64,000 bases of DNA from Halostagnicola larsenii XH-48 (GTDB lineage Archaea; Halobacteriota; Halobacteria; Halobacteriales; Natrialbaceae), in the NCBI RefSeq assembly GCF_000517625.1, contig NZ_CP007055.1, forward strand, positions 124,001-188,000, read 5' to 3'. The translations under genes were made by a program, and so were the position numbers. The notes beneath the pieces are model-generated. The model searched no databases. It worked only from the letters and a program-made list of their open reading frames with translations, and was not told where the DNA came from. Each line of letters begins with the position of its first letter. Within the stretch, counting starts at the first letter, position 1. Of this stretch, positions 1 to 64,000 are shown piece after piece.

Positions 1-1
1 G

Positions 2-379
2 CTGTCCGCCGAGGAGAGCCCGCTGATCGATCTCGAAGGGGTCGAAGCCGCGCTCGAGCGCGACGCGATCTTCGTCGACACCCGCGAGCGAGACGAGTAC
101 GAAGAAGCCCGCCTGCCCGGCGCGGTTCGGTTCGACTGGCGCGAGGTCGTCGACGACGAGACGCGCCGACTCAAACCCGAATCCGAACTCGAGGAACTGC
201 TCGCCGAGCACGGAGTCACGCCCGACCGCGAAATCGTCCTCTACTGTAACACGGCGCGGCGGATCAGCCACACCTACGTCGTCCTCCGGGCGCTCGGCTA
301 CGAGAACATCGCGTTCTACGAGGGGAGCCTCTCGGAGTGGATCGCGGCGGACGGCGTGCTCGAGACCGGCAGCGAGTAG
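2..379 (+). CDS. Rhodanese-domain sulfurtransferase, 5' end outside window
   Basis: The first 125 codons visible are the C-terminal part of a rhodanese-fold protein; the start lies upstream of the window. The sequence reads VDTRERDEYEEARLPGA, typical of the start of a rhodanese domain, and then the active-site loop LYCNTARRISH, with the catalytic cysteine in a CxxxxR arrangement. Rhodanese domains move sulfane sulfur from thiosulfate or another donor to a thiol acceptor such as cyanide. Because this domain lies at the C-terminus, the protein could be a two-domain thiosulfate sulfurtransferase, in which only the C-terminal domain is usually active, but the N-terminal half is not seen. The gene stops at a TAG and is followed by about 150 bp without a convincing gene. 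Confidence 0.85.
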   Translation: MSAEESPLIDLEGVEAALERDAIFVDTRERDEYEEARLPGAVRFDWREVVDDETRRLKPESELEELLAEHGVTPDREIVLYCNTARRISHTYVVLRALGYENIAFYEGSLSEWIAADGVLETGSE

Positions 380-533
380 CGTTTGCGGGCCGGATACTGG
401 AGCCAAGCGCCGCTACTCTCAGTCGTGTCCGAGAGCGCTGGTCAGCAAAACCGGAGCACCGTGATCGTCGAGGAACCTTGCGTGGGCAGGCCAAGGGCGT
501 TTTTCTGGGAGACGCTTTGGGTTACCCGAACCG

Positions 534-734
534 ATGTCTACCACCGATACTCGAGCGGAGACGCTCAAGAAAGCGAGCACCGTCACGACAGTGATCGACG
601 CGCTGGTCGAATTCGCGAAGGGACGGCGGGCCGGCGGCCTCCTACTGCTCGGTGCTGCCGCCCTCTCCTCGCGCGTTCCGGGGATCGGAACGGCGGCTTC
701 GATCCTGCTCCGTGCGTCTCGCCGATTCCGCTAA
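534..734 (+). CDS. Small hypothetical protein with one hydrophobic segment
   Basis: This is a 66-residue protein I do not recognise as a named family. It has a polar N-terminus (MSTTDTRAETLKKAS), then a hydrophobic stretch around residues 37-48 (GGLLLLGAAALSS), and ends in a basic tail (RASRRFR). Short haloarchaeal proteins of this shape are common and are usually annotated only as hypothetical. Codon use is strongly GC3-biased like the neighbours, which supports real coding. It stands alone between the rhodanese gene and the convergent flavoprotein gene, so context gives no functional hint. Confidence 0.55.
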   Translation: MSTTDTRAETLKKASTVTTVIDALVEFAKGRRAGGLLLLGAAALSSRVPGIGTAASILLRASRRFR

Positions 735-893
735 GTGCTGAGACACGCATCACCGGCCGCATTCGTCAGAACGGACGATGCGGTTGCTGTCGTTTTCTGC
801 CGATTCATCGCAGTGAGAGAACAGGTTCTCGGGGATGTCGACGACCACCCCAGCGAACGCTGGGAAATCGAAACCGCGCGATCAGGACCACCG

Positions 894-2354
894 CTAGAGC
901 CCGCTCACGTCCCGCCAGTCCGGCGTCGTCGAGTAGGGCCTCGAGGCGACCTCGTCGAACGCCGCGAGTACGACCTCGTTCAACGCCGGGTGGACGTGGA
1001 CCGTCTCGGCGATATCGGCCACCGTTCCGTCGCCGCGCTGGACGGCGACGGCGACCTCGTGGATCAGCGTCGAGGCCTGCGGACCGACGATGTGACAGCC
1101 CAGTATCTCCCCGTCGGGGGCCGCCAGCACCTTGACGAACCCGTCGTCGGCCTCGAGGACCATCCCCATCGGTGCGGTACCGTAGGGGACCGTCGCCGCG
1201 TCGTACTCCCGATCCGCCGCCGCGAGTTCGGACTCCGTGTGTCCCATGCTCGCGACCTGCGGTGACGTAAAAATCGCGTGGGGAACGCCGGTGTACTCGA
1301 CCGCCCGTTGCTGGTCGTCCAGCACGTTCGCCGAGACGATCTCCGCCTCGTAGTCCGCGATGTGTTTGAACGGGAACTGACCGGTGACGTCGCCGAGCGC
1401 CCAGATTCCATCCACGTCGGTCTCGAGGGTCTCGTCGACTGGAACCGAGCCGTCGTCGGCCGTCTCGAGGCCCGTCTCCTCGAGGTCGAGCGTGTCCGCG
1501 TTCGGTCGTCTCCCGGCCGCGACGAGGAGGCCGTCGGCCTCGAGTTCTTCCGTTGTGTCCCCGTTATCCCTATTTTCCGTCGGCTCGACGGTTACGGAGA
1601 CGCCCCCGTTTCGACTCGAGACGGCCGTCGCCTCGAAGCCCGTATAAAGATCGCAGTAGCGCTCGAGCGAGTCCGTGACGACCGCGCTCACGTCGTCGTC
1701 TTCCCGCGGGACGAGCTGATCGCTTCGCCCGACGATCGATACCTCGGTGCCGAGCGCGCCGAAGAAGTAGCCGAGTTCGGCTCCGATGTAACCGCCGCCG
1801 ACGATCACGAGCCGATCGGGCCGTTCCTCGAGGTACAGCGCGTCGTCGCTGGTCAGGTACTCGAGGTCCACGAGGCCGTCGATCGGCGGCTCCGTCGGTC
1901 TCGAACCGACGGCGACGATCACGTCCTCGCCCCGGATCCGCCGTCCGTCGGCGTCGGCACCGCCGTCCTCGCTTTCGGGATCGACGAGTTCGACCGTTCG
2001 CTCGTCGACGAACCGACCCGCCGCGTCGTAGAGCGTGATCCGATCGTTCGCCTCGAGGCTCTCGCGCTGGTTACCCGCCTTTTCGAAAACCGTCTCGTGG
2101 ATCGCGTCGGTTATCTCACCGTATGCGACGTCGGTCACGTCGGCGTCGATCCCGAGCCGATCCGCGCGGCGGATCTCCGTGATGACGTCCGCGCGGTGGA
2201 TGAGCCCCTTCGAAGGTACGCAGCCGCGGGTGATGCAGGCCCCGCCGAGCGGGCCGGGTTCGAGGACGGCCGCCTCGAGTCCCTTCTCGGCCGCTGCCGT
2301 CGCGACCTGCGAGCCGGATCCGCCCCCGAGGACGACGATGTCGTAGTCTTCCAT
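894..2354 (-). CDS. Dihydrolipoyl dehydrogenase-like class I disulfide oxidoreductase
   Basis: This 486-residue flavoprotein belongs to the FAD/NAD(P)-linked disulfide oxidoreductases (dihydrolipoamide dehydrogenase, mercuric reductase, glutathione reductase). Visible motifs are the FAD dinucleotide fold GGGSGS at residues 10-15, the redox-active cysteine pair C40/C45 in GACITRGCVPSK, a second GGGYIGAE motif for the pyridine nucleotide near residue 185, and the C-terminal HPALNE (H455, E460) that supplies the partner subunit's catalytic base. Members catalyse NAD(P)-dependent dithiol oxidation or disulfide reduction as cytoplasmic homodimers. No 2-oxoacid dehydrogenase E1/E2 genes lie nearby, so this is probably a stand-alone paralogue; its substrate is uncertain. 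A mercuric or other oxidoreductase role cannot be excluded. Confidence 0.88.
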   Translation of the reverse strand: MEDYDIVVLGGGSGSQVATAAAEKGLEAAVLEPGPLGGACITRGCVPSKGLIHRADVITEIRRADRLGIDADVTDVAYGEITDAIHETVFEKAGNQRESLEANDRITLYDAAGRFVDERTVELVDPESEDGGADADGRRIRGEDVIVAVGSRPTEPPIDGLVDLEYLTSDDALYLEERPDRLVIVGGGYIGAELGYFFGALGTEVSIVGRSDQLVPREDDDVSAVVTDSLERYCDLYTGFEATAVSSRNGGVSVTVEPTENRDNGDTTEELEADGLLVAAGRRPNADTLDLEETGLETADDGSVPVDETLETDVDGIWALGDVTGQFPFKHIADYEAEIVSANVLDDQQRAVEYTGVPHAIFTSPQVASMGHTESELAAADREYDAATVPYGTAPMGMVLEADDGFVKVLAAPDGEILGCHIVGPQASTLIHEVAVAVQRGDGTVADIAETVHVHPALNEVVLAAFDEVASRPYSTTPDWRDVSGL

Positions 2355-2426
2355 GCGCGGCTCTCGACCACGACGATGGCCAAATAACCGGGGTCTGTGT
2401 ACGGCTTCGAGTGGAGTTTACTGGGC

Positions 2427-2636
2427 TTAGAGCCAGTCGCCGCCGTCGTCGTCCTGCGAGCCCTCGTGGTAGGTCTCGAGCGTGGCCGCGAGATTCTCGA
2501 GGGCGGCTTCTTCGGTCTGCCCCTGGCTCGAGACGCCAGTTTCTGTGTCTTCTGCGATGTAGAGTTCGTTCTCGACGGTCACGGTGATCGACTCGTCGTC
2601 CGCGAGGTCGCCCGCGTCGCGCGCGTCACTGGTCAT
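2427..2636 (-). CDS. HicB-like antitoxin-fold protein, orphan
   Basis: This 69-residue protein matches the short HicB-like fold: a beta segment ITVTVENELYIAED, then the typical turn ETGVSSQGQTEEAALENL, then a helix ending in a very acidic tail. HicB proteins usually neutralise the HicA mRNA interferase, bind its promoter, and are encoded next to it. I see no HicA gene (60-80 residues with the conserved catalytic His) on either side. The start at 2636 is preferred because the fold begins here; the same frame stays open further upstream but reads through unrelated, low-quality sequence. It may be a solitary regulator or a remnant of a toxin-antitoxin pair. Confidence 0.7.
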   Translation of the reverse strand: MTSDARDAGDLADDESITVTVENELYIAEDTETGVSSQGQTEEAALENLAATLETYHEGSQDDDGGDWL

Positions 2637-2772
2637 ACGCGATGCTATCGTCGGTGGCGTCAAATATCTGCTGACAACGGGCTTGCGCTCGAGTGTGGAT
2701 TGGTCCAAGCTGTACGAAATCACGTCCGGTTTGCGCCACAGTTGTTTGCTAATTCGTGTCACTGTCTCGAGT

Positions 2773-2991
2773 ATGGAGCGCGTTTCTATCGACGAGGTCG
2801 GCCCTCCTCCGTACGACGACTGCCGCTCGGACCGGCGCGCGTTAGCTGACCCGCTGGGAACGTCCGATGTCGCGATCACTCGGAACGTCCTCGAGCCGGG
2901 CGAACGACTCAGCGGCTCGGTCCACACGCACATAGATCCTATAATAGATATGTACAGTCGGAATCATTCAATAGTCGCCACGATTGAATAA
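2773..2991 (+). pseudogene. Truncated cupin-domain protein (N-terminal relic)
   Basis: The frame starts MERVSIDEVG and continues DPLGTSDVAITRNVLEPGER and SGSVHTHID, which reads as the N-terminal third of a haloarchaeal cupin protein, including the first metal-ligand histidine region. The cupin pattern stops at about position 2937. An intact gene would continue with the EEVFYV-like strand and second half-barrel; instead 17 unrelated residues precede a stop in AT-rich DNA that is the upstream region of the next gene. The rest of the gene is absent. An intact, different cupin gene is present at 42045-42383. The junction looks like a deletion or recombination breakpoint. Confidence 0.65.
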
Positions 2992-3000
2992 CGACTACTC

Positions 3001-3600
3001 ATGGTCATGCGAATTCGGATCGGATCGGGCGACGACGATGACGACGACGAACGCGGCTGGTCGGAAACCGACACCGAAAACGCGAGACGGGAAGATGGTG
3101 GGGGTGAAGACGGCGAGGGCGATGACCGGTCGTGGATCCGTGCGATCGTGATCCCGCCCGATCTGGGCGGGCTGTTCGCTCGGCTCGCGTTCGTGTTCCT
3201 TCTGCTGACGATACTCTCCATGTTCGCGCTGGTCGCGGTCTTGCTCATCGAGTCCGACGAGCCGTTCGTCGATCAACCCCACCTTGAGGATCCGATCAGC
3301 GGGTGGATCTGGCTGCTATCGCTCACCGGAACTGCGGTTTCGACGATTGGGTACACCGCGTGGTCGTTCTGGAAACAGCGGCGATTGCGGGAACGGTACC
3401 TACAGAATCAGCCCTCGGGCTATCGCGAGACGCCGTTTTACGAGCGTCCTATTCGCGCCCTCCAACTCGCGAGCGACGATAGTAACGAGCTCGACGAGTA
3501 CGAAAAACGAATCCAAAAGACGGTTACCGCGCTCGTCCTCTGTGTCTTCGTCGGCGCCATCCCCGGACAGATTGTACTGGACGCGTTACTGGGGTTGTGA
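3001..3600 (+). CDS. Hypothetical membrane protein with acidic N-terminus
   Basis: This 199-residue protein is not one I recognise. It begins with an extremely acidic cytoplasmic-type segment (a run of Asp in residues 10-16 and many Glu/Asp/Gly to about residue 42). It then has three likely membrane helices: around residues 58-82 (FVFLLLTILSMFALVAVLLI), 100-122, and 172-196 (TALVLCVFVGAIPG). A basic loop (WKQRRLRERY) follows helix two. The gene starts just after the cupin relic and an inverted repeat (ATTCAAT / ATTGAAT at 2966-2989), and is followed 83 bp later by SRP54. Nothing in the context defines a role. Confidence 0.6.
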   Translation: MVMRIRIGSGDDDDDDERGWSETDTENARREDGGGEDGEGDDRSWIRAIVIPPDLGGLFARLAFVFLLLTILSMFALVAVLLIESDEPFVDQPHLEDPISGWIWLLSLTGTAVSTIGYTAWSFWKQRRLRERYLQNQPSGYRETPFYERPIRALQLASDDSNELDEYEKRIQKTVTALVLCVFVGAIPGQIVLDALLGL

Positions 3601-3683
3601 TCGTACTGGCGTCGTAATCGACCGGGTCGCTTTCGGCCACCACAGAAAAAGGCTTTAACGCCGCCGTCTCGTACACCGAGCAA

Positions 3684-5078
3684 ATGGTACTCGACGATCT
3701 CGGGAGTTCCCTTCGGGGCACCCTCGATAAACTCCGCGGGAAGTCACGGATCAGCGAAGAGGACGTCGAGGAGATCGTCAAGGAGATCCAGCGATCGCTG
3801 CTCTCTGCCGACGTCGACGTCTCGCTCGTCATGGAGCTGTCGGACAACATCGAACGGCGGGCGCTCGAGGAAGAGCCGCCCGCCGGAACGCCGGCGCGCG
3901 ATTTCGTCCTCCGCATCGTCTACGAAGAACTGGTCGACCTCATCGGCGAGTCGACCGACCTCCCGCTCGAGGAGCAGACGATCCTGCTCGCGGGACTGCA
4001 GGGGTCGGGGAAAACGACCTCCGCGGCGAAGATGGCGTGGTGGTTCTCGACGAAGGGACTCCGCCCGGCCGTCATCCAGACGGACACCTTCCGGCCCGGC
4101 GCGTTCGAACAGGCCGAGCAGATGAGCGAGCGCGCGGAGGTCGAGTTCTACGGCGACCCCGACGGCGAGGACCCCGTCCAGATCGCCCGCGAGGGGCTCG
4201 AGGCGACCAGTGACGCGGATGTCCATATCGTGGACACGGCGGGTCGCCACGCGCTCGAGGACGACCTGATCGCCGAAATCGAGCAGATCGAAGGCGTCGT
4301 CGAGCCGGATCGGTCCCTGCTCGTCCTCGACGCGGCGATCGGTCAGGGCGCGAAAGATCAGGCCCAGCAGTTCGACGAGTCGATCGGCATCGACGGCGTC
4401 GTCATCACGAAACTCGACGGGACGGCGAAGGGTGGCGGGGCGCTGACGGCGGTCGATCAGACCGATTCCTCGATCGCGTTCCTCGGAACCGGCGAGGAGG
4501 TACAGGACGTCGAACGGTTCGAACCCGACGGCTTCATCTCGCGACTGCTCGGAATGGGCGACCTCGGCCAGCTCGCCGAACGCGTCGAGCGCGCGATGGC
4601 CCAGACCGAAGACGAAGAGGAAGACTGGGATCCAGAAGACATGCTGCAGGGCTCGTTCACCCTGAACGACATGCAAAAGCAGATGCAGGCGATGAACAAC
4701 ATGGGGCCGCTAGATCAGGTTATGGACATGATCCCCGGCTTCGGCGGCGGGATCAAAGACCAGCTCCCCGACGACGCGATGGACGTCACCCAAGAGCGGA
4801 TGCGGACCTTCGAAGTCATCATGGATTCGATGACCGACGCCGAAAAGGAGTACCCGAAGGCCATCGGTGCGAATCAGGTAAAGCGGATCGCCCGCGGCTC
4901 GGGCACGGACGAACAGCAGGTCCGAGAGCTCTTAGAGCAGTTCAAGATGATGGAGCGGACGATCAAGCAGTTCCAGGGCATGGGTTCAGAAAAGGAGATG
5001 CAGCGGATGATGCAACAGATGCAACAGGGCGGTGGCGGCGGAGGCGGCGGCATGGGCGGGATGGGGCCGTTCGGATAA
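3684..5078 (+). CDS. srp54: Signal recognition particle 54 kDa protein
   Basis: SRP54 is the GTPase subunit of the signal recognition particle; it binds signal sequences and 7S RNA and delivers ribosomes to FtsY at the membrane. The 464-residue product has the helical N domain (1-95), the G domain with P-loop GLQGSGKT (104-111), DTFRPGAF, the G3 motif DTAGRH (184-189) and TKLDG (242-246), and a methionine-rich M domain from about residue 300, ending in a Gly/Met tail. The length is normal for archaea. A TATA-like ctttaa element about 28 bp upstream of ATG suggests a short 5' leader. No 7S RNA or ftsY gene was seen in the window. Confidence 0.98.
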
Positions 5079-5187
5079 CCGCGTGTTGACCTCGAGCGTC
5101 GAGCGAATCGAGGATGTAGCGCTCGAGTTGTCCGTCCGTGGTCACTTCGGCCATCACCTTCATGCCGCCGTAGACGCGTGCGTCAGT

Positions 5188-6138
5188 ATGAATCGTCGTC
5201 AGTATCTCTCGACCGCGGGCGGTCTCGCCGTCGTCTCTTCTCTCGCCGGCTGTCTGGGCGGCGTCTTGGGCTCCGACGAAGGAGAACAGCTTCCGGACGA
5301 CCACCGCGACGAAGAACGTGCTATCAACCGCGCGGTTGGCAAGCTAAACAAGGCCGCAGTTTCCATCGAGGGTGCCGAAAGCGGCCTCGAGAATCCGAGC
5401 GAAGCCGACTTTTCACCGGACGAGCCACAGGCGTTCATCGATACCGCGCGAAGCGAACTCGAGTCGGTCGAGGACTCGGATATCGCCCAGGAACTGGACA
5501 GTTATGCGGACGTTCTCGAGGCCATGATCGGTGTCCTCAAAACGCTCACGGACGACTCGCTCGCGGCGGACGTCGAGGCCGTCTCAGCGGAAATTGACGG
5601 CGGAGACACGTCGGATGCCGACGACACGCTCGAGACCCGTCGTGAGGAGACAGCCGAGGCTCGCAGGAGCTACGATGGAGCGATGGAAACCCTCGACGGT
5701 CTCGACCGGGGCCGTCTCGAGGAACACTCGATCGTCGACCTCGACCGCGTCGAGTCGGGAGTCGAAACGCTCGGGGACGTGCTTGGATCCGTCGAGTCGC
5801 TGCTCTCGGGCTACGACTCGATGCTCGCCGGCCACGAATCGCTCGAGGAGGGCGAGAAACGATTCGATGCGGGCGAGTACGAACGCGCGGCGACGGCCTT
5901 CGAGAGCGCGGCCGATTCGTTCGGTGACGCGACGGAGACGTTTGCCGACGGCGAATCGGACGCTCCGTCGGGTCTCGCGGAGTACTTCGAGAACGGTCGA
6001 TGTCAGAGCGGTCACCTCGAGACGGCCGGGGCGGCGTTCGCTGACGCTGCAACCGCTGCTGACGACGGTGACATCGTCGATGCACAACGATCGCGAAGCG
6101 AAGGAGAAGACGCCCTCGAGGCGGCCGAAAACTGCTAA
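5188..6138 (+). CDS. Tat-exported lipoprotein, helical, unknown function
   Basis: This 316-residue protein starts MNRRQYLSTAGG and carries a lipobox SLAGC around residues 17-21, so it is predicted to leave the cell by the twin-arginine route and be lipid-anchored at the outer face of the membrane. The start at 5188 is chosen because the signal peptide begins there; the frame is open upstream without a plausible signal. The mature part is Glu/Asp/Ser-rich and almost wholly helical, with repeated segments of the form LESVEDSD, LETRREE and FESAADSF that suggest a tetratricopeptide-like or coiled-coil helical bundle. I do not recognise a named family. It follows SRP54 on the same strand after a 109 bp gap. 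Confidence 0.72.
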   Translation: MNRRQYLSTAGGLAVVSSLAGCLGGVLGSDEGEQLPDDHRDEERAINRAVGKLNKAAVSIEGAESGLENPSEADFSPDEPQAFIDTARSELESVEDSDIAQELDSYADVLEAMIGVLKTLTDDSLAADVEAVSAEIDGGDTSDADDTLETRREETAEARRSYDGAMETLDGLDRGRLEEHSIVDLDRVESGVETLGDVLGSVESLLSGYDSMLAGHESLEEGEKRFDAGEYERAATAFESAADSFGDATETFADGESDAPSGLAEYFENGRCQSGHLETAGAAFADAATAADDGDIVDAQRSRSEGEDALEAAENC

Positions 6139-6168
6139 CGTTGACGAATCGATAGAAAACTGCTACAA

Positions 6169-6594
6169 TCAGGCGTCAACCGGCCGTCCGTCCTCGGTCG
6201 GCGGCGCGACGTGATCGACGTACTCCTCGAGCGTCGGTTCGTCGACGCGAACCCGGACCGCGATTTCGCCGAGTTCGTCGGGTTCGCCGACGGAGAAGTT
6301 CACCCGGTTTTCGAACGCCGCCTGTTTTTTCAGCGCGAAGCTGAAGGTCTGTCCCTCCCGGCTCGAGAAGAACTCGCCGCGGGCGGTGTCGAGGATTTCC
6401 TGGCGATGAAGCAACTCCGAAAACTGCTCCATCGAGTGTGCTTCTCCCCTGATCTCGCCGAGGCTCTCCGCTAAGTCGGCGTTCGGAAAGACGTTCGTCA
6501 CGGCGTCGGCGACTCGAGCGGTGACCTCGGTGTCGTACACCGGTGCCGTGATCTCGATGTCGACGCGGTAGATGTCGGTTTGCGCTGCGCTCAT
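6169..6594 (-). CDS. RNA-binding-domain protein, UPF0201 family
   Basis: The 141-residue product begins MSAAQTDIYRVDIEITAPVY and has the length and layout of the archaeal UPF0201 family, small proteins with a ferredoxin-like fold related to ribosomal-protein-L5-like RNA-binding domains. The segment EEFFSSREG-type (here GEFFSSREGQTFSFALKKQA) and the conserved tail VDEPTLEEYVDHVAPPT fit. Its biochemical role is not established. The start codon overlaps the stop of the UPF0200 gene by 4 nt (ATGA), so the two are almost certainly cotranscribed and translationally coupled. This pairing is typical of archaea and strengthens both calls. Confidence 0.82.
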   Translation of the reverse strand: MSAAQTDIYRVDIEITAPVYDTEVTARVADAVTNVFPNADLAESLGEIRGEAHSMEQFSELLHRQEILDTARGEFFSSREGQTFSFALKKQAAFENRVNFSVGEPDELGEIAVRVRVDEPTLEEYVDHVAPPTEDGRPVDA

Positions 6595-7157
6595 GAATTG
6601 TGTACCCGTTGTTCGCCGTCTCGAATGATGGTTCGGATCCGGTCGTGAAACGCCTCGAGCGTCTCGGTGTTGTCGACGACGACGTCCGCTCGTTCCATCG
6701 CGTCGTCCATGCCGAAGCCGCGCTCGCGCTCGTCGCGCGCCGCGAGGCCTTCGCCGCCGTCGTCCTCGCTTGCGTCCCGACCGCGCGCGTCGATTCGCTC
6801 TTCGCGGAGGTCGAACGGCGCTTCGATACTGACGAGCGTGAAGTCCGACCCGAATCGTTCTTCGAACGCGTCGACTTCGACGCCCGACCGGATGCCGTCG
6901 ACGAGGACGGCGTCGTGGCGCTCGAGGCGGTCCTCGATCATCGGCAGCGACCGCTCGGCAATCGCCGCTGGGCCGTTTTCCTCGCGAAGCGCTTGCGCGA
7001 CGGTGCCGTGGTCTTTCGCGGGGTCGAGTCCGCGGTCGGCGGTCTCCTGACGGACGACGTCGCCCATCGTCACGACAGGAATTCCCTCTTCGCGTGCGAC
7101 GGTGGCTGCCTCGCCCTTGCCGCTGCCGGGCAACCCCACCGTTCCGATGACGTGCAT
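6591..7157 (-). CDS. UPF0200-family P-loop nucleotide kinase-like protein
   Basis: This 188-residue protein has an N-terminal Walker A motif GLPGSGKGEAA (residues 8-18) and the layout of adenylate or dephospho-CoA kinases: a base-binding segment VVTMGDVVRQE, the conserved VDGIRSGVEVDAF near residue 95, and a C-terminal DVVVDNTETLEAF. These features define the archaeal UPF0200 family, whose substrate is unknown. It is probably a cytoplasmic ATP-dependent phosphotransferase. It sits upstream of, and overlaps by 4 nt, the UPF0201 gene, suggesting a shared role, perhaps in RNA or nucleotide metabolism. A dephospho-CoA kinase activity is a possible alternative given the fold. Confidence 0.85.
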   Translation of the reverse strand: MHVIGTVGLPGSGKGEAATVAREEGIPVVTMGDVVRQETADRGLDPAKDHGTVAQALREENGPAAIAERSLPMIEDRLERHDAVLVDGIRSGVEVDAFEERFGSDFTLVSIEAPFDLREERIDARGRDASEDDGGEGLAARDERERGFGMDDAMERADVVVDNTETLEAFHDRIRTIIRDGEQRVHNS

Positions 7158-7340
7158 CGGGGAGAGATACAGGCGAGGGCTGCATAAGGGCTGTGTCTCG
7201 TTCGCGGCCCGGCGGAACTCGATTGGACCTGTCTCGAGTTACCGCCCGATAACCCGCTCGAGTAACTGCTACCCGACGATACCAGGCGGAGGAACGAACC
7301 AACCGACGGGATTATCCCGCGCGAAGAGCTTCTGTCTCCC

Positions 7341-7718
7341 GTGTCTCAGCACTCGTTTTTCGTCCGGGCGCTCTGGTTCGTCTGCATCGGTTGGTGGCTC
7401 ACGCCGATCGTGGTCAATCTGGCCTGGGCGCTCAACGTGACCGTCATCCTTGCACCGATCGGAATCAAACTCACCAATCTCGTCCCGACCGTGTTGACGC
7501 TACAGGAGTCGCGTTCGTTCACCGAACCGGATCTCGCCCGGGGTCAGCACTCGCTGCTCGCTCGAGCGCTGTACTTCGTCTTCGTGGGCTGGTGGCTGAG
7601 CTTCCTCTGGGCGAACCTCGCTGTCATCTTCGCGATTACCATTATCGGCTTACCGGTCGCAGTCTGGCTGGTTAACCGACTGCCGTTCGTCACCTCGTTG
7701 TATCGCTTCCACGGCTGA
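7341..7718 (+). CDS. YccF-domain membrane protein, internally duplicated
   Basis: The 125-residue protein consists of two similar halves of about 52 residues: QHSFFVRALWFVCIGWWLTP and QHSLLARALYFVFVGWWLSF each open a unit of two membrane helices, so four helices in all. YccF (DUF307) proteins are small inner-membrane proteins found in bacteria and archaea, with no known biochemical activity. The start codon is GTG, placed right after the TATA-like region at about 7310. The halves are joined by a polar linker (TLQESRSFTEPDLARG). The gene ends 47 bp before tRNA-Arg. Confidence 0.8.
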   Translation: MSQHSFFVRALWFVCIGWWLTPIVVNLAWALNVTVILAPIGIKLTNLVPTVLTLQESRSFTEPDLARGQHSLLARALYFVFVGWWLSFLWANLAVIFAITIIGLPVAVWLVNRLPFVTSLYRFHG

Positions 7719-7765
7719 GGGAAATCCCAACTGCTTATGGCCTTTGGGGGGCGAACCGTACTCGA

Positions 7766-7840
7766 GGGCACGTAGCTCAGTCTGGATAGAGCGTCGGACT
7801 TCTAATCCGACGGTCGTGGGTTCGAATCCCATCGTGCCCG
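7766..7840 (+). tRNA. tRNA-Arg (anticodon TCT)
   Basis: A full 75-nt cloverleaf can be drawn: acceptor GGGCACG pairs with CGTGCCC (7833-7839), the D arm is GCTC...GAGC, the anticodon arm TCGGA-CTTCTAA-TCCGA has anticodon TCT, and the T arm is GTGGG-TTCGAAT-CCCAT. The discriminator is G. No intron and no encoded CCA. A hairpin ACGTGCC/GGCACGT (7846-7870) follows directly and could act in 3' processing or termination. Confidence 0.97.
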
Positions 7841-7919
7841 TGAGAACGTGCCGAGAACGGCGAGGCACGTCGAACGGACCACGATGGGTTCGAATCAGGG
7901 AGCAGCTTGCTGCGACCGT

Positions 7920-7939
7920 GGTTCGAATCCCATCGTGCC
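7920..7939 (+). repeat. 20-nt copy of the tRNA-Arg 3' end
   Basis: Positions 7920-7939 repeat exactly the tRNA segment 7819-7838 (ggttcgaatcccatcgtgcc), i.e. the T arm and acceptor 3' strand. A weaker third copy of the T loop (gggttcgaatc) lies at 7885-7895. The spacing of 101 bp and the position just beyond the tRNA resemble paired attachment sites left by a tRNA-targeting integrase. Confidence 0.75.
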
Positions 7940-8331
7940 TTCTAGAAATTAATCGCTCGGAGTTCTACCTATCCGTAAGCATCGAGTTGGAAATCGTATA
8001 TATTCGAGAGATATTCGTTTCGGTTCCATTCAGAAAATCAGAATTCCTCACGCTACGTACCGTCCCCTCCGTCTGCTATCGTTTTCCATCGCTCTCCACA
8101 GCGCTCCGAATCGAACGACTCTGTTCCTATTGTGGAAGCGAACGCACTCGAGACTCCCTGCCCGACGGTGAGCGCACGCGAGAGTTTTTAATAGAAAACG
8201 AAGGAGGCTTCCACAGTACTGGTCGAACCGGACGGATTCGCGAACCAGCATCGAACGTCGGTCTCGAGCGGTTTCGAGATCGCCAATTGCACCCGGCGTC
8301 GCACTGCCGTCCGTTCGCAGGCTGTTCCACA
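7940..8331. promoter_or_regulatory. Long upstream region of the pilin gene with inverted repeat
   Basis: This 390-bp interval has no convincing gene. It holds a strong TATA-like element (gtttttaata, 8184-8193). That element sits inside a perfect 9-bp inverted repeat, TGTGGAAGC (8131-8139) and GCTTCCACA (8207-8215). A further ttccacaat overlaps the pilin start (8326-8334). If 8184-8193 is the promoter, the pilin mRNA has an unusually long leader of about 120 nt. The half-site tgtggaa may be a regulator-binding sequence; this is inference. Confidence 0.45.
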
Positions 8332-8808
8332 ATGGATCTGAACGCACTTTCACTCGAGCGAGCGGAATCGTCGAACGATCGCGCAGTAAGTCCCGTCATC
8401 GGCATCGTCCTCATGGTCGGGATCACCGTGATCATGGCTGCTATTATCGGGGGACTCGTCATGGGCATGATCCCCGACCAGACGTCACAGCCGACGGTTA
8501 ACCTCGAGTTTCAAGAACACAACGAGACGGTGACAATCGCCCACGGTGGTGGTGACGACTTCGATGCCGCGGGGGTGACGATCACCGGCAGCGGGATGAC
8601 CGAGGAACTGTCCGCGACGGCGGACGACGACAGCGGCGGCATCGAGAGCAATTCGTGGGATAATTCGACCTCGACCGGCGATTCGATTACGCTCGCCGAG
8701 GATTCGGACGGTGGTCTCGATGCGGACGGCGGCGAGATTCAGGTCGTCTGGAACGCCAACGACCGGAGCACGATCCTGGATCGGTTCGAATATAGCGGGA
8801 CAGACTGA
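8332..8808 (+). CDS. Type IV pilin-like protein (archaeal PilA class)
   Basis: The 158-residue protein has the haloarchaeal pilin signature near its N-terminus: a polar head, then DRAVSPVIGIVLMVGITV (residues 16-33), then a hydrophobic helix to about residue 45. The prepilin peptidase PibD cleaves just before the hydrophobic helix, which then packs into the pilus core. The remainder is acidic and Ser/Thr-rich and probably forms the exposed head. No PilB/PilC assembly genes are adjacent, which is normal, as haloarchaea scatter many pilin genes. The start at 8332 was chosen so that the short polar leader precedes the cleavage motif; upstream in-frame sequence includes the tRNA. Confidence 0.85.
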   Translation: MDLNALSLERAESSNDRAVSPVIGIVLMVGITVIMAAIIGGLVMGMIPDQTSQPTVNLEFQEHNETVTIAHGGGDDFDAAGVTITGSGMTEELSATADDDSGGIESNSWDNSTSTGDSITLAEDSDGGLDADGGEIQVVWNANDRSTILDRFEYSGTD

Positions 8809-8921
8809 CTGGCGCGGATCTCGAACGAACACCCCGAGCCGACGGTCAGCTACGGGTAGGTTGCTCGAGGTGATGCTCTCCACTCGATTTTATTAGGATA
8901 CTCGTAGCCAGATCCAGTGCA

Positions 8922-9695
8922 ATGTCATCAATGCTCACAGACCGCGTTGCGGTAATCACCGGCGCCTCGAGTGGAAACGGGCGAGCGATGGCCCGGCGGT
9001 TCGCGACCGAGGGGGCCGATATCGTAATCGCCGATATTCAGGAAGAACCGCGGGAGGGCGGCGAACCCACCCACGAACTGATCGACTCCGAAACGGACGC
9101 CAGTGCGACCTACGTCGAGTGCGATGTCACGAGTCGATCGGAACTCGAGGACGCCGTCGACGCCGCCGAGGAGTACGGCGGGGTGGATGTGATGGTGAAC
9201 AACGCAGGGATTTTCCACGAGGACGAGTTCCTCGAGGTCGACGAGGAAACCTACGATCGGATGATGGACATCAACGTCAAGGGGACCTTCTTCGGGGCGC
9301 AGGCCGCGGCCAAACGGATGGTCGACGCCGACGGCGGCTCGATCATCAACCTCTCGTCGGTCGCGGGACTCGAGGGGTCGGCCGATTACATCACCTACTG
9401 TGGGACCAAGGGGGCGATTCGACTGTTGACCTACGCGATGGCGTCGAATCTCGGCCCGGACGGCATCCGCGTGAACGCGATTCATCCCGGACTGATCGAG
9501 ACGACGATGACGACGGAGGACGTCGAGATCATGGGGACCGACGCCGAGGAGGGATTCGTTCAGGCGATTCCCTCGAGGCGTGCGGGCCAGCCCGAAGACG
9601 TCGCCGACGCCGCGTTGTACCTCGCGAGCGACCTGTCGGATTACGTCACCGGCGAGTCACTGATCGTCGATGGCGGGATGACGAACACGCAGTAA
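8922..9695 (+). CDS. Short-chain dehydrogenase/reductase (SDR), glucose dehydrogenase/FabG-like
   Basis: This 257-residue classical SDR has the coenzyme motif TGASSGNG (residues 13-20), the structural NNAG, the catalytic Ser in INLSSVAG, the YCGTKG active site (YxxxK) and the PG motif HPGLIETTM. SDRs of this type oxidise or reduce alcohols, sugars or ketoacyl groups with NAD(P). The acidic residue after the second beta strand (IVIADIQEE) suggests NAD rather than NADP preference. The specific substrate cannot be read from sequence. An alternative start is the Met at 8931, which directly precedes the dinucleotide fold. The gene stands alone. Confidence 0.92.
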   Translation: MSSMLTDRVAVITGASSGNGRAMARRFATEGADIVIADIQEEPREGGEPTHELIDSETDASATYVECDVTSRSELEDAVDAAEEYGGVDVMVNNAGIFHEDEFLEVDEETYDRMMDINVKGTFFGAQAAAKRMVDADGGSIINLSSVAGLEGSADYITYCGTKGAIRLLTYAMASNLGPDGIRVNAIHPGLIETTMTTEDVEIMGTDAEEGFVQAIPSRRAGQPEDVADAALYLASDLSDYVTGESLIVDGGMTNTQ

Positions 9696-9837
9696 CTCGA
9701 GCGATTTGCTCGAAATCGATCGACCCAAACCTTCGATGAAGAGGGCGCAATTGACTGCCGTTCGTTTCGAAATTTACGCTTCGAACCCGTCTCCACGGCT
9801 CGCATGCTCGCCGTTCCGATCCGAGGTCTTCGCAGGC

Positions 9838-10956
9838 TCAGACCTCGCTCTCCTCGAACCCGTCCTCAAAGCGAAACGTCCCGTTGCGCTGGACGACCTC
9901 GCCGTCGACTTCGATGAACGAATCCTCGCTCATATCCACGATCATATCGACGTGGACCGCGGAATCGTTCTGTTCGTTGTCCTCGCCGACGGTGTCGTCG
10001 TAGGCTCGGCCGACCGCCATGTGGACGGTGTCGCCCATCTTCTCGTCGAATAGCATGTTGTAGGTGAACTGGTCGATATCGCGGTTCATCCCAATGCCCA
10101 GTTCGCCGAGGCGTCGAGCGCCGTCGTCGGTCTCGAGCACTTCGGTCAGCGTCTCTTCGTTCTTTTCGGCCGAGTGGGAGACGACCTCGCCGTCCTCGAA
10201 CTCGAGATACGCGTCCGTGATCTCTCGGCCCTGGTGGTACAGCGGCATGTCGAACAGCACCTCTCCCTCGACGCTGTCGGGGACGGGCGCGGTGAAGACT
10301 TCGCCGCCGGGTAGGTTGTTCTCGCCGTAGTCGTTGATCGTCGGATTATCCTCGACCGACATGGTCACATCGGTGGTGTCGCCGCTTACGATACGAACCT
10401 CGTCGGCGGGGTCGAGGATTTCGACCATCTGTTGTTGGTGTTCGCGAACTCCCTCCCAATCCTTGTTGACGGCGTCCCAGACGTAGTTCTCGTAGGCTTC
10501 GGTGCTCATCTCTGCGAGTTGGGCGTTCGCGGGCGCGGGATACTGGGTGAGACACCAGCGCTTCGAGAGTCGCTCCTCGAGGATCGGGCGCTGGGCCTGC
10601 CGGTAGGCGGCGCTGACCTCCGGATCGACGTCGCTCGTCTGCGTAACGTTGTCGCTGGCTCGGATCGCGATGTAGACGTCCGTGTTCTCGATGAGCGCCC
10701 GTTCGTGTTCGGGGGTTTCGAACTCGTCGTCTGCGAGGTCGGCTCCCGCGGCTTTCAGATACGCGCGACGGTTTCGGGTGCCGGTTCGTTGGCTCGTCGC
10801 GACGGGGTTCGCGCCGATGTCGCCGATCACCTCGTGCAGGGCGACGACGAGGTCTTCGGCGACGGGATGAGCGTCGATGACGACGTTGTCGCCCGCCTCC
10901 ATGTCGACGGAGTGGTTGGCGATGATTTCGGCGTGTTCGCGAATGCGTGGGTCCAT
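9838..10956 (-). CDS. Aminopeptidase, M29 family
   Basis: The 372-residue product matches the M29 (thermophilic metalloprotease, AmpS/AmpT) family in length and layout. It begins MDPRIREHAEIIANHSVDME followed by the conserved GDNVVIDAHP. The catalytic C-terminal half shows the metal-binding pattern: GEVFTAPVPDSVEGEV with its conserved Glu, then ELGIGMNRDI, then EKMGDTVHMAVGRAY with the HxAxG-type element, and NDSAVHVDMIVDM with the His-x-Asp ligands. M29 enzymes release N-terminal residues from peptides in the cytoplasm using two Co/Zn/Mg ions. The start at 10956 is chosen because upstream residues fit no M29 pattern. It is transcribed toward the SDR gene. Confidence 0.92.
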   Translation of the reverse strand: MDPRIREHAEIIANHSVDMEAGDNVVIDAHPVAEDLVVALHEVIGDIGANPVATSQRTGTRNRRAYLKAAGADLADDEFETPEHERALIENTDVYIAIRASDNVTQTSDVDPEVSAAYRQAQRPILEERLSKRWCLTQYPAPANAQLAEMSTEAYENYVWDAVNKDWEGVREHQQQMVEILDPADEVRIVSGDTTDVTMSVEDNPTINDYGENNLPGGEVFTAPVPDSVEGEVLFDMPLYHQGREITDAYLEFEDGEVVSHSAEKNEETLTEVLETDDGARRLGELGIGMNRDIDQFTYNMLFDEKMGDTVHMAVGRAYDDTVGEDNEQNDSAVHVDMIVDMSEDSFIEVDGEVVQRNGTFRFEDGFEESEV

Positions 10957-11077
10957 ACCCGGGTAGTCGGACCCGGCCGTGAAAAACGGTTTGTGATCCG
11001 GTTGGTTTCGGAAGCGACCACTAACGACGGTCTCGCCGCTCGCAAACCCACCGCGGCGGATCACCCCACTCGATCCG

Positions 11078-12073
11078 CTACATCGTCCATCGCTGTCCCT
11101 CGAGTTCGACCAGTTCTCGCAGGAAGGACACCGTCGCCGCGGTCAACACGAGTCCGAGCGACGTTGCGAGACCGAGCGCGAGCAGTAATCCGACCGGCCC
11201 GCCGATACTCACCAGGATCGAAAGGACGAGCGAGGCGACGGCGGCGGTCACGGCGTGCCAGACTGCGAACCAGAAGTACGCGCCGCCATCGACCGCCATC
11301 CTGTGGGATCGGCGGAATGCCTCGAGAAAGCGGGCGTCGTCGACGACGAACAGGAACGGGACGGCGTAGAAGAGATACGCGAGCACGATCATTACGGGGA
11401 ACGCCAGGAGTACCAGAGGCGGTGCGACGAGCAGAACCGGGGCCAGTACCGCGAACACACCGATGATGAGGAGGTTATAGAGGACGAGTCGCGGCGCGTA
11501 CCGCAGAACGCAGGCGACGGGTTCGATCCGTTCGTGCTCGAGTCGCCTGTCGAGTCCGCCGACGTAGATCGCCTCGAGCACGGCGATCACGACGACGGAG
11601 ACGATCGCCCCGATGACGATGAGCGGAAGGATAGCGAGTCCGATCGACTCGAGCAAGCCAACGACGATGTCGAACGGCGTGTCGACGGTCAGATCGGTAC
11701 CGCCCGGTGTCGGTCCGCCGCCGTCGAACCCACTCGGCGGCGTCCCACCGGTTGGACTCGTCGGGTCCGTCGCGGGCGATCCATACACGCCGCCCGTGCT
11801 CGCAGGGGCGGGTTCCGGCGGGGTGGCAAGCGACCAGAGATCGAGCAAAGTCGACGGGAGGGCGAACTCGAGATTGATAGAAAATCCCCGGTTCGGCGCG
11901 AGCGTCCGTCGAACGTTAGAAACGTTCAAAAGCGCCGTCAGGAGTGGAACCAGTGCAAACACCGCCAGGTCGTCCAGTCGGTCCGTGATTCGGCCGACGT
12001 GCCACCAGAACCCGCTCGGGCTCTCGTCGGGATCGGTCGCGTATTCGTCCGGTTCGGTTGGAGTGGGGACCAT
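11078..12073 (-). CDS. Multi-pass membrane protein, haloarchaeal, unknown function
   Basis: This 331-residue protein has a polar N-terminus, a Gly/Pro/Thr-rich linker between about residues 90 and 135 (PASTGG, GGTPPSGFDGGGP), and four to five strong membrane helices afterwards. Clear ones are IGLAILPLIVIGAIVSVVV, LVLYNLLIIGVFAVLAPVLL, VMIVLAYLFYAVPFLFVVDD and two near the C-terminus. The segment DDARFLEAFRRSHRMAVDGG resembles the loop found in DUF4013-type and related haloarchaeal membrane proteins, where a conserved amphipathic helix follows VVDD. I cannot assign a function. The start codon is followed by an acidic Pro-rich head and no signal peptide is visible. Confidence 0.7.
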   Translation of the reverse strand: MVPTPTEPDEYATDPDESPSGFWWHVGRITDRLDDLAVFALVPLLTALLNVSNVRRTLAPNRGFSINLEFALPSTLLDLWSLATPPEPAPASTGGVYGSPATDPTSPTGGTPPSGFDGGGPTPGGTDLTVDTPFDIVVGLLESIGLAILPLIVIGAIVSVVVIAVLEAIYVGGLDRRLEHERIEPVACVLRYAPRLVLYNLLIIGVFAVLAPVLLVAPPLVLLAFPVMIVLAYLFYAVPFLFVVDDARFLEAFRRSHRMAVDGGAYFWFAVWHAVTAAVASLVLSILVSIGGPVGLLLALGLATSLGLVLTAATVSFLRELVELEGQRWTM

Positions 12074-12263
12074 TCAGTCTCTCGCAGACGTGACACCGAA
12101 ATGAATCTGTCGGTGAAATAACCTCACCGATATTCGCGGGTGCCGGCCGGGCCAGACCGAGTAACGAAGCCGAGTTTGGCCGAGCGACGGAACTGCGTTC
12201 GGCCGAGAGAGAAGACAGCGGTCGACCGATCGTCTGTCGCGGGGTCGAGTCCGTGACCGGCGG

Positions 12264-12398
12264 TTACCGATCGCCGTCCATCCCCTCTCGGAACTCGAGG
12301 ATGGTCCGACGAACCAGCATGTACGAGAAGAAGATCAGCGACAGCAGTATCACGACCACCACGATGATGACCGGGTCGTCGGGGAGCAGGTCCAGCAT
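12264..12398 (-). CDS. Single-helix small membrane protein
   Basis: The 44-residue product (MLDLLPDDPVIIVVVVILLS...) is one membrane helix (residues 10-30) followed by a basic and charged tail, VRRTILEFREGMDGDR. Haloarchaeal genomes often carry such a protein of about 45 residues with the same layout: a short acidic head, one Val/Ile/Leu helix, then a YxxVRRT-type boundary. The start is placed at 12398 because upstream in-frame residues are basic and unlike the family. It may be an accessory subunit or stress-related microprotein; nothing in the context decides. Confidence 0.6.
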   Translation of the reverse strand: MLDLLPDDPVIIVVVVILLSLIFFSYMLVRRTILEFREGMDGDR

Positions 12399-12515
12399 TG
12401 GCGAGCCATACACTCTGCCGGCGCAAAATCGTTTCGACCTCAAGCGACCCATCACTGTAGTGACCGATTTCCCGATCAGCTTGAGAAGCGATTCCCCTCT
12501 CGAAGGCGGTTTTGC

Positions 12516-12539
12516 TAGCTAAAACTCGGATTTTAGCTA
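12516..12539. repeat. Perfect inverted repeat, 9-bp arms
   Basis: TAGCTAAAA (12516-12524) and TTTTAGCTA (12531-12539) are exact reverse complements separated by six bases (CTCGGA). The element could be a hairpin in RNA, with a T-run on either strand as in a bidirectional terminator, a protein-binding operator, or an end of a mobile element. It lies in the gene-free interval before the phosphodiesterase gene. Confidence 0.6.
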
Positions 12540-12540
12540 A

Positions 12541-12836
12541 CCGCGGGTATTTCTCTGTGGGGGGTGTAGCCAGTGATGTCCCGGTCTCCCGCCCTCCATC
12601 GCCTACTGACATTCCCGAGACCGGGGCGCTGCCCGCTGGTCCCGCCCTCAGCCGGTCCACGACCGGCTCACACCATTCGTCAGGCAGGCTCGAGTCCGCT
12701 CGGGCTTGCTGACCTGTCCCACCGCGGTGCCTGTCCAACTGCCGTCTACCCGCTCCTCTCGTCCGCGCAGTGGTCCCCGCTGGCGCAGTCGATTTGTCGA
12801 TAGTACCCCAATAGCAGCCGATCCCTTGTTGCTTGG
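12541..12836. other. Gene-free interval rich in stable hairpins
   Basis: About 300 bp without a convincing reading frame. Several GC-rich inverted repeats can be seen: GCCGGTC/GACCGGC (12651-12667), a long imperfect stem between gtcaggcaggctcgag and ctcgggcttgctgac (12679-12713), and GGTCTC/GAGACC pairing across about 30 nt (12583-12626). On the minus strand the 3' part reads ccacagagaaatacccg, vaguely like the conserved 3' box of RNase P RNA, but the 5' box GAGGAAAGTCC is missing. It may be a structured RNA or the decayed end of a transposon. Confidence 0.35.
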
Positions 12837-13346
12837 TTACAACTGGCCGCCGAAGGTCTCGAGGACGGTGCCGTCGGTCGCGAGTAGCCGTCCCTCGAAC
12901 GCGTCGGACTCGACTTCTATCGTCGCAAAGCCGGGCGTGTTTCCGCGCGGATCGGCGTGGCTGCCGGGATTGAGCAGCAGTACGTCGTCCGTCTCGACGA
13001 CAGTCGGCTGGTGGGTGTGTCCTGAGACGACGATCTCCGCGTCTCGCGATCGACCGAACATCGCCAGCCCCGTTTCGCCACCGTCCCGCCGGTGGGTCAT
13101 GGCGATGCGGAGGCCGTCGTGCTCGACGGTTCGTGCCGTCGGAAGCCGATCCCGGACCGCGACCGAATCGGCGTTGCCGTGAACCGCGTAGAGCCGATCG
13201 CACTCGGACTGGAACGCCTCGAGCGCCGTTGTACTCGTAAAATCGCCGACGTGGAGGACCGCCGACGCGTCTCGAACCGCCTCGAGCGGTGCGCCCTCGA
13301 GTTGGTGGCCGCCGGTGCTGTGCGTATCGGAGCAAATCGCGATCAT
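12837..13346 (-). CDS. YfcE/MJ0936-type metallophosphodiesterase
   Basis: The 169-residue protein is a minimal calcineurin-like phosphoesterase. Metal-binding motifs are in order: D-x-H in CSDTHS (residues 5-10), GDF near residue 34, the GNAD motif in VHGNADS (the usual GNHD/GNCD), H in AMTHRR, and the final GHTHQP. This is the signature of the YfcE/MJ0936 family, which hydrolyses phosphodiesters with two Mn/Ni ions in the cytoplasm; natural substrates are mostly unknown. The length fits the family. It is the only gene in its transcription unit, with the structured gene-free interval downstream. Confidence 0.93.
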   Translation of the reverse strand: MIAICSDTHSTGGHQLEGAPLEAVRDASAVLHVGDFTSTTALEAFQSECDRLYAVHGNADSVAVRDRLPTARTVEHDGLRIAMTHRRDGGETGLAMFGRSRDAEIVVSGHTHQPTVVETDDVLLLNPGSHADPRGNTPGFATIEVESDAFEGRLLATDGTVLETFGGQL

Positions 13347-13409
13347 GGGGTCGCTACCGCGTCGGGCCCGACGAACTTTTCGTTTGTCCGGCAGCAGGCT
13401 CGCGTCTTC

Positions 13410-13922
13410 TCACTCGATTTGACCGATCAACTCTTCGTCGTCTGCTGCGTGGAGCGCGACGACCGTTTCGCTCACCGGCGGTTCCGTCAGGATTGCGGTG
13501 ACGGTCGTCCGCTCGAGGTCGACCGCCGAGGGGACCTGCTCGTATCCCGTCTGTGTCTGGACGCCGACCGCGACGTCCGTCGGGCTCGCTCCCGGCGGAA
13601 GCGCCGCGGGATCGTACGCGAGCGTGAGTTGAATCGCCTCGAGTCCCTCGATTCCCTCGAATCCGACGAGTTCGACCGGCTTGGTGAGTGCATCGTCGGG
13701 TGCCGTCCGATCGCTCTCGCTCACGTGAACCGAATCGGGAATCCGATCGGCGACGATCGCAGCGTGTGCGCGCTTTCGAATCGCACCTTCGTCTCGTTCT
13801 CTGCGGTCCCCTTCGTCGGTTTCGTCCTCGCGTGTGTTCGAGGCGAGCACGCGCGAGGATTCGTCCTGATACTCGAGCGTGATCTCGTGCACGTCGGTCG
13901 GATCGTATCCGGGGATTGCCAT
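13410..13922 (-). CDS. Hypothetical haloarchaeal protein
   Basis: This 170-residue soluble, acidic protein is not one I recognise. It starts MAIPGYDPTDVHEITLEYQD, has a charged Glu/Arg-rich loop around residues 30-48, and then two regular stretches that look like alternating beta strands (KPVELVGFEGIEGLEAIQLT, TDVAVGVQTQTGYEQVPSAV). The ending ALHAADDEELIGQIE is acidic. There is no signal peptide or membrane helix. It is divergent from the adjacent XPD-like helicase gene, with about 95 bp between the starts, so the two could share an upstream region. Confidence 0.6.
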   Translation of the reverse strand: MAIPGYDPTDVHEITLEYQDESSRVLASNTREDETDEGDRRERDEGAIRKRAHAAIVADRIPDSVHVSESDRTAPDDALTKPVELVGFEGIEGLEAIQLTLAYDPAALPPGASPTDVAVGVQTQTGYEQVPSAVDLERTTVTAILTEPPVSETVVALHAADDEELIGQIE

Positions 13923-13985
13923 CGATTTCCCTCAGCGTGGGGAGGTAGTATGGTTGGTGCGTGCGTACGCCGGGTCGAGACGAAT

Positions 13986-13994
13986 CCTTTTATC
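13986..13994 (+). promoter_or_regulatory. TATA box of the XPD-like helicase gene
   Basis: The sequence ccttttatc lies about 26 bp before the expected transcription start near 14016. That places the start only about two bases before a GTG codon at 14018, so a leaderless mRNA starting at GTG is the most economical reading and decides the start codon. Confidence 0.5.
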
Positions 13995-14017
13995 GCGGGA
14001 GGAACGTATCACTCATC

Positions 14018-16192
14018 GTGGCCGAGACTGACGGGTACATGCGCTTTTTCCCCTACGAAGAGCCGTACGAAAACCAGCGGGAAGCGATGGAGCGGATGTA
14101 CAACTCGCTGGTTCGCGGCCAGAACGTGCTCTTCGAGGGAGCCTGCGGAACGGGAAAGACGCTGTCGTCGCTCGTGCCGGCCCTCGAGGTCGCCCGCGAG
14201 CAGGACAAGACGGTCGTCATCACGACGAACGTCCACCAGCAGATGCGCCAGTTCGTCGCCGAGGCGCGAGCGATCGCCGCCGAGGAGTCGATTCGGACGA
14301 TCGTTTTCAAAGGCAAAGCCTCGATGTGTCACATCGACGTCGGCTACGAAGAGTGCCAGGCGTTGCGTGACAACACCCGCTCGCTCGTCGAAACCGAACG
14401 CGACCACGACCAACTCGAGCAACGCCAGCGCGAACTCTTAGCAGAGAGCCGGGAGGGCGACTCGAGCGCAGCGGAGGCCCGAAGCGCGGTGATGGACGAA
14501 CTCGAGGAACTCGAGGAGGATCTCGAAGACCTCGACGAGCAGAACGTCTGTGAGTACTACCACAACAACCTCACCCAGAACACCGACGAGTTCTTCGGCT
14601 GGCTCTTCGAGGACGTGCGGACGCCCGATCAGATCTACGAGTACGCCGACGAGCGGAACCTCTGCGGGTACGAACTCCTCAAAGAGGGGATCGAGGGCGT
14701 CGATCTGGTCGTCTGTAACTATCACCACCTGCTGGATTCGGGCATTCGAGAGCAGTTCTTCCGGTGGCTCGGACGCGATCCGTCGGACGTGATCGCCGTT
14801 TTCGACGAGGCGCACAACGTCGAGGACGCCGCCCGCGAGCACGCGACGCGAACCTGCACGGAACGGACTTTCGAATCCGCGCTCGACGAACTCGCGGATA
14901 CCGACGATCCGCTGGCAGAACCCGCACGGAACGTCATCAGCGCGTTCGCAACCGCCCTCGTCGACACCTACGAGGACTCGTTCGGATTCGGTCGACGCGA
15001 GCAGATCGGCGAGAACTGGGAGGACGTGCCGATCAGCAACGACGAGGGCCGAGACGATCTAGCGATCGCCTTCCTGCAGCGATACTCCGGCCAGGGCATC
15101 GACACGGATCTCGAGGCCGCGTTGAAACTCGGCAAACGACTCGACGAGCAGTACGAGGAGGAGTATCGGGAGGGCGAGACGGCGACCAGAACGGAGTGTC
15201 AGACGTTACAGGCCGCATCGTTCGTCAGCGCGTGGATGGACGAGGGGACGAACCAGGGACTGTACCCGGTCGTCTCGGTCCGTCGGGATGCGGGAACCGG
15301 CGAGGTCTACGGCCGCGCCGAACTGTACAGCTGTCTCCCGCGAGAAGTGACGGGCGAACTGTTCGAGGAGGTCCACTCGACGGTGTTGATGAGCGCGACG
15401 CTCCAGCCCTTCGATGTCACGGAGAACGTCCTCGGTCTCGCCGAACCGGTGACCATGGCCTACGGCCTCCAGTTCCCCGCGGAGAATCGCCGAACGTACG
15501 CCGTCGAAACGCCGCCGCTGTTCTCGTCGGACCGAGACGATCTCGAGGTTCAGACGGCCGTCACCGACGCGATCGCCGACGCGGTTCGGCTCACCCCCGG
15601 AAACACGCTCGCGTTCTTCCCCAACTACGCCGAGGCGACGCGGTACGCCGACCGACTCGAGAGGCGGTCCCCCGCCGCGTCGGTCTACAGCGACGAACCG
15701 GGCGTATCCGTCGAAGACCTGCGCCGGAAGTTCGTCGCGGACGACGACGCTGTGCTCTGTACCTCGCTGTGGGGAACGCTCGCGGAAGGCGTGAGCTTCG
15801 ACGGCGACGACGCCACGACGGTCCTCGTCGTCGGCGTGCCGTACCCGCACCTCGACGACCGCGCCGAGGCGGTACAGGAGGCCTACGACGCGGCCTTCGA
15901 CGGCACCGACACGGGCTGGCGCTACGCCGTCGAAATCCCGACCGTCAGAAAGACCAGACAGGCGCTCGGTCGGGTGATTCGCTCGCCCGAAGACGTCGGC
16001 GTCCGGGCCGTCCTCGACCGCCGGTACTCCTCTCGAGCGAAGTCGGATCTCGGCAAGTACAGCGTCAACAGTACGTTTCCGATAGAGGAACGCGAGGAAC
16101 TGATCGATATCGATCCCGAGAAACTCAAGTTCGCGATGTTGAACTTCTACGCGGATCACGATCGGTACGACGGTGACCCGCCCGAGCCGTAA
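14018..16192 (+). CDS. XPD/Rad3-like superfamily 2 DNA helicase with Fe-S cysteines
   Basis: The 724-residue protein unwinds DNA 5' to 3' using ATP, as expected for XPD/DinG-type helicases. Motifs are Walker A GACGTGKT (41-48), DEAH in VFDEAHNVED (263-266), a late TSLWGTLAEGVSFDG, and motif VI in RQALGRVIRSPED. Four cysteines lie between motifs I and II at about C104, C113, C178 and C216, matching the 4Fe-4S ligands that define XPD. The region between them is an unusually long acidic insertion (residues 120-175). Start: GTG at 14018 fits the TATA box; ATG at 14039 is the alternative, losing seven residues. Likely roles are nucleotide excision repair or general DNA processing. Confidence 0.93.
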   Translation: MAETDGYMRFFPYEEPYENQREAMERMYNSLVRGQNVLFEGACGTGKTLSSLVPALEVAREQDKTVVITTNVHQQMRQFVAEARAIAAEESIRTIVFKGKASMCHIDVGYEECQALRDNTRSLVETERDHDQLEQRQRELLAESREGDSSAAEARSAVMDELEELEEDLEDLDEQNVCEYYHNNLTQNTDEFFGWLFEDVRTPDQIYEYADERNLCGYELLKEGIEGVDLVVCNYHHLLDSGIREQFFRWLGRDPSDVIAVFDEAHNVEDAAREHATRTCTERTFESALDELADTDDPLAEPARNVISAFATALVDTYEDSFGFGRREQIGENWEDVPISNDEGRDDLAIAFLQRYSGQGIDTDLEAALKLGKRLDEQYEEEYREGETATRTECQTLQAASFVSAWMDEGTNQGLYPVVSVRRDAGTGEVYGRAELYSCLPREVTGELFEEVHSTVLMSATLQPFDVTENVLGLAEPVTMAYGLQFPAENRRTYAVETPPLFSSDRDDLEVQTAVTDAIADAVRLTPGNTLAFFPNYAEATRYADRLERRSPAASVYSDEPGVSVEDLRRKFVADDDAVLCTSLWGTLAEGVSFDGDDATTVLVVGVPYPHLDDRAEAVQEAYDAAFDGTDTGWRYAVEIPTVRKTRQALGRVIRSPEDVGVRAVLDRRYSSRAKSDLGKYSVNSTFPIEEREELIDIDPEKLKFAMLNFYADHDRYDGDPPEP

Positions 16193-16228
16193 CCCACTGG
16201 TAGTGGAGTTCCTGCAGAACGGAGTGAA

Positions 16229-16597
16229 CTACCACTCGATAGCCACGTCGGCGGTCCCGCTCATGACGACCGCATAGTGCGTCCCGCCGTTCTCGACGGT
16301 CACGTCGAACGTCTCTTCGTCTTCGACGCTCCACGTTTCGATGGGGCCTTCGTCCTCGTGTTGGATCTGAAACCCGATCGAATCCCGTTCGACGTCCGGG
16401 TCTTCGTCCGAATCCTCGCCGGTCTCTGCGATTTCCTGTACCTCGACGGTCGCGGTCAGTTCGGTCCCCTCCTCGGCCTCGAACTCGGCTCGCGTCTCGT
16501 CGTCTAACGTGGCATCGACGCCGCTACCGCCCAGAACTCCTCCGCAGCCGGCAAGCGGAGTGATCGCCGCAATCGCCAGAAACGCTCGTCTGTGCAT
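16229..16597 (-). CDS. Small Tat lipoprotein, unknown function
   Basis: The 122-residue product begins MHRRAFLAIAAITPLAGCGG: a twin-arginine motif RRAFL, a short hydrophobic stretch and the lipobox LAGC at about residues 15-18. The mature domain is small, acidic and apparently all-beta (TELTATVEVQEIAE, TWSVEDEETFDVTVENGG), like the many beta-sandwich haloarchaeal lipoproteins. The C-terminus ends GTADVAIEW. The start at 16597 is selected because the signal peptide begins there. It is convergent with the helicase gene, which ends 37 bp away. Confidence 0.75.
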   Translation of the reverse strand: MHRRAFLAIAAITPLAGCGGVLGGSGVDATLDDETRAEFEAEEGTELTATVEVQEIAETGEDSDEDPDVERDSIGFQIQHEDEGPIETWSVEDEETFDVTVENGGTHYAVVMSGTADVAIEW

Positions 16598-16684
16598 ACC
16601 GGTTGGTTCTGACACCGACGTGTAATAATTTCTGGCTGTGTTACTGACCAATCATCTGTTTGAATTGTCACACAGGAGGGGAAC

Positions 16685-17185
16685 TCACATTGACAATGGA
16701 ACGCGGCTCACCGGCACCTTTTCCGTTCCGTTCCAGAACTCGAGACCGTCGACCGTCCACTCGATCGGTTCGAGATCTCGCGATGCGAGTTGCGTTGCAT
16801 CCTCGAGAGAGCCACCTCGAGCCAGCGTGATATGGGGGACGTACTCCGGTCCCTCGAGTCCGTCGACGGGATCGAACGCGTCGAGCAACTCGCGGTGGAT
16901 CGACTCGAGACCGGGACTTTCGACCGCCAGATAGACGACGGGAGCGGTCCCCAACGGCGGATCGGAAAAGTATTCGATCCCCACGATTCGGGCCTCGACG
17001 GGGGCCGTTCCCTCGAGCGCGCGATTGACCCGGTGTTGTAACTGCGAGATGTGCGCTTGGTCGCCGAGTCGTTTGAGGACCATCGAGTGGTTCTCGCGAA
17101 TCGTCTCGAAGGCCCGGAGCGACGGATAGAGTTCCGTTGCGAGCTGTCGGGCCTGCCCGGGAACGGGGACGTTGACGCTGTACAC
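16685..17185 (-). CDS. 2H-family phosphoesterase (2'-5' RNA ligase family)
   Basis: The 166-residue protein has the two H-x-T/S-type motifs of the 2H superfamily: HSMVL at residue 33 and HITLA at residue 118, each expected to contribute a catalytic His and Thr/Ser. The spacing and overall length fit LigT/ThpR and related proteins that open 2',3'-cyclic phosphates or join RNA halves. In the first motif Ser replaces Thr and Met sits where a hydrophobic residue is usual, which is tolerated. The protein is cytoplasmic. Its substrate, whether cyclic phosphate or 2'-5' linkages, is uncertain. A single-gene unit with a close hydrophobic microprotein gene upstream on the same strand. Confidence 0.85.
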   Translation of the reverse strand: MYSVNVPVPGQARQLATELYPSLRAFETIRENHSMVLKRLGDQAHISQLQHRVNRALEGTAPVEARIVGIEYFSDPPLGTAPVVYLAVESPGLESIHRELLDAFDPVDGLEGPEYVPHITLARGGSLEDATQLASRDLEPIEWTVDGLEFWNGTEKVPVSRVPLSM

Positions 17186-17254
17186 GTACGCTTTCGATTC
17201 GTCTGGTATCGTATCAGTGTTCGGTTCGAGCGACCGCTGGCACGACGGCCGGGG

Positions 17255-17437
17255 TTAGACGATGTCGAGCAGCCAGAGGACGATCAGGATGATCGTCCCC
17301 AACAGCAAAATCGGGAGCAACGCCTGGAGCCAGTTAACGACCCTGCCAACGATCGAGAGGACGAGCCAGACGGCAAGCAGCGCGAGCACGACCTTCAACA
17401 GCGTTTCGACTTCGATGGACCCGCTGGTATCGATCAT
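17255..17437 (-). CDS. Two-helix small membrane protein
   Basis: This 60-residue product has a short polar head (MIDTSGSIEVE) and two adjacent hydrophobic helices: LLKVVLALLAVWLVLSIVG (13-31) and LLPILLLGTIILIVLWLL (40-57). The layout, including the RVVNWLQ turn, recurs in haloarchaeal genomes among uncharacterised small membrane proteins. The opposite strand in the same region is charged and unlike a protein, supporting this strand. It is separated by 70 bp from the 2H phosphoesterase gene and may be cotranscribed with it. Confidence 0.65.
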   Translation of the reverse strand: MIDTSGSIEVETLLKVVLALLAVWLVLSIVGRVVNWLQALLPILLLGTIILIVLWLLDIV

Positions 17438-17523
17438 ACGTTCTGCTTTGCGTGACTGTCACATAAGCACTGTGTCGTCGGAGTCGGAAAGACCTATTTA
17501 GGCGGCCATACCATCACCGTACA

Positions 17524-18648
17524 ATGGTCGGGAAGGGGCTTCGAGCCCTGGTTTGTGTGCTCGTGGTAACAAGTATGTTGCTCGTGGTGGGCTCGCCAGC
17601 GGGTGCGACGGCTGACGTCGGATCGACGTCCCCCGCCGCGATACAGCAAGGCTCCGGGGACGAACTGACGCTCGATGATGCCGATACCATCTTGACCGAA
17701 GTGGAACTCCAGTCCGACGGCAACGCGACCGTCTCCGTCGACTACCGATACCATATCGGCAACGACTCCGAGACGGCCGAACAGTGGGACGAACTGGAGC
17801 AAGACGTCAATTCGAACGATCAGACGTACATCGACGAGGAGGCGTCCAGTTGGCAGGAGACCCTCGAGGAAGGCGAGAACGAAACCGGCCGCGATATGAA
17901 CGTCTCCGGATTCACCGTCGAAACGAACGAAAGCACGACGCCCCGAGAGTACGGCCACGTCCAGTTTACCTTCGATTGGGAATCGTTCGCCTACGTCGAA
18001 TTAAACCGGATCGAAGCGGGTGATGCACTAACAGGATTCATGCTCGACGACGATACGGAATTGCAGATCGGTTGGCCCGACACCTACAACGTTACCGCGG
18101 TCGATCCGGAGCCCACCACATCCGAGGACAACTGGGCGACGTGGGACGGTGACGACGCTGGATCCGACGCACAACCCCCGAAGGTCGAACTGATCGAAGA
18201 AAGCGATTCGGCGAACGAATCGTCGCCCGAAGATGGCGGACCGCGGTCGATGCCGGCCGATACGCTCGCCGCCGCGGCCGTTCTCGTCGTCGTCACGACG
18301 ACCGCCGTCGTTGCGGGGTGGTTGTTCAGACGCGACGGTGACGAGCCGGTAACGGCCCCCGAAAACGGCGCTGAATCGGCGGAGTCGGTTGCCACCGATG
18401 CCGGTCAGGCAACGATGCCGCCCCCCGAACTGCTGAGCAACGAAGAGCGCGTATTACAGTTACTCGAGAAGCGGGGCGGCCGTCTCAAACAACAGCAGGT
18501 CGTCTCGGAACTCGACTGGACCGAAGCGAAAACCAGTCAGGTCGTCAGCGGATTGCGCGAGGATGACGAAATCGATGTCTTCAGAATCGGTCGCGAGAAC
18601 GTCTTGACGGTAGCCGAGGAGGAAGCTGACGACCGCTCCGACGAATAG
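17524..18648 (+). CDS. Membrane-anchored protein with C-terminal winged helix
   Basis: The 374-residue protein combines a signal peptide (residues 1-29, LVCVLVVTSMLLVVGSP...ATA), an extracellular acidic domain of about 210 residues, one membrane helix around residues 242-262 (LAAAAVLVVVTTTAVVAGWL), and a cytoplasmic winged-helix domain at the C-terminus (NEERVLQLLEKRGGRLKQQQ, then VSELDWTEAKTSQVVSGLRE). Haloarchaea carry many such proteins with an outside sensor-like domain joined to a DNA-binding domain. The arrangement suggests a one-component membrane sensor and regulator, although the signal and targets are unknown. It reads toward the arg operon but ends about 400 bp before argG. Whether it regulates that operon is speculation. 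Confidence 0.8.
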   Translation: MVGKGLRALVCVLVVTSMLLVVGSPAGATADVGSTSPAAIQQGSGDELTLDDADTILTEVELQSDGNATVSVDYRYHIGNDSETAEQWDELEQDVNSNDQTYIDEEASSWQETLEEGENETGRDMNVSGFTVETNESTTPREYGHVQFTFDWESFAYVELNRIEAGDALTGFMLDDDTELQIGWPDTYNVTAVDPEPTTSEDNWATWDGDDAGSDAQPPKVELIEESDSANESSPEDGGPRSMPADTLAAAAVLVVVTTTAVVAGWLFRRDGDEPVTAPENGAESAESVATDAGQATMPPPELLSNEERVLQLLEKRGGRLKQQQVVSELDWTEAKTSQVVSGLREDDEIDVFRIGRENVLTVAEEEADDRSDE

Positions 18649-18795
18649 GCTCGGCGCTGTCGAGAAAACATCGCACTATCGTCACTTTCCCGTCTACTGC
18701 TGGTCTCCGCACTATTCCCGCCTCTGTACATCCTCTTTTGGAGGCCGTCTCTGATCAATCCCCGAATCGCGTAGCGATCGCCTCACAAAGGAGCC

Positions 18796-18820
18796 TTTAA
18801 GTGATTCGAGTATCATACTC
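18796..18820 (+). promoter_or_regulatory. Promoter with perfect palindrome before the Arg-rich leader ORF
   Basis: TTTAAG (18796-18801) fits a TATA box, and seven bases later comes the perfect palindrome GAGTAT-C-ATACTC (18808-18820). The ATG of the leader ORF follows six bases later. A repressor bound here would cover the transcription start. Confidence 0.55.
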
Positions 18821-18826
18821 AGCACA

Positions 18827-18910
18827 ATGAGCAACCTGATCGGTGCTTCGGTTCGCGATTCCGTGACCGACAGGTTCACCCCTCGGCGGCGGCCGCGGCG
18901 GGCCTTTTGA
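18827..18910 (+). CDS. Candidate arginine-rich leader peptide upstream of argG
   Basis: A 27-residue frame, MSNLIGASVRDSVTDRFTPR then RRPRRAF and a TGA stop. Seven of 27 residues are Arg, five of them in the last eight positions, all encoded by CGG. It has its own promoter-like box 31 bp upstream and begins five or so bases after the predicted transcription start, so it would be translated from a near-leaderless mRNA. The stop codon lies in the loop of a GC-rich hairpin (18898-18916). Position upstream of argG, Arg richness and hairpin overlap together resemble a bacterial-type attenuator. Leader-peptide attenuation is not an established mechanism in haloarchaea, so the call is tentative; a chance ORF in GC-rich DNA is the main alternative. 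Confidence 0.4.
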   Translation: MSNLIGASVRDSVTDRFTPRRRPRRAF

Positions 18911-18916
18911 GCCCGC
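18898..18916 (+). terminator. GC-rich hairpin overlapping the leader ORF stop
   Basis: GCGGGC (18898-18903) pairs perfectly with GCCCGC (18911-18916), with the loop cttttga containing the leader stop codon. The T-run that follows is weak (actatttcctt), so it may be an attenuator, an RNA-stability hairpin or incidental. Confidence 0.35.
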
Positions 18917-18990
18917 ACTATTTCCTTCCCACAACGCCGATGATTTCCACACTTCGAACTCTCTATTTGTAGTTAGCAGGCGCTCTATCG

Positions 18991-19027
18991 TATTTTTACG
19001 AGACTTAAACCAATGAACTTAAGTCTC
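18991..19027 (+). promoter_or_regulatory. argG promoter with 9-bp-arm operator
   Basis: A TATA-like tattttta (18991-18998) is followed directly by the inverted repeat GAGACTTAA (19000-19008) and TTAAGTCTC (19019-19027) with a 10-bp spacer. The repeat spans the predicted transcription start near 19020-19025, about 30 bp before the argG ATG. The geometry fits repression by a dimeric regulator. Confidence 0.6.
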
Positions 19028-19052
19028 CCCTTCCGTTTCACTCGAGTACGAT

Positions 19053-20288
19053 ATGACACGTGTGGCACTTGCGTTTTCGGGCGGACTGGACACGACCGTC
19101 TGTGTCCCGCTGCTCGAGGAAGAGTACGGATACGACGACGTTATCGGCGTCACCGTCGACGTCGGTCAGCCGGCCTCCGAATTCGACGAGGCCGAAGAGA
19201 CGGCCGAAGCGCTCGGCCTCGAACACTACGTCGTCGACGCCAAGGAGGAGTTTGCACAGCTCTGTCTCGAGAGCGTTCGCGCGAACGCGACCTATCAGGG
19301 CTACCCGCTTGGAACCGCCCTCGCACGCCCGGTGATCGCCGAGGCGATTCTCGAGGTTGCAGAAGAAAACGACTGTACCGGTATCGCACACGGCTGTACG
19401 GGCAAAGGAAACGATCAGCTCCGCTTCGAAGCGATCTGGCGCGACTCCGACCTCGAGGTCATCGCACCGGTTCGCGAACTCGGGCTCACGCGCGAGTGGG
19501 AACAGGAGTACGCCGACGAGAAGAACCTGCCCGTCGAGGGCGGCAGCGGCGGCGACTGGTCGATCGACACCAATCTCTGGAGCCGTTCGGTCGAGGGCGA
19601 CAAGCTCGAGGACCCGAGCTACGTTCCGCCGACTGATATCTACGAGTGGACCGACGAGCCGACCGGCGATATCGAAGAAATCGAGATCTCGTTCGAACAG
19701 GGCTACCCCGTCGGCATCGATGGGGAGGAGTACGACTCGATCGACCTGATCGAGACGCTCAACGAGCTCGCCGGCTCCTACGGCGTCGGTCGCACTGACT
19801 CGATGGAAGACCGCATGCTCGGTCTCAAGGTTCGCGAGAACTACGAGCACCCGGCGGCGACGACGCTGCTCAACGCCCACGAGGCGCTCGAGGGCCTCGT
19901 GCTCACCCAAGAAGAGCGCCAGTTCAAACAGCAGATCGACCAGCAGTGGTCCCAGAAGGGCTACGAGGGGCTGATCGACGCGCCGCTTGTCGACGCGCTC
20001 GAGGGATTCATCGCCGAGACTCAAAAGCGCGTCACCGGAACGGTTACCATCAGATTCGAGGGCGGACAGGCCCGCCCGGTTGCCCGCGACAGCGAGTACG
20101 CGGCGTACTCGGCGGCCCACGCCTCCTTCGACACCGAAACGGTCGGTAAGATCAAACAGGAGGACGCGACGGGCGTCGCGAAGTACCACGGCTTCCAGCG
20201 CCGTCTCGCAAACGCCGCGATCGAGGACATCGACGGCGACGCCGTTTCGGTCGCGACCGACGGCGGCGACGACTCGAGCGAGGAATAA
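19053..20288 (+). CDS. argG: Argininosuccinate synthase
   Basis: ArgG condenses citrulline and aspartate with ATP to argininosuccinate, the seventh step of arginine synthesis. The 411-residue protein starts MTRVALAFSGGLDTTVCV, with the PP-loop SGGLDTT at residues 9-15 that binds ATP (Ser is more usual in the last place). Further signatures are GCTGKGNDQLRFE, the citrulline/aspartate-binding segment NLWSRSVEG, and the TDSMEDRMLGLKVRENYEHP region. The length is typical. It is the first gene of a nine-gene arg operon; argH follows after two bases. Control by the palindromes upstream is likely but unproven. Confidence 0.98.
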   Translation: MTRVALAFSGGLDTTVCVPLLEEEYGYDDVIGVTVDVGQPASEFDEAEETAEALGLEHYVVDAKEEFAQLCLESVRANATYQGYPLGTALARPVIAEAILEVAEENDCTGIAHGCTGKGNDQLRFEAIWRDSDLEVIAPVRELGLTREWEQEYADEKNLPVEGGSGGDWSIDTNLWSRSVEGDKLEDPSYVPPTDIYEWTDEPTGDIEEIEISFEQGYPVGIDGEEYDSIDLIETLNELAGSYGVGRTDSMEDRMLGLKVRENYEHPAATTLLNAHEALEGLVLTQEERQFKQQIDQQWSQKGYEGLIDAPLVDALEGFIAETQKRVTGTVTIRFEGGQARPVARDSEYAAYSAAHASFDTETVGKIKQEDATGVAKYHGFQRRLANAAIEDIDGDAVSVATDGGDDSSEE

Positions 20289-20290
20289 GC

Positions 20291-21775
20291 ATGACAGGAG
20301 AGAACGCTGACGGCGGGAACGCCGATGGAACCAGCGAGGGTGTCGTCCGCCGGGACCGGTTCAGCGGCGGGCCCGCACGGAGCTTTCTCTCCTCGCTCGA
20401 GGCGGACGCGCGCATCTTCGAGGCGGACCTCGAGGTCGACCGCGCACACGTCGTGATGCTCGCCGAGTGCGAAATCGTCGAGTCGGACGTTGCCGGGAAG
20501 ATCCTCACGGCGCTCGACGCGATCGAAGTCGAAGGCCACGAGAATCTGCCCGACGGCGAGGACGTACACGAGGCGATCGAAACTGCCGTCATCGAACAGA
20601 TCGGTCCCGACGGCGGGAAGATGCACACCGCCCGCTCGCGCAACGACGAGGTGGCGACCTGCATCCGCTATCGCCTCCGCGAGGATGTCCTCTCGGCGAT
20701 CGAGACGACGCTCGCGCTCCGCGAGGCGTTACTCGAGGTCGCCGACGAACACGCCGAAACCACCATGCCCGGCTACACGCACCTCCAGCCGGCCCAGCCG
20801 ATCACGGTGGGCCACTGGGCGTTGTCCTACGAGAACGCCGTCCGTCGCGATACGGCGCGATTGTTAGACGCGTACGGTCGAATCAACCAGTCGCCCCTCG
20901 GCGGGGCGGCCTTCGCCGGGACGACGTTCGATATCGACCGCGAGCGGACGGCCGACCTGCTCGGCTTCGACTCCGTCCTCGAGAATTCGATGGACGCCTC
21001 CTCGAGCCGGGATTTCCTGCTCGAGACGACCCAGGCGCTCTCGACGCTCGCGACGACGCTGTCGGGACTCGCCGAGGACGTGATAATCTTCGCGAACCGC
21101 GGGTTCGTCGACCTCTCGGACGACTACTCCTCGACGTCGTCGATCATGCCCCAGAAGAAAAACCCCGACACGCTCGAACTCGTTCGCGCGGTCGCCGGCG
21201 ACGCGGCCGGCGAAGTACAGGGGTTGACGACGACGTTGAAAGGACTCCCGCGCGCGTACAACCGCGATTTACAGCGCGCCACGCCCCACGCCTGGGAGGC
21301 GGTCGACGCCGTTCGCGAAGCGACGGAAGTCGCGGCCGGGGCGGTCTCGACGGCCGACTGGAACGAAGCCGAACTCGCCGATGAAGCGGGTGCCGGCTTC
21401 TCGACCGCGACCGGCGTCGCGGATCTGCTGGCGGAAAACGGGTTGCCGTTCCGGACCGCCCACGAGGTGGTCGCACGCGCGGCCGAAGTGGACACCGACG
21501 ACGAGTTCGAGGCGATCGAGGCCGCGGCCGCCGAGGTTCTCGGCGAACCGCTCGAGAGCTACGTCGATCCGGCCGCGGTCGAAGCGGCGCTCGATCCGGC
21601 CGAGAGCGTCGCCAGTCGCGACTCGCAGGGTGGACCCGCCCCGTCGGCCGTCCGAGACCAGCTCGAGTCCGGTCGGCAGGCGCTCAAGGTCGACCGCACG
21701 GACCGCGACGCGCTCGAGGACCGACTCTCGAGTGCACACGCGTCGCTCCGCCAGGAGGTGGGTGAGTATGTGTGA
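20291..21775 (+). CDS. argH: Argininosuccinate lyase
   Basis: ArgH cleaves argininosuccinate to arginine and fumarate, the last step of the pathway. The 494-residue protein shows the fumarase/aspartase superfamily signature TSSIMPQKKNPDTLEL (flexible catalytic loop with its Ser), the conserved HTARSRNDEV (here KMHTARSRNDEVATC), and TTMPGYTHLQPAQPITVGHW with the catalytic His. The active site forms across a tetramer. The protein is cytoplasmic. The start codon comes two bases after the argG stop, indicating one mRNA. A 220-bp gap with a GC-rich palindrome separates it from lysW, where a second promoter is seen, so the operon may be transcribed in two units. Confidence 0.97.
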   Translation: MTGENADGGNADGTSEGVVRRDRFSGGPARSFLSSLEADARIFEADLEVDRAHVVMLAECEIVESDVAGKILTALDAIEVEGHENLPDGEDVHEAIETAVIEQIGPDGGKMHTARSRNDEVATCIRYRLREDVLSAIETTLALREALLEVADEHAETTMPGYTHLQPAQPITVGHWALSYENAVRRDTARLLDAYGRINQSPLGGAAFAGTTFDIDRERTADLLGFDSVLENSMDASSSRDFLLETTQALSTLATTLSGLAEDVIIFANRGFVDLSDDYSSTSSIMPQKKNPDTLELVRAVAGDAAGEVQGLTTTLKGLPRAYNRDLQRATPHAWEAVDAVREATEVAAGAVSTADWNEAELADEAGAGFSTATGVADLLAENGLPFRTAHEVVARAAEVDTDDEFEAIEAAAAEVLGEPLESYVDPAAVEAALDPAESVASRDSQGGPAPSAVRDQLESGRQALKVDRTDRDALEDRLSSAHASLRQEVGEYV

Positions 21776-21963
21776 CGCGATTTCGACACGCACCGCGGCC
21801 GGTCGGGTCCCAACCGGGCTCACGACCCCGTTACCCCGGCGGCCCCCGCGGGGCCAACATACACCTAAACTCTGATATATCGGCACAAATATTCCTGAAA
21901 AACATACGTAGACTCCGTTAGTGCGGCGTGCAGTATTGTAATTGTGCTGTTAGGTTCGACAGG

Positions 21964-21992
21964 TTTAAGGGTAATCACCTCCCAGTTGGGAG
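21964..21992 (+). promoter_or_regulatory. lysW promoter with perfect palindrome
   Basis: TTTAAG (21964-21969) fits a TATA box and the perfect palindrome CTCCCA-GT-TGGGAG (21979-21992) follows ten bases later, four bases before the lysW ATG at 21997. The geometry repeats that of the leader promoter at 18796-18820 although the palindrome sequence differs. Confidence 0.6.
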
Positions 21993-21996
21993 TACA

Positions 21997-22161
21997 ATGA
22001 CCGAATGCGTCGAGTGTGGGGCGGACGTCGCCCTTCACGACGATCTGGAAGTTGGAGAGATCGTTGACTGTACGACCTGTGGAGCAGAGCTAGAAGTCGT
22101 CGACACCGCGCCGCCAGTCCTCGAACGGGCCCCCGAGCTCGAAGAGGACTGGGGTGAGTAA
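21997..22161 (+). CDS. lysW: Amino-group carrier protein LysW
   Basis: LysW is the small acidic carrier whose C-terminal glutamate is coupled to the amino group of glutamate (or aminoadipate), protecting it while ArgB, ArgC, ArgD act. The 54-residue protein has a zinc ribbon with C4/C7 (CVECG) and C25/C28 (CTTCG) and ends in the diagnostic EDWGE, leaving Glu54 as the attachment site. The start at 21997 fits the promoter and places CVECG right at the N-terminus. The stop is two bases before the argX start. The size and motif match the known LysW family precisely. Confidence 0.97.
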   Translation: MTECVECGADVALHDDLEVGEIVDCTTCGAELEVVDTAPPVLERAPELEEDWGE

Positions 22162-22163
22162 CC

Positions 22164-23042
22164 TTGCAAGTAGGACTCCTCTACTCACGAATCCGCAAGG
22201 ACGAGAAGCTGCTCCTCTCGGAGCTTCGCGACCGCGACCACGAGGTCGAAAAGATCGACGTCCGCAAGCAGACGTTCGACATCTCGGGAGCGCCCGACTC
22301 GTTCGCCGGTCTCGACATCGTGATCGATCGCTGTCTCGCGACGAGCCGAAGCCTGTACGCGACGAAGTTCTTCGAGGCATACGACATCCCGATCATCAAC
22401 TCGAACGAAACGGCCGATATCTGCGCCGACAAGGTCAAAAACAGCCTCGCGCTCGAGGCCGCGGGCGTGCCGACGCCCGAGACGACCGTCGCGTTCACCA
22501 AAGACAGCGCGCTCGAGGCCATCGAGGAGTTCGGCTACCCCTGCGTCCTCAAGCCGGTCGTCGGTTCGTGGGGTCGCCTGATGGCCAAGATCGACTCTCG
22601 AGACGCCGCGGAAGCGATCCTCGAGCACAAGGCGACGCTCGGCCACTACGAGCACAAGGTGTTCTACGTTCAGGAGTTCGTCGAGAAGCCGGGTCGCGAT
22701 ATTCGCGTGCTGGCTATCGACGGCGAGCCGGTCGCCGCGATGGCTCGCTCTTCGGACCACTGGCTCACGAACGCCGCCAAAGGGGCCGAGACCGACGTTT
22801 TCGAACTCGACGAGGAAGCGAAAACCCTCGTTCAGGACGCGAGTGACGCCGTCGGCGGTGGGCTGCTCGGCGTCGACCTCATGGAGACCGGTGACAGTTA
22901 CACCGTCCACGAGGTCAACCACACCGTCGAGTTCAAGGCGCTCGATTCGGCCGTCGAAACCGACGTCGCCGGAACCGTCGTCGACTGGATCGAACGGAAA
23001 GCCGTCGAGGCGTCCGACGCCGAACTCGAGGTGAGCGCCTGA
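22164..23042 (+). CDS. argX: Glutamate--LysW ligase ArgX (RimK-like ATP-grasp)
   Basis: ArgX joins glutamate to the C-terminal Glu of LysW using ATP, the first committed step of carrier-based arginine synthesis. The 292-residue ATP-grasp protein begins with a TTG codon two bases after the lysW stop (QVGLLYSRIRKDEKLLLSEL). ATP-grasp features include KPVVGSWGRLMAKI (phosphate-binding loop), VQEFVEKPGRDIRVLAIDGE with the substrate-binding Arg, and a metal-binding GVDLMETGDSYTVHEVNHT near the end. It belongs to the RimK/LysX family; choice of Glu rather than aminoadipate is inferred from the neighbouring argC-argB-argF, not from residues. A dual arginine/lysine role is possible. Confidence 0.93.
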   Translation: MQVGLLYSRIRKDEKLLLSELRDRDHEVEKIDVRKQTFDISGAPDSFAGLDIVIDRCLATSRSLYATKFFEAYDIPIINSNETADICADKVKNSLALEAAGVPTPETTVAFTKDSALEAIEEFGYPCVLKPVVGSWGRLMAKIDSRDAAEAILEHKATLGHYEHKVFYVQEFVEKPGRDIRVLAIDGEPVAAMARSSDHWLTNAAKGAETDVFELDEEAKTLVQDASDAVGGGLLGVDLMETGDSYTVHEVNHTVEFKALDSAVETDVAGTVVDWIERKAVEASDAELEVSA

Positions 23043-24118
23043 TGGGGGTCAACTCGCTGGACGATGTCGGCACGGACGCCGAAACGGTTACCGCCAGCAT
23101 CATCGGCGGGAGCGGCTTCACGGGCGGGGAACTCCTGCGTCTGCTCGCGAGCCACCCCTCCATCGAACTCGTCGAGGTGACCAGCCGGTCGAAAGCCGGC
23201 AAGAGCGTCGGCTCGGTCCACCCGCCGCTTCGCGGGACGGACCTGCGCTTTACCGAACCTGCCGATCTCGAGAGCGTCGACGTGCTTTTCGCGGCGACGC
23301 CACACGGCGTGTCGATGGGGCAGATCGACGAATTTTTCGACGTTGCAGACACCGTCGTCGACCTCTCGGCGGACTTTCGACTCGAGCGCGAGGCCCAGTA
23401 CGACGAGTGGTACGACGGCCACGACGCGCCGGAGTACCTCGAGAAATCCGAATACGCGCTTCCCGAGATCAACCGCGAGAACCTCGAGGGTGCGGACCTG
23501 ATCGCTGGTGGCGGCTGTAACGCCACGGCGACGATCCTCGGGCTGTACCCGCTGTTCGAACACGATATCCTCGACGGCGACGAACAGATCGTCGTCGACG
23601 TCAAGGTCGGCTCCTCGGAAGGCGGGGCCGGCGGCGGCGAGGCTTCGAGCCACCCCGAGCGCTCGGGCGTCGTCCGCCCGTACGCGCCGACGGGCCACCG
23701 ACACGAGGCCGAAATCGAGCAGTTCCTCGGCACCTCGGTCTCCTTTACCTGCCACGCCGTGGATATGATCCGCGGCGCGAGCGCGACCAGTCACGTCTTC
23801 CCCTCGGGACCGGTCTCGAAGGGCGACCTCTGGCAGGCCTACCGCGGCGAGTACGAGGACGAGCCGTTCGTCCGGATGGCCGCCGGCGGCTCGGGCGTCT
23901 ATCGCTACCCCGAACCGAAGGCCATTGCAGGAACGAACATGGCCGAAGTCGGCTTCGAACTCGATCCGTCGAACAAGCGGGTCGTGGTCTTTTCGGCCAT
24001 CGACAACATGATGAAGGGGTCGGCCGGACAGGCCGTCCACGCGGCGAACATCGCGCTCGGTCTCGAGGAGACCGCCGGACTCGAGTTTACGGGACTACAC
24101 CCCGTGGGGGCACCGTAG
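23042..24118 (+). CDS. argC: LysW-linked gamma-glutamyl-phosphate/aminoadipyl-phosphate reductase
   Basis: This 358-residue enzyme reduces the phosphorylated side chain of LysW-bound glutamate to the semialdehyde with NADPH. It opens with a Rossmann GGSGFTGGELLRLLA (residues 20-34), then the active-site Cys in LIAGGGCNATATILGLYPL. The segments SHPERSGVVRPYAPTGHRHE and VGSSEGGAGGGE are family features around the catalytic His. The length is slightly longer than bacterial ArgC because of a short N-terminal extension (MGVNSLDDVGTDAE). Stop and start of argX and argC share one base (TGATG), implying tight coupling. Confidence 0.96.
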   Translation: MGVNSLDDVGTDAETVTASIIGGSGFTGGELLRLLASHPSIELVEVTSRSKAGKSVGSVHPPLRGTDLRFTEPADLESVDVLFAATPHGVSMGQIDEFFDVADTVVDLSADFRLEREAQYDEWYDGHDAPEYLEKSEYALPEINRENLEGADLIAGGGCNATATILGLYPLFEHDILDGDEQIVVDVKVGSSEGGAGGGEASSHPERSGVVRPYAPTGHRHEAEIEQFLGTSVSFTCHAVDMIRGASATSHVFPSGPVSKGDLWQAYRGEYEDEPFVRMAAGGSGVYRYPEPKAIAGTNMAEVGFELDPSNKRVVVFSAIDNMMKGSAGQAVHAANIALGLEETAGLEFTGLHPVGAP

Positions 24119-24985
24119 ATGGTAACCGTCGTCAAAATCGGCGGCGCACGCGCCGTCGACCCCGAGGGTGCGCTCGCTGACGTCGCCTCGCTCGTCGAGG
24201 ACGGCGAGGATGTCGTCCTCACCCACGGCGGTTCGACCGCCGTCGACGAGACGCTCGAGGAACTCGGCGAGGAGCCGACCTACGTCGAAACGCCCGGCGG
24301 CGTCGTCGGCCGATTCACCGACGAACGGACGATGGACGTCTTCAAGATGGTGATGCCGGGGAAGCTCAACACGGACCTCGTCGAGGCCCTCCAGAACGAG
24401 GGCGTCGACGCAGTTGGGCTCACCGGCACCGACGGAAAGCTGCTCTCGGGCAAGCGAAAATCCGCAGTTAGGGTCAAAGAGGACGGCAAGAAGAAGATCA
24501 AACGCGGCGACCACTCGGGAACGATCGAGTCGGTCAACGCGGACCTGCTCGAGACGCTGCTCTCGAGTTCGTACACGCCCGTCGTCTCCGTTCCGGTACT
24601 CGGGAGGGAGAAAGACGGCGGCTACACCGCCGTCAACGCCGACGCGGACCGCGCGGCTGCCGCGGTCGCGGGCGCGCTCGAGGCGGATCTCGTCCTCCTG
24701 ACAGACGTGTCGGGGATCTACGAGGATCCCGACGACGAGTCGACCAAGATCGACGGGGCCTCGACGCCCGCGGAGTTCGAGACCGTCAAAGACGCCGCGG
24801 AAGGATTCATGACGAAGAAGGTGATGGCGGCCGAGGAGTCCCTCGAGGGCGGAGCCGCCTCGGTCGTCGTCGCGGACGCGAACGCGGACGACCCGATCAC
24901 GAGCGCACTCCATGGCGACGGGACGACCCTGCTGCCCGATGTGCTCGAGGATGACGAGAACGCGAAAACGGAGGCCACAGAATGA
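24119..24985 (+). CDS. argB: LysW-linked glutamate/aminoadipate kinase
   Basis: ArgB phosphorylates the side-chain carboxylate of the LysW-bound glutamate. The 288-residue amino-acid kinase has the Lys-containing start VVKIGGARAVDPEG, the GGS loop HGGSTAVDETL, and the substrate segment GRFTDERTMDVFKMVMPGKLNTDLV, which in the LysW branch replaces the acetylglutamate pocket. DVSGIYEDPDD and DAAEGFMTKKVMAAEES are typical ATP- and metal-binding segments. Its start is directly after the argC stop, and its own stop overlaps argD by 4 nt (ATGA). Confidence 0.96.
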   Translation: MVTVVKIGGARAVDPEGALADVASLVEDGEDVVLTHGGSTAVDETLEELGEEPTYVETPGGVVGRFTDERTMDVFKMVMPGKLNTDLVEALQNEGVDAVGLTGTDGKLLSGKRKSAVRVKEDGKKKIKRGDHSGTIESVNADLLETLLSSSYTPVVSVPVLGREKDGGYTAVNADADRAAAAVAGALEADLVLLTDVSGIYEDPDDESTKIDGASTPAEFETVKDAAEGFMTKKVMAAEESLEGGAASVVVADANADDPITSALHGDGTTLLPDVLEDDENAKTEATE

Positions 24986-26124
24986 GCGACCACGATTTCG
25001 TTTCCGGCGGCAAGCCGATCGGCATCGAGCGCGGCGAGGGACCGTACCTCTACACGGCCGACGAGACGGCGTACATCGACGCGGGTGCAAGCTTCGCCTG
25101 CACGCCGCTCGGGCACAGTCACCCGGCGGTTGTCGACGCAGTCTGCGAACAAGTCGAAAACCTGATATTCATCGACTCCTCCTATCCCGTTCAGTCGCGC
25201 GAGGACGCCTACGCTTCGTTCGTCGCGTCGACGCCCGACGGACTGGATCAGGCCTGGTTCTGTAACTCCGGGACCGAGGCAAATGAAGCTGCGCTAAAAT
25301 TCGCCCGCTCGGCGACCGGCGAGTCGAAGATCGTCGCCGCGACCCGCTCGTTCCACGGCCGGACGATGGGAGCGCTCGCGGCCACCTGGAAGGACAAGTA
25401 CAAGAAACCCTACGAACCGCTTGCAGGTGACGTGGAGTTCGTTCCGTACGGCGACAGCGAGGAACTCGCGGCCGCCGTCGACGACGAGACTGCGGCGGTC
25501 ATCTTGGAGCCGATCCAGGGCGAGGGCGGGATCAACGTTCCGCCGGCGGGCTACCTCGAGACGGCACGCGAGGTCACCGACGACGCCGGCGCGGCGCTCG
25601 TCTTCGACGAGGTTCAGACCGGCATGGGTCGGACGGGTTCGATGTGGGCCTGTCAGAACGCGGGCGTCACACCAGACATCCTGACGACGGCCAAGGGGCT
25701 TGGCAACGGCCTGCCCGTCGGCGCGGTCGCGGTCCGCGACTGGATCGCTGACGGCGCGGCTTCCCACAACGCAACCTTCAGCGGCGGTCCCGTCGTCACC
25801 GCGGCGGTCCACGCGACCATCTCGACGCTGGTCGAGGAGGAGTGGCCCGCTCACGCCGCCGAGATGGGCGAGTATCTCACGGCGGAACTCGAGGCCGCCC
25901 TCGGCGACGAGGTGCGGGAGGTCCGCGGCGAGGGGCTGCTCATCGGTATCGAGTTGAAACGCGGCGCAAACCGGGCCGCACGGGACCTAGCAATGAACCA
26001 CCAAATCCTGGCGCTCCCGGCGGGTCGGACCGTTCTGCGCCTGCTGCCGCCGCTGGTGATCGACGAGGCCGACGCGGATCAGCTCGTGGGCGCGCTGGCC
26101 GAAGTCGTCGTCTCCGAGTCCTAA
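24982..26124 (+). CDS. argD: LysW-linked ornithine/lysine aminotransferase
   Basis: ArgD is a PLP enzyme that transfers an amino group from glutamate to the LysW-bound semialdehyde, giving LysW-bound ornithine. The 380-residue class III aminotransferase shows NSGTEANEAALKFAR (97-110), FHGRTMGALAAT, the phosphate pocket EPIQGEGGINVP, the pyridine-binding Asp in VFDEVQTGMGRTG, and the Schiff-base lysine K238 in TTAKGLGNGLPVG. It begins inside the end of argB (4-nt overlap) and is separated from argE by seven bases. Confidence 0.96.
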   Translation: MSDHDFVSGGKPIGIERGEGPYLYTADETAYIDAGASFACTPLGHSHPAVVDAVCEQVENLIFIDSSYPVQSREDAYASFVASTPDGLDQAWFCNSGTEANEAALKFARSATGESKIVAATRSFHGRTMGALAATWKDKYKKPYEPLAGDVEFVPYGDSEELAAAVDDETAAVILEPIQGEGGINVPPAGYLETAREVTDDAGAALVFDEVQTGMGRTGSMWACQNAGVTPDILTTAKGLGNGLPVGAVAVRDWIADGAASHNATFSGGPVVTAAVHATISTLVEEEWPAHAAEMGEYLTAELEAALGDEVREVRGEGLLIGIELKRGANRAARDLAMNHQILALPAGRTVLRLLPPLVIDEADADQLVGALAEVVVSES

Positions 26125-26131
26125 CGTAACT

Positions 26132-27241
26132 ATGACTGCGAGCAAACCCGAACCGACCGATGTCTCGCCCGAGAACGCACGGAACCTGTTGATCGATCTC
26201 GTCTCGATTTCCTCCCCCAGCGGCGAGGAACGCAAGGCGGCCGAACGCCTCGTCGAGTTCTTCACGGCGAACGGCCGCGAGGCCTGGATCGACGAGGTCG
26301 GCAACGTTCGCGCGCCGGCCGACGACGCGGTTTTGCTGACCTCCCACGTCGACACCGTTCCCGGCGAGATTCCGGTCGAGGTTCGCCCAGCCGACGCGGA
26401 CGACCTCGAGTCCGAGGTCGCCAGCGAGGAGGGTGAAGACGTCCTCTGGGGGCGGGGCAGCGTCGACGCCACCGGTCCGCTCGCAGCGATGGCCGTCGCC
26501 GCCGTACGAACGGGCGTCTCCTTCGTCGGCGTCGTCGGCGAGGAGACCAACTCCCGCGGCGCGCGTCACCTGGCCGTCGACCGCGAGGAACCCGACGCCG
26601 TCGTCAACGGCGAACCCAGCGGCGCGACCGGGATCACCCTCGGCTATCGCGGTTTTCTCGCGGGGACCTACGTTGCGACCAGCGAGTCCGGCCACACCTC
26701 CCGGCCGGAACCGAACGCGATTCAACACGCGATCGACTGGTGGACGGCCGTCGAGGACGCCTTCGCGGACGACGAGTACCATCCCGTTTTCGAACGCGTG
26801 ACGGCCAAACCCGTCGACGTCGACGGCGGTTCGAGCGAGGACGGCCTGTCGGTCGAGACGACCCTGGACGTGCAATTGCGCATCCCGCCGACGCTCACCG
26901 CCGAAGCGGTTCGCGAGACCGCCGAAGCCGAACTCGAGATCGGCACCGTCTCCTGGGCGGAGCCGATCCCGCCGGTCATGGAGAGCCCGCGGACCGAAGT
27001 CGCGCGGGCGTTTCGCGCGGCGATCCGCGAGCAGGACGCCGATCCACGGTTGCTCCGAAAGACCGGAACCAGCGATATGAACATCTACGCCGGCAGTTGG
27101 GACTGTCCGATGGCGACCTACGGCCCCGGAAACTCGGATCTCGATCACGCGCCGAACGAACGCCTTTCGCTGTCCGAGTTCGATCGTTCCATTTCCGTCC
27201 TCGAGTCCGTCGCAGCAGACCTTCGCGGTGATACCCAATGA
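26132..27241 (+). CDS. argE: LysW-ornithine/LysW-lysine hydrolase
   Basis: This 369-residue M20-family metallopeptidase releases ornithine (or lysine) from LysW. Metal-ligand and catalytic segments are visible in order: SPSGEERKAAERLVEFF, LTSHVDTVPGEIPV with the His-x-Asp, WGRGSVDATGPLAAMAVAA, GVVGEETNSRGARH with the Glu pair, and a C-terminal YGPGNSDLDHAPNERL with the last His. A dimerisation insert occupies roughly residues 175-275. Its stop overlaps the argF start by 4 nt. Bacterial ArgE and LysK share this fold; the LysW gene context makes LysK-type activity the right one. Confidence 0.94.
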   Translation: MTASKPEPTDVSPENARNLLIDLVSISSPSGEERKAAERLVEFFTANGREAWIDEVGNVRAPADDAVLLTSHVDTVPGEIPVEVRPADADDLESEVASEEGEDVLWGRGSVDATGPLAAMAVAAVRTGVSFVGVVGEETNSRGARHLAVDREEPDAVVNGEPSGATGITLGYRGFLAGTYVATSESGHTSRPEPNAIQHAIDWWTAVEDAFADDEYHPVFERVTAKPVDVDGGSSEDGLSVETTLDVQLRIPPTLTAEAVRETAEAELEIGTVSWAEPIPPVMESPRTEVARAFRAAIREQDADPRLLRKTGTSDMNIYAGSWDCPMATYGPGNSDLDHAPNERLSLSEFDRSISVLESVAADLRGDTQ

Positions 27242-28161
27242 CGACACGACACTTACTCGATATCGATGATCTCTCCGCTTCGGAACTCGAGACGATCCTC
27301 GAGCGCGCGGAGCGATACAAACGAGCACAGCACCAGGGCGAGAGTCACGAAGACCTTCCGGGCCAGACGCTCGGAATGATCTTTCAGAAGCCGAGTACGC
27401 GTACGCGCGTCTCTTTCGAAACGGGGATGACCCAACTCGGCGGACACGCCGTGTTCCTCGGCGCGGACGACATTCAACTCGGCCGAGGCGAACCGCTCAA
27501 AGACACCGCGAGAACGCTTTCGCGGTACGTCGACGCGGTCATGGCTCGAGTCTTCAAACACGAGAACATCGAAGTCCTCGCGGAGTACTCGTCGGTGCCG
27601 ATCGTCAACGGACTCACCGACGACGCCCACCCCTGCCAGACGCTCGCCGATCTGCTGACGATCCGCGAACAACAAGGCGGCTCGTCGAGCGACGCGTTCG
27701 ACGGTGTGTCGGCGGCCTGGGTCGGCGACGGTAACAACGTCGCCCAGTCGTTCGCGATCGGTGCCGCGCTCGCGGGAATCGACCTGACCGTCGCTACACC
27801 CGCCGGCTACGGGATCGACGACGAAGTCGTCGACCGAGTGGCCGATCTGGGTGGCCACCTCACGACCACGACCGACCCCGTCGAAGCTGTCGCTGATACC
27901 GACGTCGTCTACACCGACGTCTGGATCAGCATGGGACAGGAGGACGAACGCGACGTTCGCATGGACAACTTCGAGGGCTTTCAGGTCAACGCGGACTTAC
28001 TCGAGCACGCGCCAAACGCGTCGGTGATGCACTGTTTGCCCGCCCACCGCGGCGAGGAAATCTCCGACGGCGTGATCGAGGGCGACCGCTCGATCGTCTT
28101 CGATCAGGCGGAGAACCGATTGCACGCACAGAAGGCGTTGCTGAGTTGGCTCCTCGAGTAG
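27238..28161 (+). CDS. argF: Ornithine carbamoyltransferase
   Basis: ArgF transfers a carbamoyl group to ornithine to make citrulline, the substrate for ArgG. The 307-residue protein has the carbamoyl-phosphate motif STRTR at residues 53-57, HPCQTLADLLT at 131-141, the ornithine-binding DVWISMGQEDE, and HCLPAHRGEEI near residue 262. It has typical length for the anabolic trimeric enzyme. Its start overlaps argE by 4 nt, and it is the last arg gene here, followed by 78 bp and then thrC. Carbamoyl-phosphate synthase genes are not in the window. Confidence 0.97.
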   Translation: MTTRHLLDIDDLSASELETILERAERYKRAQHQGESHEDLPGQTLGMIFQKPSTRTRVSFETGMTQLGGHAVFLGADDIQLGRGEPLKDTARTLSRYVDAVMARVFKHENIEVLAEYSSVPIVNGLTDDAHPCQTLADLLTIREQQGGSSSDAFDGVSAAWVGDGNNVAQSFAIGAALAGIDLTVATPAGYGIDDEVVDRVADLGGHLTTTTDPVEAVADTDVVYTDVWISMGQEDERDVRMDNFEGFQVNADLLEHAPNASVMHCLPAHRGEEISDGVIEGDRSIVFDQAENRLHAQKALLSWLLE

Positions 28162-28239
28162 CCGCGTCGTCCGATCGGAGCGCGTCACCGAGCGGCCAAA
28201 CCCACTCACTTTTTGCCCGTCCCGCTCCTCTCGCCGATA

Positions 28240-29499
28240 ATGAGTCTGAGTCTTGCCGCGGAACAGCCGGCACCGCCCGTAGACGCCGAAGACGGTGCCT
28301 GGCTCGAGTGCATCGAGTGTGGCGAAACGTTCGCGCCGTTCGCGGACATTCGCTACACCTGCGACGAGTGCGACGGATTGCTCGAGGTTCGCTACGTTGA
28401 CCTCCCCTCCCTCGATGATTTCGAGGGGCGGGGCGTCTGGCGATACGCCGACGCGCTCCCGCTCGACTCGGGCGTGACGACCCAGGAGGGTGCCACACCG
28501 CTGTACGAGGTGCCGCGCCTCGAGAACGACGTCGGGGTCGAGGCCCTGCGAATCAAACACGAGGGAATGAACCCGACCGGCTCGTTCAAGGATCGGGGCA
28601 TGACCGTCGGCGTCGCCGTCGCGAAGGAACTCGGCGTCGACCGACTCGCCTGCGCCTCGACCGGAAACACGAGCGCGGCGCTCGCGGCCTACGGCTCGCG
28701 CGGTGGGATGGAGACACTCGTTCTCCTCCCCGCCGGGAAAGTCGCGGCCGGAAAGATCGCCCAGGCGAGCCTCCACGGCGCGCGGATCCTCGAAGTCGAC
28801 GGGAACTTCGACTCCTGTCTCGACATCGTTCAGGAACTGGCCGCCCGCGGCGAAGCCTACCTCCTGAACTCGCTGAACCCGTTTCGACTCGAGGGTCAGA
28901 AGACGATCGGCCTCGAGATTCTCGAGGCCTTCCGCGACGATTACGGCGCGTTCCCGGATCGAATCGTCCTTCCGGTCGGAAACGCCGGCAACACCTCGGC
29001 GCTGTACAAGGCGTTCAGGGAACTGGTGCAGGTCGGGGACCTGCCCCTCGAGGACGTACCAAAGCTCACCGGCGTTCAGGCGGCGGGTGCTGCGCCGATG
29101 GTCGAGGCGATCGAGAACGACGCCGACGAGGTTCGCCGCTGGGACGACGTCGAAACGCGAGCGACGGCGATTCGAATCGGAAACCCGGTCAACGCACCGA
29201 AGGCGCTGCCCGGGATCAGAGAGACCGACGGCACCGCCGTCGCCGTCTCCGACGAAGAAATCACGGACGCACAGCGGGATCTCGCCGAGGAAGGTATCGG
29301 CGTCGAACCCGCCTCCGCGGCTTCGATCGCGGGGCTTCGAAAACTTCGCGCGGACGGCGTCGTTACCGACGACGAACGCGTCGCCTGTCTCACGACTGGA
29401 CACCTGCTCAAAGACCCCGACGCGGCAGCCGCCGCCGGGAGCGATCCGCAACCGGTTCCGAACGATACCGAGGGCGTTCTCGAGCACCTTCACGAGTAA
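28240..29499 (+). CDS. thrC: Threonine synthase
   Basis: ThrC converts O-phosphohomoserine and water to threonine with PLP. The 419-residue protein has an N-terminal zinc ribbon (C24, C27, C41, C44 in CIECGETF and CDECDGLL), as in archaeal threonine synthases, then the PLP lysine K117 in NPTGSFKDRGM, the ASTGNTSAALAAYGSRGG phosphate loop and a C-terminal substrate region GIGVEPASAASIAGLRKL. Start: ATG at 28240 is used; an in-frame TTG at 28213 is possible but adds nine unlikely residues. It follows argF on the same strand but with a 78-bp gap, so it could have its own promoter. Confidence 0.96.
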   Translation: MSLSLAAEQPAPPVDAEDGAWLECIECGETFAPFADIRYTCDECDGLLEVRYVDLPSLDDFEGRGVWRYADALPLDSGVTTQEGATPLYEVPRLENDVGVEALRIKHEGMNPTGSFKDRGMTVGVAVAKELGVDRLACASTGNTSAALAAYGSRGGMETLVLLPAGKVAAGKIAQASLHGARILEVDGNFDSCLDIVQELAARGEAYLLNSLNPFRLEGQKTIGLEILEAFRDDYGAFPDRIVLPVGNAGNTSALYKAFRELVQVGDLPLEDVPKLTGVQAAGAAPMVEAIENDADEVRRWDDVETRATAIRIGNPVNAPKALPGIRETDGTAVAVSDEEITDAQRDLAEEGIGVEPASAASIAGLRKLRADGVVTDDERVACLTTGHLLKDPDAAAAAGSDPQPVPNDTEGVLEHLHE

Positions 29500-29624
29500 C
29501 GCTACGACGAGCATCCGAATCACTCGATCCGTTCACTTTTCCCGGGTCGTCTTTCATCCGCATGCGTTCTGTCTGACGCGTCTGACGGCCGACTGACTGA
29601 ACCTTTTGCGGCCAGAAAACCTAT

Positions 29625-29951
29625 ATGGATTCCATGTCCGTCGAGCACCGACCCACCAAGACCCCCCGAGCGTGCGTACAGCGAACCGCTCCCAACAGCG
29701 CCGATAGCGAAACTGGACAAACTATCGAACACGACACTCGAACTCGAGAACCGCTTCCGTCCAGGATCGAACGAACCCGTCTCCGAGTTCGGGTCGCCGC
29801 ACTCGAACGAGAACTCGAGGCCAGGGAGACTGAGCGACAGAACCTTATCGATCAGTACGAGCTCGTCCTCCAGCAACGAGACTCCGAGTCGGAGGAATCG
29901 ACGGCGGACGAACGCGGGCTACTATGGCGTCTTCATCGTCTTCTGGACTAA
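29625..29951 (+). CDS. Hypothetical coiled-coil protein
   Basis: The 108-residue protein has a disordered N-terminal half rich in Thr, Pro and Arg, followed by a strongly predicted coiled coil (RVAALERELEARETERQNLI, residues 57-76) with heptad-like Leu spacing, and an acidic tail. There is no signal peptide or membrane helix. I do not recognise a family. The frame is GC3-poor in its first half compared with neighbours, so the true start may be later; the coiled-coil part is the more convincing segment. A TATA-like ctatat precedes the ATG at close range. Confidence 0.5.
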   Translation: MDSMSVEHRPTKTPRACVQRTAPNSADSETGQTIEHDTRTREPLPSRIERTRLRVRVAALERELEARETERQNLIDQYELVLQQRDSESEESTADERGLLWRLHRLLD

Positions 29952-30073
29952 TTTCCTTATTCCCTCGCTTACGTGTGGGCCTTTCTCCGTTGCTCTTTGC
30001 CCTCGATTTGGGCACGTTTTCGTCCCCTTGCTCGAATAATATGTTGGCCACCACTATGTTGGAACTCCAACCA

Positions 30074-30110
30074 ATTAGTATATTTTAAATACTATTGGTA
30101 TTAGTATATT
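30074..30110 (+). promoter_or_regulatory. tfb promoter with direct repeats and near-palindrome
   Basis: ATTAGTATATT occurs twice, at 30074-30084 and 30100-30110, 26 bp apart, in an AT-rich block holding the TATA-like ttttaaat. Between them CCAATTAGTAT and ATACTATTGG are nearly inverted. The second repeat ends 21 bp before the tfb ATG. Two stacked TATA-like boxes could give two starts or one operator. Confidence 0.5.
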
Positions 30111-30130
30111 ATCACGAGAGGAAATAGCGA

Positions 30131-31021
30131 ATGGACGACGGCAATACGAACCCGATATGTATAGAATGCGATGGACAGCTCCGAACCGACGGCACTGAGA
30201 CGGTCTGTGAAGAGTGCGGTCTCGTTTCCGAGGAGAACGCGATCGATCACGGTCCCGAATGGCGCTCGTTCGAGGACGACAACAGCGACCGACGTCGAAC
30301 CGGCGCACCGTTGACTCGCTCCCGTCACGATAGAGGACTTTCCACTGAAATCGGATACGGATCCGGATCCGGATCGCGGTTAACGGGACGGAAACGCCGC
30401 CAGCTCGCTCGGATGCGCAGGGAACACAATCGGGCCCGGATCTCCACGAAGGCAGAGCGAAATCAGGTGTACGGATTCACTAGGATCAAACGGTTAATCA
30501 CCGAGCTATCGCTCCCGGACGCCGCTCGAGAACAGGCCTGTGCGCTCTTCAAATCCGCTCAGTCCGAAGACCTTCTCCGCGGTCGATCGCTTGAGGGTTT
30601 CGCGGCCGCCGCGGTGTATGCGGTCTGTCGAACGCTGTCGATGGCCCGAACGCTCTCCGAAATCGTCGCCATCTCTCGAGCCGACGAATCCGAACTCAAA
30701 GCGGCGTACGACGCTCTCAACCGAGAACTCGGTCTTTCGACGGGACCGATCGATCCGACGCAGTACCTCCCTCGATACGCATCGAAACTCGACCTCGATA
30801 CAACCATCGAACAATGTGCTCGAGAGCACGTCGAAACCCTCCTCGAGAACTGTGCGATCGGTGGTCGAAATCCAAGTGGCGTTGCAGCAGCGTGTCTGTA
30901 CGTCGCGGCGAACGATTGTCCAGATTGTGAGGGAATTACGCAGGCATCCGCTGGTGCTGTCGCCGACGTCAACCCGGTCACGATCAGATCAACGATTCAT
31001 CAACTCGAGGAGTGTTACTGA
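30131..31021 (+). CDS. tfb: Transcription initiation factor TFB
   Basis: TFB recruits RNA polymerase to TBP-bound TATA boxes. The 296-residue product has an N-terminal zinc ribbon with C10/C13 (CIEC) and C26/C29 (CEECG), a B-finger/linker (EWRSFEDDNSDRRRTGAPLT), and two cyclin-like repeats (about residues 105-195 and 205-290). The DNA-recognition helix is expected in the second repeat. Haloarchaea encode many TFB paralogues; this one has a short insertion YGSGSGSRL in the linker and a length slightly below average (300-330), so it could be a specialised paralogue. Its own promoter is unusually elaborate. Confidence 0.95.
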   Translation: MDDGNTNPICIECDGQLRTDGTETVCEECGLVSEENAIDHGPEWRSFEDDNSDRRRTGAPLTRSRHDRGLSTEIGYGSGSGSRLTGRKRRQLARMRREHNRARISTKAERNQVYGFTRIKRLITELSLPDAAREQACALFKSAQSEDLLRGRSLEGFAAAAVYAVCRTLSMARTLSEIVAISRADESELKAAYDALNRELGLSTGPIDPTQYLPRYASKLDLDTTIEQCAREHVETLLENCAIGGRNPSGVAAACLYVAANDCPDCEGITQASAGAVADVNPVTIRSTIHQLEECY

Positions 31022-31074
31022 CGGTGCGGACGTTGAGCCCGTTCCTGTGGAGCGAGCGTTTGGCTAGCCGTCGT

Positions 31075-31776
31075 TCACTTCGGCTCACAACGTGAGACTG
31101 TTTCTGCGAGCCGCTGAATGCGCTCGGTCGCTATAGACCCGGAATCCGTTTCTCGGACGGGTAACCCGTTCGCTCGTGCTTCGTGGACCACTTGTGCACT
31201 CGGGACGACGGTTACGGGTGCACCGAGTGCGCGTTCGATTGCACGCTTCCGGTCGACACCGACGGTCGCTCGATTCAGGACGACCGCTCCGATCGGTGCC
31301 TCCACCTCGAGCGCGAGTCGTTTCGTTCTGAGCGCGTCGGTGATCGCTTCGTCCGTATCGGTCGTGACGAGCACGACCAGATCCGAGACGTGTAGCTGCA
31401 CGCCGACGTCGCTCGCGAGCCCCGCAGGACAGTCGATAACCACGCGTCCGAACTCCCGCTCGACGGTGTCGATGATGTCCTCGAACCGTCCCAGATCTGC
31501 TGCTCGAGCGCCGGCTAACGACCGCCCACAGGGGAGCACTCGGGTACCCTCGATAGTCCGTACTGCTTCGATCGGATCCGCTCGTCCTGTAAGGACATCG
31601 TGAAGGTCCGGCCCCCGTCCGTGCGGGATATCCGCCATCGCGAGGTCGCCGTCGACGACGACTGCATCGAGTTCCGCGCCGAGGTTCAACGCCATCGTCG
31701 ACTTTCCGACGCCGCCTTTGCCACCGCTTACGGCCACGATCACAGTCCTGTCCCGGTTCGCTTTGATGGCGTCCAT
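31075..31776 (-). CDS. MinD/ParA-family ATPase
   Basis: The 233-residue product has a deviant Walker A motif GGKGGVGKST (residues 18-27) with two lysines, the switch I region DGDLAMADIPHG, a Walker B-like FGRVVIDCPAG, and the late PVRETDSGSIATERI. These are standard for MinD/ParA ATPases that dimerise on ATP and move on surfaces or position cell structures. Haloarchaea have several paralogues; one class (MinD4) sits at cell poles. No C-terminal amphipathic membrane-targeting helix is obvious. The start at 31776 lies 37 nt inside the preceding gene, so the two frames overlap. Confidence 0.88.
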   Translation of the reverse strand: MDAIKANRDRTVIVAVSGGKGGVGKSTMALNLGAELDAVVVDGDLAMADIPHGRGPDLHDVLTGRADPIEAVRTIEGTRVLPCGRSLAGARAADLGRFEDIIDTVEREFGRVVIDCPAGLASDVGVQLHVSDLVVLVTTDTDEAITDALRTKRLALEVEAPIGAVVLNRATVGVDRKRAIERALGAPVTVVPSAQVVHEARANGLPVRETDSGSIATERIQRLAETVSRCEPK

Positions 31777-32099
31777 CGCTCGAGTCTCGAGCGAACCGTT
31801 CGAGCGTCGATATCCGCTCGGCCATCGTCCCGTCTCGCATCGATTATTCTGATCGGATCGTCCGTCGCCGTCGCCGGGCTCGCAAACCCGATCCCGCGCC
31901 GACTGTCGGGTTCGAGACGCCCTCGCCAGCGTGAACCGTCCCACTCCGGGACGACGACGCCGTTTCGTCGCGGCGGCCAGACCGGCGTGAGTGTACTCTC
32001 GAGGCGAACGTACTGTGGCGTCGTCCGATCGTTCGTTACGGTGGCGCTGACGAACGTCACGTCGTCGCGCCGCTCGGTACTCGTCGAGATGTCGACCAT
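31740..32099 (-). CDS. Small beta-rich protein overlapping the MinD-like gene
   Basis: This 119-residue protein is hydrophilic and appears all-beta: DDVTFVSATVTNDRTTPQYV then LESTLTPVWPPRRNGVVVPE and PDSRRGIGFASPATATDDP. It resembles small haloarchaeal domains found next to MinD-like genes, which may act as an accessory factor. Its C-terminal 12 codons overlap the start of the MinD-like gene in another frame (37 nt), a strong sign of one transcript with coupled translation. No membrane helix or signal peptide is visible. The role is unknown; an interaction with the ATPase is inferred only from context. Confidence 0.65.
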   Translation of the reverse strand: MVDISTSTERRDDVTFVSATVTNDRTTPQYVRLESTLTPVWPPRRNGVVVPEWDGSRWRGRLEPDSRRGIGFASPATATDDPIRIIDARRDDGRADIDARTVRSRLERWTPSKRTGTGL

Positions 32100-32215
32100 G
32101 CCGCTATTGGTCCCGTTACCGCACTTAAACTCGCGGCCCGATTTTGTTCATCTCCAGAATACGCTTCGTTCGCCCGCTACCGCCTGCGTACCTGGTCGTA
32201 TGACCCGTCTTCGGA

Positions 32216-34318
32216 CTATGTCGTCCGGAGATTGTCCGTACTCGGCTCGTAGACCTCGCCTTTTTGCTTGAGTTTGTCGATCTCGTGTTCGGCTTTCGAC
32301 TGGTCCATCCCGATCTCGTCGGCCCGCTCGAGGACGATATCCATCGGCGCGCCGTCGTCGTACTCCGCTTCGATGTCGGTGATTAGCTGTTTGATGTTCT
32401 TGATCCGGTCGCGCTGGGACTTCGTGGTCCCAGCCTCGACGATATCCGCGTCGAACTCGCCTGTTTCGGGGTCGACGCCGATATCCTGCAGCGTCGAGCG
32501 CACGATTTCGACGACCCGTTCGGCGTCACCGGCCTCGACCGTATCCGAGAGTCGAATTCGCGCGCTCGCTTCGGCGAGGCGAACCAGCGCCTCGAGCTTT
32601 CGCGCGGTGACGGGAATGGGCGCGTCTTCGTCGGTCCCCTTCAGTCGGAGGTCAACGTAGAAATCGCGGATCGTTTCCCGTGCCGCTTCGGTCATCCGCG
32701 GATGGCAGTTCTGCTTTGCGTACGCGATGTACTTGCGCAGGAGTTCCGCGTCGATCTCGGGATCGACCTGCTCGGTCATCTCTTCGATCTCGTCGGTGGT
32801 CACATCGAGGGAGGTCATCTCCTCCTGTTGGGTCGTCAACTCCCCGGCGTAGTTCGTCGTCAAAATGTGCTCTGCGAGGTTTCGGTCTTTCTCCTCGTCG
32901 GGATTGTCTGTGACCGTAAAGATCAGATCGAACCGCGAGATGAGCGCCGGCTCGAGGTCAATCTGTTCGGCGATCGGCTCGTACTGGTCGAAGCGCCCGT
33001 ACTTCGGGTTTGCCGCGCCAAGCAGCGAGCACCGCGATTTGAGCGTCGCGTTGATCCCCGCCTTCGAGACCGAAATCTGCTGCTGCTCGAGGGCTTCGTG
33101 CATGGCACTGCGGTCCTCCGAACGCATTTTATCTAGCTCGTCAACTGCCGCGATTCCCTGATCGGCGAGAACCAGTGCGCCGGCCTCGAGCGTCCACTGC
33201 TGTCCGTCACCGAAATCGTCGCGAACGGCTGCGGCAGTCAGACCCGCCGAGGACGAACCCTTTCCGGAGGTATAGACGGAGCGTGGTGCAATATTTCTGA
33301 TATACCCGAGCATCTGAGATTTACCGGTTCCGGGATCTCCTATCAGCAGCATATGCAGGTCGCCGCGAATCCTCGAGCCGTCGGGTAACTGCTTGGTGAC
33401 GCCCGAAAAGAGCTGGAGCATCATCGCGAGTTTCTCCTGATCGTAGCCGTAGATCGACGGCGCGATCGAGGCGACCATCTTCTCGTAGATGTCGTCTTCG
33501 GTGGAGAGACGGACGATTTCCTTTTTGTCCTCCTCGGTGATGTCCATGTCCTCGAACTGCTCTTCGTCGATATCGACGGAGATCCCTTCCATGTAGAAAT
33601 CGAAGATGGGAGATTTCTCCTGCTGGTTGCCCTGTTGCTCGAGGCGGAGGACGCCGACGGCGGAAACGTGGTCGCCAGGGGTCACTTCTCCCGTGATGTC
33701 GTCTTCGACGTGGATGTCGAGCGCCTGAGGCGTCTCGCCGCCGCGTAACCCCTCTGGACTTTCTTGAACCCTGAGCTTTTGGGCGTCGACGAACTCCGAC
33801 TGGTCGAAGTTCACCTGAAACGGTCCCTGCCGTTCACAGCCCTGGCACTCGTGGGGTTCCTGAAAATCGCCGGTCGACTGTGGGATTCGGTTGAGGGTCC
33901 CACAGAGCTGACACTCGAAGGCCGCCTCTTCGATCTTCGGGCGGACGTCGGTCGCCTTGCGAACGATTCCCCGAACCTGCACGAGTTTGTTCATGTTCTG
34001 GGCGCGGATGTCCCGAATATCGGGGGACTCGGTGTCGGGTAGGTTTCGAATGCGGACGTGGGCCTGCCCGAGGCTGACGTCGATGGGGAGATCGTACAGC
34101 CGAAGCGCTTCCTCGGCGTAGCGCTGGAGTTGTTCGGGCTGATTGAGATAGTCGTCCGCCAGGTCGGGATCGTATCGGTAGAGATCTTGCCAGTCGATAA
34201 ACAGCGAGCGCTGCTCGTTTGGATACTGCTGGGCAAGCTGTTTCACCTCGTTGTCGCAGTAGTTCCGGAAGAACTGCTCGAATGCGTCGACGAGTTCGGA
34301 GTTTCCCGCTTGCGCCAT
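32216..34318 (-). CDS. mcm: Replicative helicase MCM
   Basis: MCM forms the hexameric helicase that unwinds DNA at replication forks. The 700-residue product has the N-terminal DNA-binding part with zinc ligands C136, C139, C158, C161 (CQLCG and CQGC), the AAA+ core with Walker A GDPGTGKSQ (near residue 327), Walker B AAVDELDKM, the arginine finger SRFDL, and a C-terminal winged helix. There is no intein, unlike the mcm genes of several haloarchaea. The start lies about 27 bp after a TATA box (34345-34351), suggesting a nearly leaderless transcript. The single gene is transcribed toward the MinD-like pair, with about 117 bp between. Confidence 0.98.
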   Translation of the reverse strand: MAQAGNSELVDAFEQFFRNYCDNEVKQLAQQYPNEQRSLFIDWQDLYRYDPDLADDYLNQPEQLQRYAEEALRLYDLPIDVSLGQAHVRIRNLPDTESPDIRDIRAQNMNKLVQVRGIVRKATDVRPKIEEAAFECQLCGTLNRIPQSTGDFQEPHECQGCERQGPFQVNFDQSEFVDAQKLRVQESPEGLRGGETPQALDIHVEDDITGEVTPGDHVSAVGVLRLEQQGNQQEKSPIFDFYMEGISVDIDEEQFEDMDITEEDKKEIVRLSTEDDIYEKMVASIAPSIYGYDQEKLAMMLQLFSGVTKQLPDGSRIRGDLHMLLIGDPGTGKSQMLGYIRNIAPRSVYTSGKGSSSAGLTAAAVRDDFGDGQQWTLEAGALVLADQGIAAVDELDKMRSEDRSAMHEALEQQQISVSKAGINATLKSRCSLLGAANPKYGRFDQYEPIAEQIDLEPALISRFDLIFTVTDNPDEEKDRNLAEHILTTNYAGELTTQQEEMTSLDVTTDEIEEMTEQVDPEIDAELLRKYIAYAKQNCHPRMTEAARETIRDFYVDLRLKGTDEDAPIPVTARKLEALVRLAEASARIRLSDTVEAGDAERVVEIVRSTLQDIGVDPETGEFDADIVEAGTTKSQRDRIKNIKQLITDIEAEYDDGAPMDIVLERADEIGMDQSKAEHEIDKLKQKGEVYEPSTDNLRTT

Positions 34319-34344
34319 TGACCTGTTGTTGGGTCGCCATCGCG

Positions 34345-34351
34345 TATAAAT
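34345..34351 (-). promoter_or_regulatory. TATA box of mcm
   Basis: On the minus strand the box reads atttata, 26-30 bp before the predicted transcription start and the ATG at 34318. It sits in an otherwise GC-balanced region. Confidence 0.6.
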
Positions 34352-34681
34352 GGTTGCAAACCACGGTGAAACTGATCCTCTGTGAACTCGGTCTACCGGT
34401 GACTGTGCTATCCTCTCGGTTGGTGTGCCTCTCGATCCAATCTCGTTTGGTCGTGACGACGGCCGACTCAGTTTTGCCGGTATCGATGCGCTCTCACATG
34501 GTGGTCACGGCGGGCCGTTTAACGGTCCTATAGTACCCACAGACGTTCTATTCTACCGGCTCGTCGTCTCACTGAAACCGTTTTAACAACCTGATAGGCG
34601 AACGACCGGTTGCGATGAACGTAATGAACGTACGGAACTACTATGTGACATTTCGGCTGTGGTTGATATGGAGATGGTAGA
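34352..34681. other. 330-bp divergent intergenic region
   Basis: No gene seen. It carries the upstream regions of mcm (minus) and of the membrane gene at 34682 (plus). A ccgttttaacaacc element (34576-34589) may be the promoter of the latter, which has a short SD-like ggagatgg before its ATG. Another TATA-like tcctatag occurs at 34525-34532. GC content dips, as in many haloarchaeal promoters. Confidence 0.4.
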
Positions 34682-35332
34682 ATGCTAGAGCTATTGTCAG
34701 ACTTTCGGAACATAATCTTCCCCGTATTCTTCGTCGGGTTCTTCGTCGGGACGCTCGTCCTGCTCGCGCTTTCGGATCGAGAACTCGCGAGGAAGGCCTG
34801 GGTTGGGGGATTTATTCTCGTCCTCGTTGCGGTAACCGTGCTCGGATCGACGCTCATACCCGTCGTCGAGATGCACAAATTCTCACAGCCCAGCGAGGAA
34901 CAAAACACGGCCTACGAGTTCGTTGTCGTCGATGAAGACGGAAACGAACTGTTCTATGACTACCGTGCGACGCCCCCGACGACCGACAGCCGCTCGTCGA
35001 CGGTCGCCTGGCGCATGGTCGACGACTACTCCGATCAAGAGCGGATGGAAACCGCGGAGTTCTATCTCTCCAATGCCAAGGAGTACCGATCTGACATCGA
35101 ATCCGGAGCGTATCCACCGCCGACGGACCTAATCGATCCGCCGCGGTACGTCGACGACGAGCAGTGGACCGCTTCGACCCTCGAGGAGTACAAGGAGTTC
35201 GAGTCCATTCGAATCTACGAACGAACGCTAACAGTAAACGAGGATAATACGGAACTCGAATCGCACGACGAACGACTACTACTTACGGTCGACGTGGACG
35301 ACCAGTCGATCACTGAACACGAACACTCATGA
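34682..35332 (+). CDS. Membrane-anchored protein, partner of the HTTM-DCC gene
   Basis: This 216-residue protein has two N-terminal membrane helices (FPVFFVGFFVGTLVLLAL, residues 13-30, and WVGGFILVLVAVTVLGSTLI, residues 40-59) and an acidic extracytoplasmic or cytoplasmic domain of about 150 residues containing YRATPPTTDSRSS and YPPPTDLIDPPRYVDDEQW. I do not recognise the family. Its stop overlaps the start of the HTTM-DCC gene by 4 nt (ATGA), so the two are surely translated from one mRNA. The pair probably functions as a complex at the membrane. The predicted SD-like ggagatgg five bases before ATG supports the start. Confidence 0.7.
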   Translation: MLELLSDFRNIIFPVFFVGFFVGTLVLLALSDRELARKAWVGGFILVLVAVTVLGSTLIPVVEMHKFSQPSEEQNTAYEFVVVDEDGNELFYDYRATPPTTDSRSSTVAWRMVDDYSDQERMETAEFYLSNAKEYRSDIESGAYPPPTDLIDPPRYVDDEQWTASTLEEYKEFESIRIYERTLTVNEDNTELESHDERLLLTVDVDDQSITEHEHS

Positions 35333-36588
35333 GCGCGTTCATCAACTACTTTGCCGACGATTCTCGCTCGTCACCGATCAACCTCGCCGTCGCTCGCGTC
35401 GTGCTGGGGACATACCTCCTCTGGCGCGTCGTCTTTCTCGACTGGGGGTTCTACCAGGAGTGGCCTCGAGCCCTCAATATCGGCATCGACTTCCTTCATC
35501 GAGACGTGCTCCTAGCGTTGTTGCCCTACCAGCGATGGCTCGTCGCCGGATTGCTCGTGTCCTTTATCGTTGGGTACAAGATCAAGTGGTCGGGCGGACT
35601 CGCGAGTCTCCTCTTGTTGGAGATGCTGTCGGTCAAGGCGACGGTTTACCTGTCGGGAACCGTCGAGTCGCTGTTCGTCTGTTCGTATTTCGTCCTCCTC
35701 TTCGCGTTCTTCCACGACGATGATGCGATGTCGGCGGACGCCGTACTCCGGACGAAAGAGAAATCGCTCGACCAACTGAACAGGTTCCTCAAGGAGGGGT
35801 CGAACCAGTCCTACCGAATGCGGCCGTTCAAGTGGGCGCTCGTCATCGTCGGCCTCATGTATCTCGGCGCCGCGTGGGGGAAGTTACTCAACGGGTCGTT
35901 TGATATCTATCTCTCCGGCGCTCAGTTGCAGCGCGATATCCTCTACAGCCAAGTCGCGACCGGCGTGACCCGACCGATTGGCGAGTTCGTCGTTCAACAC
36001 GAGGTTCTGGCCTGGCTCGGATTCGTCGGGACCGCGTTGGTCCAGTCGCTGTTTATCGTCGCAGTCGTTCTGGGCGTGACGGTAACGCCGTTCGTCATCG
36101 GCTTGATCGGCTTTCACGTCGCAGTGATACTCACCCTGGGACTGTACTTCATCGACATGATCGTCGTTCTCTCGCTGTTTGGCGCGTGGGACGTCGTCTA
36201 CCGGAAACTCGCCGCGGATCAAACGAACGCGGTCCAACTGGTCTACGACGAACGCTGTTACTTCTGTGCGCGGAGCCTCTATCTCTTCAAACACCTCGAC
36301 ATCAACGATTCGGTCCAGTTTTACACCCAGTCGGACGCCCCGTCCGAACTGGTCGACCGCGACGAGGTCGACCTCGAGAAGGAGATGTACCTCTTTCGCG
36401 ATGGGGAGGCCCACGGCGGCTACGACGCGTTCCGTCACCTGTTCAAGCAGTTCCGGATCTTTCTCCCGATCACGCTGTTGATGGCCTTCCCGCCGGTCAG
36501 GCTGGTCGGCGAACGAATCTACGAATACATCGCCGACAATCGGAATCGTCACTTCGTCTGTAGCTACGAGCCGGACGAAACGTCCTGA
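35329..36588 (+). CDS. HTTM-domain membrane protein fused to a DCC1-type thiol domain
   Basis: The 419-residue protein has an N-terminal multi-helix domain (about residues 15-300, six to eight membrane helices including VLGTYLLWRVVFLDWGFYQE and MYLGAAWGKLLNGSFDIYL) typical of the HTTM domain, which is shared with vitamin-K-dependent gamma-carboxylase. The C-terminal part has VYDERCYFCARS (residues 305-316), i.e. the C310-x-x-C313 active site of DCC1-like thiol-disulfide domains. Such fusions exist in other archaea and bacteria; a redox partnership with a quinone or disulfide chain is plausible, but the substrate is unknown. It is the second gene of a coupled pair. Confidence 0.82.
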   Translation: MSAFINYFADDSRSSPINLAVARVVLGTYLLWRVVFLDWGFYQEWPRALNIGIDFLHRDVLLALLPYQRWLVAGLLVSFIVGYKIKWSGGLASLLLLEMLSVKATVYLSGTVESLFVCSYFVLLFAFFHDDDAMSADAVLRTKEKSLDQLNRFLKEGSNQSYRMRPFKWALVIVGLMYLGAAWGKLLNGSFDIYLSGAQLQRDILYSQVATGVTRPIGEFVVQHEVLAWLGFVGTALVQSLFIVAVVLGVTVTPFVIGLIGFHVAVILTLGLYFIDMIVVLSLFGAWDVVYRKLAADQTNAVQLVYDERCYFCARSLYLFKHLDINDSVQFYTQSDAPSELVDRDEVDLEKEMYLFRDGEAHGGYDAFRHLFKQFRIFLPITLLMAFPPVRLVGERIYEYIADNRNRHFVCSYEPDETS

Positions 36589-36681
36589 TCCGTAGCTGCT
36601 CCTGTCAGCGGCTCATCTGGTGTTCCTCAAGAATTATCGACTTCTGCACTCGCGACTCACGAGGTTGTTCGTCACGAGAAG

Positions 36682-36697
36682 TGGGCCAACTCGGATT
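36682..36697. repeat. 16-nt copy of the tRNA-Ile 3' end
   Basis: tgggccaactcggatt occurs here and inside tRNA-Ile at 36736-36751 (tRNA 3' end on the minus strand). The copy sits 38 bp beyond the tRNA 3' end, mirroring the scars at the other two tRNA genes of this window. Confidence 0.7.
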
Positions 36698-36735
36698 CGA
36701 TAGTTGCGGCTCGCGGAGTTGCTCGCCGCAAAATA

Positions 36736-36809
36736 TGGGCCAACTCGGATTTGAACCGAGAACCTCCACCTTATCAGAGTGGCGCTCGACCTAATTGAGC
36801 TATTGGCCC
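36736..36809 (-). tRNA. tRNA-Ile (anticodon GAT)
   Basis: Read on the minus strand, a 74-nt cloverleaf forms: acceptor GGGCCAA/TTGGCCC, D arm GCTC...GAGC, anticodon arm CCACT-CTGATAA-GGTGG with anticodon GAT, and T arm CTCGG-TTCAAAT-CCGAG. Discriminator A. No intron is seen. It lies between the HTTM-DCC gene and the fxsA gene and is not part of an rRNA operon. Confidence 0.97.
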
Positions 36810-36876
36810 GCTTCGCATCAGTGAGTTGCGGGCAGGTACGTTTAAGCGTTTCTTTCTCTTATACCCGTGCGAACCG

Positions 36877-37503
36877 CTACCGAGCGTTGGGGTCGCTGCC
36901 CGTCTCGTCGTCTCGAGACTCCTCGTCGCCGAACTCGATGGTGTACTCGTCGTCTCCCGTATCGGATTCGACGGTATAGGAATCGTCGTCGAGATTGTAG
37001 GTTCCGTCACTGGATTCGCTCGAGCCCGCCGTCGTGTTCGTTCCCGTCGGTCCGGGGCCCTGACCGCCCATGTCTTCGCCGTTCGGGAACCCGAACGTGT
37101 AGACGCCGCCGCTGATGAATCCACCAGTCTTCTTGTCCGCGTAGGGAACGATCACGAACCGCTTGAGCGCCGCTCGGATCGGGATTCTGGTGATCGGAAC
37201 GACGAGCAGGAAGCCGATCAGATCGGTGACCAGCCCCGGCGTGAGCAGGAAGGCTCCGGCGGCGATCAACAGGCCGCCGTCGAGCAGTTCGTTCGTCGGT
37301 GGCTCTCCGTTCGCGAGCGAGCGTTGCATCTTCCCGAGCGTTCGCCGGCCTTCGGCGCGAACGAGCAACAGGCCGATCAGTCCAGTCAGAACGACAAGCA
37401 ACACCATCGCGACCCAGCCGAACTCGGTACGGCTGAAGACCAGCGCGAGGAGTACCGCGTCCAGAAACGGGATGAGCAACAGTGCGGAGAGCCACCGGAG
37501 CAT
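36877..37503 (-). CDS. fxsA: FxsA-family membrane protein
   Basis: The 208-residue protein has the FxsA layout: four membrane helices in residues 1-110 (LRWLSALLLIPFLDAVLLAL; FGWVAMVLLVVLTGLIGLLL; GGLLIAAGAFLLTPGLVTDL; IGFLLVVPITRIPI) with the conserved loop RAEGRRTLGKMQRSLANGE and the GxLLLxPGxVTDxxG motif. The C-terminal 90 residues are an acidic, low-complexity tail (SSESSDGTYNLDDDSYTVES) that bacterial FxsA lacks. In E. coli FxsA counters phage exclusion by the F plasmid PifA, but in archaea its role is unknown. The start at 37503 was chosen because the frame extends upstream into an overlap of the divergent gene. Confidence 0.88.
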   Translation of the reverse strand: MLRWLSALLLIPFLDAVLLALVFSRTEFGWVAMVLLVVLTGLIGLLLVRAEGRRTLGKMQRSLANGEPPTNELLDGGLLIAAGAFLLTPGLVTDLIGFLLVVPITRIPIRAALKRFVIVPYADKKTGGFISGGVYTFGFPNGEDMGGQGPGPTGTNTTAGSSESSDGTYNLDDDSYTVESDTGDDEYTIEFGDEESRDDETGSDPNAR

Positions 37504-37625
37504 ACCGCCCTCTAGGCCGCGGAGGGTCAAAACCCTTTACTCTCAGTTCTCGAGGCGTGCCGGCGTCGAATTCCGAATCGTACTCGAACGAAGGCCTTAG
37601 GCACGCGACGCACGTCCACGCTAAC

Positions 37626-39272
37626 ATGGACGACGTTACGCGGGTCGAGTGGCGAGAGTGGGGACAGGCGGCGTTCGACGAGGCCGAATCGGCTGACGTT
37701 CCCGTGTTGCTTTCGCTCACCGCGACGTGGTGTGATCACTGCCACGAGATGGACGAGCAGACCTATGCCGAGCCACAGATTGCGGCGAATATCAACGATC
37801 GGTTCGTGCCGGTGCGCGTCGACGCCGACCGGCGGCCTCGAGTGCGCGACCGGTACAACATGGGCGGCTTCCCCTCGACGGTCTTTCTCGCACCCGACGG
37901 CGCGCTGTTGACCGGGGCGGGCTATCTCGGCCCCGACGGGATGCGTCAGGTGTTAGACAGCGTCGGGACGATGTGGGAGACCAAAGGCGAGGAGGCGAGT
38001 CGGATCCCGCGGCCGCTTCGGGAGGACGAGCCTCCTGCCGGCCAGCTTTCGAGCGACATCGAGGGATCGATGCTCGGCCAGCTCGAGGAGAACTACGACG
38101 AAACCGCCGGCGGTTGGGGAGTCGAACCGAAGTTCCCGCTCCCGGACGCCCTCGAGTTCGCGCTCAAGCGCGACCGCGAGATGGCGCGTCGTTCGTTCGA
38201 GGCGGTCAGCGCGAATCTGTTCGACGAGTACGAGGGCGGCTTCTACCGGTTCGGCGCGCAGGCCGACTGGGGCGAGATCCAACACGAGAAGCTGCTCGAT
38301 TCGAACGCCGCGCTCGTTCGTGCGTTTTCGAACGCCTACCTCTATACGGGGCGTGAGGAGTACCAGGAGCCGGCGTCGCGGACGATCGAGTACCTCACGA
38401 CGACGCTGTGGAACGACGACGCGGAGGCCTTCGCGAACAGTCAGGCCCCCGGCGAAGACGGGTCCTACACCCTCGAGGCCAGCGATCGAGCGGCCGTCGA
38501 CGACCCGCCCGTCGACGCGGGCGTCTTCGCCGGACCGAACGGGCTGGCGATCGAAGCCCTGCTCACCTACGTTGCGTACACGGACGACGAGCGCGCCCGT
38601 CGCTACGCCGAACGCGCACTCGAGACGCTCCAAACCGCCCTTCTGGAAGACGGTGTCGTTGCCCATCGCCTGCCCGACGAGGACGCCGACTCGATCGAGC
38701 GAGCGCCACTGTTGTTGACGCAGGCTCGCGGACTGCGGGCCGTGCTCGCGGGGGCGAGCGTTCTCGGTGCCGGGACGCTCGAGGACGCACGCGCCATCGC
38801 CGACAGCACGATCGAGACGCTTCGGGACGGCGATTCGTTCGTCGACGCCCCGGCCCGCGGCGCGGGACTGCTCGAGCGGACCCTCCGCCCGCTCGACGCG
38901 AACGTCGCGTTCGCCGACGCGCTCGTCGACCTCGCGATCCTGACCGGACAGGAGCGATACCGGACGGTCGCACGGGAGACGCTCGAGGATTTCGCCGGTG
39001 CGAGCGATCGGTTCGGCGTCCAGATGGCACGATACGGATCTGCGGCCGCTCGGCTGGTCGATGACCCGCTCGTCGTTCGCGTCGGAACGCACGCGGGAAC
39101 CGACCTCCACCGCGCCGGGCTACGGGTAGCAGACCACGAAAAGGTCGTCGTTCCGAACGCGACGAACGAACTCGAGCGAGGAACCGCTCGCGTCGAACAA
39201 GGCGACCGGATTTCCGGGGTCGCTGAAACTCCAGCAAAGTTGAGCGAACAAGTGCGTGCCATACTCGAGTAA
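37626..39272 (+). CDS. DUF255/YyaL-type thioredoxin and (alpha/alpha) toroid protein
   Basis: The 548-residue protein starts with a thioredoxin-like domain (residues 1-110) whose LSLTATWCDHCHEMDE gives a C36-x-x-C39 pair, followed by the MGGFPSTVFLAPDG turn. The remaining 430 residues form a helical toroid of the six-hairpin glycosidase-like type (FKFAL-type repeats such as LLDSNAALVRAFSNAYLYTG, ERAPLLLTQARGLRAVLAGA). This layout defines the YyaL/spermatogenesis-associated protein 20 family, cytoplasmic and of unclear activity, often suspected of acting on modified sugars. It is about 150 residues shorter than the usual bacterial homologue, but both domains are present. Single-gene unit. Confidence 0.88.
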   Translation: MDDVTRVEWREWGQAAFDEAESADVPVLLSLTATWCDHCHEMDEQTYAEPQIAANINDRFVPVRVDADRRPRVRDRYNMGGFPSTVFLAPDGALLTGAGYLGPDGMRQVLDSVGTMWETKGEEASRIPRPLREDEPPAGQLSSDIEGSMLGQLEENYDETAGGWGVEPKFPLPDALEFALKRDREMARRSFEAVSANLFDEYEGGFYRFGAQADWGEIQHEKLLDSNAALVRAFSNAYLYTGREEYQEPASRTIEYLTTTLWNDDAEAFANSQAPGEDGSYTLEASDRAAVDDPPVDAGVFAGPNGLAIEALLTYVAYTDDERARRYAERALETLQTALLEDGVVAHRLPDEDADSIERAPLLLTQARGLRAVLAGASVLGAGTLEDARAIADSTIETLRDGDSFVDAPARGAGLLERTLRPLDANVAFADALVDLAILTGQERYRTVARETLEDFAGASDRFGVQMARYGSAAARLVDDPLVVRVGTHAGTDLHRAGLRVADHEKVVVPNATNELERGTARVEQGDRISGVAETPAKLSEQVRAILE

Positions 39273-39353
39273 TAGCACGGACTAACGACGCCGAATCTGA
39301 TATCGGCAAAACTACCGTAGCGTTTATGCCCTTCGAGTCGGTTGCGTATTCAT

Positions 39354-40157
39354 ATGGCCAGTCTACGGGATCTCGGGCTTTCGGAGTACGAGGCTCGAGC
39401 GTATCGATCGCTGTTGAACATCGGCCCGACGACGGCCAAGGAACTCTCCCGGGCCAGCGACGTGCCGATGGGCCGGATTTACGACGTTCTCAACAGTATC
39501 GAACAGTACAACCTCGTCCGCAGTCAGACCGCGAGCCGTCCGAAAAAGTACGTCGCCGTCGAGCCCGCGACCGCGCTCGATCGACTGCTCGACGACAAAA
39601 AGCGCGAACTCGACGAAAAGGCCGAACAGTACGAGTCGATCGTCGACGACCTCTCCGAGGAACTCGACGCGGCCGAACCCGTCGAAGAGCAGTTCTGGAC
39701 CGCCTCCGTCGGCCCCGAGGAGACCATCGACCTCCTCTTGGAACGGCTCACCGCGGCGGATCGGGACATCGTGATGGTGGCTGCGGATCCCGCCCCGCGA
39801 GTGGACATTCGAACCGTCGGCGACGAAGTGCTGGCCCACCTCGAGGACGCGCTCGACCGGGGCGTCTCCGTGGACGTGCTGATGACGCGCGAACTGGTCG
39901 CGTCGCTGTCCGAAAACGTCGGCCGGCGATATCAAGAGACGCTCCAGCAGCGCGACGATTTCGACGTCCGGATCAGCGACGACGTGACCGGCTCGTTCAA
40001 CATCATCGACGGCGTCGAGGTCTGCATTCAGGTGCCGAACCCGCTCGCCTCCCAGGAGGTCTTCGGCATGATCGACCTGAAAGACCCCGAGTTCGCCGCC
40101 GACGTCCACGAGGAGTTTTATCCGAGCTGGGAACGGGCGACGCCGCTCGAGTTTTGA
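39354..40157 (+). CDS. TrmB-family transcriptional regulator
   Basis: The 267-residue protein has an N-terminal winged helix of the TrmB type (LGLSEYEARAYRSLLNIGPT, residues 8-27, then SRASDVPMGRIYDVLNSIEQ), an alpha-helical linker, and a C-terminal TrmB domain resembling the phospholipase D fold (TAADRDIVMVAADPAPRVDI). TrmB regulators sense sugars or polyols, or metabolites such as amino acid precursors, and control sugar uptake and gluconeogenesis. No transport genes are adjacent, so the target is not local. The start at 39354 was selected; a frame-open stretch of four residues upstream is possible. Confidence 0.9.
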   Translation: MASLRDLGLSEYEARAYRSLLNIGPTTAKELSRASDVPMGRIYDVLNSIEQYNLVRSQTASRPKKYVAVEPATALDRLLDDKKRELDEKAEQYESIVDDLSEELDAAEPVEEQFWTASVGPEETIDLLLERLTAADRDIVMVAADPAPRVDIRTVGDEVLAHLEDALDRGVSVDVLMTRELVASLSENVGRRYQETLQQRDDFDVRISDDVTGSFNIIDGVEVCIQVPNPLASQEVFGMIDLKDPEFAADVHEEFYPSWERATPLEF

Positions 40158-40412
40158 ACTCGAGACGGTCGCCCATCGACATCCCCCACTGGCACGCGCT
40201 GGGCCGCACCGCGCGCGACGCAAGCGGTGCGGTTCGATACCGCGTGAGGGATGAACGAGAGAACGAAGTGATCGAGTGAATCGGTTGGGGAGGAGGCGGC
40301 CGTTGTACGTGCTTCGAAATCACGAGGAGAGTTGACTGCAGTGTGCTGTTTTCCGTCGTGAACGCTTCAAAACCGAAAAACCTTCGAGCCCGCCCGCTCT
40401 GTCCTCGTCGAT

Positions 40413-41351
40413 TTAGTGCTCGAGGTCGCCGTTTACTTCCTCGCGGAGCGTCTTCATTTCGACGACGCGTTCGGCGTGGGCGTTGTGCTGGTGGATCGAC
40501 TCGTCGTTGGACTGGATCATCGTGATCACGGCGTCGTCGGCGAGGTGGTCTAACTCCGAAACCACGCCTTCGGCCATCGCTCGAACGCAGTCCTCGACGA
40601 ACTTGGCGTCCGAGTGGGCCTCGTAGGTCATGTGATCCTCGTCGGGGCGCTTGGCGAGGTTGTAGATCTTCGCGCTCATCGAATCGCGAGCGATGTCGAT
40701 GATCTCGTTGAGGTCGACCTCCGGATCGCCGTCGGCTTCGACCGTGACTGTCGCATGCCCGCGCTGGGAGTGGCCCGGCTGTGGGACCGCATCGAGGAAC
40801 TCCGTGATCGTTTCCTCCGGGACGTCGAGGTCCTCGAGTTTCTGTTTCGCTCGCGCCACGGACATGCCCTGCGAGCAGGGACAGACCGTCATGCCGACGA
40901 CGTGGGCACCGATCTCTTCGCGGGTGCCGTCTTCGGTCGCGGTCGCCGAGGCGATGATGTCGACGGTGTGTTGGGTTTCCCGATCCGAGGCGGGCGTCTG
41001 CTCGCGGCGCATGAACTCCGCTTCCATCGACACCTCGGCTTTGGACGTGTAGTCGTGGCGTTCGAGCAGGCGCTCGGCGGCGTCGCCGCAGACATCCTCG
41101 ACGCGGTAGGCCTCCTCGCGGGTCGCCTCCTCTAGGATTTCGTCGATGACCTCCATGTTGCGGCTCATGTCCGCGCCCTTCCGCCAGGAGGGGAGGTCGA
41201 CGAAGACCTCGAACTCCGCGGTGAGCACGAGCGGGCGTTTGCCGGTGCGCGCGATCTTGACGAGTTTTTCGACGCCGGTGACGCCGACCTGGTTCAGGCC
41301 GACGGTGACGTCGGGGGCCGTCGCCTGCACGTCGGGAAGCTGCTTACTCAT
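40413..41351 (-). CDS. mptA: GTP cyclohydrolase MptA (FolE2-like)
   Basis: MptA converts GTP to 7,8-dihydroneopterin 2',3'-cyclic phosphate, starting methanopterin-like and folate-like cofactor synthesis in archaea. The 312-residue FolE2-family protein has the catalytic [20 protein letters not shown] with a metal-ligand Cys, the [12 protein letters not shown] segment with His, and the characteristic [20 protein letters not shown]. It starts [20 protein letters not shown], a family-typical N-terminus. It is Fe(II)- or metal-dependent and cytoplasmic. The gene is a single unit. Confidence 0.95.
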
Positions 41352-41647
41352 TACCCGTATTCGGGACAGCGCGCGATTCAACCTTTCGGAAGGCGCATCG
41401 ATTCGAGGGGGAATCGGTGGCTCGAGCGAACGCTTCGAAGCTGTGGCGATTCGCTGGATCCTTTAAGTGCTTCTCGTCACAAGGTGTAGATACGAACGGC
41501 AGTCCTCGAGTTCCGTCCGGTGTATTTTGTGGGTCTCTTTGGGTTACAGCTTCCGCTTTCCCGTGAGATCTCTCTCCGTCAAACTGCCCGTTTCCGGCTC
41601 GAGTAGCGGTATAGATAAGGACGCAGGACGAGACGTATCAGATATCC

Positions 41648-41926
41648 ATTGAGTGTCCTGTCTGTGGGAGTTCAGCGAGAAAGAGTATCAACGTCCGGGT
41701 CGCCAAAGAGACCGATCTCACGCAGGTGGTCGGAAGCACGTGGGACGGCCGAAACATGGCTCGCTGTAATGAATGTGGTGTTCTGTACGATCACCAGTAC
41801 CTCGAGGATGAGGCGACCGCCGGTCAGCGCGAGTCACCGATCAACTGTCCCGACTGTGGGTCGCCGAATCCAGCCGAGCGGAGTTCCTGTACGTACTGCG
41901 ATGAGCCGCTGCCGTCCCCTGAATAA
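41648..41926 (+). CDS. Double zinc-ribbon protein with probable non-ATG start
   Basis: The frame encodes four CxxC zinc knuckles: CPVC at residues 3-6, then CNEC, CPDC and CTYC (PINCPDCGSPNPAERSSCTY). The first CPVC lies upstream of the only ATG (41756), so the protein must start further up to keep the first zinc site. No ATG, GTG or TTG is in frame; the codon before Glu is ATT at 41648, about 35 bp after a TATA-like tatagataa (41612-41620). An ATT start, or loss of the original start codon, would explain this. If ATG 41756 is the real start the protein is 56 residues and has a single ribbon plus one CxxC. Function unknown, maybe RNA or protein binding. Confidence 0.55.
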   Translation: MECPVCGSSARKSINVRVAKETDLTQVVGSTWDGRNMARCNECGVLYDHQYLEDEATAGQRESPINCPDCGSPNPAERSSCTYCDEPLPSPE

Positions 41927-42044
41927 GCGGTCTGAATGGCCTCTCCGAGATCGAAGCCAGCGCAATTGTCCCGACCGCGTGGCGATCGATTCGTGATCTT
42001 CCGCTTTCATCCGATCTATATGAGTGTGCGATGAACCCGTCAGC

Positions 42045-42383
42045 ATGTCCTACGATACGGCTCACAAAACCGATCCCGAATCGATCCTTCCGGAAGAAAG
42101 CGGCGGCATGTGGTTTCTCAAGGAGGCCCTCGAGACCCAGGAACTCGGCATTTCGATCCTCGAGCTAGAACCCGGCGTTAGCGGGAAGGCCCACGACGAA
42201 ACCCACACCGGTCAGGAGGAGGTGTACTACGTCGTCGACGGGACGGTAACGGTCGATCTCGACGACGAGTCGGTGACCCTCGAGACGGACGAGGCGCTTC
42301 GAATCGACACTGAAGTGGAGCGACAGATCCACAACGAGAGCGACGACGCCGCGAAGCTCGTGCTCGTCGGCGCGCCGCTGTAA
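42045..42383 (+). CDS. Cupin-domain protein
   Basis: The 112-residue protein is a single cupin barrel. The first conserved block, KAHDETHTGQEEVYYVVDG, has the His-x-x-x-His and Glu metal ligands, followed by GTVTVDLDDESVTLETDE and the second block DTEVERQIHNESD with the last His. Such proteins bind a divalent metal and either a small molecule or act as oxygenases or isomerases. The N-terminus MSYDTAHKTDPESILPEESG is also typical for haloarchaeal cupins. A start at 42045 was chosen, with seven in-frame residues upstream as an alternative. Confidence 0.85.
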   Translation: MSYDTAHKTDPESILPEESGGMWFLKEALETQELGISILELEPGVSGKAHDETHTGQEEVYYVVDGTVTVDLDDESVTLETDEALRIDTEVERQIHNESDDAAKLVLVGAPL

Positions 42384-42437
42384 GCGGATTGCCAACACGA
42401 TTTTGGACTGCCGAGGACAACACCCTTAACCGGCGGC

Positions 42438-43499
42438 ATGGCCTCCGCTCGAGTGATGCCACCGGCGATCGAGACGCAGGATCTCATCAAGGAATACGGT
42501 GAGCTACGGGCGTTACAGGGCCTGTCGCTGACCATCGAGGAGGGGGAGTTCTTCGGACTGCTCGGCCCGAACGGCGCGGGGAAGACGACGTTCATCAACA
42601 CGCTCGTCGGCCTCGTCCGCAAGAGCGGCGGGGACGTCCGCGTCTTCGGCCACGACGTCGAAACGGAGTACCAGCAGGCTCGAGACGCGATCGGACTCGC
42701 GCCACAGGAGTTCAACGTGGATCGATTCTTCCCCATTCGGGAGGTGTTGATGCACAAGGCCGGCTACCACGGGATACCCGACTCGGAAGCGGAGAAGCGA
42801 GCCGACGAGGTGCTCAAACGCGTCGGGATCTACGACAAGCGCAACGAGCGCTTCGACTGGCTCTCGGGCGGCATGAAACGCCGACTCCTGCTCGCTCGAG
42901 CGCTCGTCACCGATCCGGATCTGTTGATCCTCGACGAGCCGACGGCGGGCGTCGACGTCCAGTTGCGCCACGACCTCTGGGAGCTCGTCACCGAACTCAA
43001 CGAGGAGGGGACGACCGTGCTCCTGACGACCCACTACATCGAGGAGGCCGAACGCCTCTGCGATCGGGTCGCGATCCTCAACGAGGGGCGGAAGGTGACC
43101 GTCGCGACGCCGGACGAACTCAAAGAACGCGGAACGGACACGATTTCGGTCACCCTCGAGAACCCGCCGGCGACACCGCCATCGTTGGGTGCCTACGCTC
43201 ACGACGCGTGGCTCAGCGGCGACGCGCTCGAGGTTCGGGTCGACGACGGCGGGTCGACCGCCCCGCAGTTGCTCAACGACCTCGAGGCGGCGGGATACGA
43301 CATCGTCGACCTCGAGATCACCCGGACCTCGCTCGAGGAGGTGTTCGTCGACCTCACCGACCGTGAGGACCGATCCGTGACGCGCTCCGGAGACGGGGAG
43401 GCGGACGGCGGCGACGGATCGACGGGCGGCGACGGAGACGACGAACAGACGGGGCCCGAGCGCGAGCGAGACTTCCTTGAGCAGGGAGGTGCCGTCTGA
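42438..43499 (+). CDS. ABC transporter ATP-binding protein (ABC-2 type, DrrA/CcmA-like)
   Basis: This 353-residue ATPase energises an exporter. It has Walker A GPNGAGKTT (43-51), the Q-loop in APQEFNVDRFF, the signature LSGGMKRRLLLARALV, Walker B LLILDEPTAGVD, and the H-switch TTHYIEEAERLCDR. After the ATPase domain (about residue 230) comes a second domain (DTISVTLENPPATPPSLGAY) common to drug and polysaccharide exporters. The last 40 residues are a Gly/Asp-rich tail (GDGEADGGDGSTGGDGDD). Its stop overlaps the next ATG by one base. Confidence 0.94.
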   Translation: MASARVMPPAIETQDLIKEYGELRALQGLSLTIEEGEFFGLLGPNGAGKTTFINTLVGLVRKSGGDVRVFGHDVETEYQQARDAIGLAPQEFNVDRFFPIREVLMHKAGYHGIPDSEAEKRADEVLKRVGIYDKRNERFDWLSGGMKRRLLLARALVTDPDLLILDEPTAGVDVQLRHDLWELVTELNEEGTTVLLTTHYIEEAERLCDRVAILNEGRKVTVATPDELKERGTDTISVTLENPPATPPSLGAYAHDAWLSGDALEVRVDDGGSTAPQLLNDLEAAGYDIVDLEITRTSLEEVFVDLTDREDRSVTRSGDGEADGGDGSTGGDGDDEQTGPERERDFLEQGGAV

Positions 43500-43687
43500 T
43501 GCGGTCGGTCTACCTGCGGACGCTTTTCCCGGGTCTAGCCGCCCTCGGGGCGGTCTATGGGACGATTTCGCGCACGTTCGAGAACGAGGCGTTCTCGAGC
43601 GGCCGCGCTCGTTGGAACGAAGACAGCCGACGACAGGACTGCCGACGACACTGCACCCGCGGTCTCGCCACGGGTGATCACCTATGA
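43499..43687 (+). pseudogene. Remnant of an ABC-2 permease between ATPase and permease genes
   Basis: A 62-residue frame starts within the ATPase stop (TGATG). Its middle LFPGLAALGAVYGTISRTFE followed by NEAFSSGRARWNED resembles the permease downstream, which reads LPGLVVLGAMSNAFENASFS and then IFHGRWNEYIHE. Only this middle segment is left; both the N-terminal membrane helices and the C-terminal three-quarters of a permease are missing, and the tail SRRQDCRRHCTRGLATGDHL is unlike a membrane protein. The most likely reading is a decayed second permease gene or duplication. An alternative is a new short membrane-associated peptide, less likely. Confidence 0.55.
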
Positions 43688-44451
43688 GCATCGCCAACAC
43701 ACAGTTGAAGACGCTGATCCGACGGGAAGTGCTCCGGTTCGTGCGACGCCCGTACAACACCTTCCTCCCGCCGCTTATCACGAACGTCCTGTACTTCTCC
43801 GTCTTCGGGGTCATCCTCGGTAGTCGAATCGGATCGGTCGGCGACGTGACCTACATCCAGTTCGTGCTGCCCGGTCTCGTCGTGCTCGGGGCCATGTCCA
43901 ACGCCTTCGAGAACGCCTCGTTCAGCATTTTCCACGGCCGGTGGAACGAGTACATTCACGAGGTTATCACCTCGCCGCTTTCCCATACCCAAACGGTCGG
44001 CGGCTACGTGATCTCGAGTGCGCTTCGAGGCATCATCATCGGCGGGCTGATCGTCGCGGTCGGCTTCCTGTTCACGACAGTCCCGTTCGCACATCCGCTG
44101 TACCTGCTTAGCTTCGGCGTCGTGACGACCACCCTCTTCGCCGGCCTCGGGATAATCGGTGGCCTCTGGGCGGAAGACTTCGACCACTTGACGGTCATGA
44201 ACCAGTTTCTGCTCCGGCCGCTGGTGTTTTTCGGCGGGGTGTTCTACTCGTTAGACCAACTCGAGGGGCTGGCCTACACCGCGTCGCTGCTCAACCCGAT
44301 GGTCTACATGGTAAACGGCGTCCGCTACGGGATGATCGGCGTGACGGAGATCAACCCGAACACGTCGTTGCTCGTGCTCTCCGGGGCAGCCGTGGTCGTA
44401 CTCGCGATCGATCTGTTCCTGTTCAAGCGCGGCTACGGAATCTCTGACTGA
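43684..44451 (+). CDS. ABC-2 type transporter permease
   Basis: The 255-residue permease has six predicted membrane helices: LPPLITNVLYFSVFGVIL, FVLPGLVVLGAMSNAFEN, a GxxGG-like stretch at ISSALRGIIIGGLIVAVG, GVVTTTLFAGLGIIGGLW, PLVFFGGVFYSLDQLEGLAY and LSGAAVVVLAIDLFLF. The HGRWNEYIHEVITSPLSHTQ loop contacts the ATPase. It should pair with the ATPase at 42438-43499 as a dimeric exporter for a hydrophobic drug, glycolipid or polysaccharide. The gene starts four bases inside the remnant frame. Confidence 0.9.
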   Translation: MSIANTQLKTLIRREVLRFVRRPYNTFLPPLITNVLYFSVFGVILGSRIGSVGDVTYIQFVLPGLVVLGAMSNAFENASFSIFHGRWNEYIHEVITSPLSHTQTVGGYVISSALRGIIIGGLIVAVGFLFTTVPFAHPLYLLSFGVVTTTLFAGLGIIGGLWAEDFDHLTVMNQFLLRPLVFFGGVFYSLDQLEGLAYTASLLNPMVYMVNGVRYGMIGVTEINPNTSLLVLSGAAVVVLAIDLFLFKRGYGISD

Positions 44452-44495
44452 GCCGTCTTTTCGGTGAACCTTGGGGTCGATCTCGGTGGCATTCG

Positions 44496-44575
44496 ACTCC
44501 TACCGCCTGTAAATCTTAGACTGCGAATTCGGCGAATGTGCGACGTAGCCGGGCGGCTGCACGAACGGTAGGAGT
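44496..44575. repeat. 80-bp segment bounded by 10-bp inverted repeats
   Basis: ACTCCTACCG (44496-44505) and CGGTAGGAGT (44566-44575) are exact reverse complements 60 bp apart. Flanking bases also partly match (cgaCTCC / GAGTTtcg). This size and shape fit a MITE-like element or a long hairpin, and it lies at the start of a lower-GC patch. Confidence 0.4.
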
Positions 44576-44712
44576 TTCGATGAGGGCGTTATGGAAGTCT
44601 TCCCACCGTGTTGGTCACACAAACTTCTCTGATGAACCGGTGGATAAGAAGATGTAGTGAACATTCCAACGACGATCTACGCAATCGTAGCGCCATACCG
44701 CAAGCAACCAGT

Positions 44713-45315
44713 TCAGTCAGAACATGCTCGTTCATACTCATCGGCCGAAATCGTGTACCGCTCGACATCTACCGGACCATCGTTAGTCACCTGCCAGTTC
44801 CGTAAACATCCCTCGTGGGTGCCACCAAAACGACTGACATATTTCTCCACGGCTCGCCGCGACCGCTCGTTGTCAACGTGGTGGGTTATCGCAACGAGGT
44901 CTAGTGATAACCGATCAAACGCTATCTCAATCAATGCGTGAGCACGCTCTGTGGCATATCCCTCGCCCCAGTATTGGTTTCTCAGCCAGATTCCGAGGGT
45001 CGCTGTCGATCGTTCCCAATCAACTGCTAATTTTGTGTATCCAATAAGTGACCCACTCTTGGATTCAGAAGGATCGAGCCGGATGACGTACCGGGCGGTA
45101 GTTCCGTCTCTCCACTCTTTTTCAGCTCGATCGATCAAATCTGCTGTTTCCTTCGGACTTTGATGTGCATTCCACGGAAGATACTCCGTGACTGGCCCCA
45201 TCTCCTCTGTGTCACCTCTAATATTATATAATTCGAATAGGTCAACAGTCTCGTGACTAATATACTCGAGTTCTAATCGTTCCGTTTCGAATCGCTCCGG
45301 AAATAGTGTACTCAT
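44713..45315 (-). CDS. GNAT acetyltransferase, RimJ/RimL type
   Basis: The 200-residue protein has the RimJ/RimL layout: a family N-terminus FETERLELEYISHETVDLFE, beta strands around ARYVIRLDP and GSLIGYTKLAVDWERSTATL, and the acetyl-CoA loop in LRNQYWGEGYATERAHALIE, where Q/RxxGxG/A appears as QYWGEGYA. The final helix is HVDNERSRRAVEKYVSRFGG. The family acetylates N-terminal or small-molecule amino groups. The gene has clearly lower GC and more A/T-ending codons than its neighbours, which suggests recent transfer. It is beside an orc1/cdc6 relic. Confidence 0.88.
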   Translation of the reverse strand: MSTLFPERFETERLELEYISHETVDLFELYNIRGDTEEMGPVTEYLPWNAHQSPKETADLIDRAEKEWRDGTTARYVIRLDPSESKSGSLIGYTKLAVDWERSTATLGIWLRNQYWGEGYATERAHALIEIAFDRLSLDLVAITHHVDNERSRRAVEKYVSRFGGTHEGCLRNWQVTNDGPVDVERYTISADEYERACSD

Positions 45316-45423
45316 GCTTTTAGAGTTCCTCCAGTCTGTATTATTGTCCTGTGATGGCGTTTATTTATCGGCAGTGGGTGAGCGGATTTTCCTCCGATGC
45401 TACACTCTACAGAAGGCTGAGAG

Positions 45424-45620
45424 GTGATCGTCCATCGCGACGATGAGATCGATCACCTGAGCGCGGCGCTAGAGCCGCTGTCCGATGGCGTTGCATCCAG
45501 TAGGCCTTTCTCTACGGCCCATTTGGGACCGGAAAGACTGCTCCGCATAATCCGTACTCGGGCAACTGCACGAAATCCCAGATATCGACGCTGTTTTGTC
45601 GAGATCGAGTACGTCTCTCA
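45424..45620 (+). pseudogene. Orc1/Cdc6 replication-initiator remnant
   Basis: The frame starting at GTG 45424 reads VHRDDEIDHLSAALEPLSDG (residues 3-22), which is the N-terminal segment typical of archaeal Orc1/Cdc6 proteins. After a frame shift at about 45505 the other frame continues FLYGPFGTGKTA, the Walker A motif, and further down a third frame gives VLGQLHEIPDIDAVL, like the following helix. So the pieces lie in three frames with stops between them: a broken gene. The winged-helix end is not recognisable. It should not be functional. Confidence 0.6.
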
Positions 45621-45843
45621 CGATCACCGATCGTCGACTGCTGAATATGTGCTGTAGAAGTACCTTTTCTCGTCGAGTTCGATCGCGTTGCTCGCTCCCG
45701 GCCCCTCCAAAAATCTACGCTAAACAGGTCGCTCGCGGGTGCAAGCTTGCGACGCGATCGCAGCGATACCGTCTCCGCCCTGTACTTACCGAATCAAAGC
45801 GCTCAGGTGGTAGCTGTGAGAGCCCTTATTTGACGCCCTCGTC

Positions 45844-46851
45844 TCAATCGGACACTTTCACGAGTTGCTTGCCGATGTTCTCGCCCTCGAACAGCCCGAG
45901 GAACGCGTCGGGTGCGTTTTCGAATCCGTCGACCACTTCCTCGCGGTACTCGAGCTCACCCGAGTCGATGAACCCCGCGAGTCGCTCGAGCGCTTCGCCC
46001 CAGCGCCCCTCGTAATCGCCGACTAGCAGGCCTTCGACGCGCGCCCGTTTTTCGATGAGCGTCGCGAGTTTTCGCGGCCCGGTCGGCACGTCGGTTTCGT
46101 TGTACAGCGCGATCTGTCCGCAGACGGCGACTCGAGCGCGGAGGTTGAGTCGGGGCCAGACGGCGTCGGTGATCGGGCCGCCGACATTGTCGAAGTAGAC
46201 GTCGATTCCGTCCGGACAGGTTTCATCGAGCGCGGCCCCGAGGTCGTCCGTCTCCCGGTAGTTGATCGCCGCGTCGAAGCCGAGGTCGTCGGTGAGCCAG
46301 TCGATTTTTTCGTCGCTGCCCGCGGTCCCGACGACCCGTGCGCCCGCGATCCGTGCGAGTTGACCGACAACGGAGCCGACAGCGCCGGCTGCCGCGGAGA
46401 CGACGACGGTGTCGCCCGGTTTCGGCTCGCCCACGTCGAGCAGGCCGAAGTACGCAGTCACGCCGGGCATTCCGAGCACGCCGAGGGCGGTCGAGACGGG
46501 TGCCAGATCCGGGTTGACTTGCCGTAGTTCGTCGCCGTGAGCGACCGCATGTTCGGCCCACAGCAGGTCGCCGGTGACGATATCGCCGGCCTCGAGCCCC
46601 TCGTAGTTGGACTCGAGGACTTCGCCGACGACGCCGGCTTTCATCGGTTCGCCGACGTCCCACGGCTCGGCGTAGGATTCGGCGTCGCGCATCCGGCCGC
46701 GCATGTACGGATCGACAGACTGGTAGCGCGTCTCGACGAGGACCTCTCCCTGCTCGGGTTCCGGGCGGTCTACGGTGACCAACTCGAAGGCGTCGTGGGT
46801 CGGTTCACCAACTGGACGGTTCGCGAGATGCCACTGTCTGGTCGTTGCCAT
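45844..46851 (-). CDS. NADP-dependent oxidoreductase, zinc-free MDR (LTB4DH/CurA-like)
   Basis: The 335-residue protein is a medium-chain reductase of the prostaglandin-reductase/curcumin-reductase group: RQWHLANRPVGEPT at the N-terminus, then MRGRMRDAESYAEPWDVGEP, the NADP loop VVSAAAGAVGSVVGQLARIA, and a C-terminal DGFENAPDAFLGLFEGENIGK. It has no zinc ligands, in keeping with this subgroup that reduces double bonds of alpha,beta-unsaturated ketones. The start is at 46851; an open frame upstream adds non-family residues. It is cytoplasmic, and no pathway partner is near. Confidence 0.93.
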   Translation of the reverse strand: MATTRQWHLANRPVGEPTHDAFELVTVDRPEPEQGEVLVETRYQSVDPYMRGRMRDAESYAEPWDVGEPMKAGVVGEVLESNYEGLEAGDIVTGDLLWAEHAVAHGDELRQVNPDLAPVSTALGVLGMPGVTAYFGLLDVGEPKPGDTVVVSAAAGAVGSVVGQLARIAGARVVGTAGSDEKIDWLTDDLGFDAAINYRETDDLGAALDETCPDGIDVYFDNVGGPITDAVWPRLNLRARVAVCGQIALYNETDVPTGPRKLATLIEKRARVEGLLVGDYEGRWGEALERLAGFIDSGELEYREEVVDGFENAPDAFLGLFEGENIGKQLVKVSD

Positions 46852-47140
46852 ATTTGAGAGTCGATCCGACGAAAGGTCAACATTTGGCTCCCGGAAAGGG
46901 GGACGGTCACGAGCAGCCAACGAGGGTGTAACATACCTCATTTACTCCCCGTAAGCGGTGATGTCGACTCGAACGGAGGCCGAGCTACTTTTCGGGCCGT
47001 TTAACAACCGGATAATGCCCTCTCGAGGGAAATCAGGCGGCTTTGGACCCGTCTTCAGTCCCCAGATTCCGTTCGGTTGAACCGTTCGAATCCGAGTTAA
47101 CAGCTCCATTAGAAAGTACTCCGGATGAGGACAGTCGGGT

Positions 47141-49003
47141 ATGGATATCGAATCATCTCGGCGACGAATGTTAGCTGCAGTTGGCGTCGGATCAGCCTCC
47201 CTCGCGGGTTGTCTCGACTTCCTTTCGGATGGCGGTGGCGACGGTGACGGCGACGGCGATGGGAGTGGCAATGGTGGGAACGGAGACGGTGCGGCCTGGC
47301 CCGCGTCCAACTCGGGCGAGCTCATCTCCGACTTCGGCGAGGACGACAACTGGGTCTCCCGACACGGCGAAATCAAATCTGCGCCAGACGAGGCGGTCAC
47401 CGGCGATCAGGCGATGGTCATCGAAAGCGACAAGGCGATCGCCAGCGCCGGGCTCGCGGTTCCCGACGGGGTCGACCTCGAGGATTGGGACGCCTCGATG
47501 GCGGTCAAAGTGGAGTCGGCCACCGACATCCGACTCGAGGTTCTCGCAAGCGGTCGTGAGAATCACCTGACGAGTATCAGGCAGATTCCGGACGCGTACG
47601 AAGGGTGGCTTCGCGTCGACTTCGGGTACATCATGAAACGCGGCGAACCCGACCTCTCGAACGTCACACAGTTCAATATTGTCGCGTCCGGCCCCGAGGG
47701 CGGTCCGACGCGCGTCGTCGTCGACGACCTCCGACGGACGGAGGCGGCAGTCAGCAGCGGTAAGGCGATTCTCGCCTTCTACGACGGGCTTCCTTCGCAC
47801 TTCGATATCGCGGCGGACATGCTCGAGGAACGCGGCTGGGCCGGCGCGGTGCCGGTCGACCCCGACCGTATCGGTGGGGCAGGACGGATGAACATCAGCC
47901 AACTCCAGCAACTCAGCGACCAGGGCTGGGACGTGTGTTCGTACCCCGAGAGTGATGGACCGCTTCCGGAACAGTCGGAAGAGCGCCAGCGCGAACGCAT
48001 CCAGCAGTCGATATCGGCGCTGGAATCCTACGAGTTCGAAGACGGCGCTCGGCACTTCTTCGCGCCGGGCGACAGCATGGACGAGACGACTCACGAAATC
48101 GTTCGCGAGCACCACGAATCTGGCTTTTTGTTCGGTGCCAGCCCAAATTCCACGTCGCCGACCGGTCCCCACATGACCTCGCTCATCTGGGGCCCCGACC
48201 TCCACGGGGGCGTCCGCCGTGCGATCAACCTCTCGGATCAGTACAACCAGCTCACCGTCCTCAGGATTCCGGATATCGTCGAGGACGAAGCCGACGTGAA
48301 CGCGAACAACATGCCCCTTGAGGATTTCGAACACCTGCTCGACCACCTCGAACACCGCGGGGTCGACGTGATCACGCCCTCCGATCTGGTCGACGGATCG
48401 ATGGAGAGCGACGAGGAGGGCGGCTCCGAGGGCGACGGCGACGGCCCGATTCTCGAGGCCGGAAAGGCACACACGTTCTCCGGTAACGGCGGATCCCAGA
48501 CCGACGAGTTCGACCTCGCGAGCAGCGGTGTGGAGTGTAGCTTCTCACACGAGGGTAGCGGGGACTTCGTCGTCGAAGCGACGGCGATCGATGGCGACCT
48601 CGCGAACGACCTCCTCGTCGACACGACCGGCTCCGGACCGGGCAAGTCGTTCACGTTCGCCGACGAGGGGACCTACCAGCTTGAGGTCGAGGCCGACGGC
48701 GAGTGGTCGATCGAACTCGATCAGCCCGAAGTCACGAATTCGGACCTCACGTCGTTGCCGGTCTCCGAATCCGGCACCGGCTCGTCGTTCATCGGCCCGC
48801 TCGAGAGCGAAGACGACATCAGTCTCGAGGTGTCCCACGACGGGGACGGGGCCTTCCTCATCGACGGCTTCGACTCGAGCGGGAGCAGAGAACAGGTCGT
48901 CAACAAAACCGGTCAGTTCGAGGGCTCGAGATCGTACGCCGTCGGGGACGCGACGTGGTTCAATATCGAAGCGACCGGCGACTGGGAACTCGCGATCGAG
49001 TGA
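47141..49003 (+). CDS. Tat lipoprotein with divergent polysaccharide-deacetylase fold
   Basis: The 620-residue protein starts MDIESSRRRMLAAVGVGSAS and LAGC, a Tat lipobox signal. A Gly/Asp linker follows (residues 29-50), then a beta-rich region, then a NodB-like domain (about 210-440), and a C-terminal beta-sandwich pair. The NodB motif 1 (usually TFDDG) reads LAFYDGL, keeping only the second Asp, and motif 2 (HxxxH) reads CSYPESDG without His. So metal binding and deacetylation look lost. The protein is probably membrane-anchored outside the cell. The domain family is common in haloarchaea as surface proteins. It is unlikely to be an active deacetylase. Confidence 0.8.
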   Translation: MDIESSRRRMLAAVGVGSASLAGCLDFLSDGGGDGDGDGDGSGNGGNGDGAAWPASNSGELISDFGEDDNWVSRHGEIKSAPDEAVTGDQAMVIESDKAIASAGLAVPDGVDLEDWDASMAVKVESATDIRLEVLASGRENHLTSIRQIPDAYEGWLRVDFGYIMKRGEPDLSNVTQFNIVASGPEGGPTRVVVDDLRRTEAAVSSGKAILAFYDGLPSHFDIAADMLEERGWAGAVPVDPDRIGGAGRMNISQLQQLSDQGWDVCSYPESDGPLPEQSEERQRERIQQSISALESYEFEDGARHFFAPGDSMDETTHEIVREHHESGFLFGASPNSTSPTGPHMTSLIWGPDLHGGVRRAINLSDQYNQLTVLRIPDIVEDEADVNANNMPLEDFEHLLDHLEHRGVDVITPSDLVDGSMESDEEGGSEGDGDGPILEAGKAHTFSGNGGSQTDEFDLASSGVECSFSHEGSGDFVVEATAIDGDLANDLLVDTTGSGPGKSFTFADEGTYQLEVEADGEWSIELDQPEVTNSDLTSLPVSESGTGSSFIGPLESEDDISLEVSHDGDGAFLIDGFDSSGSREQVVNKTGQFEGSRSYAVGDATWFNIEATGDWELAIE

Positions 49004-49065
49004 CGGCCCGGTAAAATTTCGGGAAAGAAGAAATCGTTTTGTGGGTGATCCGTCGATATAGTCGC

Positions 49066-49770
49066 ATGAGCGATTCCAACGATGACCTTCTGATCGAACT
49101 ACTCGAGGGAAACGCCGCTCACGTCGACGGGCTTCCTGACGATTACTTCGCGTCGGTTCAGGACGGCCAGCGGCCGGACGTGGTTTCGATCTGTTGTTCC
49201 GACTCTCGGGTTCCCCAGGAGCGCATGTGGAACGTCGACGCGCCGGGGGACGTGTTCACGCCGAGCAACATCGGGAATCAGGCGCAGGACGAACACGACG
49301 GTGACCGAATCGTCGACGGCGGCCTCCTGTACCCGATTCACCACGCCGGAACCGAGGCGGTTGCCGTCGTCGGTCACACCGGCTGTGGGGCCGTCACAGC
49401 CGCCTACAACGTTGCGACGGGGGGCGACCTGCCGGGGCCGGACGGCGTCGACAAGTGGGTTTCACAGCTCGTCCCGATCGTCGAGGAGGGTCTCGAAAGC
49501 GACCTCGTCGAGACGGACCAAGCGGACGAGTCCGTGATCAATCAACTCGTCGAGTACAACGTCGACTCGCAGGTGCAGTTCCTCCAGAACGCAGCGGAAA
49601 TCCCCGACGAAGTCGCCATCTACGGCTTCGTCTACGACTTTCAGGGTATCTACGGCGAACAGGCGGGTCGCACCTATCTCGTCAACCATAACGGCGAGAC
49701 GGAACCGGGTCGGATCGCCGCGAAGATTCCGGCCGAGTTCGAATCCGCGACACGGAGTATCCTGTACTGA
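49066..49770 (+). CDS. Beta-class carbonic anhydrase
   Basis: The 234-residue enzyme interconverts CO2 and bicarbonate using zinc. The zinc ligands are visible: C44 with the D46-S-R48 dyad in SICCSDSRVPQ, H104 and C107 in VVGHTGCGAVTAAYN. The NAAHVDGLPDDYFASVQDG start and SNIGNQ segment also match the class. The C-terminal NHNGETEPGRIAAKIPAEFE is family-typical. It has no signal peptide, so it is cytoplasmic and may supply bicarbonate to carboxylases, including carbamoyl-phosphate synthesis. A single-gene unit. Confidence 0.95.
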   Translation: MSDSNDDLLIELLEGNAAHVDGLPDDYFASVQDGQRPDVVSICCSDSRVPQERMWNVDAPGDVFTPSNIGNQAQDEHDGDRIVDGGLLYPIHHAGTEAVAVVGHTGCGAVTAAYNVATGGDLPGPDGVDKWVSQLVPIVEEGLESDLVETDQADESVINQLVEYNVDSQVQFLQNAAEIPDEVAIYGFVYDFQGIYGEQAGRTYLVNHNGETEPGRIAAKIPAEFESATRSILY

Positions 49771-49872
49771 CCGCGGGCCACGAAGTTGCCACGGGGCGGA
49801 TACTGCGTCGCTCGAGGCTGGACCATAGCGGACGTCGATAACGTTTTGCGGCCTGCCTCGAAACTCCTACCT

Positions 49873-50091
49873 ATGCGGAGCGTACTCGAGTCCGACACGA
49901 GGTTCTACTACGCGGTCGGAGTACTCACTCTCGCCGTCTTCGTGCTCGCGGTTATCGCCGTCACCACGCTCAATTCGATCGAGCTGGGCAGTCAAGGGCT
50001 GTTCGGACTCCTCGTCGGGTTCGGATTTTTCATGCTCGTCTTTTTCGTCTCGATCGCGATCCACCGACTCGAGGATCTCGAGGACGTGTGA
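49873..50091 (+). CDS. Small membrane protein, two helices
   Basis: The 72-residue product is mostly two membrane helices: YYAVGVLTLAVFVLAVIAVT (residues 10-29) and GLFGLLVGFGFFMLVFFVSI (residues 39-58), followed by a charged end (AIHRLEDLEDV). The start at 49873 gives a short charged head (MRSVLESDTR). The upstream in-frame extension is polar and does not fit. I know no function for this size of haloarchaeal protein. It is located between carbonic anhydrase and the cold-shock protein gene, each apparently in its own unit. Confidence 0.6.
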   Translation: MRSVLESDTRFYYAVGVLTLAVFVLAVIAVTTLNSIELGSQGLFGLLVGFGFFMLVFFVSIAIHRLEDLEDV

Positions 50092-50198
50092 GGGCTGGAT
50101 CACGAAATTCTCCAGAACACGGCCTTCTGAGGCCCGATATTCGCCAAAACGAGTATTCCGGAAAGGTTATCAGTGTTTGTCCCCTCTGTTCAAAAGCA

Positions 50199-50393
50199 AT
50201 GGCGAAAGGAACGGTTGATTTCTTCAACGACACAGGCGGTTACGGATTCATCGAAACTGAGGACGCGGACGACGACGTGTTCTTCCACATGGAAGACATC
50301 GGCGGCCCGGATCTCGAAGAAGGACAGGACCTCGAGTTCGACATCGAGCAGGCCCCAAAAGGCCCACGCGCGACGAACGTCGAGCGCCTGTAA
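50199..50393 (+). CDS. cspA: Cold-shock domain protein
   Basis: The 64-residue OB-fold protein begins MAKGTVDFFNDTGGYGFIET, with the RNP1-like GGYGFIE, followed by RNP2-like DDVFFHMEDI. Cold-shock proteins bind single-stranded RNA or DNA and act as RNA chaperones. The RNP1 aromatic residues needed for binding (Y, F) are present, though the acidic surface differs from bacterial CspA as expected for halophiles. ATG at 50199 was chosen because upstream in-frame sequence is not family-like. Confidence 0.93.
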   Translation: MAKGTVDFFNDTGGYGFIETEDADDDVFFHMEDIGGPDLEEGQDLEFDIEQAPKGPRATNVERL

Positions 50394-50572
50394 GGCGAAT
50401 TCGCTGAGGTATCGGCATTTCAAAATAGTATTTCACACACCGACGAGCGCCGCCAGCGGAGTTTGTGCCTCACCCTCGCACAGATACCACGCGGTGGCGA
50501 ACCGGCGAGTTTCGGCTTCGTCGGTGACCGCCCGGTTATTTATTTCGGCCCGTTCAACCTCGATCCCGAGAC

Positions 50573-52114
50573 GTGAACGTCTTGCTCGTTCTGGGCCACC
50601 CCCGGACTGACAGCTTCTGCGGCGCGTTGGCTCGAGCGTATCGCAGCGGTGCGAGCGACGCGGGCGTCGATCTGCGGACAATCGCCATCGCCGATTTGGA
50701 GTTCGATCCGGACGTCCACGCCGAGTCTCCGAGCGACCAACCGCTCGAGGCGGATCTGGCCGACGCCCAGCGCCAGATCGAGTGGGCGGACCACCTCGTC
50801 CTCGTCTACCCGAACTGGTGGGGTACGATGCCAGCGCGGCTCAAAGGCTTCTTCGACCGGGTATTCACGTCCGGGTTCGCGTTCTCGTTCTACGACGAGG
50901 GAGAAGGGGCTGGCCACGAACCGCTGTTGGACGGGACGACGGCCGAACTGATCGTCACGATGGACATGCCCGCGTGGGTCTACCGCTGGATCTACCGCCG
51001 GCCTGGAACCAACGCTGTCAAACGCGCGACGCTGGGATTCGCCGGGATTCGAACCACGCGGGTGACGAACCTCGGTCCAGTCGATGATTCCACACCCGAG
51101 CAGCGAGAGGCGTGGCTCGAGGACGTGCGGGAACTCGGTCGGAGCCTGGCTACGGGTCCGGAGTCGCGGTCGACGCGAGCGAAGCGAACGGTGAAAACGT
51201 GGCTGAAAGCCCTTCGACTGCAGTTCTACCCGATGGCGTGGGTCGCGTACTCGATCGGCGCACTGGCCGCTGCCGGCTCGAGCGATGTCTTTGCGACCGG
51301 CGTGTACTGGATCGGCTTCGGGTTCCTGTTTTTCCTCGAGGCGACTACCGTGTTGAGCAACGAGTACGTCGATTACGATACCGATCGGGAGAATTCGTTC
51401 GCCGGTCCGTTCACCGGCGGGTCTCGCGTGCTGGTCGACGACGAACTATCGTTCGGACAGATACGGCGCGGGATCGCCGTTACGGGAGTGCTTACGGCAG
51501 TTTTCGGGCTTGGACTCGGGCTCGCGACGACCGGGGTCGGATCGGCTCCCACAGTCGCGGCTGTGATGGCGGTGCTTGCAACGTTGGCCCTCGGATACAC
51601 GATGCCACCGCTGAAACTGGCCTATCGGACGCTCGGGGAGTTGGACGTGGCGGTGACCCACAGTCTCGGCGTCCTGTTGCTCGGGTTCGTCGCGCTGGGC
51701 GGTTCGTGGCACGACCCGCTCCCGTGGGCCCTCGCGGTGCCGTTCTTGCTGTCTATTATCCCCTCGATCACGCTGGCGGGCGTCCCCGATTACGAGGCCG
51801 ATCGGGCCGCCGACAAACGGACGATTGCCGTCCGGTTCGGAATCGACGGCGCCGTGGTCGTCGCGGCGGCAACGACGCTGGCGGCTGCGGCGACTGGCGT
51901 CCTCTGGCAGCTACTTGGCGTGGTTCCCGGCGCGTACAGCCCGATAATCTACGGGAGCGTTCTCCACGCCGCCGTGTTGGGCTCGCTGCTCTGGGATCGA
52001 GTGTGGAAGGGAACGCAAACACAGTCGATACCGGGACAAATTAACGCGGTGATGGCTGCTGCCCTTTCCTACATTAGCTGGTTCGCCATCGTTCCGCTGG
52101 TCGGGCTCTCATAG
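50573..52114 (+). CDS. NAD(P)H-quinone-reductase-like flavodoxin domain fused to UbiA prenyltransferase
   Basis: The 513-residue protein starts at GTG. Residues 1-190 form an NQO1/KefF-like flavodoxin-fold domain with the FMN loop GHPRTDSFCGALARAY and LVYPNWWGTMPARLKGFFDR. Residues 205-513 form a UbiA-family membrane prenyltransferase with about nine helices and the two Asp-rich motifs N263-E-Y-V-D267-Y-D269-T-D271 and D406-Y-E-A-D410. So one polypeptide may prenylate an aromatic ring and then reduce or oxidise a quinone, acting at the cytoplasmic membrane. A tandem-gene frameshift explanation is unlikely since the frame is open throughout. Substrates are unknown; menaquinone or an aromatic lipid are candidates. 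Confidence 0.85.
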   Translation: MNVLLVLGHPRTDSFCGALARAYRSGASDAGVDLRTIAIADLEFDPDVHAESPSDQPLEADLADAQRQIEWADHLVLVYPNWWGTMPARLKGFFDRVFTSGFAFSFYDEGEGAGHEPLLDGTTAELIVTMDMPAWVYRWIYRRPGTNAVKRATLGFAGIRTTRVTNLGPVDDSTPEQREAWLEDVRELGRSLATGPESRSTRAKRTVKTWLKALRLQFYPMAWVAYSIGALAAAGSSDVFATGVYWIGFGFLFFLEATTVLSNEYVDYDTDRENSFAGPFTGGSRVLVDDELSFGQIRRGIAVTGVLTAVFGLGLGLATTGVGSAPTVAAVMAVLATLALGYTMPPLKLAYRTLGELDVAVTHSLGVLLLGFVALGGSWHDPLPWALAVPFLLSIIPSITLAGVPDYEADRAADKRTIAVRFGIDGAVVVAAATTLAAAATGVLWQLLGVVPGAYSPIIYGSVLHAAVLGSLLWDRVWKGTQTQSIPGQINAVMAAALSYISWFAIVPLVGLS

Positions 52115-52211
52115 CTCGTGTCGGCTCCGCGGAGTCGCTGCTGGGGCGGGTGAACCCCGGTGGGAACGCGAGTCCGAATCGCTCAAGTATGTCACCGTCC
52201 TATCAGCGGTC

Positions 52212-54266
52212 GTGTCGAAGCAGGTCCAGGACGTCGAGACGATATTTTGCCACGAGGTGGGATCGGACTATCTCGTCGTGGTCAGCCGGGACGGAAAGCG
52301 GTTATTCCGCGCAAAACTGGGCCTCTCGGAAACGAACGCGGGACCGCGACCCGCCAAATTCAGGCTCAAACGCGGCTCGACCGAAGAGCCCCGCCAACCC
52401 GACGAGTTCGTCGAACTCGCCCGGCGAGCCGAACGGATCCGCATCTCCGAACAGACCTCTCCGGCGGGCCGAGCGGAACTCCAGGAAATGCTCGACGGCT
52501 ATCAACTGGACGCGAAAGTCGTCCGCACCTGCCGGTACTGCGCCTCGGCCGGCCGATACTCCCCCATCACGACCGAGACGGCGATCAAGGACGATCGGGA
52601 CTGGATCTGCACGGACTGTGCCAGTCAGGAACTCGAGCGTCAACTCTCCCACGTCGGAAACGTGACGGGCGCGGCCAAAGACCGCCTCGAGGAGCTCATG
52701 CACGAGGTACAGGACTTAGAGCGCATCGTTAACTTGCTCAAAGGGCGACTCGACCCCGACCTGACGAAGTTCGATACGATCTCCTCGACCACCGACGAGG
52801 TCGATCCCGTCCGCGTCGATTCGCTTTCCCTCCACCCGGACCTTCAGGGCCTGCTCGAGAGTCGATTCGAGACGCTGTTGCCGGTCCAGAGCCTCTCGGT
52901 CGACCACGGCCTGCTCTCTGGAGACGACCAACTCGTCGTTTCGGCGACGGCGACCGGAAAGACGCTCGTCGGCGAGATGACGGGGATCGACCGCGTTCTC
53001 GAGGGCAAGGGCAAAATGCTATTTCTGGTGCCGCTCGTCGCGCTTGCAAACCAGAAGTACGAAGACTTCAAAGACGAGTACGGCGACCTCGTCGACGTGA
53101 GCATCCGCGTCGGCGCGAGTCGGGTGGCCGACTCGGGCAACCAGTTCGATCCGAACGCGGACGTCATCGTCGGCACCTACGAGGGAATCGACCACGCCCT
53201 GCGGACTGGCAAGGATATGGGCAACATCGGAACCGTCGTCATCGACGAGGTTCACACGCTCAAAGAGGAGGGACGAGGGCACCGACTCGACGGGCTCATC
53301 TCCCGGCTCAAGTACACCTGCGAACAGCGTGCGGCGGATCGCGAATCATACGGCGGTGCCCAGTGGGTGTACCTCTCCGCGACGGTCGGCAACCCCGAAC
53401 AGCTCGCAGAGACGCTCGAGTCGAAACTCATCGAGTTCGAAGAGCGGCCGATTCCCATCGAACGCCACGTCACCTTCGCCGACGGCCAGGAGAAGGTAAC
53501 CGTCGAGAACAAGCTGGTCAAACGCGAGTTCGATACCGAATCCTCGAAGGGGTATCGCGGCCAGACGATCATCTTCACCAACTCCCGACGGCGCTGTCAC
53601 GAGATTTCCCGGAAGCTCGAGTACTCGGCGGCACCCTACCACGCGGGACTGGACTACGGCCGGCGCAAGAGCGTCGAACGGCAGTTCGCCAATCAGGACC
53701 TCGCCGCGGTCGTCACGACTGCGGCACTCGCAGCCGGCGTCGACTTCCCCGCCTCGCAGGTCGTCTTCGACTCGCTTGCGATGGGCATCGAGTGGCTTTC
53801 GGTTCAGGAATTCCACCAGATGCTCGGGCGGGCGGGCCGGCCGGACTACCACGATTCGGGGACGGTGTACGTCCTCGTCGAACCGGACTGTGTGTACCAC
53901 AACTCCATGGAGATGACCGAGGACGAAGTCGCGTTCAAACTCCTGAAAGATGAGATGGAGTCCGTGATGACCCACTACGACGAGGCCGCGGCCATCGAGG
54001 AGACGCTGGCCAACGTCACGGTCGGCGGTCGCGCGGCAAAGCGACTCAACGACCGGATGCTCGGCGAAGTGCCGACCAAACACGCCCTCGGGAAACTCCT
54101 CGAGTACGACTTTATCGACGGCTTCGAGCCGACGCCGCTCGGTCGCGTCATCACCGAGCACTTCCTCGATCCGGGACAGGCGTTCTCGATCCTCGACGGG
54201 GTCAGGAAAGACGCCCATCCCTACGAACTGATCGCGGAAATCGAACTCCGCGATACGGAGCTATAA
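52212..54266 (+). CDS. SF2 DEAD/DEAH-box helicase, Ski2/Hel308-like with N-terminal zinc finger
   Basis: The 684-residue helicase begins at GTG. An N-terminal domain with a zinc knuckle pair (RTCRYCASAG and CTDCASQ) precedes the motor. Motor motifs are VSATATGKTLVGE (Walker A), VPLVALANQKYE (Ia), VIDEVHTLKEEGRG (DEVH), LSATVGNP (SAT), and QMLGRAGRPDYHDSG (motif VI). The C-terminus contains a helical domain resembling ratchet helicases. This is the haloarchaeal class with an extra N-terminal DUF5814-type domain. Likely role: RNA or DNA unwinding in processing or repair. Confidence 0.9.
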   Translation: MSKQVQDVETIFCHEVGSDYLVVVSRDGKRLFRAKLGLSETNAGPRPAKFRLKRGSTEEPRQPDEFVELARRAERIRISEQTSPAGRAELQEMLDGYQLDAKVVRTCRYCASAGRYSPITTETAIKDDRDWICTDCASQELERQLSHVGNVTGAAKDRLEELMHEVQDLERIVNLLKGRLDPDLTKFDTISSTTDEVDPVRVDSLSLHPDLQGLLESRFETLLPVQSLSVDHGLLSGDDQLVVSATATGKTLVGEMTGIDRVLEGKGKMLFLVPLVALANQKYEDFKDEYGDLVDVSIRVGASRVADSGNQFDPNADVIVGTYEGIDHALRTGKDMGNIGTVVIDEVHTLKEEGRGHRLDGLISRLKYTCEQRAADRESYGGAQWVYLSATVGNPEQLAETLESKLIEFEERPIPIERHVTFADGQEKVTVENKLVKREFDTESSKGYRGQTIIFTNSRRRCHEISRKLEYSAAPYHAGLDYGRRKSVERQFANQDLAAVVTTAALAAGVDFPASQVVFDSLAMGIEWLSVQEFHQMLGRAGRPDYHDSGTVYVLVEPDCVYHNSMEMTEDEVAFKLLKDEMESVMTHYDEAAAIEETLANVTVGGRAAKRLNDRMLGEVPTKHALGKLLEYDFIDGFEPTPLGRVITEHFLDPGQAFSILDGVRKDAHPYELIAEIELRDTEL

Positions 54267-54401
54267 CCAACAGATCGCAGACTGCTTTCGAACTGCCCGT
54301 TCGGTTTTCGTGGTGGTAAATGGCGTGTGCTCTCGAGTCGATACTGTCAACGCCGCACTGATCGACTGTCTCCCACACAGTCTCTGATCTGCCACTACCT
54401 C

Positions 54402-54656
54402 CTACACGAACGCGATCTCGAGGATCGATAGCAAGATCACGAGTATCGACCCGGGGAGACCGCCGATGGCCACGATCAGGAGCGCGATCGGGGTGATGGC
54501 GACCGAAATATCGAACACGGCCTGGGCGAGAAAGAGAACGACCAGTCCGACGATCGCATTGACGATAAACGGCCGCACGGCCTGGATGACACGCGACGCG
54601 CCGACGATGGCCGCGAGTACCAGTGCGAGAAGGAGAATCTCGAGTCCAGTGACCAT
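54402..54656 (-). CDS. BofA-family (pro-sigmaK inhibitor-like) membrane protein
   Basis: The 84-residue protein has three short hydrophobic helices: LEILLLALVLAAIVGASRVI, FIVNAIVGLVVLFLAQAVFD and AITPIALLIVAIGGLPGSIL. The P-F-I-V-N-A-I-x-G and GLPGSI-type elements define the BofA/DUF family found widely in archaea, where no sporulation exists and the role is unknown. The C-terminus LVILLSILEIAFV is also typical. The gene is convergent with the helicase gene and divergent from tRNA-Pro. Confidence 0.82.
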   Translation of the reverse strand: MVTGLEILLLALVLAAIVGASRVIQAVRPFIVNAIVGLVVLFLAQAVFDISVAITPIALLIVAIGGLPGSILVILLSILEIAFV

Positions 54657-54739
54657 AGTTTGTAATTCGTTACCAGCAGGGTAAATCGTTCGATCACGGA
54701 ACGAAACCCTTTAACCCATCTGCCCGAGAATGTGTGTAC

Positions 54740-54812
54740 GGGATCGTGGGTTAGCTTGGTATACTTCGGGCCTTGGGTGCCCGTGACCCCGGTTCAAATC
54801 CGGGCGATCCCA
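54740..54812 (+). tRNA. tRNA-Pro (anticodon TGG)
   Basis: A 73-nt cloverleaf forms: acceptor GGGATCG/CGATCCC, anticodon arm CGGGC-CTTGGGT-GCCCG with anticodon TGG, and T arm CCCGG-TTCAAAT-CCGGG. Discriminator A. A tRNA-Pro of typical archaeal form with no intron. Confidence 0.97.
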
Positions 54813-55152
54813 CTTACTTCTGTTGCGAGCAAAATCCGCGAGCGATGAATGCGTACCGAGCGGTCGGATTTGCGGTAGACCGAGGTTCTGCGCAACGTGT
54901 AGTTCTCGAACGTGGTTCAAATCCGGGAGGCCATTGAGAAAATAAGTGTTACTAAACCCTTATGTAGCGGTTTCCACTGTCGTCTGTGAATCTCGTCAGT
55001 CGCGGGTTTGTTCAAGATCTGGACAACAGATATCGTCTGTCGGGCTCATGACACGCTCATTCAAGTTATCGGTCAGGTTCACAGGGCGAACTCTGGGTAG
55101 GCATTGGAATGAGGTTAGAATTATAAGTAGTCCATTTAGTTATAGTATTGCA
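54813..55152. other. 340-bp gene-free region with tRNA-Pro T-arm copy
   Basis: No gene seen. ggttcaaatccggg at 54914-54927 repeats tRNA-Pro 54791-54804 exactly. From about 54940 the base composition becomes AT-rich; attataag at about 55120 is a likely TATA box for the DUF4013-like gene, whose mRNA would begin a few bases before its ATG. Confidence 0.5.
54914..54927 (+). repeat. 14-nt copy of the tRNA-Pro T arm
   Basis: ggttcaaatccggg at 54914-54927 is an exact copy of tRNA-Pro positions 54791-54804, 123 bp apart. It marks the left edge of the AT-rich islet. Confidence 0.55.
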
Positions 55153-55842
55153 ATGCTAGAAGACGGATTGTCATATCCCGCACGGGGAGATTGGATTGGG
55201 CGAATGATCATCGGTGCAGTCTTAGGGTTCTTTGGGTGGCTCTTTCTCCCGCTCTTCGTTCTCATGGGGTATTTCGTACGAACGCTTGAGAAAACAGTCC
55301 ATGGCGAAGATGAGCCACCTGAATTCACAGGATGGGGTGATCTGCTGATTAAAGGAGTTGTAGCCTCCGTCATCAGTCTCGTGTATTCAATTGTCCCTGT
55401 AGTCGGATATCTATTTGTTGTGTTTGTCTTTCTTGGCGCTGGTGGTGCAATCGGTGGCGATGGCGGGGGAGTACTTGCGGGAATTGGTATTATGTCGATG
55501 ATCTTTCTTCTTCCCCTGATTTTCCTGATTTACTATATCGTCCCAGCAGCACTCACAAACTACGCTCAAAGCGGTGAATTCAAAGATGCTTTCAACTTCA
55601 GCGACATCAAACCCGTCGTTCTCAGTGTGGATTATTTAGTGGCAGTTCTCGCCCCGTTGTTTGTCGCAATGGTTTCCTGGGTGATTATGGCGATTCTCGT
55701 CGTAACTCTCGTCGGAATCTTACTTATCCCATTCGTGCAGTTCTACTTCCAAGTATCAGTCTTTCGTATGTTTGGGACTGCTTTCAAAAATCAACAGAAA
55801 TCCATCACTACTGAAACCACATCAGACGCAACGGTTGTCTGA
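55153..55842 (+). CDS. DUF4013-like multi-pass membrane protein, low-GC
   Basis: The 229-residue protein has five or six helices: WIGRMIIGAVLGFFGWLFLP at the start, then GVVASVISLVYSIVPVVGYL, a Gly-rich GAGGAIGGDGGGVLAG, MIFLLPLIFLIYYIVPAALT, and AVLAPLFVAMVSWVIMAILV. DUF4013 features are GYFVRTLEKTVHGEDEPPEF with the DxPPEF-type loop and the YAxSGxFxDAFNFSDIKP motif (here YAQSGEFKDAF). Function is unknown in the family. Codon use is clearly AT-richer than the neighbours, and the gene sits in an AT-rich islet beside tRNA-Pro, so it is probably acquired. Confidence 0.85.
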   Translation: MLEDGLSYPARGDWIGRMIIGAVLGFFGWLFLPLFVLMGYFVRTLEKTVHGEDEPPEFTGWGDLLIKGVVASVISLVYSIVPVVGYLFVVFVFLGAGGAIGGDGGGVLAGIGIMSMIFLLPLIFLIYYIVPAALTNYAQSGEFKDAFNFSDIKPVVLSVDYLVAVLAPLFVAMVSWVIMAILVVTLVGILLIPFVQFYFQVSVFRMFGTAFKNQQKSITTETTSDATVV

Positions 55843-56124
55843 TTATTTTGAAAAGAGTTGGGGAACAATTGATATATTGGCTTCTTTTCCGAAAGTCTAA
55901 GCAAATGATTGATAGTCTTCCCGTCATCAATTCGACACGGCCTCACACGCTCCTATAAAATGAAAAATCCCCAATACTTAGGGGTCCAGAGCATATTCAT
56001 ATCAAATTAAATTTATTTGTTTCACATCTGCGGCAAATCAATACGTGAGGTTCATCGATCTTCTTCGATAAAAGTTTAATATTTGACGGGAAGCTATTCG
56101 GTCGTTCGCCGCGTTCTCTCGAGT
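55843..56124. other. AT-rich gene-free segment
   Basis: No gene was found in these 282 bp. Composition is far AT-richer than the chromosome average, with TATA-like blocks (caaattaaatttatttg, 56005-56021; aagtttaatatttg). The last part, gataaaagtttaatatttga, likely contains the promoter of the stress-protein gene. It seems to be the right half of the islet next to tRNA-Pro. Confidence 0.45.
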
Positions 56125-57021
56125 ATGTCCCAGCCACCGGCGAACAGGCCCGTCCTCGTTGCGGTTGGTGACCCGGCCCACGCCGAGCAACTGGTTCGAA
56201 CGGCCGGCGATCTGGCGCGACTCGAGGACGGCGTCGTCCGAATCGTCTCGATCACCGTCAAACCGCAGAGTTCGCCGTTTTCACTGTACACGGACGAAAC
56301 GATCATCGAAGAGTATCCCGGGAATAGCCGGCAGATTCTCGAGCGTGCGATCGAGGTCGCACCGGATGACGTAACGGTCGAAAGCGAGGTACTCGTCGCT
56401 CGGTCGGTCGTCGACGGGATCACGACCGCGGTTGGGGAGTCCGAGGCGCGCGCACTCGTCGTGGGGTGGCGAGAGCGTCGCGGCCGCACGAACGCCGTTC
56501 TCGGAACGACGGTCGATCAGTTGGTAGAGCGCGTCCCGTGTGATCTGTACGTCGAACGGATCGGCCACGAGGCCGACGGCGTCGACTCGATCCTCCTGCC
56601 GGTTGCCGGCGGTCCGCACGTCGGACCGGCGGCGCGAGTCGCGACCGCAATCGCCGCCACGAATGATGCCACCATCTCCGTCCTCTCGGTCGCGCCAGTG
56701 GACCGCGGGTCGGAGTCCGCACGCGAGTACGTCGCCGAGGCGGAACTCGCCCTCGAGAACGCCGGCGATTCGACCGTTCGTACCGAATCGCGGATCGAAG
56801 AGGGCTCGGAGACCACGGACGTGATCGTCGAACGCGCTCACGAGCACGACGTCCTCGTGTTCGGCACGACTCGCCAGAGTGCGCTTCACCGTCGACTCGT
56901 GGGCTCGATTCCGCGAGCGGTCGTTCGGCAAACTGAGCAGACGGTGATCCTCTGTCGTGCCGGCGACGCGGTCGAGGGGCCGGTTCTCCGGCAGCTCAGG
57001 CAGTTCCTAATGCCGTCATGA
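56125..57021 (+). CDS. Tandem universal-stress-protein (UspA) domain protein
   Basis: The 298-residue protein contains two UspA-like domains in tandem (about residues 8-140 and 150-285): PVLVAVGDPAHAEQLVRTAG and DSILLPVAGGPHVGPAARVA open them. The nucleotide-binding G-x2-G-x9-G(S/T) motif is clearest in the second domain, EHDVLVFGTTRQSALHRRLV plus GSIPRAVVRQ. The first has VVGWRERRGRTNAVLGTTVDQ, a related pattern. UspA proteins respond to stress in unknown ways. Its stop overlaps the convergent glyoxalase-fold gene by six bases. Confidence 0.85.
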   Translation: MSQPPANRPVLVAVGDPAHAEQLVRTAGDLARLEDGVVRIVSITVKPQSSPFSLYTDETIIEEYPGNSRQILERAIEVAPDDVTVESEVLVARSVVDGITTAVGESEARALVVGWRERRGRTNAVLGTTVDQLVERVPCDLYVERIGHEADGVDSILLPVAGGPHVGPAARVATAIAATNDATISVLSVAPVDRGSESAREYVAEAELALENAGDSTVRTESRIEEGSETTDVIVERAHEHDVLVFGTTRQSALHRRLVGSIPRAVVRQTEQTVILCRAGDAVEGPVLRQLRQFLMPS

Positions 57022-57873
57022 CTCGTCATTTCGGCCCTCGAGACGAACGCGAATCGCGATTTCGTCGGGGTCGGTGACCTCGAACCCACACTCGAGATCC
57101 GTGACTGAATAGTCGGCGCTCTCAACTCGCTCGCGAAGCGCCGATATCGCTGCTTCTTCCGGAAGCAGAATCTCGAACCACGCCAACCCGCTGCCCGAGG
57201 CTGGCGCGGATCGGTTGTTCCAGGTGTTGAGACCGACGTGGTGGTGGTACCCGCCCGCGGCGAGAAACAGCGCGGAGGGCTCGAGGTCGACGGTAACGTC
57301 GAAGCCGATCGTCCGTTCGTAGAACTTCCGAGCATCCTCGATGTCAGAAACCTCGAGGTGGACGTGCCCGACCGTCGTCTCGGGGTCGATCGAGTCGGTA
57401 TCGTCTGCCACCGCTTTGAGCCCCTCGAGGTCGAGCGGGCTCGTCCCCATCTGCACCATCCCGTCGTTCGTCTGCCACTGGTCTCGCGGACGATCGCAGT
57501 AGATTTCGACGCCGTTTCCGGCCGGATCGCTGAGATAGAGTGCTTCGCTGACGTCGTGGTCGGATGCTCCGTCGAGCGTCCACTGCGCTCGGATTCGCTC
57601 GAGTGCGCCGCCCAGCGCTTCCCGAGATGGGACCCGGAACGCGGTGTGATAGAGTCCGGTTTCCGTCTGATGGCGTGGACTGGCCGCCTGCGCTTCGTCG
57701 ACCGCGAGCAGCGTCCGGTCACCGGCGCCGAGCGTCGTCGTCTCCGCACCTCGGGAGTGCACCTCGAGCCCGACGACGTCTCGATAGAACTCGACCAGCT
57801 CCGTCCGATCGGCTGCGAGGAGTGCGACCCGGCCGATCCGCGCGTCGGCTGGGAGCGAGGTGGCTCGTGTCAT
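57016..57873 (-). CDS. Two-domain VOC (glyoxalase/extradiol dioxygenase fold) protein
   Basis: The 285-residue protein has two VOC halves. The first is IGRVALLAADRTELVEFYRD with metal-ligand candidates in LYHTAFRVP (His) and NGVEIYCDRP (Glu). The second is VGHVHLEVSDIEDARKFYER, which includes the His of a HxH pair. CatE-like ring-cleaving dioxygenases need His-His-Glu in one domain; these residues are present in the second domain, with NTWNNRSAPASGSGLAWFE as a substrate-facing segment. So dioxygenase or glyoxalase activity is possible, with unknown substrate. The start at 57873 is selected because upstream residues are not family-like. Confidence 0.86.
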   Translation of the reverse strand: MTRATSLPADARIGRVALLAADRTELVEFYRDVVGLEVHSRGAETTTLGAGDRTLLAVDEAQAASPRHQTETGLYHTAFRVPSREALGGALERIRAQWTLDGASDHDVSEALYLSDPAGNGVEIYCDRPRDQWQTNDGMVQMGTSPLDLEGLKAVADDTDSIDPETTVGHVHLEVSDIEDARKFYERTIGFDVTVDLEPSALFLAAGGYHHHVGLNTWNNRSAPASGSGLAWFEILLPEEAAISALRERVESADYSVTDLECGFEVTDPDEIAIRVRLEGRNDES

Positions 57874-58126
57874 ACTCGATTCGAGGTCGAGAGCGCACGT
57901 AAGTATACGCATTCTGCGGAACTGAGAACGGACGCTGAACCGACGTTCAAGCGCCTGAGGTTGTCTCGATACCACTTACCTGCCGAGTCGATTCGACGAA
58001 ACTGCTTCTCGCGCTACTCCGCCGAAATCTGCTGTCAGGGTCGTATCGTCCTGTTCACTGTTGAATTCAGTCCGTTCGTGTCCGTGTGACGATCATCGAT
58101 GCTGTCATCGCGCCGTTCGGCGTCGC

Positions 58127-59239
58127 TTACGCCTCGTCTCGAGCGGCGAGCGTCACCTCGAGGTCCGTTCGCTCGCCGTCACGAACGACCGTGATATCGA
58201 CGGTTTCGTCGGGTGCTGTCTCGAGCGCCAACTGTGCGGAGAGGACGTCCTGGTTCGGCACCGCTTCGCCCGCGAGTTCGACGATCACGTCGCCGCCAAC
58301 GGGAACGGCCTGGTCGTCGACGACGGTCGTTCCGTCTGCGGCCTCGAGGACGCCCTCGGCGGGAGAGTTCGGCGCGGTTTCGACGACGAGGACGCCGCCC
58401 GCCTCGTCGATGTCGTTAGCCTGGGCAATTCGCGGCGACAGAGGGACGACGTTGACCCCCAGATACGGGTGTTCGTAGGTGCCGTCCTCGATCAGGGCGG
58501 GAACGACTCGCTCGAGAAGCGCCGCCGAAATCGCAAAGCCGATGTTCAGCCCGGGTCCGGCCCCCGCCGAGACGACGCCGACGACTTCCTCTTCCTCGAG
58601 GGTTACGAGCGGGCCGCCGCTATTTCCCGGATTGACCGGTGCATCGGTCTGGATCGCTGCAGGGATCGTAACCCCCGTGGGACTCGGAAGCGAGCGGTTG
58701 ACGCCGCTGACGATACCGTGAGAAACCGAGGCGTCGAGACCGAGTGGGTTGCCCAGCGCGACGACTTCCTGTCCGATCTCCGGCACCGTGTCGGCGACCG
58801 ACAGCGTCTCGGCGTACTCCGGCAACCCGTCTGGCTCGAGCACCGCGAGGTCGCTGTAGGGGTCGGTTCCAACCACGTTCGCCGAACGCCAGTCCTCTTC
58901 GACGAACTGCACGTCGAGTTCGTCGGCGGCGCTGACGACGTGTTCGTTCGTCACGACGTACTCGTCCTCGTAGACGAACCCGGACCCGATGCCGCCCTCC
59001 TGCTCGGCTCCTGAAACTTGAACCAGCACTAAACCGTCTCTCGTCTGTTCGTAGAGCGCCGTATACGGACTCTCCGCTGTCGTCTCGTCTCCATCGGCCG
59101 TTCCCTCGCCCTCGTCTTGGCCACTCGAGGCCCCGCCGTCGTCCTGAGCGGCACCGCTCAGGCTGGCGACGCCCCCGGTCGCGAGCGTGCCACCGATTAG
59201 CTGCAGCATCGTCCGCCGGGTCGCTCGGTGTCGTCTCAT
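58127..59239 (-). CDS. HtrA/DegP-type serine protease with PDZ domain
   Basis: The 370-residue protein is exported by the Tat route (MRRHRATRRTMLQLIGG, twin arginine, then LSGAAQ without a Cys). The protease domain has the triad H100 (VVTNEHVV), D130 (DPYSDLAVL) and S207 (PVNPGNSGGPLV). One PDZ domain follows (YEHPYLGVNVVPLSPRIAQA, residues 275-365). HtrA enzymes degrade or refold damaged extracytoplasmic proteins as trimers. The acidic linker between signal and protease (EDGEGTADGDETTAES) is typical for haloarchaea. It is convergent with nothing and stands alone. Confidence 0.94.
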   Translation of the reverse strand: MRRHRATRRTMLQLIGGTLATGGVASLSGAAQDDGGASSGQDEGEGTADGDETTAESPYTALYEQTRDGLVLVQVSGAEQEGGIGSGFVYEDEYVVTNEHVVSAADELDVQFVEEDWRSANVVGTDPYSDLAVLEPDGLPEYAETLSVADTVPEIGQEVVALGNPLGLDASVSHGIVSGVNRSLPSPTGVTIPAAIQTDAPVNPGNSGGPLVTLEEEEVVGVVSAGAGPGLNIGFAISAALLERVVPALIEDGTYEHPYLGVNVVPLSPRIAQANDIDEAGGVLVVETAPNSPAEGVLEAADGTTVVDDQAVPVGGDVIVELAGEAVPNQDVLSAQLALETAPDETVDITVVRDGERTDLEVTLAARDEA

Positions 59240-59372
59240 AGTTGCGTGTCCATCACGAACGGGTTAAAACGCCGCCACGCGTAGCTGACCGGTTCGGTTT
59301 CTGATCGATCCACGCTCTGACAGCCCCGGTGTGAGCTTTACCCTCCTCGAACCCGTGCGTTGGGGTGTCGAT

Positions 59373-60362
59373 ATGCACCGACCGCACTCCGGCCAACTCC
59401 TTGCGCGCCTCGAGCGGCCGACCACGCCGTCGCCGACGACGCTCGCGGTTCTCTCGGACGTCCACCTCGCGACGGACGCCTCCGGTACGTGGAAGGTCTT
59501 TCACCGAACGGAGCGTCACCTTCGTGCGGCCGTCGCGGGGGTCAACGACCGAGAGATCGACGGCGTGGTCGTCGCTGGCGATCTCACGCGCGATGGGACG
59601 CCCGAACAGTTCAACCGATTCGACGAACTCGCCGAGTTCGACCCGCCGATGGTCGCGGTGCCCGGCAACCACGATCTACCGACGACGTTCGACGATCACG
59701 GATCGGCTTCGATCGCCTCGTTCGAGACTCGATACACGCCCGGTGGGCTACCGTTTCGAACCCGGTTCGACGGGATCGAAGTGATCGGACTCAACAGCCA
59801 CGCCGCTGGCCCGAACGCTCCCGCGGAGACGTGGGACGGACAGGTTAGCGCCGAGCAGTTGATGTGGCTCGACGAGACGCTCGCCGACAGCGACGTCGAT
59901 GCGACGATCGTCACCGTTCATCACAACCTGCCGGCGACGGGCGAACTCTACGAACGCTACCGGGCCGAGCTGCCCGTCGGTGGAACGGTTCCCGGGTTTT
60001 CGAATCCCGAGCCGCTGGTCGAGTTGCTCGCCTCTCACGACGTTCCACTCGTGGTGACCGGCCACTTGCACTTTCCCGCCATCGAGCAGACTGATGCCGT
60101 GAGAGAACTCACGGTGCCCGCGGTGTCGTCGTTTCCCCACTCCCTGCTGGTGCTCGAGATCGACGAGCGCGGAACGGTCGTTCGATCCGTTCCGCTGACC
60201 GACGGCGACGGCATGGTCGAATCGATCGCTCACGGCTACGAAAAGGATCGCGTCCTGCTCTCGGCCGCCCAGCAGGCGACGTTTCCGCTCGTCGACGAAC
60301 TCGAGTCAGCGCACGGTGCCGATAGTCTCCCGCGGACGACGGATAGTGTGGACTATTCGTAG
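59373..60362 (+). CDS. Calcineurin-like metallophosphoesterase
   Basis: The 329-residue phosphoesterase has the canonical metal motifs: D-x-H in LAVLSDVHLATD, GDLTRDG, GNHDL in VAVPGNHDLPTT, HH in IVTVHHNLPATG, and GHLH in VVTGHLHFP. These define a soluble class of the calcineurin-like superfamily (cAMP phosphodiesterase/CpdA-like). The start at 59373 (MHRPHSGQLL) follows a TATA-like gctttacc at 59336; an alternative GTG at 59331 is possible but overlaps the TATA box. Substrates are unknown, but it may be a nucleotide phosphatase. Confidence 0.92.
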   Translation: MHRPHSGQLLARLERPTTPSPTTLAVLSDVHLATDASGTWKVFHRTERHLRAAVAGVNDREIDGVVVAGDLTRDGTPEQFNRFDELAEFDPPMVAVPGNHDLPTTFDDHGSASIASFETRYTPGGLPFRTRFDGIEVIGLNSHAAGPNAPAETWDGQVSAEQLMWLDETLADSDVDATIVTVHHNLPATGELYERYRAELPVGGTVPGFSNPEPLVELLASHDVPLVVTGHLHFPAIEQTDAVRELTVPAVSSFPHSLLVLEIDERGTVVRSVPLTDGDGMVESIAHGYEKDRVLLSAAQQATFPLVDELESAHGADSLPRTTDSVDYS

Positions 60363-60563
60363 GTGGCGAAGCCAGCCAACAAATCCAGAATATATGATAA
60401 CTCTAAACAGCGCCATAGACGTTACGATCAACCAGTTTTCTTCGGTTTCAGCGCCGAGAGATCCTGTCTTGCGTCTGTACTGACCCGGCGAGTATCTTTC
60501 CGGGTTCGAATGTTGGGCTGATTCGGTCCCGGCAGAGAGGCTAAGTGATTCGTTTGCGAGGGT

Positions 60564-62306
60564 ATGCGTATGAATGTCAGTCGAGCAGTCGTCGACCGTC
60601 TGGTCGCAAACGGGATCGACACCGTCTTCGGGATTCCGGGCAAGCAAACGCTCCCGTTGAACGAGACGATCGACGAACGGGACGATATCCGCTTCGTGAT
60701 GGCCAGACACGAGACCGCAGTCACCCACCAGGCGTGGGGATACGCCGAGGCGAGCGGCGACCTCGCCGCAACCGTCGTCGTCCCCGGCCCAGGGGATATG
60801 AACGCCATGAACGGGCTGAAAAACGCGTACAACGACTGCACACCGTTGGTACACTTCGCGGTCGAGACGAGCCCGGAACTCAGGGGCGGCGATCCAATCC
60901 ACGAGACGCCGCCGGACACCTACGACAACGTCGTCAAATCGAACGTACTGGTCGAGCGACCCGAGAGTACGGCGGTCGTCGTCGAGGAGGCCATCGCGAC
61001 CGCGACGACCCCGCCCTACGGCCCCGTCCGGGTCGGCATCCCGAAGCCGTTCCTCCCGCAGGATGTCCCGGTCGCAACGCCCGGCGAGTACGATCGCACA
61101 CATCTCGACGGCGTCTCCCGATCTGATCTCGAGGCCGCAGCAAACGCGCTCGCGGCGAGCGAAACGTCGGTCATATTCGCCGGCGGCGGCGTTCGCGCGG
61201 CAGACGCGAGTCAGGAACTCGAACGCGTTGCCCGACTCCTCGACGCGCCGGTCGTCACCAGCTACAAGGGAAAAGGCGTCCTTCCCGAGGGCTCGGAGTA
61301 TTCGGCCGGAACGCTTTCTGCGAGCGCGCCACCCGAACTCCTCGAGTGTCTTGCGAGTGCGGACGCGGCCCTCGCGGTCGGGACGGATCTCGATGCAGTG
61401 ACGACTCGCGAGTGGCAGATCGAGTTCCCGGAGACCGTCGTTCACGTCACGCTCGACCCCGCCGACCTCGGAAACGGCTACGAGCCGACGGTGGGGATCG
61501 TCGCCGACGCGAAGGAGACGCTCTCGAAACTGCGTGAATTTCTCGACGGTCAGGAATCCGGGTCGTTCATCGACTCTAGCGGGGAATCGACGACCGCGAC
61601 CCGATCCGGACTCGAGCGCGCGACAGCGGTCAGAGAAGCGCTCGACGACCGCCTCGAGGAACTGCGGGGATCGACGCCGCCGCTGACCTCGGTGAGCGTC
61701 CTCGAGGCGGTCAGGGACGCCGTTCCGCGGGACGCTATCGTGACCGCCGACGCCGGCGGCTTTCGTGTCTGGGGTCTCAACGCGTTCGACGTCTACAGCC
61801 CGCGGACGTACGTAAACCCCGGATCGTGGGCCTCGATGGGGACGGCCCTTCCCGCCGGGATCGGTGCCCAACTCTCGAACCCGACCGAAGACATCGTCGT
61901 TCTGGTCGGTGATGGCGGGCTCATGATGTGCGTTCATGAACTCCATACCGCCGTTGCCGAGGACCTGCCGATCACCGTCGTCGTCTCCAGAAACGAGGAT
62001 TACGCGCTCATCAGCGAGGAAGCCGGCCGGTCGTACGACCTCGAGGACGGCGCGTACGCCTGGCCCGACGCGCCGATCGATTTCGTATCGCTTGCGAACA
62101 GCCTCGGAATGACTGCTCGCCGCGCACGGACGCCCGCGGAGATTCGACAGGCTGTCGCCGAGGCGGTCGCCGCGAACGAACCGACGCTGCTCGAGATTCC
62201 AACCGACCCGCAGGAACCGCAGGCGGGCGAGTGGATGACTAAGTCCGAGCCAGATGGCGGATCCAAGTCGAACGGTGAGTCTGAGTCGAACACTGACCGT
62301 CAGTGA
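60564..62306 (+). CDS. Thiamine-diphosphate-dependent enzyme (acetolactate-synthase-like)
   Basis: The 580-residue protein has the three-domain layout of the acetolactate synthase/pyruvate decarboxylase family. The PYR domain has the catalytic Glu (E50) in VMARHETAVTHQAWG. The central FAD-like domain runs about 180-340 (TSVIFAGGGVRAADASQELE). The PP domain has GDGGLMMCVHELHTAVAEDL at 449 for the ThDP-Mg binding motif GDGx(24-27)N. It lacks the typical FAD-binding RH motifs of true acetolactate synthase, so the reaction (decarboxylation or carboligation of a 2-oxoacid) is uncertain. A single gene without a small regulatory subunit nearby, which argues against a biosynthetic ALS. Confidence 0.88.
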   Translation: MRMNVSRAVVDRLVANGIDTVFGIPGKQTLPLNETIDERDDIRFVMARHETAVTHQAWGYAEASGDLAATVVVPGPGDMNAMNGLKNAYNDCTPLVHFAVETSPELRGGDPIHETPPDTYDNVVKSNVLVERPESTAVVVEEAIATATTPPYGPVRVGIPKPFLPQDVPVATPGEYDRTHLDGVSRSDLEAAANALAASETSVIFAGGGVRAADASQELERVARLLDAPVVTSYKGKGVLPEGSEYSAGTLSASAPPELLECLASADAALAVGTDLDAVTTREWQIEFPETVVHVTLDPADLGNGYEPTVGIVADAKETLSKLREFLDGQESGSFIDSSGESTTATRSGLERATAVREALDDRLEELRGSTPPLTSVSVLEAVRDAVPRDAIVTADAGGFRVWGLNAFDVYSPRTYVNPGSWASMGTALPAGIGAQLSNPTEDIVVLVGDGGLMMCVHELHTAVAEDLPITVVVSRNEDYALISEEAGRSYDLEDGAYAWPDAPIDFVSLANSLGMTARRARTPAEIRQAVAEAVAANEPTLLEIPTDPQEPQAGEWMTKSEPDGGSKSNGESESNTDRQ

Positions 62307-62491
62307 CCAATTATTTTCACTGCCATATATTTTCTTATGACATTTCGGACCGTCTATTCTCACTCGAGATTTAGTCGTCTCACCATTCGGAGGAAATCGT
62401 TGATACGTCCGCTCGAGCGGGCCAAAGCGCTGCACGACATTGCTTACTCAACAACGAAACATGGAAACCGTTTCAGTTGCTGATCAAACTA

Positions 62492-62839
62492 ATGCACCGA
62501 AGAGTGTACTTGTACAGAATGTTTGCGGTGGGGGGAATAGCTAGTCTTGCGGGCTGTGCGCAGTTGCTCGGTCCCGATCCAACGATCAAAAGCGTGGACG
62601 GCGATCAATCGCTGTCGGACTCGTTCACCGGTTCGATGGAAGCCGAATTCGTCGTCGAAAACAACGGTCGAAGCGGTGAGGTCGAAATCACGATTTCGTT
62701 CGAGGATGATGAGGGGACCGTCGTCGGTCGCGAGACACACGAAATGACGATGAACTCGGACGAACAGCGACGCGAGACCGTTTCGGTCGATATTCCAGCG
62801 GACGCCTCCGTCTACGCCGTCGAAGCAGACGCTGCCTGA
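62492..62839 (+). CDS. Small Tat lipoprotein with beta-sandwich domain
   Basis: The 115-residue protein begins MHRRVYLYRMFAVGGIASLA, with the lipobox LAGC at about residues 19-22. The rest is a small immunoglobulin-like beta domain: TGSMEAEFVVENNGRSGEVE, ITISFEDDEGTVVGRETHEM and RRETVSVDIPADASVYAVEA. This pattern is widespread among haloarchaeal surface lipoproteins and does not reveal a role. The gene runs toward a truncated transposase. Confidence 0.78.
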   Translation: MHRRVYLYRMFAVGGIASLAGCAQLLGPDPTIKSVDGDQSLSDSFTGSMEAEFVVENNGRSGEVEITISFEDDEGTVVGRETHEMTMNSDEQRRETVSVDIPADASVYAVEADAA

Positions 62840-62919
62840 CGGTGTGTCCGTCGACGGATCCTCTGTAGAATTAGTTACTCGGACTACCGTCGAGTCCATT
62901 GTTGACCTGCTCGCGGGAG

Positions 62920-63435
62920 TTACGATGGCGTCCACTTCCCACTGCCTCCTGAACGACCATCTGGCGTCTGATCTCCGCCGCTTGACGTGGTTGCCGTTCT
63001 CCGTGCCGGTTCGTACCGAAGCCCCGCTTCCTTCATCAATCGCCGGCAACTCGGAATCGAATAGTCGACATTGTATGTCTCATCGAGGTATCGCTGGGCG
63101 AGTTCGGGGCTCCACGCTGACGCGTCGTATCCAACCGCTGTCGGTGGCTCCTGAAGCGCCTGTTCGAATCGCTCGCGCTGTTCGTCGTTTAGCTTTCGAG
63201 GTCGCCCGGATCGACGCGCATCGGTAACGGCCTGCGCAAGCGACTCTGACTCGAGACGCTTGAGCCAGCTGTAGATCGTCCGCCGCTCGACATCGTACCA
63301 CTCGGCTAGCTCCGTTTGCGTCACCCCGTTTTTGTACGCAATCGCTGCGAGCAACCGCATCGTCGGTTTTTTTCCGTCGACTTCCTCGAGCGCCTGTTGG
63401 AGGTCCTCGAGGGACAGTTCGTTCAGATGTTCCAT
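62920..63435 (-). pseudogene. Truncated IS630-family transposase, N-terminal part only
   Basis: The 171-residue frame has the IS630-type N-terminus: a HTH-like GVTQTELAEWYDVERRTIYSWL (residues 37-58 or so), then RRSGRPRKLNDEQRERFEQA and a second HTH region QRYLDETYNVDYSIPSCRRL. The Asp-Asp-Glu catalytic half, which should follow for about 150 residues, is absent; after residue 140 the sequence becomes a Ser/Gly-rich string and the next gene follows. A neighbouring frame near 62940-62970 (QWEVDAIV) may be a decayed continuation. It cannot transpose by itself. Confidence 0.72.
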
Positions 63436-63770
63436 GATCGCCCCTACTCGTGGCGGGAAGTAAATTCTAAGGGTTGTGTCGACTGTATTTCGACCCCGTC
63501 AACGGTGGGCCGAAGTCACCCGGACCCAAACGGTCTGTTGTCGCTATAGTCGACGACCCTCCTTCTAAAGATCTGGGTAGTCGAAGCTCCCTATCGAGAA
63601 CACGATAACCGCTTCTCGCTTCGTCGGCTCAGAACCGTGCAGTTTCTGGATGGGCCCTGACGGGGATTATCCAGAATCTTCGGGGCCATCAGCTAGCTGT
63701 TAAGCGAGTACACAAGCGCTAACACGCTTGTTCAGAGATTGCTGTCTTCTGCCTTCGTGAGTGAGACGAC
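63436..63770. other. 335-bp region upstream of the recombinase gene
   Basis: No gene seen. Contains a perfect inverted repeat ACAAGCG-N6-CGCTTGT (63712-63731) about 40 bp before the recombinase ATG, possibly an operator or recombinase core site. A TATA-like ttctaaag occurs at 63563-63570. No tRNA was found here. Confidence 0.4.
63712..63731. repeat. 7-bp-arm inverted repeat before the recombinase gene
   Basis: ACAAGCG (63712-63718) and CGCTTGT (63725-63731) are exact reverse complements with six bases between. It could be a repressor or recombinase binding site. Confidence 0.45.
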
Positions 63771-64000
63771 ATGACAACCGAACTCGAACCACTTGGCCCG
63801 GAGACGGCCAGGCAGATGTACCTCGACGAACGGCGACACGAACTCGCGGATGCAACTCTACAATCACACGACTACCGGCTCAAGCAGTTCGTACAATGGT
63901 GTGAAAACGAGGAGATTGACAACCTGAACGACTTCTCCGCACGCGATATCCACCGGTTCCGAGTCAAGCGACGGAACGAAGACGAACTCGCCACAGCATC
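63771..64000 (+). CDS. Tyrosine recombinase (integrase), N-terminal part, runs off window
   Basis: The frame starting at 63771 reads MTTELEPLGPETARQMYLDE, RRHELADATLQSHDYRLKQF and VQWCENEEIDNLNDFSARDI. This is the SAM-like, core-DNA-binding N-terminal domain of XerC/D- and phage-type integrases; the four-helix pattern is clear. The catalytic domain with Arg-His-x-x-Arg and Tyr lies beyond the window. In haloarchaea such genes sit at the ends of integrated viruses or plasmids. Adjacent transposase debris supports an element boundary here. I cannot see an attachment site in the window. Confidence 0.82.
   Translation, partial: MTTELEPLGPETARQMYLDERRHELADATLQSHDYRLKQFVQWCENEEIDNLNDFSARDIHRFRVKRRNEDELATA

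Follow-up and report, generated by a model that had tools for sequence, protein, structure and literature searches.

A conserved arginine-rich leader ORF upstream of argG in haloarchaea as a candidate attenuation-like sensor

Upstream of the arginine cluster of the haloarchaeon Halostagnicola larsenii XH-48 lies a short sequence (18795-18934, plus strand) that, with a probability of roughly 0.7, we consider to control the argG operon through a leader peptide and a complete attenuation scheme. Positions are those of the window, i.e. the 64,000-nt stretch of chromosome (NZ_CP007055.1, 124,001 to 188,000) that was analysed. The element looks like an attenuation-like gauge of a type so far known from bacteria. 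Its sensing half, in which a ribosome would read Arg codons in the leader, is very probably real, and an action through premature transcription termination is likely to a lesser degree. Archaeal transcription control is generally taken as acting at initiation; if the proposed reading is true, translation would control transcription elongation in Archaea, a pan-haloarchaeal codon-matched leader would provide direct evidence from genomes that amino acids are sensed in archaea via a coupled ribosome, and the leader element would allow both coupling and FttA-dependent termination to be readily assayed in vivo in tractable species.

Leader, promoters and conservation upstream of argG

The leader ORF (18827-18910, plus strand) starts with ATG, runs for 27 codons to a TGA stop and reads MSNLIGASVRDSVTDRFTPRRRPRRAF. 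Its final eight sense codons are CGG CGG CGG CCG CGG CGG GCC TTT, five of them for Arg and all of these CGG, and the putative sensor codons, CGG CGG CGG CCG CGG CGG (18884-18901, plus strand), are placed between the two stems described below. The TATA box of the leader promoter P1, CTTTAAG (18795-18801, plus strand), includes TTTAAG (18796-18801) and lies 31 nt 5' of the leader ATG, a spacing that suggests a probably leaderless transcript. The leader stop is separated by 142 nt from the argG start at 19053. A first-pass annotation of the window had listed this frame, the TTTAAG box, a palindrome upstream of the ATG, the five CGG codons, a 6-bp GC hairpin with the stop in its loop and the distance to argG, and all of these were borne out when coordinates and codons were read again, with a Pfam match for argG. 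Among relatives the frame, the Arg run and the hairpin were kept, whereas the palindrome and the all-CGG make-up were not, as relatives mix CGA and CGG. The hyphenated palindrome, GAGTATCATACTC, sits at 18808-18820 between the P1 TATA box and the ATG; it is unconserved even within the same genus, was for this reason dropped as a candidate operator, and is probably irrelevant.

The gene argG (19053-20288, plus strand; argininosuccinate synthase, Pfam PF00764/PF20979, Arginosuc_synth) is the first of an arginine cluster that continues with argH and the ArgW-pathway genes argX, argC, argB, argD and argE (20291-27241, plus strand; Pfam matches), with genes packed nearly end to end. A second TATA-like box, P2 (CTTAAG, 19018-19023, plus strand), would be argG's own promoter, and such a box is found 30-60 nt 5' of argG in 71 of 90 genomes, the window's included, so that the leader would there be able to control only part of transcription. 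No P2 is visible in the other 19 genomes, where the leader stop is about 75-210 nt from argG and one mRNA would therefore probably carry both leader and argG; that the leader promoter is the sole visible one in these genomes argues for control in cis.

For the comparison, argG was located in 100 genomes and the upstream DNA was read in 90 haloarchaeal genomes representing 13 families, of which 60 genomes come from the window's own family and hence are not independent. A mini-ORF with an Arg-rich tail preceded argG in 90/90 of these genomes, having the same architecture in quite different sequence. The leaders are mostly 20-35 codons long with an Arg-rich C-terminal part, the run varies in size from 3 to 12 Arg, and no sequence conservation between families was found in the 90 leader peptides outside this run. 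The last 14 leader codons contain a mean of 5.0 Arg, the ORF's own frame being the richest (2.5 and 1.7 in the other frames), and in 84/90 relatives the TATA box starts 31-34 nt before the ATG, as expected of a leaderless haloarchaeal transcript. In a second collection, overlapping with the first in some genomes, an equivalent leader was present in 79/79 named records with upstream DNA, including Natrinema, Natronococcus, Halorussus, Halobaculum, Haladaptatus, Haloplanus, Natronomonas and Haloprofundus. In three named records (L338, L344 and L348) the stop is located beyond the hairpin, and the element is also carried by Natrinema gari (L337), a species with edited arg genes (PMC10433800). By ArgG, the nearest of the named records is Halostagnicola sp. 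A56, at 98%. A search of a plasmid collection gave no match. Three basal families of the order, represented by 5 genomes, lack a comparable element upstream, as do 15 genomes outside the order; judged from this distribution, the element is a haloarchaeal feature, occurring in every family tested but the three basal ones (family f8 stands outside the count). This comparison had been proposed along with the first-pass annotation, loss of the frame or of the Arg codons among relatives being what would speak against a leader. All 13 element-bearing families keep the frame, the Arg run, the hairpin and the promoter spacing, so the leader reading stands.

Codon choice and RNA structure

The Arg codons in the last 14 leader positions (CGA 260, CGG 137, CGT 28, CGC 21, AGG 5) differ from the genomic shares (24.6, 27.2, 7.5, 34.8 and 2.5%, respectively), among which CGC is the commonest. 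Of the 309 Arg codons at positions -4 to -9 relative to the stop, 307 are CGA or CGG, as compared with 52% genome-wide. Since the UCG and GCG anticodons belong to distinct tRNA-Arg genes on the own chromosome, alongside UCU and CCU, a run of this codon choice would be read only by the UCG and, if present, the CCG class. The bias is compatible with a sensor for particular isoacceptors, a tuning proposed for bacterial attenuators, and may also have a structural reason.

Stem 1, upstream of the run, is predicted to form between CCTGATCGGT (18835-18844) and ACCGACAGG (18866-18874), both on the plus strand, with 9 bp and one bulged A, and stem 2 (18898-18916, plus strand) consists of 6 bp between GCGGGC (18898-18903) and GCCCGC (18911-18916) around the loop CTTTTGA (18904-18910), which holds the TGA. 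We compared the duplex energy of two regions of the same leader with that of the same region paired to the leaders of other families. Stem 1, formed by the ORF halves before the Arg run, gave -22.4 kcal/mol for own versus -17.0 for swapped pairs, and stem 2, formed by the two sides of the stop, gave -11.6 versus -9.6 kcal/mol, each in 11/13 families. These were the only two of 28 region pairs with consistent covariation; no competing or antiterminator pairing among stem 1, the Arg run, stem 2 and the downstream RNA was found to covary, nor did the same test show the leader to covary consistently with the sequence 5' of argG. At the stop, 89/90 genomes have a perfect stem of 4 bp or more, with arms that compensate between families (GGGCC/GGCCC, GGGGC/GCCCC, GGCCC/GGGCC, GGGGTC/GACCCC and GACCCC/GGGGTC). 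The stop codons (TAG 45, TGA 44 and TAA 1 in 90 genomes) lie as a rule in or beside the loop of stem 2. In four genomes (L008, L011, L030 and L035) the stop within the hairpin has become a sense codon and the frame continues, and the retention of stem 2 in these genomes implies that the hairpin is conserved for its own sake. The stop is directly followed by a C-rich, G-poor stretch (18911-18934, plus strand), where the 24 nt after the stop have a family-averaged C content of 0.44-0.47 and G of 0.11 in these G+C-rich genomes; this stretch stands in place of a U-run after stem 2, which was not found. Single-sequence folding gave a mean z of -1.56 over the 90 leaders, which is modest when taken alone. 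The Rfam search, which extends to riboswitches, T-boxes and known leaders, returned no family above the gathering score, and a SNORD26 match at 18932-18973 fell below the threshold and was taken as chance.

Leaders with Phe and Trp runs and the specificity of the match

Leaders of this kind also precede aminoacyl-tRNA synthetase genes. At 25 of 30 pheS loci (L212-L241) there is a Phe-run leader with a TATA-like box, ending in GFGFFFAA or similar, and before a trpS paralog a Trp leader (WRW; TGG-CGC-TGG) was found at 18 loci, where a conserved stem encloses the Trp codons in its loop and covaries, own pairs beating swapped ones in 17 of 18 loci. In 12/18 loci a conserved downstream element of the trpS leader may, as a weak 2:3 alternative, pair with the 3' arm. 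The Phe codons of the pheS leaders yield a T run of at least 5 in 19/25, and TTTTTC, of the T5C type, in more than half of the 25. As run and gene agree in amino acid in all three cases (Arg/argG, Phe/pheS, Trp/trpS), amino-acid sensing is by far the simplest reading. In the window's genome, neither the trpC operon nor hisG was found to have such a leader. In Haloferax volcanii, pheS and trpS HVO_A0127 have long 5' UTRs with uORFs of 26 and 23 aa, respectively (Babski et al. 2016, PMC4983044), which are apparently the same Phe and Trp leaders; since they lie in mapped transcripts, they provide independent evidence that such leaders are transcribed. As far as the available part of that paper extends, the two uORFs are not interpreted as sensors, and argG is absent from its table.

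In the own genome the pheS leader is located at C1:2669253 on the minus strand, the Phe leader being conserved in the order, and the pheS leaders show a CGGTGGAC...GAAACCG motif after the stop that brackets a variable stem. The Trp leader before the second trpS gene of the own genome, at about C1 2680440 on the minus strand (set L246-L265), is followed by a conserved GCTCACTCGCTTTCTC-like element.

The match between run and gene was further assessed with a strict search for ATG mini-ORFs that lie at leaderless spacing and carry one amino acid four or more times among their last 14 residues, a definition that misses some true leaders. Upstream of argG such ORFs were found with Arg in 74% of the genomes and with Phe in 0%, and upstream of pheS with Phe in 47% and with Arg in 0%, whereas the reverse-strand controls gave 0-1% (argG 1%). 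Enrichment was limited to Arg and its neighbour in the run, Pro, upstream of argG and to Phe upstream of pheS. A scan confined to the own chromosome covered 2.39 Mb, all but 0.4 Mb of it, and 90 ATG mini-ORFs satisfied the rules on promoter (TATA-like, leaderless spacing), length and position; by tail composition the argG leader ranked first among them (P 4e-5 before correction) and the pheS leader second. Within the single genome of the window this signal is only suggestive, the proof coming from conservation. A scan for amino-acid runs omitting the promoter filter was swamped by chance Arg-rich ORFs, and an apparent Trp-rich mini-ORF turned out to be a nuoA-like gene in the wrong reading frame.

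Proposed mechanism, alternatives and known systems

According to the proposed scheme, transcription from P1 would start at or next to the ATG, as the TATA spacing suggests for a leaderless transcript, and a pioneer ribosome trailing the RNA polymerase would read the CGA/CGG Arg run via the UCG/CCG class of tRNA-Arg. With ample charged tRNA-Arg, the ribosome would reach the stop in stem 2 and depart, stem 2 would fold, the C-rich, G-poor RNA would be exposed, and most transcription would end before argG, either at the hairpin or via the archaeal Rho-like factor FttA/aCPSF1. With scarce charged tRNA-Arg, the ribosome would stall on the run, covering stem 2 and part of the C-rich stretch, and argG would be transcribed. 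Stem 1 might pause the polymerase until the ribosome catches up, or bar later ribosomes from the leaderless 5' end. We infer transcription start, translation, stalling, termination and the direction of the latter from sequence comparison; the roles of FttA and stem 1 are guesses, and so is the terminating step, given that stem 2 is not followed by a U-run and that no antiterminator pairing was found. The first-pass annotation had described a bacterial-type attenuator sensing arginine, of which the leader sensor is upheld by its conservation and by the Phe and Trp counterparts, whereas the textbook U-run and antiterminator were not found and the attenuation outcome is one we infer. The proposed parts exist, as in H. 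volcanii 59% of transcripts are terminated by a hairpin element and 95% by a T5C element (PMC7237163), and FttA has been proposed to compete with the ribosome for the polymerase (PMC11616081). We give even odds to a broader view, that haloarchaea possess an attenuation system of their own in which leaderless Arg, Phe and Trp mini-ORFs control argG, pheS and a trpS, with the ribosome occluding a hairpin and a zone of factor-dependent termination and, in the case of argG, with no antiterminator switch of the bacterial kind.

Among the other readings, the one to be taken most seriously keeps the same sensor and places its output at translation or mRNA stability, such that the ribosome would alter argG initiation or shield the mRNA from cleavage and no transcript would end prematurely. 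It would accommodate a stem 2 lacking both U-run and antiterminator pairing, as well as the 19 genomes in which leader and argG would share an mRNA at a distance of about 75-210 nt, but where P2 exists argG's own short-leader mRNA would escape such control, and the region before argG shows no consistent covarying pairing with the leader; we thus regard this output as unlikely. The lack of any comparable element in the 20 outgroup and basal regions, the reverse-strand control of 1% and the recurrence of the ORF in 90/90 and 79/79, together with a fixed promoter spacing and a hairpin, refute an origin by chance of an Arg-rich ORF in G+C-rich DNA, for which it can be said that within one genome the ORF is merely the best of 90 similar mini-ORFs.

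The conserved ORF with its own promoter might also encode a small Arg-rich peptide with a role in trans, e.g. in binding nucleic acids, and be adjacent to argG by happenstance. Yet the peptides are not conserved between families outside a run that itself varies from 3 to 12 Arg, they belong to no Pfam or NCBIfam family, the synonymous codon choice is under constraint, and the Phe and Trp leaders of pheS and trpS would have to be explained separately, all of which makes such a peptide very improbable. Similarly improbable is a separately transcribed small RNA or structured RNA element with an incidental ORF: two conserved helices, a promoter and a hairpin end of its own would suit it, but the frame, the Arg residues and the promoter-to-ATG spacing persist through changes in sequence and length, the ORF's own frame has more Arg than the other two, and the amino acid in the run corresponds to the gene.

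The haloarchaeal leader resembles the E. coli trp, his, leu and pheST/pheM attenuators in its short leader ORF, where hairpins flank repeated codons for the amino acid that the operon makes or charges, and in its place before biosynthetic or aminoacyl-tRNA synthetase genes, and the haloarchaeal pheS leader parallels bacterial pheM. It differs from them in being archaeal and in having a TATA promoter at leaderless spacing, hence no ribosome-binding site, and a stop inside the second hairpin; the argG leader shows neither covarying mutually exclusive pairing nor a U-tract. A stalled ribosome at the leader end that shields a C-rich, G-poor stretch from a termination factor would resemble the occlusion of the Rho site in E. 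coli tnaC; however, tnaC senses free tryptophan through the nascent peptide and uses Rho, while the haloarchaeal leader would sense through codons and would involve FttA, with a putative preference for C-rich, G-poor RNA. The fungal arginine attenuator peptide (arg-2/CPA1 uORF) is likewise encoded before an arginine gene and responds to arginine, but acts by nascent-chain arrest and has a conserved sequence, whereas in the haloarchaeal leader the Arg run alone is conserved. Actinobacterial leader-peptide attenuators (PMC1262725) are, according to the accessible part of that report, similar in their comparative discovery before amino-acid genes in G+C-rich genomes and different in being bacterial. 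The first-pass annotation had called the mechanism not established in haloarchaea, and indeed Rfam, Pfam and NCBIfam hold no entry, and no report of leader-peptide attenuation in archaea was found in the openly accessible full-text literature, although priority is not certain.

A further set of mini-ORFs was observed at a family of paralogs of about 112 aa (MTATTDSLVVDIVRTLEKEG...), which in the own genome are located at C1:112502-, 885188+, 1267870-, 1547263- and 2578198+; upstream of several of these lie a TATA box and a similar mini-ORF that ends in LKCPGC or LKCPGW.
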